A stretch of 36,951 nt of DNA. Origin: Candidatus Kaiserbacteria bacterium RIFCSPHIGHO2_12_FULL_53_13 (GTDB lineage Bacteria > Patescibacteriota > Minisyncoccia > Phycocordibacterales > UBA2100). Positions 1 to 36,951 of this stretch are shown one piece after another. Position 1 is the first letter of the stretch, and the number at the start of each line of letters is the position of its first letter. A model generated the notes under the pieces. That model saw only the letters and a program-made list of their open reading frames with translations, was not told the DNA's origin and made no database searches. The DNA is taken from assembly GCA_001781555.1 (NCBI GenBank), contig MFLP01000006.1:1-36951 (forward strand), read 5' to 3'. A program made the position numbers and the translations under genes.

Positions 1-1
1 A

Positions 2-880
2 TTCGATAAGCTCCGGATCGCCAAGCTCTTTCAGGAATCAGGCGAGATAGTGGCGATGACCGGCGACGGTGTGAATGACGCACCGAGCATTAAGCAGGCC
101 GACGTCGGCATTGCGATGGGTTCAGGCACGGAAGTTGCCCAAAGCGTTGCCGACCTGGTGCTGCTAGACGATAATTTTGAGACCATTGTTGCAGCCATAG
201 AGGAAGGCCGGCAGATACTCGCCAACATACGCAAGGTGCTCGTGTATCTCCTTTCTAATGTTACGGACGGGTTGATACTTATCGGCGGATCTCTGCTCAC
301 CGGTTTGCCCCTGCCGCTCAATGCGCTTCAGATCCTGTGGGTCAATTTCTTTACGGATAGTTTTCCGGCCATGTCGTTTGCTTTTGAAAAAGAACCGGAT
401 GTTCTGTCGCGCAAGCCGCGCACTGGCAAAACAGAACTCTTCGACCCGCTTATGAAATTCCTCATTCTTATCATTGGCCTGTCCACGAGCGCCCTGCTCT
501 TCGTCATATATTTTGTTTTGATGCGTCTTGGCTTCGACGAAGCCACTGTTCGTACGTTCACCTTTGCAGCTTTCGGCACATACACCCTGCTCGTGGCTCT
601 TTCGGTGAGAAGCTTGGATAAAAGCATCCTGTCTTATCCGCTGTTTTCAAACCGATATCTTACCGGCGGCATTCTTATCGGGTTCGTCCTTATGGCCGCC
701 GCTATATACATTCCCGGACTGCAAACGCTTTTTGGAACGGTATCATTACCGCTCCATTGGATTATCGGAGTCCTGCTGGTCGGCGCTCTCAACATTGTAC
801 TGATCGAGTGGAGCAAGAAGTCTTTTGAGCGGCTCGAGCAAGCTTATGTGAAAACGAAACAGGTGTCACATGCCGTTTAG
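2..880 (+). CDS. Cation-transporting P-type ATPase, C-terminal part (5' truncated by window edge)
   Basis: Reading frame open from base 2 ([40 protein letters not shown]...); GDGVNDAP hinge motif followed by C-terminal TM helices (LQILWVNFFTDSFPA), P2-type like. Confidence 0.9.
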   Translation, partial: FDKLRIAKLFQESGEIVAMTGDGVNDAPSIKQADVGIAMGSGTEVAQSVADLVLLDDNFETIVAAIEEGRQILANIRKVLVYLLSNVTDGLILIGGSLLTGLPLPLNALQILWVNFFTDSFPAMSFAFEKEPDVLSRKPRTGKTELFDPLMKFLILIIGLSTSALLFVIYFVLMRLGFDEATVRTFTFAAFGTYTLLVALSVRSLDKSILSYPLFSNRYLTGGILIGFVLMAAAIYIPGLQTLFGTVSLPLHWIIGVLLVGALNIVLIEWSKKSFERLEQAYVKTKQVSHAV

Positions 881-953
881 CGCGGTTCTGGTTCGGGACG
901 GCTGTAGTCGTCGAGAGCGCGTAAGCGTTTCGAATGGAAACGAAGCTCCCGAT

Positions 954-2138
954 CTATTTCAGCGCCAACAGAGTATTTATATAGTGCGTTGACATGCCCC
1001 CGTAGCTTTTCTCGCCCGCAAGAGCCTTCTCCACGACTCCTAGTTGCTCATCATAATGGGAACGGGAAGTGTTGTGGAAAGTGATGTACGAAGGAAGAAC
1101 GTCTCCCGTCTCTCCGGCCACCACTATCTTGGTCCGGTATCGGGCCGCTTCATCTATCTCATTCTTTGAGATCTCGATTATCCCGTTTTCCCCCTCGGCG
1201 AAGTTGCGGTATGCCATGACTATTATTTTGCTGCCAGGTCTTCGGTCGAGTACGCCGAGCAGATGATCAAGCGTGTAGCCGTACCTGAATCCGTAGAAAT
1301 ACTTCGGCGTTCCGTCTTGAGAGCCGTCATAGAATTCCGGAATGGCCACTGATAATGCCAGATCGCTGTCGCTGAGCTTGGCCATCGATGCCTGCATCAA
1401 AGCGACAAAGCGGTGGAGCGTCGACTTCTTATTTTCCTTATACGATTCGAGCAGATACGGCTCTACGTCGTACTGGAAACCACGCAACTTCTCGGCGTGC
1501 GTCCTGTTGTATCCGACGGCGTATTCAAGGACCGCAAAAGCCTTGTACTCATGCCCGGGTTCCGCCCAATTCCTCCAGCCGCCCTCGGCATCCACGGTCA
1601 TGCCATTTTTTCGCGCCTGCGTTATGAATTTTTCCAGCGCGTCGTCAAACTTCTTTTTCGTCCCGTCTTTCTTCGGACCATCGGGAAGCGTATAGATATC
1701 CAGGTACGAATCTATGGACAGATATATGTTGCGTATCCCGTTATGTTTCGCTCCGGAGATAATAGAGTCTCTATACTCGGGAGTTATCTTGAGCAAAGGG
1801 GTCCACAACCACGTGCCTTTTTCCATCTGTACCGGCCCGTCTTCCCGCGCACTCCTTGGAACGAAGCTCAGTATGTTAGCCAGAGCCAACAATCTAGCGC
1901 CCTCAAGGGTAGCCGTATTCCTGAAACGCGGGTCGGACACGATCGCGTTCTCGGTGATATGCCCGTCCGAATACTGGACGGGATATGTTATTTCGCGCAC
2001 CTTATCTGATACGACGACGGCGCCCTGGTGGGTGCTCGTCAACTTGTACACCGAGACGCCGGCTCCTGCTCCTATGATAAGCGCGGAGAACAGAAGAGTC
2101 TTTCTGAGTGTCAGTCCTCGTTTTCTCATCAAGTCCAT
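954..2138 (-). CDS. Secreted/membrane-anchored TIM-barrel-like protein of unknown function (glycosidase-like)
   Basis: 394 aa ORF with N-terminal signal anchor (LRKTLLFSALIIGAGAGVSVY) and barrel-like strands (IRNIYLSIDSYLD, GFQYDVEPYLL, KIIVMAYRNF); family not firmly recognised. Confidence 0.6.
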   Translation of the reverse strand: MDLMRKRGLTLRKTLLFSALIIGAGAGVSVYKLTSTHQGAVVVSDKVREITYPVQYSDGHITENAIVSDPRFRNTATLEGARLLALANILSFVPRSAREDGPVQMEKGTWLWTPLLKITPEYRDSIISGAKHNGIRNIYLSIDSYLDIYTLPDGPKKDGTKKKFDDALEKFITQARKNGMTVDAEGGWRNWAEPGHEYKAFAVLEYAVGYNRTHAEKLRGFQYDVEPYLLESYKENKKSTLHRFVALMQASMAKLSDSDLALSVAIPEFYDGSQDGTPKYFYGFRYGYTLDHLLGVLDRRPGSKIIVMAYRNFAEGENGIIEISKNEIDEAARYRTKIVVAGETGDVLPSYITFHNTSRSHYDEQLGVVEKALAGEKSYGGMSTHYINTLLALK

Positions 2139-2185
2139 TGTATCTCACTTTTGGAATCGAACCGCCGGAATGAGATGATAAAGGG

Positions 2186-2428
2186 ATGTACTTCGTATAC
2201 ATATTAAAGTGCCGCGATGGAAGCCTGTATACAGGCGTGACCACCGATCTGCATCGACGCCTTGAGCAGCACAAAAAGGGCAAGGGCGGGCACTACACAC
2301 GCGCAAAAGGCGCGCTGAAAATCCAGTATTCGGAAAAGGCAGGAAGCCGCAGTGTAGCACTGAAGCGCGAAACAGAGATTAAGAGCTGGACACGGAAGAA
2401 GAAATTGAATTTGATAAAGTTCGGGTGA
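2186..2428 (+). CDS. GIY-YIG nuclease family protein
   Basis: MYFVYILKCRDGSLYTGVTTDLHRRLEQHKKGKGGHYTRAKG is the canonical short GIY-YIG (YhbQ/UPF0213-like) pattern. Confidence 0.92.
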   Translation: MYFVYILKCRDGSLYTGVTTDLHRRLEQHKKGKGGHYTRAKGALKIQYSEKAGSRSVALKRETEIKSWTRKKKLNLIKFG

Positions 2429-2483
2429 TTTTAAGTTAGGTTCAAACTTGGGGGATTTTTATGAGAAGTTTCAAAGTTGTCTA

Positions 2484-3134
2484 CTAGTTGCTGATCGCCG
2501 GGGCTTTGCCGATGTAGGTATTGCTCGTCAATTGCTCCAGGAGGAAATCGACGAAGTCGGCTCGCGACACCCACGGCCACTCCACTCCGTTCCCGAAATA
2601 GCCGACGGTCACGCGTCCTCTTTTCCGGCCATTGGTGAGGAGAGGAACGCGCACCAGCGTCCAGTCGAGACCGCTCTTTCGGAGTATCGTCCCGACTGTT
2701 CTTATGTCTTCGTGTCCTTTCCGTATGATGAAACCGACCACGACGATGAGCGACCAAAAGATCAGAGAGAAACCGTCGTTGTCGTCCGGAATGGTCGGCG
2801 TGCCTAAGGCAATGATGCGCTTCACGCCGTGCTTTTTCATGGCCTGGACAATGCTTTCATATGCGGGAGAGAATATGAGCTTGTCTTGTCTTCCGACAGG
2901 ACCCATCACGGATACCACCACATCCGCGCCCTTCACGGCCTCTTCTATTTTGTCTTTGTCTTCCAATCCTCCTTGCACAATAAGGAGTTTCGGGTGAACG
3001 ACGGCGATCTTCTGCGGCGACCGCGCATAGGCCGCGACACTGTACCCCCGAGCGAGGGCTTCTTTGATGAGTCGGGTGCCGACCCGGCCCGTCGCTCCGA
3101 AAACGGCTATTCTCATCAGGGGATTATCATGCAC
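2484..3134 (-). CDS. NAD(P)-dependent oxidoreductase, NmrA/SDR-like NAD(P)H-binding
   Basis: MRIAVFGATGRVGTRLIKEALARGYSVAAYARSPQK, Rossmann GATGxxG motif. Likely start is the MRIAVFG methionine rather than MHDNPLMRIAV. Confidence 0.88.
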   Translation of the reverse strand: MHDNPLMRIAVFGATGRVGTRLIKEALARGYSVAAYARSPQKIAVVHPKLLIVQGGLEDKDKIEEAVKGADVVVSVMGPVGRQDKLIFSPAYESIVQAMKKHGVKRIIALGTPTIPDDNDGFSLIFWSLIVVVGFIIRKGHEDIRTVGTILRKSGLDWTLVRVPLLTNGRKRGRVTVGYFGNGVEWPWVSRADFVDFLLEQLTSNTYIGKAPAISN

Positions 3135-3244
3135 GGGCGCGGAAAATCAAATCTCGGCAGGATTAGTACTTTCTTGCTCCGAGGCCCTGGACACATGAAT
3201 ATGCGTGTTAAAATGGCAGGTATTATAAAAGTAATTCTTCGCGT

Positions 3245-3670
3245 ATGTTTTCATTATTGAAATTATCATGGGCGTCGCAGTGCCCCGATTCGGCGCCGCT
3301 TCTCCTCCGGCTCGCCGCAGGAGCGATTTTTCTCGTGCATGGCTGGCAGAAACTTACCATGGGCGTTGCCGGTGTTGCGGGTTTCCTCGGCCAGTTGGGC
3401 TTTCCGGCGCCGGAGTTCTTTGCGGTTATTCTCATAGCTGTCGAGGTGGCGGGCGGCGCGGCGCTTATTCTCGGCGTACTGACGAGATTCGCGGCCGCTC
3501 TCAGTTCTATCGTTGCCTTGGTCGCGCTCCTTACCGTCCACCTCTCAAAGGGCTTTTTCGTCAATGAGGGAGGATATGAATTCATCGCGCTCATCCTCGC
3601 GGCATCTCTGGCGCTCCTTATCACGGGCGCAGGAAAGTATTCGCTCGACAGGACTCTCAAGCTCGACTGA
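3245..3670 (+). CDS. DoxX family membrane protein
   Basis: LLRLAAGAIFLVHGWQKLTMGVAGVAGFLGQLGFPAPEFFAVILIAVEVAGGAALILGVLTR, typical DoxX. Confidence 0.88.
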   Translation: MFSLLKLSWASQCPDSAPLLLRLAAGAIFLVHGWQKLTMGVAGVAGFLGQLGFPAPEFFAVILIAVEVAGGAALILGVLTRFAAALSSIVALVALLTVHLSKGFFVNEGGYEFIALILAASLALLITGAGKYSLDRTLKLD

Positions 3671-3683
3671 CCGCACAGACTGA

Positions 3684-3710
3684 CCGCAGGTTGCTTGCCG
3701 CCTGTTTTTT
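3684..3710 (+). terminator. Possible weak intrinsic terminator after the DoxX gene
   Basis: Short CAGG/CCTG stem followed by T6 (cgcaggttgcttgccgcctgtttttt). Confidence 0.35.
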
Positions 3711-3742
3711 GGGTGTTTGAAATGGGGTAGTAGAATAGAGGC

Positions 3743-4240
3743 ATGTACACCACGCTTCTCTCAGATTTCTCGCGGGTAATCATCAAACCGAAGGACAAGA
3801 ACTATGCGGGCGCGCTTAATCCTATCCACCGCGACCTGACGGAGAAACTCGGCGAACGTTATGGCATTTTTGATTATTTTGAACTCAACGAAAAGCTACT
3901 CGATTTCTATAGATCGCTGAAAGCAGAGCTATCCGTAAATATTTTCACAACGGATATTCTGCAAAATCACCCTCTGCTAATGCCGAGATTGGAACCGATA
4001 TTTGAGAATATTTTTTCCGCGAACACTCTCGGTCTGAGTAAAAAAGAACCGAGCGCGTACTTATTCATAGCTGAGAAGCTGCGCGTCCGACCGGAGAGCA
4101 TCGTATATATTGACGACCAAATAAAGAATGTTGAGGCCGCGCAGGAAGCCGGATTGTCCGCCCTGCATTACACGGATAACGATGACGAGATAATTAAGGA
4201 AGTGTCTTTATTATTGCATCCAGAGCAACAAGCCGCCTGA
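3743..4240 (+). CDS. HAD-superfamily hydrolase-like protein
   Basis: YTTLLSDFSRVIIKPKD ... VRPESIVYIDDQIKNVEAAQEAGLSALHYTD, HAD motif IV (DD) region. Confidence 0.75.
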   Translation: MYTTLLSDFSRVIIKPKDKNYAGALNPIHRDLTEKLGERYGIFDYFELNEKLLDFYRSLKAELSVNIFTTDILQNHPLLMPRLEPIFENIFSANTLGLSKKEPSAYLFIAEKLRVRPESIVYIDDQIKNVEAAQEAGLSALHYTDNDDEIIKEVSLLLHPEQQAA

Positions 4241-4279
4241 ATCTATGGCCATTTGTCCGTGGAAGTATATAATTTGGTC

Positions 4280-4513
4280 ATGTCTACAGAAGAATTCAGA
4301 GTCGACGGAGAGCAATTGCTCGCGAAAGTGAAAGAGCTTATCCACGAGGGCAATATCCGCCGCATCACCATTAAGAATGAAAAAGGTGAGACAGTGATCG
4401 AGATACCGCTTACTCTGGGCGCCATCGGCGCCTTGCTAGTACCCACGCTCGCGGCGGTCGGCGCGATCGCGGCGCTTGTTACGAAGTGTTCTATTATCGT
4501 AGAGAAGAAATAA
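4280..4513 (+). CDS. DUF4342-type protein
   Basis: MSTEEFRVDGEQLLAKVKELIHEGNIRRITIKNEKGETVIEIPLTLGAIGALLVPTLAAVGAIAALVTKCSIIVEKK. Start moved to 4280 because a TATAAT (4268-4273) lies inside the 5' extension of the listed ORF. Confidence 0.85.
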   Translation: MSTEEFRVDGEQLLAKVKELIHEGNIRRITIKNEKGETVIEIPLTLGAIGALLVPTLAAVGAIAALVTKCSIIVEKK

Positions 4514-4521
4514 AACACGCT

Positions 4522-4686
4522 ATGGAGAAAATAAAAATTGAGCATCACACATTGTCGGGAGGTTTGTGGATAGGAGCATGGCTTTTTACCGTCGGTTTCT
4601 TGAAGCTTACATTTTGGCAAGGCGTACTTGCCATCGTCATCTGGCCCTATTATCTAGGCGCGGCATTCAGCTCGTTCCTCAATTAA
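4522..4686 (+). CDS. Small hypothetical membrane protein
   Basis: MEKIKIEHHTLSGGLWIGAWLFTVGFLKLTFWQGVLAIVIWPYYLGAAFSSFLN; follows the DUF4342 gene closely. Confidence 0.6.
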   Translation: MEKIKIEHHTLSGGLWIGAWLFTVGFLKLTFWQGVLAIVIWPYYLGAAFSSFLN

Positions 4687-4711
4687 ACGGGTGTTGTTGA
4701 GCGCTTTCCAT

Positions 4712-5875
4712 ATGAAAACATCGGCCATTATTGGAATGCTCGTTTCCATCGCTGTCATCGTTGGAATTTGGTTTTGGATGGACAAAAACGCATCGCCGCA
4801 AAGTGCAGCAGTGGATTATAAGAATGCGACATATGTAATTGATGGACAGCCAGTGACACTCGTAAACGACCGTGCAGAAACTCCAGCGGCGCCGGGCTCG
4901 GCTTCCAAAATAGTGACGCAATATTTCGGCAACGAGGCCGCGGGGGATCTAGACGGTGACAGACAGGATGATATCGCATTCATCCTCACGCAAGACAGGG
5001 GCGGAAGCGGGACGTTCTTTTACGCGGCGGCCGCGCTCAAAACCGCGGACGGATACAGGGGCACAAACGCGATACTCCTCGGCGACAGGGTAGCTCCGCA
5101 GACGACGGAAATCAGGAACGGTCTTCTCATCGCCAATTATGCCGATCGCGCGCAGGGGGAGCCGATGACGGCGCGGCCTTCTGTCGGAGTGTCGAAATAT
5201 CTGACGCTCGCCGACAGCACGCTGAAAGAGATAGCGCCGTTGTCGAAAGGGGAGCAAGTATCGTTCGGTTATCTGACCATCGGGCATGAGGTGCGCTCGT
5301 TCCGCCCGTGCGGGGAGGGGCAGCCCGAATACTGGCTCTCCGGCGATTCGCCCGCATTGGACGAGCTCAAGGGCGCGTATGCGAGAGAGGTCTCGGATGT
5401 CCCCCCTTCCGCCTATACTCCGCTTTTCGCAGTCCTTGCCGGCCGGATCACAGATACCCCCGCAGACGGCTTCGGAGCCGATTACGCGCATGCTCTTCGC
5501 GTATCGGAGCTCATACGGGCCGACAGGGAGGAGAGTTGTAAGAGCGACATGATCATCGTCACATCGCCGCGCGCTGGCGCCGCGATCGCTTCTCCGCTCA
5601 CCGTCGAGGGCTACGCGCGCGGTCCCTGGTATTTCGAGGCAAGTTTCCCCCTCATCCTCACGGATTGGGACGGGAAAATAATCGCCGAAGGGTACGCGAC
5701 GGCGCAGGGCGAATGGATGACGGAATCGTTCGTCCCATTCAATGGGACGCTTGAGTTCAAAAAGCCGGAGGCGGCGAATGGATTTTCGAGAAAAGGAACT
5801 CTAATATTCAAGAAGGATAACCCTTCGGGAATGCCGGAAAAAGACGATTCGATGTCTATTCCCGTGGGCTTTTAA
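4712..5875 (+). CDS. Secreted protein with C-terminal Gmad2 immunoglobulin-like domain
   Basis: Signal peptide MKTSAIIGMLVSIAVIVGIWFWM; C-terminus IIVTSPRAGAAIASPLTVEGYARGPWYFEASFPLILTDWDGKIIAEGYATAQGEW is Gmad2-like. Confidence 0.8.
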   Translation: MKTSAIIGMLVSIAVIVGIWFWMDKNASPQSAAVDYKNATYVIDGQPVTLVNDRAETPAAPGSASKIVTQYFGNEAAGDLDGDRQDDIAFILTQDRGGSGTFFYAAAALKTADGYRGTNAILLGDRVAPQTTEIRNGLLIANYADRAQGEPMTARPSVGVSKYLTLADSTLKEIAPLSKGEQVSFGYLTIGHEVRSFRPCGEGQPEYWLSGDSPALDELKGAYAREVSDVPPSAYTPLFAVLAGRITDTPADGFGADYAHALRVSELIRADREESCKSDMIIVTSPRAGAAIASPLTVEGYARGPWYFEASFPLILTDWDGKIIAEGYATAQGEWMTESFVPFNGTLEFKKPEAANGFSRKGTLIFKKDNPSGMPEKDDSMSIPVGF

Positions 5876-5926
5876 TAAGAGCTCGCCGCTTTAAAAACGT
5901 CGGGATATTTTTGCCATGATCAGAAT

Positions 5927-6814
5927 ATGAAAGACATGTCCGAAACACGGAAAGGGGAATTGCTCATATTCTTGGGGGCGGTTTTGTGGTCTTTTTTCCC
6001 GATCATCACCGTACTCACGTATTCGACCCTGCCGAGCCTGATATCGCTCGCGTGGAGCACGCTCCTTGCGACGCTGTTCTTCGCCGGGGTCATGACGTAT
6101 CGTAGAAAATGGCACGAACTCCGCGATATCCAGCTGTGGAAGTATTCGCTCCTCGTCGCGTTCTTTATCGGCATCCTGTACTACAGCTTCATCTTCGTCG
6201 GTCTTGAAAGCACGACTCCCGGCAACATGGCCATCATCGCGCTCTTCGAAGTGTTCACGTCGTTCCTGCTCTTCAACGTGTTCGGGAAAGAAGCCATTTC
6301 GTTCGAGCACAAAGTCGGTGCGGCACTCATGGTCATGGGTGCCGCTATCGTGCTCATGCGGGATTTTTCCGGCATCAACGTTGGCGATGTGCTCATCCTC
6401 GTCGCCGTCTGCTGTTCTCCGTTCGGGAATCTCTTCCAACAGCGAGCCCGCACAATCGCCTCAAGCGAAGCGATCATGTTCCTCCGAAGCATGTTCTCAA
6501 CTCCCGCGTTGTTCCTGCTTGCCTATGCGCTCGGCGCTCGCGTATCGCTCGCCGATGCCCGCGCGTCGCTCCTGTTCCTTCTCATCAACGGCGTATTGCT
6601 TCTCGGACTGTCAAAGCTTTTCTGGATAGAAGCGATACACCGCATCTCGGTCACGAAAGGCGTCGCACTCTCAAGCGTGAACCCGTTCCTTACCCTGCTT
6701 CTCGCGTGGCTCATCCTTCATCAGGCGCCCGCCATGTGGCAGATCGCCGGGCTTATCCCGCTCGTAGCCGGTGTCCTGTTTCTGACCGGGCAACTTAAAT
6801 TCAGAGCGAATTAA
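5927..6814 (+). CDS. EamA/DMT-superfamily transporter
   Basis: About 10 TM helices; RKGELLIFLGAVLWSFFPIITVLTYSTLPSLISLAWSTLLATLFFA; EamA repeat organisation. Confidence 0.85.
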   Translation: MKDMSETRKGELLIFLGAVLWSFFPIITVLTYSTLPSLISLAWSTLLATLFFAGVMTYRRKWHELRDIQLWKYSLLVAFFIGILYYSFIFVGLESTTPGNMAIIALFEVFTSFLLFNVFGKEAISFEHKVGAALMVMGAAIVLMRDFSGINVGDVLILVAVCCSPFGNLFQQRARTIASSEAIMFLRSMFSTPALFLLAYALGARVSLADARASLLFLLINGVLLLGLSKLFWIEAIHRISVTKGVALSSVNPFLTLLLAWLILHQAPAMWQIAGLIPLVAGVLFLTGQLKFRAN

Positions 6815-6829
6815 TTGTCCACACCCCTG

Positions 6830-6858
6830 TTGCATATACCCCCTAGGGGGTATATACT
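6830..6858 (+). promoter_or_regulatory. csoR promoter with embedded CsoR-type operator
   Basis: Perfect 22-bp palindrome ATATACCCCCTAGGGGGTATAT at 6834-6855. It sits in the spacer of TTGCAT (6830-6835) - 17 bp - TATACT (6853-6858), 9 bp before the csoR ATG. G/C-tract palindromes of this form are typical CsoR operators. Confidence 0.9.
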
Positions 6859-6867
6859 ATTGCTCAT

Positions 6868-7143
6868 ATGAAACATGCACATGACTCTGGAAAGGGGAAG
6901 CTGATACGTCGTCTCAAGATAATAGAAGGGCAGGTTAGGGGTCTTCAAGAAATGGTAGAAAAAGGCGCCTATTGTATTGATGTCATTACGCAGAGTTCTG
7001 CAGTGAAGCAAGGGCTCTCGAATGTGGAAGACGTACTTTTGGAGAACCATCTATCAACGTGTGTCATTAAGCAGATAAAAAACGGCAGTGAGAAAAAGGC
7101 GGTCGCTGAAATGATAAAAGTCTACAAGCTGAAACGAAAATAA
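6868..7143 (+). CDS. csoR: CsoR family copper-sensing transcriptional repressor
   Basis: [26 protein letters not shown]...NHLSTCV; Cys36, His61, Cys65 by direct counting match the Cu(I)-site triad of CsoR. Confidence 0.93.
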
Positions 7144-7144
7144 T

Positions 7145-9430
7145 ATGACGCCGCACACGTTCAGAGTAAAAGGAATGCATTGTGCTTCGTGTGCGAGCAT
7201 TATCGAGAAGACGCTTAAAAAGGTAGGAGGTGTACATACTGTGGAGGTGAACTACGGAACAGAAACGGCGAAGATAGCGTTCGACGAGCATGCGACGCAC
7301 GCGCACGCGCTTTCCGAAAAGATAAAGCCGCTCGGCTACTCGCTCGTTGTGCCTACGGCAGAATCCATGGGCATGTCAGAAGACGAGCATGCCGCCCATC
7401 TTGGACTCGGCCAATCAAAAGCAGAGAAGCTCGCGGAAATTGCCGACATGAAATGGAAAGTTATTTCCGCCATACCGCTCACCGTGTTTAGCGCTTTTGT
7501 TTTAGGCTGGGAGATTTTTGCTCAATTCAACATAAGCCCAGTCGTTCCGTATTTCTGGAAAGAATTTTTTCACCATCTTCTGCCGCTCATGGCGACGTAC
7601 ATGCTCTTTGTCGTCGGCAAGCCCTATCTGCTCGGTTTTTACCGTTTTCTCCGCTACGGCAAGGCAAACATGGACACGCTCATCGGATTAGGCACTTCCG
7701 TTGCCTATCTCTACAGTTTTGCCGTTTCTGCATTTGAAGAAACGCTTCGCCCCTTCATTAATGTTGAGCAGTCATATTATGACGTGACCATCATCGTCGT
7801 AACATTCATCGCGCTCGGGAAATATCTTGAAGCGCGCTCCAAGCTGAAGACGGGTGACGCGATAGAAAAGCTACTCAATCTGCAGGCAAAGACGGCGCTC
7901 GTTTTGCGAGATGGAAAGGAAATGGAAATTCCGGTGGACCAAGTTGTCCACGGCGAGCTTATTATCGTCAAACCGGCAGGCAAAATTCCCGTTGACGGGA
8001 TTCTTGCCGAGGGTGGGTCCTTTGTAGATGAGTCGATGATCACCGGTGAGCCGATGCCGGTTAAAAAGGGAATCGGCGACGCGGTAGTCGCAGGGACGCT
8101 CAATACCAGCGGATCGTTCACATTTAAGGCGACGAAAGTCGGCTCTGAAACAATGCTTGCTCATATAGTGAAAATGGTTGAAGAGGCGCAGGGAAGCCGC
8201 GCCCCGATACAGGCGCTCGCGGACAAGATATCGTCTGTATTTGTACCCGTTGTGCTGGTTCTTGCGCTCTTGTCGCTCGGCGCGTGGCTTGTCATAGGGT
8301 CTCAATATCTCGGATTTTCTCAGGCGCTCTCGTTCGGATTAGTGTCATTCGTGGGCATTCTCGTGATTGCGTGCCCGTGCGCCTTGGGACTTGCGACGCC
8401 GACGGCGATCATCGTGGGCGTTGGAAAGGGTGCAAAGGAGGGGATTCTCGTCAAAGATGCGGCTACGCTTGAGAAACTGCATAGGGTAAATGTAGTTGTC
8501 GCGGACAAGACCGGAACTATCACGAAAGGCAAACCGGAGCTCGTCTCACTCCAGAATCTCTCGAAGGAAAGCGATGATAAATTGGCGGCGACACTTGCAT
8601 CTCTTGAAAATAAATCCGAGCATCCTATTGCTCATGCAATTGTTTCCTATGCAAAAGAGAAGGGCATTGCGCTTTTGCCTGTTGAACAGTTTGAGGCGGT
8701 AAAAGGGAAAGGACTTACCGGCGTTATTGGCGGAGTGCGTTACTTCGTTGGCAGTGCAAAGCTTGCCCAAGAACATGGCGCGCCGCTCCAATCGCTTGAG
8801 AAAGATACCGCTGAAGGGAAAACTCCGGTCATTCTTGTTGCAGAAAATACAGTTCTTGCCGTGACGATGATCGCGGACCAAGTGAAACCAGAGGCAATCT
8901 CCGCAGTGAGAGATCTGCACGCGCTCGGAATTAAGGTAGTGATGCTGACGGGAGATGACAAGAATACGGCCGCGTTCATAGCGGCTCAAGTGGGGATCGA
9001 CGAAGTTGTCGCGGAAGTTCTGCCTGAAGACAAGTTGAAGAAAATAAAGGAATTTCAGGCGCAGGGCAAGGTCGTCGCGATGGCAGGGGACGGAGTCAAC
9101 GACGCGCCTGCATTAGCCCAGGCGGATGTCGGGATCGCCATGGCGACGGGGACGGATGTCGCCATTGAATCTGCTGGCATCACGCTTCTTCATGGGGACA
9201 TATCAAAGTTAGTGAAAGCAATCCGGCTTTCAAAAATGACAATGCGCGGCATCAAGCAGAACCTTTTCTGGGCCTTCATATACAATATTGTAGGCATCCC
9301 GCTTGCGAGCGGCGTTTTCTATCCGCTGTTCGGATGGCTTCTCTCGCCGGTGTTCGCAGGCTTTGCAATGGCATTCAGCAGTGTTAGCGTTGTATTGAAC
9401 TCACTGCGCCTGAAGACTAAGAATCTATGA
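7145..9430 (+). CDS. copA: Copper-translocating P1B-type ATPase with N-terminal HMA domain
   Basis: [72 protein letters not shown] and [17 protein letters not shown]-terminal motifs. Confidence 0.96.
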
Positions 9431-9846
9431 GATATAATATGTCATCCACTAAACAAATACTCGCGGCGCTCATACTCGCGGCGCTTCTCGTTATTGTTTT
9501 CTTTAGTTTTGCCACAATGACGCACATTGCGGACGGACGCATGCAGAGCAACTGCCCGTTCTCAACTATGGGAGCCCCGCTGTGCCCGCAGGACGTAGTC
9601 GCTGTCGCCGTTCACCACATATCCGCGTATCAATCGCTTCTGAACGCACCCTTGGTGCCCAGTGTCTCGATGTTCATTGTTGTTTTGCTCATGCTTGTCT
9701 ATGGAGCGTTCATATTTTTGGTTCGTTCGCCACTGCCAAAACCTTATCTCGTAAGGTACTTCTATAATTCCCCGCCGTCCTATTCCAGAAGTAGAGAAAT
9801 AACACGCTGGCTTTCGTTGTTTGAGCACAGTCCCTCTTTGCTCTAG
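9427..9846 (+). CDS. Small membrane protein with Cys/His/Met-rich extracytoplasmic loop (unknown)
   Basis: ATGA overlap with copA stop. Two TM helices flanking [35 protein letters not shown]. Alternative start at 9439 (MSSTKQ). Confidence 0.75.
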
Positions 9847-9848
9847 AA

Positions 9849-9878
9849 GCGCCAGGAAAGCTCTTGCTTCCCTGGTGC
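9849..9878 (+). terminator. Hairpin after the copA-linked gene; possible terminator/attenuator
   Basis: GCGCCAGGAAAGC-TCTT-GCTTCCCTGGTGC: 13-bp stem with one mismatch and one G-T wobble, tetraloop. No U-tract directly after; a T-rich stretch starts about 22 nt downstream. Confidence 0.4.
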
Positions 9879-9937
9879 CTGCTCTCGCTTATCGGCGGGT
9901 TTTTGCTTTTGTCATTAAAAGACCAATTCTAATTGCC

Positions 9938-10456
9938 ATGAAATCAAAAACACTTATCAACATTGCTCTCCTCGTTCTTGTGATTGTCGGCCTCTTCGCG
10001 TGGGGCTATGCCGGAAGAGTCGGCACTACGGCCAGTGTTCAGGGCGCTTCCGGAGCCAGTGGGACCTCGAAAAGCGTCCTTACCGCTCCGGAAAACTTCT
10101 ATGATTTCGGGACGATCTCAATGAAGAACGGCAATGTGAGCAAGGAATTCCAGGTAAGCAACTCAACTGGCGAAGACATAACCATCTCTACAGTATTCAC
10201 TTCCTGCATGTGTACGCTCGCTTACATCGTTGGGGCGGATGGAAGCGCCAAAGGCCCGTTTGGCATGCCGGGCATGGGCTATGTTCCGCCGGCAGATGAA
10301 ACCATTCATGCGGGCGAGAGCCGCGTGGTCCGTGTCATTTATAACCCGAACGCTCACGGTCCGGCAGGTGTCGGGCGGATCGACAGGTTCGTGACCCTCA
10401 CGGATTCCAGAGGCGGCACGCTAGAGCTTGAAATAAAAGCTCTTGTAACACCCTGA
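9938..10456 (+). CDS. DUF1573 domain-containing secreted protein
   Basis: N-terminal signal anchor (MKSKTLINIALLVLVIVGLFAWGYAG) and ENFYDFGTISMKNGNVSKEFQVSNSTGEDITISTVFTSCMCTLAYI. Confidence 0.85.
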   Translation: MKSKTLINIALLVLVIVGLFAWGYAGRVGTTASVQGASGASGTSKSVLTAPENFYDFGTISMKNGNVSKEFQVSNSTGEDITISTVFTSCMCTLAYIVGADGSAKGPFGMPGMGYVPPADETIHAGESRVVRVIYNPNAHGPAGVGRIDRFVTLTDSRGGTLELEIKALVTP

Positions 10457-10457
10457 T

Positions 10458-11237
10458 ATGCGCCGGCTGATTGTCATTGCGAGCGTTATCGGTGCATTCA
10501 TTCTTGGGATTGTTGTCCTCAAATTCAGCCCCGCAACCTCAGCACTTATATGGAACATGAGCCAGGGCGGAGCATGGCTCTTGCCGCTCGTACTCATCTC
10601 ATCGCTCTTGGATAGCGTCCATCCGTGCTCGTTCTCCATTCTCCTCATCACTATAGCGTTCTTGTTCGGGTTGCAGATGACGCGGGAAAAAATCCTGCGG
10701 ATCGGAGGCGTGTACATCGCCGGCATCTTTGCGTCATACCTCCTCATCGGTCTCGGCCTTCTCAAAGTCCTACATCTCTTCAATACACCGCACTTCATGG
10801 GGAAGCTCGGCGCCTCGCTCCTAATTCTCTTCGGAATCATCAATCTCCTTAACAGGTTCTTTCCTGATATGCCGATCAAGCTCAAAATGCCGGGGATCGT
10901 GCACCGGCCGATGGCGGCGCTCTTGGAGAGAACATCCGTCGTGGCGGCATTCGGGCTCGGGATACTCGTCGGCATCTGCCAGTTCCCGTGCATGGGCGGG
11001 CCGTACCTCATGGTGATAGGGCTTCTGCGCGACAGCCAGACGTATCTGGCGGGATTCTGGTATCTGCTACTGTACAACCTCGTTCTCATCGTTCCCCTGG
11101 TGCTCGTCCTGTGGTTCTCCGCCGACAAGAGCGTGGTAGACAAGATGCAGGAGTGGAAGCGCGAAAATCTCCAGCGCGTCCGCCTGGTCGCGGGCACTGC
11201 CATGATAATTCTAGGTGCACTTATTCTCATCGTCTAA
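10458..11237 (+). CDS. CcdA/DsbD-like transmembrane thiol-redox protein
   Basis: LISSLLDSVHPCSFSILLITIAFLFG and GILVGICQFPCMGGPYLMVIGLL, paired Pro-Cys motifs in TM helices as in CcdA family. Confidence 0.85.
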   Translation: MRRLIVIASVIGAFILGIVVLKFSPATSALIWNMSQGGAWLLPLVLISSLLDSVHPCSFSILLITIAFLFGLQMTREKILRIGGVYIAGIFASYLLIGLGLLKVLHLFNTPHFMGKLGASLLILFGIINLLNRFFPDMPIKLKMPGIVHRPMAALLERTSVVAAFGLGILVGICQFPCMGGPYLMVIGLLRDSQTYLAGFWYLLLYNLVLIVPLVLVLWFSADKSVVDKMQEWKRENLQRVRLVAGTAMIILGALILIV

Positions 11238-11242
11238 AAGGT

Positions 11243-11689
11243 ATGCTCATTACTATCACCGTCATATCGGTCCTCATCGTCTCAGGAGCGGCGTGGCTCG
11301 CAAGCCGGATCCTGCCGTTTAAGGTTTGTCCGATCTGTGCCGGAGTGTTCCTCACGTGGACGGGACTCGTCGCCGCGCACCTCTTGGGCTACCAGATCAA
11401 CCTCGTAGTTCCCGCGCTCCTCATGGGCGGATCAGTCGTCGGTATCGCTTATCAGCTTGAGAAGAAATTCCGCGGCTCGGCAGGCACGCTTCTTCTCTGG
11501 AAAACGTTCTTTATTCCGGCTGGTTTCGCTGCCGCGTATAGTCTCCTCGCGCAACTGTGGACGGCGCTTATCTTGACGACGTTCTTTCTCTTCTTGATAA
11601 CGCTTCTGTTCTTGTCTTCAGGCGGCAGGCCGGGAGCGCGCGAAGAGACGGTCGGGAACATTGAGAAGAATATGGAAGATTGCTGCTGA
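11243..11689 (+). CDS. Hypothetical membrane protein with CPIC (CxxC) motif
   Basis: MLITITVISVLIVSGAAWLASRILPFKVCPICAGVFLTWTGLVAAHLL; several TM helices; C-terminal ...MEDCC. Start placed 5 nt after the CcdA-like stop. Confidence 0.75.
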   Translation: MLITITVISVLIVSGAAWLASRILPFKVCPICAGVFLTWTGLVAAHLLGYQINLVVPALLMGGSVVGIAYQLEKKFRGSAGTLLLWKTFFIPAGFAAAYSLLAQLWTALILTTFFLFLITLLFLSSGGRPGAREETVGNIEKNMEDCC

Positions 11690-11721
11690 TTAATAATTAA
11701 TAATTAAAATCAAATTATGTT

Positions 11722-12693
11722 ATGGAAACAAATACCCCAGTAGAAACGATAAGAGGGTCTATCCAAGAGTACGCGACTCCGGTGAGCATCGTGATCGCCG
11801 GGATTGCCATCGCGGTATCGATGTACGCAATTCAGGCGGAGCGCCCTGCGGGCGTCGTCTCTGACGCGGGCGCGCAAGTGCGGCTCGAGGAATCGGTTAT
11901 GCCCGCGTCCGGAGTCGTACTGCCTGTTGTGTGGGGTGATCTTGGCGCGCGACTTGTCGAATCCGGCGCGATCGATGCCGACAAGCTCCGGCAGATGTAC
12001 GAGTCCAGGGGGACATGGAACAAGGAATACGAGTGGCTCCTTGTCGGACGCGAAAATGGAAAGTTAACGATAACGAGAGAGAACTCGGGATATCTCCTGA
12101 ATCTGCTGTGGGCTTTCGGACTTGCCAACAAGAGTACAATTCTTGAGGATACATCAGAGATGATGAATCCGGGATATGGCGGTGCGGAGAACTTCGCATC
12201 AACAGGCGGATGGACAGTGGCAAAAGGCAATGCGATGGAACACTACAACATGCATGCGCTCGTGGAGCTGGCGCCAGAGCAGCAAGTGCTCGTTGACCGC
12301 GTGTCGCGGAACATCTACAGGCCGTGCTGCGGGAACTCTACGCATTTCCCGGATTGCAATCACGGAATGGCGATGCTCGGATTTCTGGAATTGATGGCCA
12401 GCCAGGGTGTCGGTGAAGAAGACATGTACAAAGCGGCCCTTGCGGTGAACTCGTATTGGTTCCCGGATACCTATCTCACAATTGCAGAATACATGCAAAA
12501 CAGAGGCATTAACTGGAAGAAAGTCTCGCCGCAAGAAATGCTGGGTGCCAATTATTCAAGTGCCGCGGGATTCCGGAATATCATGTCGCAGGTCGGCGCG
12601 ACTTCTAACGGTGGCAGTGGAAGCGGCTGTGGCGTAGAGGCCGGAGGAGCACCCGCTCCGCAACAGCGGCAGCAAAGCGGATGCGGCATATGA
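11722..12693 (+). CDS. Membrane-anchored extracytoplasmic protein of unknown family with CC-H-C-H/M motif
   Basis: N-terminal TM (TPVSIVIAGIAIAVSMYAIQ); YRPCCGNSTHFPDCNHGMAMLG motif; Gly/Cys tail GSGSGCGVEAGGAPAPQQRQQSGCGI. Confidence 0.8.
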   Translation: METNTPVETIRGSIQEYATPVSIVIAGIAIAVSMYAIQAERPAGVVSDAGAQVRLEESVMPASGVVLPVVWGDLGARLVESGAIDADKLRQMYESRGTWNKEYEWLLVGRENGKLTITRENSGYLLNLLWAFGLANKSTILEDTSEMMNPGYGGAENFASTGGWTVAKGNAMEHYNMHALVELAPEQQVLVDRVSRNIYRPCCGNSTHFPDCNHGMAMLGFLELMASQGVGEEDMYKAALAVNSYWFPDTYLTIAEYMQNRGINWKKVSPQEMLGANYSSAAGFRNIMSQVGATSNGGSGSGCGVEAGGAPAPQQRQQSGCGI

Positions 12694-12722
12694 AGGAATA
12701 TTTACGCTTAACATAATTCACC

Positions 12723-13004
12723 ATGCATAACCACAACAATACAGACAACGGCCATGATAATCACAAGCACATGATGTGGATGATGCTCATCTGCTGCGCA
12801 TTGCCGCTCGTTATACTGCTTTTCGGCGGTGGCGCGTTGTTCTCTGACGGGTATCTCACGAAAGTTCTCATTGGTGCTTTTGCTGTCGCATGCATTTGGA
12901 TGATGTTCAAAAGGCACGGGAATCCTGACGAAAACAGCGCAACTAATGTGGCTGAAAAACTGGAGAAGGACACCGGGAATAAGCATGATAACTGTTGTCA
13001 TTAG
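12723..13004 (+). CDS. His-rich small membrane protein (DUF2933-like)
   Basis: MHNHNNTDNGHDNHKHMMWMMLICCALPLVILLF...KHDNCCH; two TM helices with His-rich N-terminus and CCH C-terminus. Confidence 0.7.
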   Translation: MHNHNNTDNGHDNHKHMMWMMLICCALPLVILLFGGGALFSDGYLTKVLIGAFAVACIWMMFKRHGNPDENSATNVAEKLEKDTGNKHDNCCH

Positions 13005-13064
13005 CCTTCCGTCGAGAGGTATAATGAACAGGCAGCGATCTATTATCAATTAGTAAAAGTAATT

Positions 13065-13319
13065 ATGATCAATACAAATCATCTTCTCAAAGTCACCGCG
13101 GCGTGGGTCAGCATTGTGTATGTCGTTTGCTTTCTTGGAGTAGCGTTATTTCCGGGCATTCGACCGGCATTTATGTATTACGGACTTCACACGACAACGA
13201 ACTTGGGCGAAAACGTCATGACGCTCACAACGTTTGTCTCCGGTCTTGCGGTATGGAACGTGGTCGCATACTTGGCGGTCGGCTTGTTTGCAGTCCTTTT
13301 TAACAGAATTAAAGCTTAA
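13065..13319 (+). CDS. DUF5676-like small membrane protein
   Basis: 84 aa, two TM helices: VTAAWVSIVYVVCFLGVALFPG ... TFVSGLAVWNVVAYLAVGLFAVLFNRI. Confidence 0.65.
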   Translation: MINTNHLLKVTAAWVSIVYVVCFLGVALFPGIRPAFMYYGLHTTTNLGENVMTLTTFVSGLAVWNVVAYLAVGLFAVLFNRIKA

Positions 13320-13321
13320 TT

Positions 13322-13459
13322 ATGATGGGATACGGAAATTGGGGATACAGCTCGATGATGGGCGGAATCGGCACGTTTGGTTTTCTCACGTGGCTGGTGA
13401 TACTCATTGACCTCACTCTCGTTGGCATCTGGCTCTGGCAGCAGGTTACGAAGAAATAA
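13322..13459 (+). CDS. 45-aa single-TM small protein (absent from ORF track)
   Basis: Direct translation: MMGYGNWGYSSMMGGIGTFGFLTWLVILIDLTLVGIWLWQQVTKK*. Starts 3 nt after the previous stop; resembles the MMGYG..MM small membrane proteins seen in metal-resistance loci. Confidence 0.7.
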   Translation: MMGYGNWGYSSMMGGIGTFGFLTWLVILIDLTLVGIWLWQQVTKK

Positions 13460-13565
13460 AAAATACTCGGAGTGGAGTTCATACACATATCAGCGCTGAA
13501 AATAGCGGCGTGCATTTGTGTTGCTGTTGTAGACAGGAGACGAAATGATAAGATGATGAACTCTC

Positions 13566-14597
13566 ATGACTAATTCAAATCAAAAGACATACATATTTCA
13601 CGTCCGCGGCATGCACTGCGACGCGTGCACGCTTCTCATTGAAGAGACTTTCAAGGAGTTGCCGTACGTTTCCCGCGTTCATGCGTCGCTTCCGAATCAT
13701 CAAGTGACTATCACGGGAAATTTCTCGGAGCCACTGGAATTAATCGCAGAAAAACTCACCGAACTGGTAAAAAGCCACGGATACACGGTCTCGTTGGAAA
13801 AATCACAGAAAAGTGCGGGGTGGGGGGATTTTGTGTACGCATTGCCGATTGCCCTCGTAACAATTGTTGGATTTTTCGCGCTTCAGAAGGCCGGTTTTGC
13901 TAATCTCATTACTTCCTCGAATGTCACGTATGGAACTGCATTCATTATCGGGCTCATCGCCTCTGTGTCCACATGTCTCGCCGTCGTCGGCGGCCTCGTC
14001 CTTTCTCTTTCGGCAAGTTCTGCAAAGGAAGGCGGCACGTGGCGGACGCAGACCATGTTCCACGTTGGCAGATTAGGCGGATTTTTCGTGCTTGGCGGCG
14101 CTATCGGTGCCGTCGGGAGCTCTCTTCATCTCGGACTCAATGCGAACATCGTGCTTGGCATCGTTGTCGCGCTCGTGATGCTTATCCTCGGCATAAATCT
14201 GCTCGACGTATTTCATTTCACGAAGCGGCTACAGTTCACGCTCCCAAAATGGATATCGCGGCATGTCGTGCGCGGGAGCCGGCATGACCACTATCTGGCG
14301 CCGCTTCTTGTCGGCGTCGGGACTTTCTTTCTGCCTTGCGGATTTACTCAGTCAATGCAGCTTTACGCGCTTACGACGGGGAGCTTCATGAAAGGCGCAC
14401 TTACGATGACCGTCTTTGCACTCGGCACTCTACCAGTGCTCGCACTCCTATCCTTCGGTTCTCTCAATATTGCACACAAATCGTGGAAGGGAATATTCTT
14501 TAAAACTGCCGGGATTATCGTCATAGCACTCGCGCTGCTGAATCTCGCAAATGCTCTTGCAACGGCGGGGATCATCTCCCCTGTATTCAATATCTGA
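13566..14597 (+). CDS. HMA domain fused to sulfite exporter TauE/SafE-type membrane domain
   Basis: FHVRGMHCDACTLLIEETFKELPYVSRVHASLPNHQVTI (HMA) followed by 6+ TM helices with VSTCLAVVGGLVLSLSA and FFLPCGFTQSMQLYAL. Confidence 0.88.
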   Translation: MTNSNQKTYIFHVRGMHCDACTLLIEETFKELPYVSRVHASLPNHQVTITGNFSEPLELIAEKLTELVKSHGYTVSLEKSQKSAGWGDFVYALPIALVTIVGFFALQKAGFANLITSSNVTYGTAFIIGLIASVSTCLAVVGGLVLSLSASSAKEGGTWRTQTMFHVGRLGGFFVLGGAIGAVGSSLHLGLNANIVLGIVVALVMLILGINLLDVFHFTKRLQFTLPKWISRHVVRGSRHDHYLAPLLVGVGTFFLPCGFTQSMQLYALTTGSFMKGALTMTVFALGTLPVLALLSFGSLNIAHKSWKGIFFKTAGIIVIALALLNLANALATAGIISPVFNI

Positions 14598-14600
14598 CCT

Positions 14601-14999
14601 ATGAACAAAGCAATTTTTATCTCTATCGGCATAAGCGCACTCTTGGTAGGAGGAATGTTCTGGTTCGTCAGCGGAAATATCGATGTTGGTGCGAATGCGG
14701 CAGGGGACACATCGGCCGTTTCTATATCCGATGGCAAACAATTTATTGACGTGTCTGCAAAGGGCGGCTACTCCCCGCGCGTGATCCTCGCTAAGGCCGG
14801 CACGCCGACCATACTGCGCGTGAAAACGAGCGGGACTTTTGATTGCTCCGCGAGTCTCGTTATCCCGAAACTCTCATACCAGAAATTCCTCCAGCCGTCG
14901 GGAACTGAAGAAATCGCGATTTCTGCGGAACAAGCGCAGGGCACGATGCAGGGCTTATGCTCGATGGGAATGTACAATTTCCAGATAAAGTTCCAATAA
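14601..14999 (+). CDS. Cupredoxin-like domain protein
   Basis: Signal anchor plus GGYSPRVILAKAGTPTILRVKTSGTFDCSASLVIPKLSYQKFLQPSGTEEIAI...GLCSMGMYNFQIKF. Confidence 0.82.
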   Translation: MNKAIFISIGISALLVGGMFWFVSGNIDVGANAAGDTSAVSISDGKQFIDVSAKGGYSPRVILAKAGTPTILRVKTSGTFDCSASLVIPKLSYQKFLQPSGTEEIAISAEQAQGTMQGLCSMGMYNFQIKFQ

Positions 15000-15045
15000 A
15001 AAGAACGCCACGACCGGTATTATCCGGGCTATACTGTAGTCGCAC

Positions 15046-16284
15046 ATGAAGCTCAAAATATTTTATTGGGCGTTGTACGATTTCGCGAATTCTATCGTAC
15101 TCATTACGTTCGTTTTTTATTTTTCCCAGTGGCTAGTGGTGGAACATGGCCGGCCATCGTGGTGGTATAACGGCGCCCTCGTTGTTTCTTCGGTGCTCTT
15201 TGTCCTTACCGCTCCTGTGTTTAGTCGAATCATAGATATTACAGGGAAAAAGATAGCCGGTCTGCGGATATGGACTCTGCTCTCCGCCATAGCGATGGGA
15301 ATTGTTTCTCTTATTGCCGTGTATTCGGACTCGCTTGATGTGCTTGCGACAGTCCTTTATACGCTGGGAATGTATGCATATCTGATGTGTTTCCTATATT
15401 TCACTCCGATGCTCAATGACCTATCGACAAGCAGGAATAGAGGCAGGATATCGGGCGTCGGGCAAGGAGCGAATTCTCTTGGACAAGTCGCAGGGCTCCT
15501 GGTCACACTTCCATTTGTAAACGGCACGATAACGCTTTTTGGAGAGCCCGGTCGCGCACAAGCGCTTATGCCATCGGTCATATTGTTTGCCTTCCTTGCT
15601 CTGCCGATCTTATTTTTGTATCGAGAAGATGAGGTGGTTAAACCGTGGATCCAACGGCCGCATGGCTCTCGAAGCTTGATTGTTCTGTTTAAGACGATCC
15701 TTGCTGACAAATCGCTTGCGTTCCTGTTTCTAGCATACTTTTTATTCAGCGATGCGCTCCTGACGTTTGCAAACAACTTCCCTCTGTACTTGCAAGCGGT
15801 ACACGGCGCATCGGATACATTGAAGGCACTTCTGACTGTCGCCATCCTTGGTCTTGCGGCTGTCGGCGCGGTCATATTCGGATATATTTCAGACCGGTTC
15901 GGGCACAAAAAGACTCTTACCGCTGTTCTCGTACTCTTTTCCGGTATTTTTATCGCGATGGCATTTATACCGACCTTTAAGATACTGGTACCGATTTTCC
16001 TCTTCGCAGGCATTTTGTTCGGCCCTGTTTGGGGAATAAGCCGGGCGATGGTCGGGCAATTAGCGCCGCCCGGTCTTCTCGCCTCATCTTTCAGTTACTA
16101 CGTAGTTGCGGAGCGATTCTCGACATTTATCGGACCGGCTATATGGAGCACAGTGCTTCTTCAGGTCGGCGAGAATGCCCAGGGCTACAAATGGGCTCTC
16201 GTATCATTGTCTGTAATTCTATGTTTCAGCTTGCTTGCTTTGCGGAAAGTTGCCGAGCCGCCATCGTCAGTTCCCAGAACTTAA
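15046..16284 (+). CDS. MFS transporter, UMF1/Atg22-like
   Basis: KIFYWALYDFANSIVLITFVFYFSQWLV; 12-TM pattern with ISDRFGHKKTL loop. Confidence 0.85.
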   Translation: MKLKIFYWALYDFANSIVLITFVFYFSQWLVVEHGRPSWWYNGALVVSSVLFVLTAPVFSRIIDITGKKIAGLRIWTLLSAIAMGIVSLIAVYSDSLDVLATVLYTLGMYAYLMCFLYFTPMLNDLSTSRNRGRISGVGQGANSLGQVAGLLVTLPFVNGTITLFGEPGRAQALMPSVILFAFLALPILFLYREDEVVKPWIQRPHGSRSLIVLFKTILADKSLAFLFLAYFLFSDALLTFANNFPLYLQAVHGASDTLKALLTVAILGLAAVGAVIFGYISDRFGHKKTLTAVLVLFSGIFIAMAFIPTFKILVPIFLFAGILFGPVWGISRAMVGQLAPPGLLASSFSYYVVAERFSTFIGPAIWSTVLLQVGENAQGYKWALVSLSVILCFSLLALRKVAEPPSSVPRT

Positions 16285-17535
16285 TCTCCGCAATGCGGTG
16301 ATGTACGCCGCTTCCCGCAAAGAGACGCCGAATTCTTTCGATGCTTTGTATACTTCGTCGAAGGCACGGTCCATTTTCTCTCGCAGCTTATCGAAAACAT
16401 CTTTCTTGTCCCAATTCTCTTTATGCATATTCTGATACCACTCGAAATAGCTGACCGCCACTCCACCGGAGTTTGCGAGTATATCGGGAATGACCATTAC
16501 TCCGCGTTTGTTTAAAACCTCGTCCGCGTCGAGCGTTGTCGGCCCGTTCGCCATTTCAAGAATTATGCTCGCTTTTATCTTGTCGACATTATCTTTCGTT
16601 ATCGCATTTTCGAGTGCAGCAGGGACGACGATGTCCACGGGGAGTTCCAAGATTTCTTGAGGCGTAATATCTCGTGCGCCGAGCTTTTCTTTGTTGTTGA
16701 GATCGCACACCGAACCGACGCAGTAACAAGTCTCAACACTCCCTTTTTCCTCTTTGCATGTGAGCACATCCTGAATGTTGTTTATTCCAGCTGGAACATA
16801 AATCCCGCCCTTTGAGTCTGAGAGTGCGACTACCGAAAGACCCTCGTCATGCAAATACTGCGCTAAGTAGCTCCCGACATTTCCAATGCCCTGTATCGCA
16901 ACCGTGAGGCCTTTCGGATTTCTTCCCGTAGCACGCAAAAGCGCGAGCAATGCGAAACATCCGCCCAAGCCCGTCGCCTCCGTGCGCCCCTCCGACCCGC
17001 CGCGCTCGAGAGGTTTTCCAGTAACGACGGCCAGCGTCTCTTCGCCTTTTTGTTTCGAATACTCCTCCAATATCCACTGCATTATCTTCGCATTTGTATT
17101 CACGTCTGGCGCAGGCACATCAATATTCGGTCCGATAAATGGAAATAATTTTCGCGCGAACTCGCGCGTGAGCCGCTCCAGTTCCGCTTCCGATAATTTC
17201 TTGGGGTCGACGCTGACCCCGCCCTTACCTCCGCCAAACGGGACATCAATCACGGCATTTTTCATCGTCATCCAGAATGAAAGCGCCTTCACTTCGTCCA
17301 TGTCCACATGCGGATGGTAGCGCAGACCGCCTTTGTAGGGTCCGCGGTCATTGTTGTGCTGGACTCTGAAGCCTTGGTACATCCCGACCGAGCCGTCATC
17401 CATCTTTATGGGCACGGAAACCTCTATCACCCTGTCCGGGTTCTTTAGACGGGCGAGGAGAAGCGGCTCAACGGAGAATTTTGAAGCAGCATTCTCTAAC
17501 TGCTTCATCGCTCGTGTCCATGGATTGTCGTTCAT
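16267..17535 (-). CDS. Glu/Leu/Phe/Val dehydrogenase
   Basis: VQHNNDRGPYKGGLRYHPHVDMDEVKALSFWMTMKNAVIDVPFGGGKGGV...VAIQGIGNVGSYLAQYL, GDH catalytic Lys region and Rossmann motif. Confidence 0.95.
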   Translation of the reverse strand: MNDNPWTRAMKQLENAASKFSVEPLLLARLKNPDRVIEVSVPIKMDDGSVGMYQGFRVQHNNDRGPYKGGLRYHPHVDMDEVKALSFWMTMKNAVIDVPFGGGKGGVSVDPKKLSEAELERLTREFARKLFPFIGPNIDVPAPDVNTNAKIMQWILEEYSKQKGEETLAVVTGKPLERGGSEGRTEATGLGGCFALLALLRATGRNPKGLTVAIQGIGNVGSYLAQYLHDEGLSVVALSDSKGGIYVPAGINNIQDVLTCKEEKGSVETCYCVGSVCDLNNKEKLGARDITPQEILELPVDIVVPAALENAITKDNVDKIKASIILEMANGPTTLDADEVLNKRGVMVIPDILANSGGVAVSYFEWYQNMHKENWDKKDVFDKLREKMDRAFDEVYKASKEFGVSLREAAYITALRRLSSGN

Positions 17536-17574
17536 ATCATGAAGAATCGTGAAGTAATGATAAGATTATACCCC

Positions 17575-18876
17575 ATGCACAAAAAGGCCTTCATAATCGC
17601 GATACTCCTTATCGCGCTCGGCGGTGGCGGATACTGGTGGTACGCGAATCAGACGGGTGCGGGTGAGCGTTACAAAACTCCGGAGGAAGCGGATGCATAC
17701 GTGCGCTTCGACATGGAGGCGTACGATATCATTCTCGCGAATTTCTGGAAGAAATCGTCTGACGCCGAGCTCGCCGATCTTTTCCGACTCTCGCTCGCAA
17801 AGGCGGCAAACATCAACCCCGACGCACTTGCGCTCCCGACTGCGGATCGCGAGGGCACCGTGAAAATACTCGCCGCCGCATTTGCAAAGACAGAGGGGGA
17901 ACAGAAAAAACAACTGGCACTCGATACCCTCATCGTCGCGCTCTACAATCTCCCTCCTGTTGGTCGTAGCGGCCTCCTTTCGTCTGGACAAGTTACCGAT
18001 CTCCGGAACGAAGAAAAGAATATAGATCCCGCAAGTAATCTCTATCAGGACTTAGGCGTGCAAAAAAGCGCAAGTGCGGACGAGGTGAACGATGCATTCG
18101 AGGAAAAGAAAGCGACACTTTCTGCGTCCACGTCGCCTCAGGCGAAAGCAGCACTCGAACAGGCGACATACGCGCATCAGGTGCTTGCCGATGCGGACTC
18201 CAAGGCGCGCTACGACGAAGCGAAAGTCGAGCCGACTGTGTTCGATCGTGTGCTCAGAGGCGGGACGCTCTACCTGTATGTCGAGAAGATATCTCCCACT
18301 ACACTCGCTGAATTCGCCGCGAGTGTTCTCAATGCCTCGACCACGCCCGCGCTCGACAGCATGATAATCGACCTGCGAGGAAATATCGGCGGCACGCTTG
18401 ATGTTGCGCAATACTTTCTCGGGCTGTTCCTAGGTGCAAATCAGTATTCTTTCGACCTTTTCCACCAGGACGACTATCAGGCGCAGAGGACAGCGATAAA
18501 CGCATTGCCTGAGTTGAAACGCTATCGTGAGGTCGCGGTTATAACGGACGGGATGACCCAATCGAGCGCGGAAGTCATCACCGCCGCGCTCAAGCGTTTC
18601 CGCTTGGCACGCGTCGTCGGCACTCCGACGCGCGGCTGGGGGACGGTGGAAAACACGTTTCCTCTTAAGACATCGATCGGGACGGAGACATACTCGCTTC
18701 TCCTCGTGCACAGTATTACTCTGCGCGACGACAATCAGCCGATAGAAGGGCGGGGAGTGGATCCGGACGTGAACACGAGCGATCCAAAGTGGAAAAAAGA
18801 ACTAAGTACTTACTTCCGCTCGCGTTCTCTCGTTGATGCACTCTCGCAAGAAGCGACCCAGCCGCCACTCCGTTAA
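17575..18876 (+). CDS. Membrane-anchored S41-peptidase-like protein with internal DnaJ-like (J) domain
   Basis: TM MHKKAFIIAILLIALGGGGYWWY; NLYQDLGVQKSASADEVNDAFEEKKATL...ATYAHQVLADADSKARYDEA (J-like); IIDLRGNIGGTLDVAQYFLGLFL...TQSSAEVITAAL...VVGTPTRGWGTVENTFPL (S41-like). Confidence 0.8.
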   Translation: MHKKAFIIAILLIALGGGGYWWYANQTGAGERYKTPEEADAYVRFDMEAYDIILANFWKKSSDAELADLFRLSLAKAANINPDALALPTADREGTVKILAAAFAKTEGEQKKQLALDTLIVALYNLPPVGRSGLLSSGQVTDLRNEEKNIDPASNLYQDLGVQKSASADEVNDAFEEKKATLSASTSPQAKAALEQATYAHQVLADADSKARYDEAKVEPTVFDRVLRGGTLYLYVEKISPTTLAEFAASVLNASTTPALDSMIIDLRGNIGGTLDVAQYFLGLFLGANQYSFDLFHQDDYQAQRTAINALPELKRYREVAVITDGMTQSSAEVITAALKRFRLARVVGTPTRGWGTVENTFPLKTSIGTETYSLLLVHSITLRDDNQPIEGRGVDPDVNTSDPKWKKELSTYFRSRSLVDALSQEATQPPLR

Positions 18877-18912
18877 TGGGGCTCAAAAGCGGCACTGTGT
18901 TAGCATATTCCA

Positions 18913-19875
18913 ATGCTCATCGACGATGTCACTGTTAAACTCGCTGGCGGTCATGGCGGCCGCGGTGCCGTGGCGTTCAACAAAGTGCGGCTTTCCCAAG
19001 GTCCTGTCGGAGGCGACGGAGGCGACGGAGGCAGCATATATTTCGAGGGTGTTTCCGATCTGACTATTCTCATACGGTTCGCGCACAGAAAAGAGATATC
19101 CGCACAGGACGGGAAGAACGGGCGCGGGCAATTCATCGACGGCCCGCGCGGCGGTGAGCTTACCTTGATGGTTCCCGTAGGGAGCACGATAACTAATCTC
19201 GATACGGGAAAAGTGGAAGAAATAACGAAAGTGGGCGAGCGCGTCTTGGCGGTCAAAGGCGGACACGGAGGAAAGGGAAATTTCAAGTTCAGGTCGCCGA
19301 CAAATACAACGCCGATGGAGTTCCAGGAAGGGCTTCCCGGCGAAGCGGCCACGTTCAGGATCGAACTGAAGCTTATCGCCGATGTCGGGCTAATAGGACT
19401 TCCGAACGCGGGGAAGTCATCACTGCTCAATGAGCTCACCGCCGCTAAAGCCAGGGTCGCGAATTACGCGTTCACGACTCTCGAACCTAATCTCGGCGCA
19501 TATTACGAACTCGTCCTCGCGGATATACCTGGGCTCATCGAGGGCGCGTCTTCGGGCAAAGGTCTCGGCATCAAATTTCTCAAACATATTGAACGGACAA
19601 GCGTCTTATTCCACCTCATCTCTGCCGAGTCGGAAGACCCGGCGCGGGATTACGAAATTATCCGCTCCGAATTGAAGGCCCACAGCCCCCAGCTCTCGAA
19701 GAAGATCGAATACATATTCCTGACGAAGACCGATATGCTCGCCCCGCAAGAATTGAAGGAGAAATTAGCGGTGCTTGAGAAAATAGGATTGCACGCTATC
19801 CCCATATCTATCCTCGATACGGCTAGCATTGAGCAAGTTAGAAAGATACTCAACAAGATCAAATCCGAGAAGTAG
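18913..19875 (+). CDS. obg: Obg family GTPase
   Basis: Gly-rich Obg domain (GGHGGRGAVAFNKVRLSQGPVGGDGGDGGSIYF), G1 GLPNAGKSSLLN, DIPGLIEGASSGKGLGIKFLKHIERT. Confidence 0.96.
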   Translation: MLIDDVTVKLAGGHGGRGAVAFNKVRLSQGPVGGDGGDGGSIYFEGVSDLTILIRFAHRKEISAQDGKNGRGQFIDGPRGGELTLMVPVGSTITNLDTGKVEEITKVGERVLAVKGGHGGKGNFKFRSPTNTTPMEFQEGLPGEAATFRIELKLIADVGLIGLPNAGKSSLLNELTAAKARVANYAFTTLEPNLGAYYELVLADIPGLIEGASSGKGLGIKFLKHIERTSVLFHLISAESEDPARDYEIIRSELKAHSPQLSKKIEYIFLTKTDMLAPQELKEKLAVLEKIGLHAIPISILDTASIEQVRKILNKIKSEK

Positions 19876-19966
19876 AAGGATATACGCCATCCTCTTATCG
19901 GCTTATTCTCTGATTGCCGCAACGGTGTTGACTTTGCCGATGAAATGTATTATTATTGTTATTCTT

Positions 19967-20137
19967 ATGAATGTTCCATCTAAATCATTCCAGTGGCGAG
20001 GCAAGTGGGTAGAAAAACCGCAGCGCGCGAAAGCGCCTGTGTGCGCCTGCGGCAATAAGTACATAAAAACCCGGGAAAATCAGAAGCGATGCATCAGGTG
20101 CATATACGATCCCCAAAAATCAGGAATTAAGCAGTAA
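19967..20137 (+). CDS. Small zinc-ribbon-like protein
   Basis: MNVPSKSFQWRGKWVEKPQRAKAPVCACGNKYIKTRENQKRCIRCIYDPQKSGIKQ; CxC ... CxxC. Confidence 0.45.
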   Translation: MNVPSKSFQWRGKWVEKPQRAKAPVCACGNKYIKTRENQKRCIRCIYDPQKSGIKQ

Positions 20138-20152
20138 TTCTTTGTTATAATT

Positions 20153-20551
20153 ATGCCATCCATGAACTCTCCGTTCTCGGCATATGCTCCGGTCGTCCTT
20201 CGGTTCGCACTCTCCGCCCTGTTCCTATGGTTCGGCTTGTCACAGATAACGAACCCCGCTGCATGGATCGCGTGGGTACCCGAATGGACGATCTCAATCC
20301 TAGGATTAAACTCGGCCACCATCGTTCTTCTGAACGGCGGTTTTGAAACGATTTTCGGCATTCTTCTCGCCGTTGGTATTTGGACTCGCTGGGTTGCTTT
20401 GCTTCTAGCGCTCCATCTTTTCTTTATTGCCTACGAAGTGGGCTACAACGACACCGGTATTCGCGATCTCGCTCTCGCCATCTCAACGCTCGCCGTCTCG
20501 CTTTTCGGCCCTGATAAATTCACTCTTGATGATAAAAGAAAGAATATTTAA
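20153..20551 (+). CDS. DoxX-like membrane protein (second copy in window)
   Basis: VVLRFALSALFLWFGLSQITNPAAW...LLNGGFETIFGILLAVGIWTRWVALLLALHLF; start 20153 or 20162. Confidence 0.78.
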   Translation: MPSMNSPFSAYAPVVLRFALSALFLWFGLSQITNPAAWIAWVPEWTISILGLNSATIVLLNGGFETIFGILLAVGIWTRWVALLLALHLFFIAYEVGYNDTGIRDLALAISTLAVSLFGPDKFTLDDKRKNI

Positions 20552-20627
20552 CCTAAGAACTGTAGTATAATCAACGAATCATGTTCGCCGCCCACATTAC
20601 TAATATTCTTTGCTAGAATTAAACATT

Positions 20628-22055
20628 ATGTCGGACTTAGGCGAGAAGTGCGGCGTATTCGGAGTTTTCGGGCGCGGATTGGATGTGTCGCGGATAACAT
20701 TCTTCGGCTTGTTCGCGCTCCAGCATCGCGGGCAGGAAAGTTCCGGCATAGCTACTTCTGATGGAGGAGAGCGCATCGCGTGCCACAAGGGCATGGGGCT
20801 GGTCTCACAAGTATTTTCTGAAGAAGTGATGCAGAAATTGACCGGACATATTGCCATAGGACATAATAGATATTCGACGGCTGGCGGTTCTCACGTAGAC
20901 CATGCACAGCCGACGATCGTGGGCAATTGGAGCATAGCTCTCGCACATAACGGCAATCTTCCTAGCACGGTCGCTCTTGAAGAATTTCTGCACGGCAAGC
21001 AGATAGAAACTGAAAAACTTTCCGACTCGCGGATGATAGCAGAAGCAATTGGCGTCCTCGTCAAAGAGGGCGCTTCGCTTGAGGAAGCAATTAAGAAAGC
21101 GTATCCGCTCATGACAGGTGCGTTTTCTATCCTCATCATGTCGAAAGATAAGCTTATTGCAGTACGCGATGAATGCGGCATTCGCCCGCTCTCTATCGCG
21201 ACATTGAACGGAGGTTTTGTATTTTCCTCTGAAACATGCGCATTTCAAACAGTGGGCGCAGATTTTATCCGTGATGTAAATCCAGGCGAAATGGTTGTGA
21301 TCGATGAAAATGGTTTGCATAGTGAACAGCTCGTAGCTCCGAATCCTAAGATGGACATCTTTGAGTTCGTCTATTTTGCGCGTCCGGACAGTCATTTGCT
21401 CGGAAAATCTGTCTACAGCGTGCGGAGAAATTTCGGGGTACAGCTAGCCAAAGAATATCCTCTGCGAGCCGACGTCATAATTCCAGTTCCTGAAACCGCG
21501 ATTCCCGTTGCGATTGGATACGCGAATGAATCGGGAATACCGCTCGAGATGGGCTTAACAAAGAATCGGTACATTCACCGCACATTTATTGAACCAGAAC
21601 AACACATCAGGGATCAGGGCGTTAAAGCTAAACTAACGCCGATTGCCGAAGTTATTAAGGGCAAGCGCGTCGCCGTTATCGACGATTCCATCGTCCGCGG
21701 CACGACCTCTCGAAAGATAGTTGAGATGTTATTCGGGGCAGGTGCGTCCGAAGTTCATTTTCTCGTATCATCGCCGCCCATCATGTTCCCGGATTTCTAT
21801 GGCATTGATACGCCGAAACAGAAAAATCTCTTGGCATCTGAGAAGTCTATTCCTGAAATGAAAGAATATCTCGGCGCGACATCGCTGCAGTTCCTCTCAT
21901 ATCAAGGAATGATTAAAGCCACCGGCATTCCGGAAGACCAGTTTTCCACCTCGTGCTTCACCGGCGAGTATCCGATAGATATAAAGGAACGCATGAAGGA
22001 AATCGTGGCGAAGAAAGTTTGTTATACGCCATTTTCGAATGAGCACCATGCGTAA
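20628..22055 (+). CDS. purF: Amidophosphoribosyltransferase
   Basis: MSDLGEK-CGVFGVFG (short propeptide then catalytic Cys), LQHRGQESSGIATSDG, IGHNRYSTAGGS, VAVIDDSIVRGTTSRKIVEML PRPP motif. Confidence 0.96.
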   Translation: MSDLGEKCGVFGVFGRGLDVSRITFFGLFALQHRGQESSGIATSDGGERIACHKGMGLVSQVFSEEVMQKLTGHIAIGHNRYSTAGGSHVDHAQPTIVGNWSIALAHNGNLPSTVALEEFLHGKQIETEKLSDSRMIAEAIGVLVKEGASLEEAIKKAYPLMTGAFSILIMSKDKLIAVRDECGIRPLSIATLNGGFVFSSETCAFQTVGADFIRDVNPGEMVVIDENGLHSEQLVAPNPKMDIFEFVYFARPDSHLLGKSVYSVRRNFGVQLAKEYPLRADVIIPVPETAIPVAIGYANESGIPLEMGLTKNRYIHRTFIEPEQHIRDQGVKAKLTPIAEVIKGKRVAVIDDSIVRGTTSRKIVEMLFGAGASEVHFLVSSPPIMFPDFYGIDTPKQKNLLASEKSIPEMKEYLGATSLQFLSYQGMIKATGIPEDQFSTSCFTGEYPIDIKERMKEIVAKKVCYTPFSNEHHA

Positions 22056-22138
22056 CTATAAGTGTTGTGCTAAAAAGAGAGGATTCCGTCGTTTTAACAG
22101 TGAGTCTTTATAGGTCAACAGTGTGTTATTATCTTTCC

Positions 22139-23332
22139 ATGATAAGAAAAATAAGGATCGAAAATTTCAGGAGCATAGCAGATAGCGGAGACGTTTACCT
22201 GCCTAAGTTCGGGGCAATAATAGGTAAAAATGCATCTGGAAAGTCAAATTTCCTTTCCGCAATCGCGTTTCTTAAAGAATTAGTAACGGGAGTTGATATT
22301 GGTACAGCTATTAACGGTATAACACCCATGACATCAGAATTCTTTTATGTCACGGGCAGTCCTAATCGTCCCGCCGCATCTACCCTTATTTCGACCTTTA
22401 AATTTACTATTGAAACTGACTCTGGTCGACATTTTGAATTCACTTATCAAGTCGGTCTTAATTCTACGAAACAACCACCATTCTTTATCAATTCTGAGAC
22501 ACTTATTGAAATTGTAAATGGTTCTGAAAAATCAATTTACACTCGTGAGGGTGAAAATGTATTCGGCGAGGGTACAAGCTCTCCGACAAAAATTCTGCTA
22601 AATCGGTTAGCTTTAGCGTCTCATCCTGACGAGAGTTCTCAACAGGTCGCGAATGCTATACGTTCATATACGATTATCAATGAACAGCCAAAATTAAGAG
22701 GTGACGCAATTTTGGTCAGTGAGAATCGAATAGACACAAATACAGTTGAGGGACTTGCCGTATCTTTGCAGAAAAAAGACCGAGAGTTATTTAATGCGGC
22801 AATGGCTTGCATAAAGAAAATCATACCTTTATTTGAAGGAGCGCAGATACAAGCCATTGAATCTTCAACGGCCAGTGATTCTGTTGATATTAATTCAGAA
22901 GAAAAGAAAAATCCGAAACTATTTTTTGTACTATGGTCTTATAAGGGTTTTGTACCACATTCTTCTGCTAGCTTATCTAATGGAGATCGACGCACAATCT
23001 TTCTGATGTTGAGTTTGTTCAATTCAAGAAGTAAGTCTTTTTTTATTGCAGAGGAAATAGAGAACGGTATGCATTATCAACGACTGGCAAAAATCGTCGA
23101 TCAGCTAAGAACATATGGTAATGTTAAAGAAATTCAAGTACTCTTCACTACTCATAGCAATGAAATTCTTGCGGCATTGATGCTTGACGAGGTTCTCTAT
23201 TGCAGAAAAGAACCTGAAAAAGGATCTTTATTGACTGCAATTAAAGAAACTGCGCAGTACGAGATAATAAAAGAAGAATTACGCGGGGGTAGTACAGCAG
23301 CTGATGTTGTTAATTCGGGGATGTTTGAGTGA
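22139..23332 (+). CDS. AAA family ATPase (AAA15/OLD-like SMC-type head)
   Basis: MIRKIRIENFRSIADSGDVYLPKFGAIIGKNASGKSNFLSAI (Walker A), SASLSNGDRRTIFLMLSLF (signature-like), FFIAEEIENGMH (Walker B-like), LFTTHSNEIL (H-loop). Start set at 22139 by the -10 at 22127-22132. Confidence 0.88.
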   Translation: MIRKIRIENFRSIADSGDVYLPKFGAIIGKNASGKSNFLSAIAFLKELVTGVDIGTAINGITPMTSEFFYVTGSPNRPAASTLISTFKFTIETDSGRHFEFTYQVGLNSTKQPPFFINSETLIEIVNGSEKSIYTREGENVFGEGTSSPTKILLNRLALASHPDESSQQVANAIRSYTIINEQPKLRGDAILVSENRIDTNTVEGLAVSLQKKDRELFNAAMACIKKIIPLFEGAQIQAIESSTASDSVDINSEEKKNPKLFFVLWSYKGFVPHSSASLSNGDRRTIFLMLSLFNSRSKSFFIAEEIENGMHYQRLAKIVDQLRTYGNVKEIQVLFTTHSNEILAALMLDEVLYCRKEPEKGSLLTAIKETAQYEIIKEELRGGSTAADVVNSGMFE

Positions 23333-23937
23333 TCATGCCTAATCTACCGAGAAAGATTCGGGTAGGATTTCTAGGCGAGAATGATACCGATTTCGCTGTA
23401 ATGGAAATATTGATGTCTCGCGTTCTTGATCCTAGACTCTTACCCGTTATTCAGTTCGTTGGCCAAAAGACCAGAACGTCAATTCTTGGATATGTAAGGG
23501 CTTATCTTCATATCTTTTTTGAAAATCCAATTGAAACTGAGAACATGGCTCTAGCGATATTTGTTACCGATCAGGACTGGGATGCCCGTTCTCGAAGAGA
23601 TACGATTATAGAAACCATAGAATCCTATAATCCAACATATATTGATAAGTGCGCTGTAGGCGTTCCAAATCCTCATATAGAAGCATGGTTAATTGCTGAC
23701 CGAGACAATACAAAACGCATCTTTAATTTTCCATCCGGCAGAGCTTTTCCCAGGAAAATCTCACCAAAAGACTTCCTTCTCGGCCTCATCAGTCAACAGA
23801 CCGGAGTCGATACTATGTCCAGAGAAGACGCCTATAAGAAATTGGCAAATACATCTTCCATTAAGATAATGCGCTCGCATTGTAAAGATTTTAATCAATT
23901 TTGTGAAGATCTGACTTCTAAGAGCAAGATTTTGTAG
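23329..23937 (+). CDS. DUF4276/TOPRIM-like partner of the AAA ATPase (putative nuclease-type effector)
   Basis: GENDTDFAVMEIL ... LAIFVTDQDWDARSRRDTI ... GVPNPHIEAWLIADRDN; GTGA overlap with the ATPase stop codon (alternative ATG at 23335). Confidence 0.65.
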   Translation: MIMPNLPRKIRVGFLGENDTDFAVMEILMSRVLDPRLLPVIQFVGQKTRTSILGYVRAYLHIFFENPIETENMALAIFVTDQDWDARSRRDTIIETIESYNPTYIDKCAVGVPNPHIEAWLIADRDNTKRIFNFPSGRAFPRKISPKDFLLGLISQQTGVDTMSREDAYKKLANTSSIKIMRSHCKDFNQFCEDLTSKSKIL

Positions 23938-24002
23938 ACCATACGCTATCGGTCATTCGAGTTGCTAGACGAGAGAGAAGGATTCTAGTAATCTTCGGTA
24001 AT

Positions 24003-25238
24003 ATGTATATACCAAGCGGCAAGATACTGAAAAATTATGCCGATGTGCTCGTGAATTTCGCCTTGGGCGGCGGGAAGGGTATCAAGAAGGGCGAAGTCGT
24101 GCGGCTCTCCGCATCGGAGTCCGCGAAGCCGCTCTTCCTTGCGGTGCATAACGCGATCGTGGACGCGGGGGGACACGTGCTTTCGCACTACTCTCCCGAC
24201 GACGAACAGGGCGATAAGCGTCGCAACGAAAGCTTCACGCGCTATTTCTACGAGCACGCGCAGCCGCACCAGATAAAGTATTTCCCGGCAAAATATCTCA
24301 AAGGCGTCGTCGAGCAGATGGACCACTCCGTCTTTCTTCTGGCCGAAAAAGACCCGCATGCCCTGAAGGGCGTCGACCCGAAAAAAATCATGCAACGCGG
24401 GGTCGCCCTGAAGCCGTTTATGGATTGGCGGCACGAGAAGGAATGGAAAGGGAAGTTCACGTGGACGATCGCGTTGTACGGCACACCCGCAATGGCGCGT
24501 GAAGCGGGGCTCTCCGAGAAAGAGTATTGGAACCAGATAATCAAGGCATGCTTCTTGGACGAGAAGAATCCTATCGCGAAGTGGAAGCAGGTCTACCGAC
24601 AGATTGAGACATACCGCCGGAGGCTCAATCAGCTCTCGCCGAAGATAGACCGCCTGCACGCGGTGGGACCCGATATGGACCTGTGGGTGAAGCTCGGCGA
24701 AAAAAGATCGTGGCTCGCGGGCTCCGGCCGGAATATCCCGAGTTTCGAGATATTCACCTCGCCCGACTGGCGCGGCACCAACGGCTGGATACGGTTCAAT
24801 CAGCCGCTCTACCGCTACAGCAACAAGATCACGGGCATAGAACTGTGGTTCAAAGACGGTCTCGTGGTGAAAAGCAAAGCGAAGACGAATGAAAAACTCT
24901 TGAAAGAAATGATAGCGACCAAGGGCGCGAACCGAATCGGCGAGTACTCGCTCACGGACAGTCGCCACTCGCGCATCACCAAATTCATGGCGGAGACGCT
25001 TTTCGACGAGAACATGGGCGGGCCTTTCGGCAACACGCACTTGGCACTTGGCATGTCATACCGCGATACCTACGCGGGCGACGTCTCGAAATTGACGACG
25101 AAGCAGGCGGAGGCGCTCGGCTTCAACGATTCGTCCGTACACACCGATATCATCTCGACGACCAAGCGCACGGTCACAGCGCATCTCAAGAACGGAACGA
25201 AAAAGATGATCTACAAGAACGGCCGGTTCGTCCTCTAG
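24003..25238 (+). CDS. M29-family aminopeptidase
   Basis: YADVLVNFALGGGKGIKKGEVVRLSASESAKPLFLAVHNAIVDAGGHV ... TGIELWFKDGLVV ... LFDENMGGPFGNTHLALGMSY ... HTDII. Confidence 0.85.
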   Translation: MYIPSGKILKNYADVLVNFALGGGKGIKKGEVVRLSASESAKPLFLAVHNAIVDAGGHVLSHYSPDDEQGDKRRNESFTRYFYEHAQPHQIKYFPAKYLKGVVEQMDHSVFLLAEKDPHALKGVDPKKIMQRGVALKPFMDWRHEKEWKGKFTWTIALYGTPAMAREAGLSEKEYWNQIIKACFLDEKNPIAKWKQVYRQIETYRRRLNQLSPKIDRLHAVGPDMDLWVKLGEKRSWLAGSGRNIPSFEIFTSPDWRGTNGWIRFNQPLYRYSNKITGIELWFKDGLVVKSKAKTNEKLLKEMIATKGANRIGEYSLTDSRHSRITKFMAETLFDENMGGPFGNTHLALGMSYRDTYAGDVSKLTTKQAEALGFNDSSVHTDIISTTKRTVTAHLKNGTKKMIYKNGRFVL

Positions 25239-25253
25239 TTCCGTATTTGCAGT

Positions 25254-25808
25254 ATGAAGCTTCAGTTCACAACCGGTTGGCTGAAATTCGCGATCGGCTG
25301 GGTCGGCGTATTCCTTTTCCGGCTGATACCATTCCGCCCGCCGAATTTTGAGCCGATGCTCGCCACGGTTATGCCATTCTCGAAACGCTACGGTTTACTA
25401 GGCAGTTTCTTGTTCGGATTCCTCGGCATCGTACTTTTCGATGCCGTAACATCGGGCTGGGGCGTCTGGACCGCCGTGACCGCGGTCGCCTACGGCCTCC
25501 TCGGCGTCGGGGCGCATGCCTATTTCAAGAATCGCGAGGCATCGAGGGGGAATTTTCTCCGTTTTGGCATCGTCGGCACCGTCCTCTACGATGCGGCGAC
25601 GGGCCTCACCATTGGCCCGATTTTCCAAGGCCAGCCGTTCATGGTCGCGCTTATGGGACAAATACCGTTCACACTAATGCATCTATTGGGGACTATCGTA
25701 TTCGCTATCACCGTGAGCCCGGCGCTTTACCGATGGGTGATCCAGAACGAAACACTTGAGATTCCGGTACTGTGGACAAAGGTTCGCGCGGCGACTGGCG
25801 TGAAATAA
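25254..25808 (+). CDS. Membrane protein, ECF-transporter S-component-like
   Basis: RLIPFRPPNFEPMLATVMPFSKRYGLLGSFLFGFLGIVLFDAVTSGWGVWTAVTAVAYGLLG; multi-TM. Confidence 0.6.
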   Translation: MKLQFTTGWLKFAIGWVGVFLFRLIPFRPPNFEPMLATVMPFSKRYGLLGSFLFGFLGIVLFDAVTSGWGVWTAVTAVAYGLLGVGAHAYFKNREASRGNFLRFGIVGTVLYDAATGLTIGPIFQGQPFMVALMGQIPFTLMHLLGTIVFAITVSPALYRWVIQNETLEIPVLWTKVRAATGVK

Positions 25809-25916
25809 AAATCGCGCTACACTCGGATGTGATGCATCACGCCCCGTCACCACATTTTGGCATGACCGTGCTGAAAGAACTCATGTTGAGCGATGATGTA
25901 GAATACATGCACTTGT

Positions 25917-26882
25917 ATGGTTGATGGAATGCACAAGGGGCACGGTAGAAGCAATGCCAAAGTTGGTGCGGGGCACGTCGTCGAAACCCAGCAGTTCGAT
26001 AGGGAGACAATCGAGAAACTCTTTAAACTCGCCGATTCGCTTGAGGGCGTCCGGGAAGAATCGCTCAAGGGGAAGATCATGGCCGCGCTCTTCTATGAGC
26101 CGTCGACACGCACGCGCTTGTCGTTCGAATCCGCGATGCTCCATCTGGGCGGCTCCGTCATAACAATGGAGAACGGTAGTGAATCGTCTTCGGCGACGAA
26201 AGGAGAGACACTCGAAGATTCCACGCGCGTAGTGAATCATTACGCCGACGTCATCGTCATGCGGCATCCCGAAGCCGGCGCGTCTGCGCGCGCGGCGGCG
26301 GTATCGAAAGTACCCGTTATCAATGCAGGAGACGGTGCAGGGCAGCATCCGACACAATCACTCCTCGATCTGTACACGATCAGACGCGAGCTCGGCCGCA
26401 CGGATGACATCCGCATTGCGTTCGTGGGAGACTTGAAGTACGGCCGCGCTGCCCGTTCGCTCGGATATCTGTTGGCGAAATTCAAGAATATCCACATGAC
26501 ATTCGTGTCGTCCGAAGCGCTCAAGATGGGCGATGACATCAAGACGTACCTCAAAAAGCACAAGGTCACCTATGATGAAACGGAGAAATTCGAAGACGCG
26601 ATGCATAAATGCGATGTTATGTATCAGACACGCATCCAAAAAGAACGATTTGCGAGCCAGGAGGAATATCAGAAATTCAAAGGCGTCTACATCATCAATC
26701 GCAAGCTTGCGGATTCGATGAAAAAGGGCGCCATTATCATCCATCCGCTCCCGCGCGTGGGTGAGATAACTCCGGAGGTGGACGACTCGCCGCACGCCGT
26801 GTATTTCAAGCAGGTAGGATACGGTCTCCTCATCCGGATGGCGCTCTTGAAGACGATCCTCGGCGGTCGTAAGATGAAGTAA
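25917..26882 (+). CDS. pyrB: Aspartate carbamoyltransferase, catalytic chain
   Basis: LFYEPSTRTRLSFESAMLHLGGSVI; NAGDGAGQHPTQSLLDLYTI; IAFVGDLKYGRAARSLGYLL; HPLPRVGEITPEVD. Confidence 0.95.
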   Translation: MVDGMHKGHGRSNAKVGAGHVVETQQFDRETIEKLFKLADSLEGVREESLKGKIMAALFYEPSTRTRLSFESAMLHLGGSVITMENGSESSSATKGETLEDSTRVVNHYADVIVMRHPEAGASARAAAVSKVPVINAGDGAGQHPTQSLLDLYTIRRELGRTDDIRIAFVGDLKYGRAARSLGYLLAKFKNIHMTFVSSEALKMGDDIKTYLKKHKVTYDETEKFEDAMHKCDVMYQTRIQKERFASQEEYQKFKGVYIINRKLADSMKKGAIIIHPLPRVGEITPEVDDSPHAVYFKQVGYGLLIRMALLKTILGGRKMK

Positions 26883-27428
26883 TCATCTTCGTTCGAGTTT
26901 TCTCGATACATTAATACCGATCCACAATAAGAAAGCACCGAGCAGGTAGCCGGCGAGAACATCGCTTGGGTAGTGTATGCCGAGGTAGAGGCGGCTGAAT
27001 CCTTCAAGCAGGATTAAGACGCTCAAACTAACGGCTGCTGCCTTTTTCCATCTGAGAGGGAGGTTCTTCCAGAGCATACAGACGAGGAATCCGTAGAACG
27101 CTATAGAGAGAACCGCATGGCTGCTCGGGAATGACGAGGTAGTTTCAATATATGCAGCGACTTCAGTCCCGGGTCGCGGACGCATAACGATTTCTTTTAT
27201 GATTCCGGTAGCTACTACGGCGCCATAAGCGCTAGTTATGAGACCTGCCGCGATAGCCCATCGTTTGCGATATGCAAGCAGAATGACGACCGTCGCAGTA
27301 AATCCGATCACGGTCGGAACGCTCGCGAGTTCAGATATCCAGATGAATGTGTGTACAAGAAAAGGATCACGCACCGAATACAGGGTTTGCAGGACCGCGG
27401 AATCTATCGTGGTAATGAATGAAGTCAT
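26883..27428 (-). CDS. PAP2 family phosphatase
   Basis: All three motifs: KEIVMRPRP, FPSSHA, SRLYLGIHYPSDVLAGYLLG. Confidence 0.92.
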   Translation of the reverse strand: MTSFITTIDSAVLQTLYSVRDPFLVHTFIWISELASVPTVIGFTATVVILLAYRKRWAIAAGLITSAYGAVVATGIIKEIVMRPRPGTEVAAYIETTSSFPSSHAVLSIAFYGFLVCMLWKNLPLRWKKAAAVSLSVLILLEGFSRLYLGIHYPSDVLAGYLLGAFLLWIGINVSRKLERR

Positions 27429-27627
27429 GAGAGTAAAACAATGTGTTGATTAAGGAATAAATATAACACGGCCGTACTACTCTATTCTGCACGGAATACA
27501 AGCGTCGTAGCCGCGGCGGACCCGGTTCGCGCGATGACGATTGCTGCTCTCATGGGGAAGGTAGGAGAATATGTGAAAGTGCAGGAAATAGTGTTAAAAT
27601 GTGACCAATAAGTTAAACTATCAATAA

Positions 27628-29160
27628 ATGGCTAGAATCAAGCAATATATCGATGCAATAAGGAATTTTGCTTCAAGTCGCCCGTGGACGACCGTTTTCC
27701 TGATCCTTGCAGTTTTGGGCTTCGGATGGTGGTATTACTCCAGCAGGAATAAGCAGGACATTCCAAATTTCGCAGTTATAAGCCGCGGCACGGTGTCCCA
27801 AGTCGTTTCTGTTACCGGGAAAGTCAAACCTGCAAACGAGGTAAATTTGTCATTTGAAAAAAGCGGACGGATAGCCGTTGTTTATCACGACGTTGGTGGA
27901 CTGGTCGCCGCCGGAACCCTGCTAGTGTCGTTAGAGAGTGCTGATGTTGCGGCACAGCTCGCACAAGCAAAGGCGACCGTTAGGTCGCAGGAGGCAAAGC
28001 TGGAGGAACTAAGAAGAGGTTCTCGACCCGAGGACATTTTCGTATCAGAAGTTGATGTTGAGAACGCCGCTAACGATGTCACGAATGAAATTAAGAATAG
28101 TTATGTAAATTCAGATGATGCGATTAGGAACAAAGTCGACCAGCTATTTTCAAGTCCGAAGAGCGCATCGCCGCAGTTTAATTTCACAATAAGTGATTCA
28201 CAGCTTAAAAATGACATAGAGAGCGGACGGGTAGCTGTTGAAGCAGTGCTCACGTCTTGGAACGCATCAACGGCTGATCTATCTGCCACTCAAGATATTT
28301 ATCAGAATATAAAGGAATCGAAACAAAACCTTCGGGCTGTTCAGAATTATTTGGATAAAGTGGCAACCGCGGTAAATACTCTGACGACGAGTTCTACGGT
28401 ATCTCAGACGACGGTCGATGCTTACAAAGCAGCCATCCTCGCTGGCCGCACGAATGTGACGACCGCGCTCGATACGCTGACGACCTCGGAAGAGAAGCTC
28501 CGCACGGCGCAATCCAAACTCGCTTTGAAGAAAGCCGGTACCGTGCAGGAGCAAATTGATGCACAGGCGGCGGAAGTCGATGCCGCGAATGCAAGCGTGA
28601 TGAATCTGCAGGCGCAGCTTGCGAAAACCGTGATCCGTTCGCCCATATCCGGCGTTATCACAAGACAGGATGCGCACGCAGGTGAAATCGCAGGCATCGG
28701 GGTGAACCTTGTGTCGGTGATATCAGCCGGAAAATACGAGATCGAGGCGAATATTCCCGAGGCGGATATTGCCAAGATAAAGATCGGAGATAAAGCGCAG
28801 GTGACACTTGACGCCTACGGAAATGACGCGCTATTTACCGCGTCAGTTTCGAAGATCGACCCGGCCGAGACGGTCATCGACGGCGTCTCGACCTACCGGA
28901 CCACGCTTCAATTCAAGAAGAGCGATCCTCGCATCAAGCCCGGAATGACCGCGAATACCGACATCGCCGGAGAGAAACGCGAGGATGTGCTGTTCGTGCC
29001 CGGGCGCACTGTTTTCACCAGAGGAACGATAAAGACCGTGCAGATGATCGAGGGAGATACGGTCCGGGAGGTGGAGATAACCACGGGCTTGCGGGGTTCG
29101 AACGGCGACGTAGAAGTCATTTCCGGATTGAAAGAGGGAGACAAGGTAAAAATAAACTAG
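27628..29160 (+). CDS. Periplasmic-adaptor-like (HlyD/MacA/YknX) membrane fusion protein
   Basis: GTVSQVVSVTGKVKPANEVNLSFEKSGRIAVVYHDVGGLVAAGTLLVSLESADVAAQLAQAKATV ... VIRSPISGVITRQDAHAGEIAG. Confidence 0.92.
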   Translation: MARIKQYIDAIRNFASSRPWTTVFLILAVLGFGWWYYSSRNKQDIPNFAVISRGTVSQVVSVTGKVKPANEVNLSFEKSGRIAVVYHDVGGLVAAGTLLVSLESADVAAQLAQAKATVRSQEAKLEELRRGSRPEDIFVSEVDVENAANDVTNEIKNSYVNSDDAIRNKVDQLFSSPKSASPQFNFTISDSQLKNDIESGRVAVEAVLTSWNASTADLSATQDIYQNIKESKQNLRAVQNYLDKVATAVNTLTTSSTVSQTTVDAYKAAILAGRTNVTTALDTLTTSEEKLRTAQSKLALKKAGTVQEQIDAQAAEVDAANASVMNLQAQLAKTVIRSPISGVITRQDAHAGEIAGIGVNLVSVISAGKYEIEANIPEADIAKIKIGDKAQVTLDAYGNDALFTASVSKIDPAETVIDGVSTYRTTLQFKKSDPRIKPGMTANTDIAGEKREDVLFVPGRTVFTRGTIKTVQMIEGDTVREVEITTGLRGSNGDVEVISGLKEGDKVKIN

Positions 29161-29178
29161 CCCTGGCGCTCAAGAAGT

Positions 29179-29895
29179 ATGGCGCTCATGGAAGTGAGGG
29201 ATCTGGAGAAAACCTACCAAGACGAGGACGTCGCGACGCGCGTCTTGAAAGGCATCACGCTCGACATCAGCGAGGGCGAATTCCTCGCGATCATGGGACC
29301 TTCCGGCTCCGGCAAATCGACCTTGCTTCACATCCTCGGATTTCTTGAGAAGCCATCGGACGGCTCGTATCGCTTCGACGACAGGACCGTAGATGAATAC
29401 ACGGAGCAGGAAGTGGCTCGCGTGCGGAATAAGAAGTTCGGCTTCATCTTCCAATCGTTCAACCTCCTGCCGCGGACGACCGTGCTTGAGAATGTGAAGC
29501 TCCCGCTCCTCTATTCCGGAGTCCGTGAGGAACTGTGGGAGGAAAAAGCGAAGCAGGCTATCGAGAGGGTGGGGCTCTCGCACCGCCTCGACTTCGAGCC
29601 GTCCCAGCTTTCCGGAGGCGAAAAACAACGGGTCGCAATCGCGCGGGCGCTCGTGAATGATCCGCAGGTCATCTTCGCCGACGAGCCGACGGGGAACTTG
29701 GATTCAAAGTCGGGCGAACTGGTGATGGAGACCATCCAGCGTCTGCATGCCGGTATGGGGAACACTGTCATCCTGATCACGCATGAGACCTATACTGCCG
29801 AATACGCACAGCGCATCGTCCGTCTTTACGACGGACAGGTGGAAAGCGACGTCAAGGTCGCGAATCGACGCACGGGGAAAGCATTCGTCAAATAG
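29179..29895 (+). CDS. ABC transporter ATP-binding protein (MacB/LolD/YknY-type)
   Basis: GPSGSGKSTLLHILGFLEKPSDGSY, LSGGEKQRVAIARALVNDPQVIFADEPTGNLDSKSG. Confidence 0.95.
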   Translation: MALMEVRDLEKTYQDEDVATRVLKGITLDISEGEFLAIMGPSGSGKSTLLHILGFLEKPSDGSYRFDDRTVDEYTEQEVARVRNKKFGFIFQSFNLLPRTTVLENVKLPLLYSGVREELWEEKAKQAIERVGLSHRLDFEPSQLSGGEKQRVAIARALVNDPQVIFADEPTGNLDSKSGELVMETIQRLHAGMGNTVILITHETYTAEYAQRIVRLYDGQVESDVKVANRRTGKAFVK

Positions 29896-30043
29896 TATGA
29901 CTCGGTAGTGAGATGCGCCTTTGGCGGGCAAATAAACTGAAAATCAACATGCAAACGAATCTAAACAATCTGGAAAACGCTTACGCATCTCGCCGCGCCA
30001 GCCGGAAGGCGTCTGGCGCAAAGGCGCGTCCTACTAACCGGGT

Positions 30044-31282
30044 ATGATCCTCAAACACACGGTACGGACTGCGCTCATCGGGCTCAAGACCAATAAATCC
30101 CGCTCGGCCTTGACCATTCTCGGCATTGTCATTGGTGTTACGGCAATTATCGTGATTGTGTCTCTTGGGGAAGGAGCACAAAGCCTGATCTTGGGCCAGA
30201 TTCAAGGACTTGGTTCGCGTGTGATCGGAGTTGTCCCGGGTCGAATACCCAAAAGCCCGACCGACATCGTCGCAACGCTCTCCGCTTCGTTGACCACAAG
30301 AGATCTTGCGGCTTTGGAGCGTAAAGAGAATGTACCCCATGCTGAATATATTATTCCAGTAGTATTCGGCAGTGAGACGATTTCGTATGAGGGGCGCACA
30401 TACCGTCCAACGATATTTGGCGGAAACGAGATGATGGCAGACGTTTATGACTCTTATCCAGAGCGCGGGAGGAATGTGACTGCTGATGAGGTGCATAATT
30501 CCGCAGCGGTGGTGATTTTGGGGTATAATGTTGCAGATAAATTGGCACCAAACAGCGATCTTTTGAACCAACGCGTAAAAATAAAAGGCAAAAATTTCTT
30601 GGTGATTGGGATACGCGCAAAGATGGGGAGTGTTACTCTAATTAATTTTGACGAGATGGCGATGATGCCTTATACCACTGCCCAGCAGTATGTGTTTGGC
30701 ATCAGATACTACAACCGTTTTATTGTCCGTGCTGACAAAGATGAAAACGTCATCTCAACCGTTCACGATATACAGGCGACGCTCCGCCAACTGCATGGTA
30801 TTACTGACCCAGACAAAGATGACTTTAGCATTCAAACACAGGCGGATGCTCTGAAGACCGTGGGTATCGTTCTGACCGCCCTCACGCTCTTCCTCGCGAT
30901 GGTCGCCGCCATCTCGCTCGTTGTCGGCGGCATCGGCATCATGAACATCATGCTCGTATCTGTGACGGAGCGAACACGTGAGATCGGACTGCGCAAGGCA
31001 ATCGGTGCGACAAACAGAGACATTTTGATGCAATTTTTGCTTGAAGCTGTCATATTAACCGGCGTAGGCGGAGTTATCGGCATACTCTTGGGTGCCGGTC
31101 TTTCCTTCGCGATCTCGCTCGTGATACGCAATGTGTTCGGATTGGATTGGAATTTCACGTTCCCGCTTCAGGCCGCGCTTCTCGGCATCGGCGTCTCGAG
31201 CATCATCGGGCTCATCTTCGGTCTTTATCCCGCGCGCACCGCCGCGAAGAAGAGTCCGATCGAAGCCCTGCGGTATGAATGA
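30044..31282 (+). CDS. ABC transporter permease (MacB/YknZ, FtsX-like)
   Basis: TALIGLKTNKSRSALTILGIVIGVTAIIVIVSLGEGAQ ... GGIGIMNIMLVSVTERTREIGLRKAIGATNRDILMQFLLEAVILT ... LYPARTAAKKSPIEALRYE. Confidence 0.95.
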   Translation: MILKHTVRTALIGLKTNKSRSALTILGIVIGVTAIIVIVSLGEGAQSLILGQIQGLGSRVIGVVPGRIPKSPTDIVATLSASLTTRDLAALERKENVPHAEYIIPVVFGSETISYEGRTYRPTIFGGNEMMADVYDSYPERGRNVTADEVHNSAAVVILGYNVADKLAPNSDLLNQRVKIKGKNFLVIGIRAKMGSVTLINFDEMAMMPYTTAQQYVFGIRYYNRFIVRADKDENVISTVHDIQATLRQLHGITDPDKDDFSIQTQADALKTVGIVLTALTLFLAMVAAISLVVGGIGIMNIMLVSVTERTREIGLRKAIGATNRDILMQFLLEAVILTGVGGVIGILLGAGLSFAISLVIRNVFGLDWNFTFPLQAALLGIGVSSIIGLIFGLYPARTAAKKSPIEALRYE

Positions 31283-31306
31283 GCTCCGGAATGATATAAT
31301 TATAAA

Positions 31307-31489
31307 ATGGACATTGATCAGCTGATCGGGAAGTTCGACAAGCTGATGCACGAACACGGTCGCTGGTTTATGCTCGCATCCGTATTTCTAGTCGCCGTTT
31401 TTCTGTTCCTGCTCTGGGTCTTTGCGACACGGAGAATGCCGGAAGTAGGGTCTTCGGAGGCGATATCAGTCCTGCGGCATTTGCTATGA
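31307..31489 (+). CDS. Small single-TM hypothetical protein
   Basis: MDIDQLIGKFDKLMHEHGRWFMLASVFLVAVFLFLLWVFATRRM; extended -10 TGATATAAT directly upstream. Confidence 0.65.
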   Translation: MDIDQLIGKFDKLMHEHGRWFMLASVFLVAVFLFLLWVFATRRMPEVGSSEAISVLRHLL

Positions 31490-31496
31490 TGATTCT

Positions 31497-32984
31497 ATGA
31501 GCGAAACCGACATGCGTGCGGAGCGGCTTAAGAAGCTTGAACGTCTGAAAGAAGCGGGAATGGATCCGTATCCTGCCATTTCAGCGCGGACGGCGACCAT
31601 ATCAGATTTTCTTGCGGATTTCGATGAGCGTATGAAGAACGGCGCCTCGGCGACGCTTGCCGGCCGCGTTATGTCTTTGCGTGGACAGGGAGGCATAATA
31701 TTCGCCGATATTTTCGATGGCTCGACTGCGCTCACCGAAGGTGGAACGGGGCGCGTGCAGACAGTCCTTCAGAAAGCCGACATGGATGACGCAGCTTTCA
31801 TATTATTCAACGAAACGGTTGATGCAGGAGATTTTGTCGAATGCACGGGTGTTGCGTATACAACGAAACGGGGAGAGCATTCGCTCAAAGTCTCTTCATG
31901 GCGCATGCTTTCCAAGTCGCTCTTACCCATTCCCACGGAATGGTATGGTATCAAAGACGAAGAACTTCGCCTGCGCGAACGGTATCTCGACATACTTCTC
32001 AACGCCGATATGCGCGCGATGTTCGAGCGCAAGACGAAGTTCTGGCGCGCCGTACGTGATTTCTATCTTGCGCGCGGCTTCATGGAGGTCGAGACCCCGA
32101 CTCTTGAGACGAGCCCCGGCGGCGCCGACGCGCGGCCGTTCACGACGCACCACAATGCTCTCGACATCGACGTGTACCTGCGCATATCTGCCGGAGAACT
32201 GTGGCAGAAACGCCTGCTCATCGCCGGTTTTTCGAAGGTATTCGAGATCGGCCGCATCTTCCGCAACGAAGGCCAGTCGCGCGAGCATTTGCAGGATTAT
32301 ACGCAGCTTGAATCATATGAGGCCTTCTCCGACATGCGTGCAGGCATGAAATTCGTTCAGGAGCTCTATCGTCACGTCGTGAAAGAGACCTACGGCAAGT
32401 ACTCATTCAAGATTGCTGAGCACGAAGTGGATTTCGCGGACAAGTGGCCGACTGTCGATTTCTCCGATGCGATCCGCGAGCGTTTCGGGCTCGATCCTCT
32501 CACCGCTACGGAAGAAGATGCGATACAGGCGGCTCGCGACGCTGGCGTCGTGTTCGGCGATGCTCCAAATCGTGCACGCGCTATTGACCATCTCTGGAAG
32601 CAGATACGCAAATCGATAGGGGGACCCGCATTTCTCGTCGGCGTACCGGTGTTCCTAGAACCTCTGGCGAAGCGCAGTGGTAAGAATGAAAGTGTCGTTG
32701 AACGCTTCCAAGTGATTATCGCCGGTTCCGAGGTGGGGAAAGGGTACAGTGAACTGAATGATCCCCTAGACCAGCGCGCACGGTTCGAGGAGCAACAGCA
32801 CTTGCGGGATGAAGGCGATGACGAAGCGCAACGGCTCGATCTTGATTACGTACGAGCGATGGAATACGGTATGCCGCCGGCGTTTGGTTTTGGCGTCTCG
32901 GAAAGATTGTTCGCATTTCTTGAGAATAAGCCGGCGCACGAAACTCAGCTCTTCCCGCTCCTGCGGCCGAAGTCTGGCGATTGA
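31497..32984 (+). CDS. lysS: Lysyl-tRNA synthetase, class II
   Basis: ERYLDILLNADMRAMFERKTKFWRAVRDFYLARGFMEVETPTLETSPGGADARPFTTHHNALDIDVYLRISAGELWQKRLLIAGFSKVFEIGRIFRNEG; lacks the usual long C-terminal class-II motif 3 context but ends ALEYGMPPAFGFGVSERL-like. Confidence 0.92.
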   Translation: MSETDMRAERLKKLERLKEAGMDPYPAISARTATISDFLADFDERMKNGASATLAGRVMSLRGQGGIIFADIFDGSTALTEGGTGRVQTVLQKADMDDAAFILFNETVDAGDFVECTGVAYTTKRGEHSLKVSSWRMLSKSLLPIPTEWYGIKDEELRLRERYLDILLNADMRAMFERKTKFWRAVRDFYLARGFMEVETPTLETSPGGADARPFTTHHNALDIDVYLRISAGELWQKRLLIAGFSKVFEIGRIFRNEGQSREHLQDYTQLESYEAFSDMRAGMKFVQELYRHVVKETYGKYSFKIAEHEVDFADKWPTVDFSDAIRERFGLDPLTATEEDAIQAARDAGVVFGDAPNRARAIDHLWKQIRKSIGGPAFLVGVPVFLEPLAKRSGKNESVVERFQVIIAGSEVGKGYSELNDPLDQRARFEEQQHLRDEGDDEAQRLDLDYVRAMEYGMPPAFGFGVSERLFAFLENKPAHETQLFPLLRPKSGD

Positions 32985-32999
32985 AGCGGTCGAGGCGGC

Positions 33000-33386
33000 A
33001 TGAGACGGAGTGAATTCGAGGTTCTGGTGCGCGACGGGTACGAGCGGCTTCCGGAATGGGTGCGCGGAAAAATAAAGAACGTGGCGCTCCTCATCGAAGA
33101 CGAGCCGGATGAAGCGACGCGCCGCGAGGAAGGCCTCAAGCCGGACGAGACCCTGCTCGGACTCTATCGCGGCGTCCCGCATACGGCGCGGGGCGAAGGA
33201 TACGGCGTAGGAATGACACTGCCCGATACGATCACTCTCTATCAGGAGCCCATAGAAGAAGCGGCGGAGGAAGATGGCATATCCGTGGCGCGGGTCGTCG
33301 CGGAGACCATCTGGCACGAATTCGCACACCACTTTGGGATGGATGAGGTGGAGGTGCAGGAACGCGAACGGCAAAAAGGTCTTTAG
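33000..33386 (+). CDS. Metallopeptidase family protein (zincin-like)
   Basis: HEFAHHFGMDE zinc-binding motif; FEVLVRDGYERLPEWVRGKIKNVALLIEDEP. Confidence 0.9.
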   Translation: MRRSEFEVLVRDGYERLPEWVRGKIKNVALLIEDEPDEATRREEGLKPDETLLGLYRGVPHTARGEGYGVGMTLPDTITLYQEPIEEAAEEDGISVARVVAETIWHEFAHHFGMDEVEVQERERQKGL

Positions 33387-33459
33387 GGCACAGATATTTT
33401 TCTGCTGAAAAATTCTTCCCGCTCGCGCCGACGCGCTCCGCGAGTCCCTAAAGACCTTT
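33375..33459 (+). repeat. Nested inverted-repeat / three-stem element between metallopeptidase gene and tyrS
   Basis: Outer perfect 14-bp arms AAAGGTCTTTAGGG (33375-33388) / CCCTAAAGACCTTT (33446-33459). Inner stems ATTTTTC/GAAAAAT (33396-33402/33407-33413) and CTCGCG/CGCGAG (33422-33427/33439-33444). Confidence 0.85.
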
Positions 33460-33496
33460 CCGCCGCTCTGCTCCTGCGTGGTATAGTATGAAGAAT

Positions 33497-34750
33497 ATGG
33501 CAAAACTCTCGGAGGTTCTGCGTGCGCGCGGCTACGTGCATCAGTTTTCGAGCGAAAAGCTCGAAGAGATAACCGATGGACAGAAGCGTACCGTTTACCT
33601 CGGGATAGACCCCTCCGCCGATTCGCTCCACGTTGGTAATCTGGTGGGACTCCTTGTCTTGCGGCGATTCCTAGAAGACGGGCACAAAGTCATCCTTCTT
33701 ACGGGCGGCGGCACGGGCATGATAGGCGACCCGGGCGGCAAAAGCGAAGAGCGCAATCTCTTGGATGAAGAGACGGTCGCGCGCAATACGAAGACCGTGG
33801 CGGCGCAGATACGCAGAGTATTCGGGAGCGATGAATTCACCGAGGTGAACAACGCGAAATGGCTCGCGGGCCTCAAGCTCCTCGATTTCCTGCGCGACGT
33901 GGGGAAGCATTTCACCGTGAACGCGATGGTCAAGAAAGACATCGTGCGCGATCGGCTCGAGAGCGAATCACCCATCTCGTTCACCGAGTTCAGCTACTCG
34001 CTCCTGCAGGGCTACGATTTCCTTTACCTGAACGAACACTATGCATGCGACATGCAAGTCGGCGGTTCGGATCAGTGGAGCAACATTCTTGCCGGCGTCG
34101 AGTTCGTTCGGCGCAAGAGCGGAAAAACGGTCTACGCGTTCACCTGGCCGCTCCTCATCAACAAGGCAACCGGTAAGAAATTCGGCAAGAGTGAAGAAGG
34201 GGCGATATGGCTCAGCTCGGCAAAAACAACTCCATTCCAGTTCTATCAGTTCTGGCTGAACTCAGAAGACGATGCGGTGGAAGAATATTTGCTCAAAATG
34301 ACCCTTATTCCCGCAGGAGAGATCGCCACCATCATCTCTGAGCATAAAAGGAATCCGGCGGGGAGATATGCTCAAAAGAGATTAGCGAATGCGGTGACAT
34401 CACTTGTCCATGGAGAAAAAGTAGCCCATGTAGTAGGAGATGTCTCAGCCGCCATTTTTGGAGATAAAGAAATGGGAGCTCTGTCTTCGGAAGAACAAGA
34501 GTTACTTAGGAGAGAAGCCCCGACATACCCAGTGCGTCTTGGCCTGCATATCGTGGATGTTCTGGTAGAGACGAAGCTCGCCTCTTCAAAGAGGGAAGCT
34601 CGGCAATTTATTGAGGACGGGGCAGTGATGTTGAACGGCGGTCGCATTTCCGATCCGAACCGAAAAATAATGCATGAGGACTTTCAGGATGCCCCGCTCG
34701 CGAAATTGAAGCGCGGAAAGCGCAACGCGGCCATCCTCACGCTCGGTTGA
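33497..34750 (+). CDS. tyrS: Tyrosyl-tRNA synthetase
   Basis: VYLGIDPSADSLHVGNLVGLLVLRRF (HVGN), QVGGSDQWSNI, ATGKKFGKSEEGAIWL (KFGKS), C-terminal S4-like REARQFIEDGAVMLNGG. Start set at 33497 because the extended -10 abuts the first ATG at 33488. Confidence 0.95.
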   Translation: MAKLSEVLRARGYVHQFSSEKLEEITDGQKRTVYLGIDPSADSLHVGNLVGLLVLRRFLEDGHKVILLTGGGTGMIGDPGGKSEERNLLDEETVARNTKTVAAQIRRVFGSDEFTEVNNAKWLAGLKLLDFLRDVGKHFTVNAMVKKDIVRDRLESESPISFTEFSYSLLQGYDFLYLNEHYACDMQVGGSDQWSNILAGVEFVRRKSGKTVYAFTWPLLINKATGKKFGKSEEGAIWLSSAKTTPFQFYQFWLNSEDDAVEEYLLKMTLIPAGEIATIISEHKRNPAGRYAQKRLANAVTSLVHGEKVAHVVGDVSAAIFGDKEMGALSSEEQELLRREAPTYPVRLGLHIVDVLVETKLASSKREARQFIEDGAVMLNGGRISDPNRKIMHEDFQDAPLAKLKRGKRNAAILTLG

Positions 34751-34799
34751 GACGAAAGCAGGTTTCTTTTGTTAGGTAAATTTTGATACAGTACTTAGC

Positions 34800-36833
34800 G
34801 TGAAATCGGGATTCAATCTGAAGCCGCACTATAAACCGGCCGGCGATCAGCCGGGCGCTATAAAAGCGCTCGTTGAGGGGCTAAAAGCCGAGAAACGACA
34901 CCAGACACTTTTTGGAGTCACCGGCTCGGGCAAGACATTCACTGTCGCAAATGTAATTGAGCAATGGCAAAAGCCGACCTTGGTCATAGCGCATAACAAA
35001 ACGCTTGCCGCCCAGCTCGCGGCGGAATATCGCGAATTTTTTCCCGACAACGCGGTGCACTATTTCGTGTCGTACTACGATTACTATCAACCGGAAGCTT
35101 ACATGCCGGTCTCTGATACATATATCGAGAAGGAGGCGCAGGTAAATGAAGATATCGAACGCTTGCGGCATGCGGCGACGCAGGCGCTCCTCACGCGTAA
35201 AGATGTGATAATCGTCGCATCTGTCTCCTGCATTTATGGATTGGGAAGTCCTACGGAATATGAAAAGGTCAATCTGAAAATAACTAAAGGAGAAGTGCAG
35301 ACGCGCGCGACTCTCACACGCCGCCTTATCTCGATGTATTTCGAGCGTGTTGCTGGCGACCTGTCGCCTGGGACATTCCGCGCGCTCGGCGGGAGTGTTG
35401 AAATAATGCCGGCGAGTGAACGCACTATCTATCGCGTGGATCTATCTGGGGGCAATGTCGCCAAAATCGAGGAAATAGACCCGACAACACGCGAGATACA
35501 CGGCAAGAAAGACGCAGTCTTCATCTTTCCTGCAAAGCACTATGTGACGCCCAAAGACGTACAAGAAGCTGCTCTTTCAGATATTGAAGAAGAACTCAAG
35601 GCACAGCTTAGAAAATTCAACGATTCGGGGAAGATATTGGAAGCCGAACGGCTTAAGCGCAGGACGCGCCAGGATATTGCCATGATCCGCGAGTTCGGCT
35701 TCTGCAATGGCATCGAGAACTATTCGCGGCATTTCGACAGACGCCAGCCTGGCGAGCCACCTCACACGCTCCTTTCGTACTTTCCGAAGAACGCCGATGG
35801 CACTCCGGATTTCCTTACGGTAATTGATGAATCGCACGTGACCATCCCGCAGATCGGAGGAATGTACGCGGGCGATCGCGCGCGCAAAGAGATGTTGGTA
35901 GAGTATGGTTTCCGTCTTCCGAGCGCAGTTGATAATCGTCCTCTTACTTTTGAGGAATTTGAGAAGCGCGTGGGAGAGACGCTTTATACAAGCGCGACAC
36001 CAGGGCACTATGAGCTGGAGCGCAGCAGCGCGCCAGTAGAGCAGGTCATCCGTCCGACCGGGCTCGTGGACCCAGAAATTGTCGTAAAGCCCATAGTCAG
36101 TTCGAATGAATATCTGGGGCAGGTCAAAGATTTCATAGCGGAAGCGGAAATCGTCACGAAGCGTGGAGGACGCTCGATGGTGACGGTGCTCACCAAAAAG
36201 ATGGCGGAGGATCTCGCGGCGTTCCTTGCCGAAAAGAAGGTAAAGGCGCGCTACGTCCACAGCGACGTGAAGACAATCGAGCGCATCGAGATACTCACCG
36301 ATTTCCGCAAGGGCACGTTCGACGTGCTCGTCGGAGTGAACCTCCTGCGCGAAGGTCTCGACCTGCCGGAAGTCGAACTGGTCGGCATACTCGATGCCGA
36401 CAAAGAAGGGTTCCTGCGCAGCGAAACATCCCTCATTCAGACCATAGGCCGCGCTGCACGGAATGTTTTGGGCCGTGTAATCCTATATGCAGACAACATG
36501 ACGGGCTCAATGGAACGCGCGATAGGTGAGACGAATCGGAGGCGCGAGAAACAGATCGCGTACAATGTGAAGCATGGTATCACGCCGCAAACGATCCAAA
36601 CGCGCATCAAGGACATCATCGGTGACATCGAGCGTACGCGAAAGCGCGCTGTTTCCGGGCTTGCCGAGCTCGACGCGGAAGCGTACAAGGGAGATATGAA
36701 GAAGCTCATCGCCGATAAACGCCGTGAGATGCACGACGCGGCTGATAAACTTGATTTCGAGACTGCCGCGTTATTGAGAGATGAGATACGGATGCTGGAG
36801 GCCGAGAATGGCACGAAAAGAAAGAAGAAATAA
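34800..36833 (+). CDS. uvrB: Excinuclease ABC subunit B (GTG start)
   Basis: LKPHYKPAGDQPGAIKALVEGL; FGVTGSGKTFTVANVI; YYDYYQPEAYMPVSDTYIEKEAQVNEDIERLRHAAT; C-terminal UVR motif DKLDFETAALLRDEIRMLE. Confidence 0.98.
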   Translation: MKSGFNLKPHYKPAGDQPGAIKALVEGLKAEKRHQTLFGVTGSGKTFTVANVIEQWQKPTLVIAHNKTLAAQLAAEYREFFPDNAVHYFVSYYDYYQPEAYMPVSDTYIEKEAQVNEDIERLRHAATQALLTRKDVIIVASVSCIYGLGSPTEYEKVNLKITKGEVQTRATLTRRLISMYFERVAGDLSPGTFRALGGSVEIMPASERTIYRVDLSGGNVAKIEEIDPTTREIHGKKDAVFIFPAKHYVTPKDVQEAALSDIEEELKAQLRKFNDSGKILEAERLKRRTRQDIAMIREFGFCNGIENYSRHFDRRQPGEPPHTLLSYFPKNADGTPDFLTVIDESHVTIPQIGGMYAGDRARKEMLVEYGFRLPSAVDNRPLTFEEFEKRVGETLYTSATPGHYELERSSAPVEQVIRPTGLVDPEIVVKPIVSSNEYLGQVKDFIAEAEIVTKRGGRSMVTVLTKKMAEDLAAFLAEKKVKARYVHSDVKTIERIEILTDFRKGTFDVLVGVNLLREGLDLPEVELVGILDADKEGFLRSETSLIQTIGRAARNVLGRVILYADNMTGSMERAIGETNRRREKQIAYNVKHGITPQTIQTRIKDIIGDIERTRKRAVSGLAELDAEAYKGDMKKLIADKRREMHDAADKLDFETAALLRDEIRMLEAENGTKRKKK

Positions 36834-36834
36834 T

Positions 36835-36951
36835 ATGTCCATCAATATCAAAGAAAACGTGCCGCTGGCGCCTTTGACCACCTTCAAGATAGGTGGGGCC
36901 GCAAGATATTTTACCGAGGTGCGAAGCGAAGATGATATTCGCGAAGCGCTC
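36835..36951 (+). CDS. murB: UDP-N-acetylenolpyruvoylglucosamine reductase, N-terminus (truncated by window edge)
   Basis: Direct translation MSINIKENVPLAPLTTFKIGGAARYFTEVRSEDDIREAL matches the MurB N-terminus; not in ORF track. Confidence 0.88.
   Translation, partial: MSINIKENVPLAPLTTFKIGGAARYFTEVRSEDDIREAL

Follow-up and report, generated by a model that had tools for sequence, protein, structure and literature searches.

In the ScsB/ScsC system, the DsbD-like partner maintains ScsC, a thiol protein of the periplasm, in its reduced state, and ScsC binds Cu(I) (PMC8900818). CopG has a thioredoxin-like fold with a CxCC motif and binds a four-copper cluster (PMC7558416). The published fold of CcmH is a three-helix bundle that carries LRCPKC between helices 1 and 2 (PMC3884852). 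Here we analysed the protein encoded at 11722..12693 on the + strand of the window, a 36,951-nucleotide stretch of Candidatus Kaiserbacteria DNA (contig MFLP01000006.1), and compared it with these systems. A literature search found nothing on this family of anchored Cys-Cys/Cys-His proteins. The probable task of the window protein, outside the cell membrane, is the handling of electrons, copper, or both. Our preferred reading, held with about even confidence, is a membrane-anchored extracytoplasmic thiol relay in the style of ScsB/ScsC, probably also Cu(I)-binding, rather than a plain metallochaperone.

The gene has an ATG start and encodes 323 aa. An N-terminal membrane segment spans about residues 17-39 (11770..11838) within a modelled helix 6-39 that has a hydrophobic core, and the predicted CcmH-like three-helix domain, supported by Foldseek (2hl7/2kw0) and hhalign, spans about residues 183-260 (12268..12501). 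Within this domain lies the motif YRPCCGNSTHFPDCNHGMAMLG (Y199-G220, 12316..12381), which contains C202 (12325-12327), C203 (12328-12330), C212 (12355-12357), and H214 (12361-12363). The flexible Gly/Gln tail (12595..12690) contains C303 and C322, ends in C-G-I, and has pLDDT <50 over residues 295-323; its two GCG units are at residues 302-304 and 321-323. The ORF, translation, and model thus bear out the motif, the two GCG units, and the single N-terminal TM described in the earlier note. A 20-mer with mean hydropathy >1.6 is present in 87% of family members. Because there is one N-terminal helix, and the copies from Burkholderiaceae carry Tat-type signals in both sequences, the CcmH-like domain is predicted to be extracytoplasmic; the positive-inside rule fits 63/117 members and does not settle the topology alone.

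No Pfam or NCBIfam family matches the protein, and neither it nor the family alignment has a significant sequence match in the PDB (a single chance-level match, E 0.035), in agreement with the earlier statement that the family is unrecognised. Searching 60 related genomes yielded 14 copies including the window's own, the 13 close relatives sharing 46-65% identity with the window protein. A scan of GTDB genomes with the family alignment confirmed at least 558 relatives, and in an even sample of the phylum 35/380 Patescibacteria genomes (about 9%) carry the family. These numbers place the observation far beyond chance, and the protein belongs to a real, unnamed, and widespread family. No relative was found among the viral contigs searched. 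The named loci among the best 80 belong to Patescibacteria (Kaiserbacteria, Nomurabacteria, Zambryskibacteria, Yanofskybacteria, and others). One copy (L023, JAGVGM010000243.1) comes from a MAG labelled Thermodesulfovibrionia; it lies on a 6.9 kb contig with a typical Patescibacteria operon, only 1/198 genomes of the labelled phylum is positive, and it is probably a mis-binned Patescibacteria contig rather than a true Nitrospirota copy. Full-length copies, annotated as hypothetical proteins, were found in copper/mercury islands on plasmids of Burkholderia contaminans and Paraburkholderia fungorum (L182:13857-14804 and L181:13848-14762), with 38-39% identity (E 2e-34, 2e-29). The tree places them together with three fusion proteins from Patescibacteria (100/99; the bootstrap is not fully settled).

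The residues R200, C202, C203, N205, D211, C212, H214, G215, W246, and F247 are invariant in 122 aligned distinct domain sequences. Loss of the motif residues in homologues had been named beforehand as a refutation of the metal-binding proposal, and all three Cys and the His are retained throughout. The two motif Met, which had been counted as part of the cluster, do not share this conservation: at position 216 some members have S, V, or L in place of M, and at position 218 many have A. H174 was considered as a further ligand and rejected; it is invariant in close relatives, but the divergent fused copies and those from Burkholderiaceae lack it. At the C-terminus, the last three residues are C-x-x in 118/124 members with a stop, and a Cys falls within the last five residues in 122/124, against a Cys content of 1.4%. 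A second tail Cys is present in 45/124 members, the window protein among them. The two GCG units are therefore real in the window protein but represent one variant only, and the rule for the tail is the single terminal C-x-x.

The idea of a relation to CcmH arose from the sequence, before the structural and profile comparisons, because both run from a helix through the Cys loop to a second helix, and from there through a short loop to a third. The full-length model is confident (mean pLDDT 87.5, core >90, tail disordered). Compared with the PDB by Foldseek, it matched P. aeruginosa CcmH (2hl7) at a probability of only 0.44, others reaching 0.02 or less, and we therefore modelled the domain on its own (residues 176-292, pLDDT 95.2). 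The isolated domain matched 2hl7 at 1.00 and E. coli CcmH (2kw0) at 0.89, with all others at 0.06 or less; TM-scores by target were 0.66 and 0.64, and the E-values were modest (0.22 and 1.2). No match was found among viral models. In the predicted model three helices form a bundle, and the Cys loop joins the first helix to the second. With hhalign, the full-length comparison gave too weak a signal, which improved after trimming to the domain and adding divergent members. The domain then scored 26.5 against CcmH (30.4 with CcmH variants), compared with maxima of 17.8 and 22.3 from 60 column shuffles per comparison; the score exceeded 60/60 shuffles, with a pairwise E of 4e-4 and a probability of only 34-65%, and the register placed RPCC on the CcmH LRCxxC. 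Together, these results predict a CcmH-like three-helix thiol-oxidoreductase fold for the motif domain. The protein is nevertheless not a CcmH by membership: the predicted model matches the fold, but PF03918 (CcmH) matched neither the window protein nor 14 relatives at E up to 1, and the LRCxxC active site is missing, all 122 members having RPCC with vicinal Cys. Separately, several Nitrospirota loci (L144-L150, L152) encode CcmH-related domains with LACPCECPMVLEDCHMSCG, some in frames >400 aa, which represent an unusual CcmH variant.

The gene lies in a copper island, and its surroundings agree with the earlier description. All the following genes are on the + strand. Upstream are a CopA-type P-type ATPase with an N-terminal HMA domain (GMHCASC) and a CPC motif (7145..9430), an unnamed 139-aa membrane protein with CPFS...LCP and HH and no family above cut-off (9427..9846), a DUF1573 protein with SCMCT (CxC; 9938..10456, Pfam E 1.5e-9), a CcdA/DsbD-like membrane protein with HPC and CQFPC (10458..11237, sub-threshold SfLAP and DsbD_TM matches), and, directly adjacent, a CPIC membrane protein with a C-terminal EDCC tail (11243..11689). 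Immediately downstream is a small His-rich membrane protein ending in NCCH (12723..13004; 8/9 relatives end in CC(H)), and a cupredoxin-like anchored protein follows at 14601..14999 (Cupredoxin_1, E 3.3e-7). Between them, an HMA domain fused to a DsbD_2 membrane domain (13566..14597, Pfam E 6.6e-12 and 1.5e-31) adds a second link between metal and thiol functions to the island. A DUF5676 gene is also nearby.

This operon is conserved. We clustered the neighbours at 80 loci with flanks, the best 80 of the at least 558 relatives. A P-type ATPase and a CcdA/DsbD-like membrane protein each recur at 66/80 loci, DUF1573 and the 139-aa membrane protein each at 56/80, and CsoR at 40/80; in 7 loci the place of the 139-aa protein is taken by what is likely a divergent form of it (c21). 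Usually the 139-aa protein comes first, followed by DUF1573 or a Redoxin-family protein, the CcdA-like protein, a CC-tail protein, the family member, and copper genes. DUF1573, present at 52 loci, and the Redoxin-family protein, present at 10, exclude each other upstream, no locus having both (p=2.8e-8), and DUF411/CopG-type proteins are found at four of the remaining loci (L072, L079, L083, L091). The slot directly upstream of the family member holds one of three proteins without a recognised family, each ending in an acidic stretch and CC: the CPIC membrane protein, the soluble c9 (for example L024:9403-9936), and the 80-aa c44 (L086:9617-9856). The CC end is present in 24/25 c9, 21/22 CPIC, and 4/4 c44 proteins (49/51 together), and CPIC and c9 never co-occur (p=6e-4). 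One tail type thus appears on three apparently unrelated scaffolds.

Divergent family members occur as fusions, with CPVC-type membrane domains, with rhodanese domains, and in one case with an entire P-type ATPase. Six of them (L162, L163, L164, L165, L167, L170) have an N-terminal multi-pass membrane domain with the CPVC-type motif and no Pfam match above cut-off. The ATPase fusion, together with the invariant three Cys and His, CopA in 66/80 loci, CsoR in 40/80, and the cupredoxin and His-rich neighbours, would fit a true Cu(I) metallochaperone or store, whose copper site, built from C202, C203, C212, H214, and the tail Cys, would exchange the metal between CopA and client proteins (the cupredoxin, for example), with no redox job. 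Gene neighbourhood alone does not separate redox from chaperone function. However, the fold match is to a thiol oxidoreductase, the neighbours that recur most steadily, apart from CopA, are redox proteins, and the two Met of the motif are not conserved. We regard the pure metallochaperone as rather unlikely; a CcmH-like fold inside a thiol-redox operon makes a redox relay at least as likely. Of the earlier proposal of a new extracytoplasmic metal-binding or metallochaperone protein, the predicted extracytoplasmic location and the copper link stand, but the fold is not new, being predicted as that of a CcmH-like thiol oxidoreductase.

The plasmid copies provide a second setting. The B. contaminans copy lies 70 bp downstream of a P-type ATPase and is surrounded by genes for CueR, CcdA, peroxiredoxin, TlpA, SCO, DUF411, PCYCGC, and multicopper oxidase, with c-type cytochromes also near; mer genes and DsrE-family genes lie near the P. 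fungorum copy. The latter genes and the rhodanese fusions would suit a thiol protein devoted to a non-copper task (disulfide repair, sulfur/persulfide handling, or mercury/arsenic handling) that shares the metal-resistance island by chance. This appears distinctly improbable, since the copper context is wide and repeated, with a P-type ATPase in most loci as well as CsoR, CueR, and DUF411. A role in cytochrome c maturation, as a CcmH-type factor of Patescibacteria, which the predicted CcmH fold, the CcdA-like neighbour, and the B. contaminans cytochromes might suggest, is very improbable, as a PF03918 search of the window's genome gave no match, the window protein has neither a Pfam match nor LRCxxC, and no ccm gene is among the recurrent neighbours of the 80 loci.

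We favour the thiol relay, with its likely Cu(I) site, because of the CcmH-like fold match by Foldseek and hhalign, the invariant Cys and His with the terminal C-x-x, and an operon with a CcdA/DsbD-like protein, DUF1573, and a P-type ATPase. It draws further support from the exclusion between DUF1573 and the Redoxin-family protein with DUF411 at four of the remaining loci, from the fusions to a P-type ATPase, rhodanese, and CPxC membrane domains, and from the Burkholderiaceae copies with their Tat-type signals and CueR, CcdA, TlpA, SCO, and multicopper oxidase neighbours. Counted against it are the CC rather than CxxC spacing, the modest Foldseek E-values for a kind of fold, the three-helix bundle, that is common, and the positive-inside fit in just 63/117 members.

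In the proposed mechanism, which fold and gene order suggest for both its redox and its copper steps, a CcmH-like three-helix thiol domain, predicted in fold and topology, would be anchored in the cell membrane and face outwards. The vicinal C202-C203 would form the working site; C212 and H214 would lie near this pair, where the following helix begins. The Cys on the floppy C-terminal tail may reach in, so that a disulfide is resolved or metal is handed over. Reducing power from the cytosol would be passed on by the CcdA/DsbD-like membrane protein encoded upstream, and the DUF1573, Redoxin-family, or DUF411 (CopG) protein would serve as an exchangeable extracytoplasmic partner. The reduced thiols could then maintain copper sites in the reduced state, hold Cu(I) beside CopA, or do both, like ScsB/ScsC in Gram-negative bacteria. 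More tentatively, and as a possibility that we consider somewhat doubtful, Patescibacteria may own a copper-redox relay distinct from Scs, Sco, and CopG, in which a CcdA-like protein would bring electrons from the cytosol across the membrane to a carrier with the CcmH fold. This carrier would reduce or receive copper beside CopA through its CC/C/H site and its swinging tail Cys, with apparently unrelated DCC-tail helpers. The analysis provides a predicted fold and a testable role for a family with hundreds of members and without a Pfam or NCBIfam entry in little-known bacteria. Should the proposal hold, copper handling would be a reuse of the CcmH thiol fold beyond cytochrome c maturation. Burkholderiaceae that can be cultured carry copies on plasmids, which opens the idea to laboratory tests.

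Among known systems, PCYCGC (PF13798) is likewise a Cys-rich exported protein and is encoded on the same B. contaminans copper plasmid as a family copy. Kinship with it is unsupported: hhalign scored 12.3 against a shuffled 95% level of 16.1, and the CYCGC motif is absent from the window protein. CcmH/NrfF (PF03918; PDB 2hl7, 2kw0) shares with the window protein the predicted three-helix bundle with a Cys site in the helix 1-2 loop, the single membrane anchor, the extracytoplasmic location (predicted here), and the link to CcdA/DsbD-type proteins. The window protein differs from it in having RPCC and DC-x-H instead of LRCxxC, with CC rather than CxxC spacing, a large extra N-terminal region, a C-terminal Cys tail, and a copper operon in place of cytochrome c genes. 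CopG/DUF411, the second analogy, is also a Cys-cluster protein linked to copA, and DUF411 occurs in the same operon at four loci, but it combines a thioredoxin-like fold with CxCC and has no sequence relation to the window protein. The closest working analogy is ScsB/ScsC, in which a DsbD-like protein feeds an extracytoplasmic thiol protein that aids in copper handling; the DsbD/CcdA-like membrane protein is present alongside the family in 66/80 loci. ScsC is a thioredoxin fold with CXXC, whereas the window family has a predicted CcmH-like fold with a vicinal CC.
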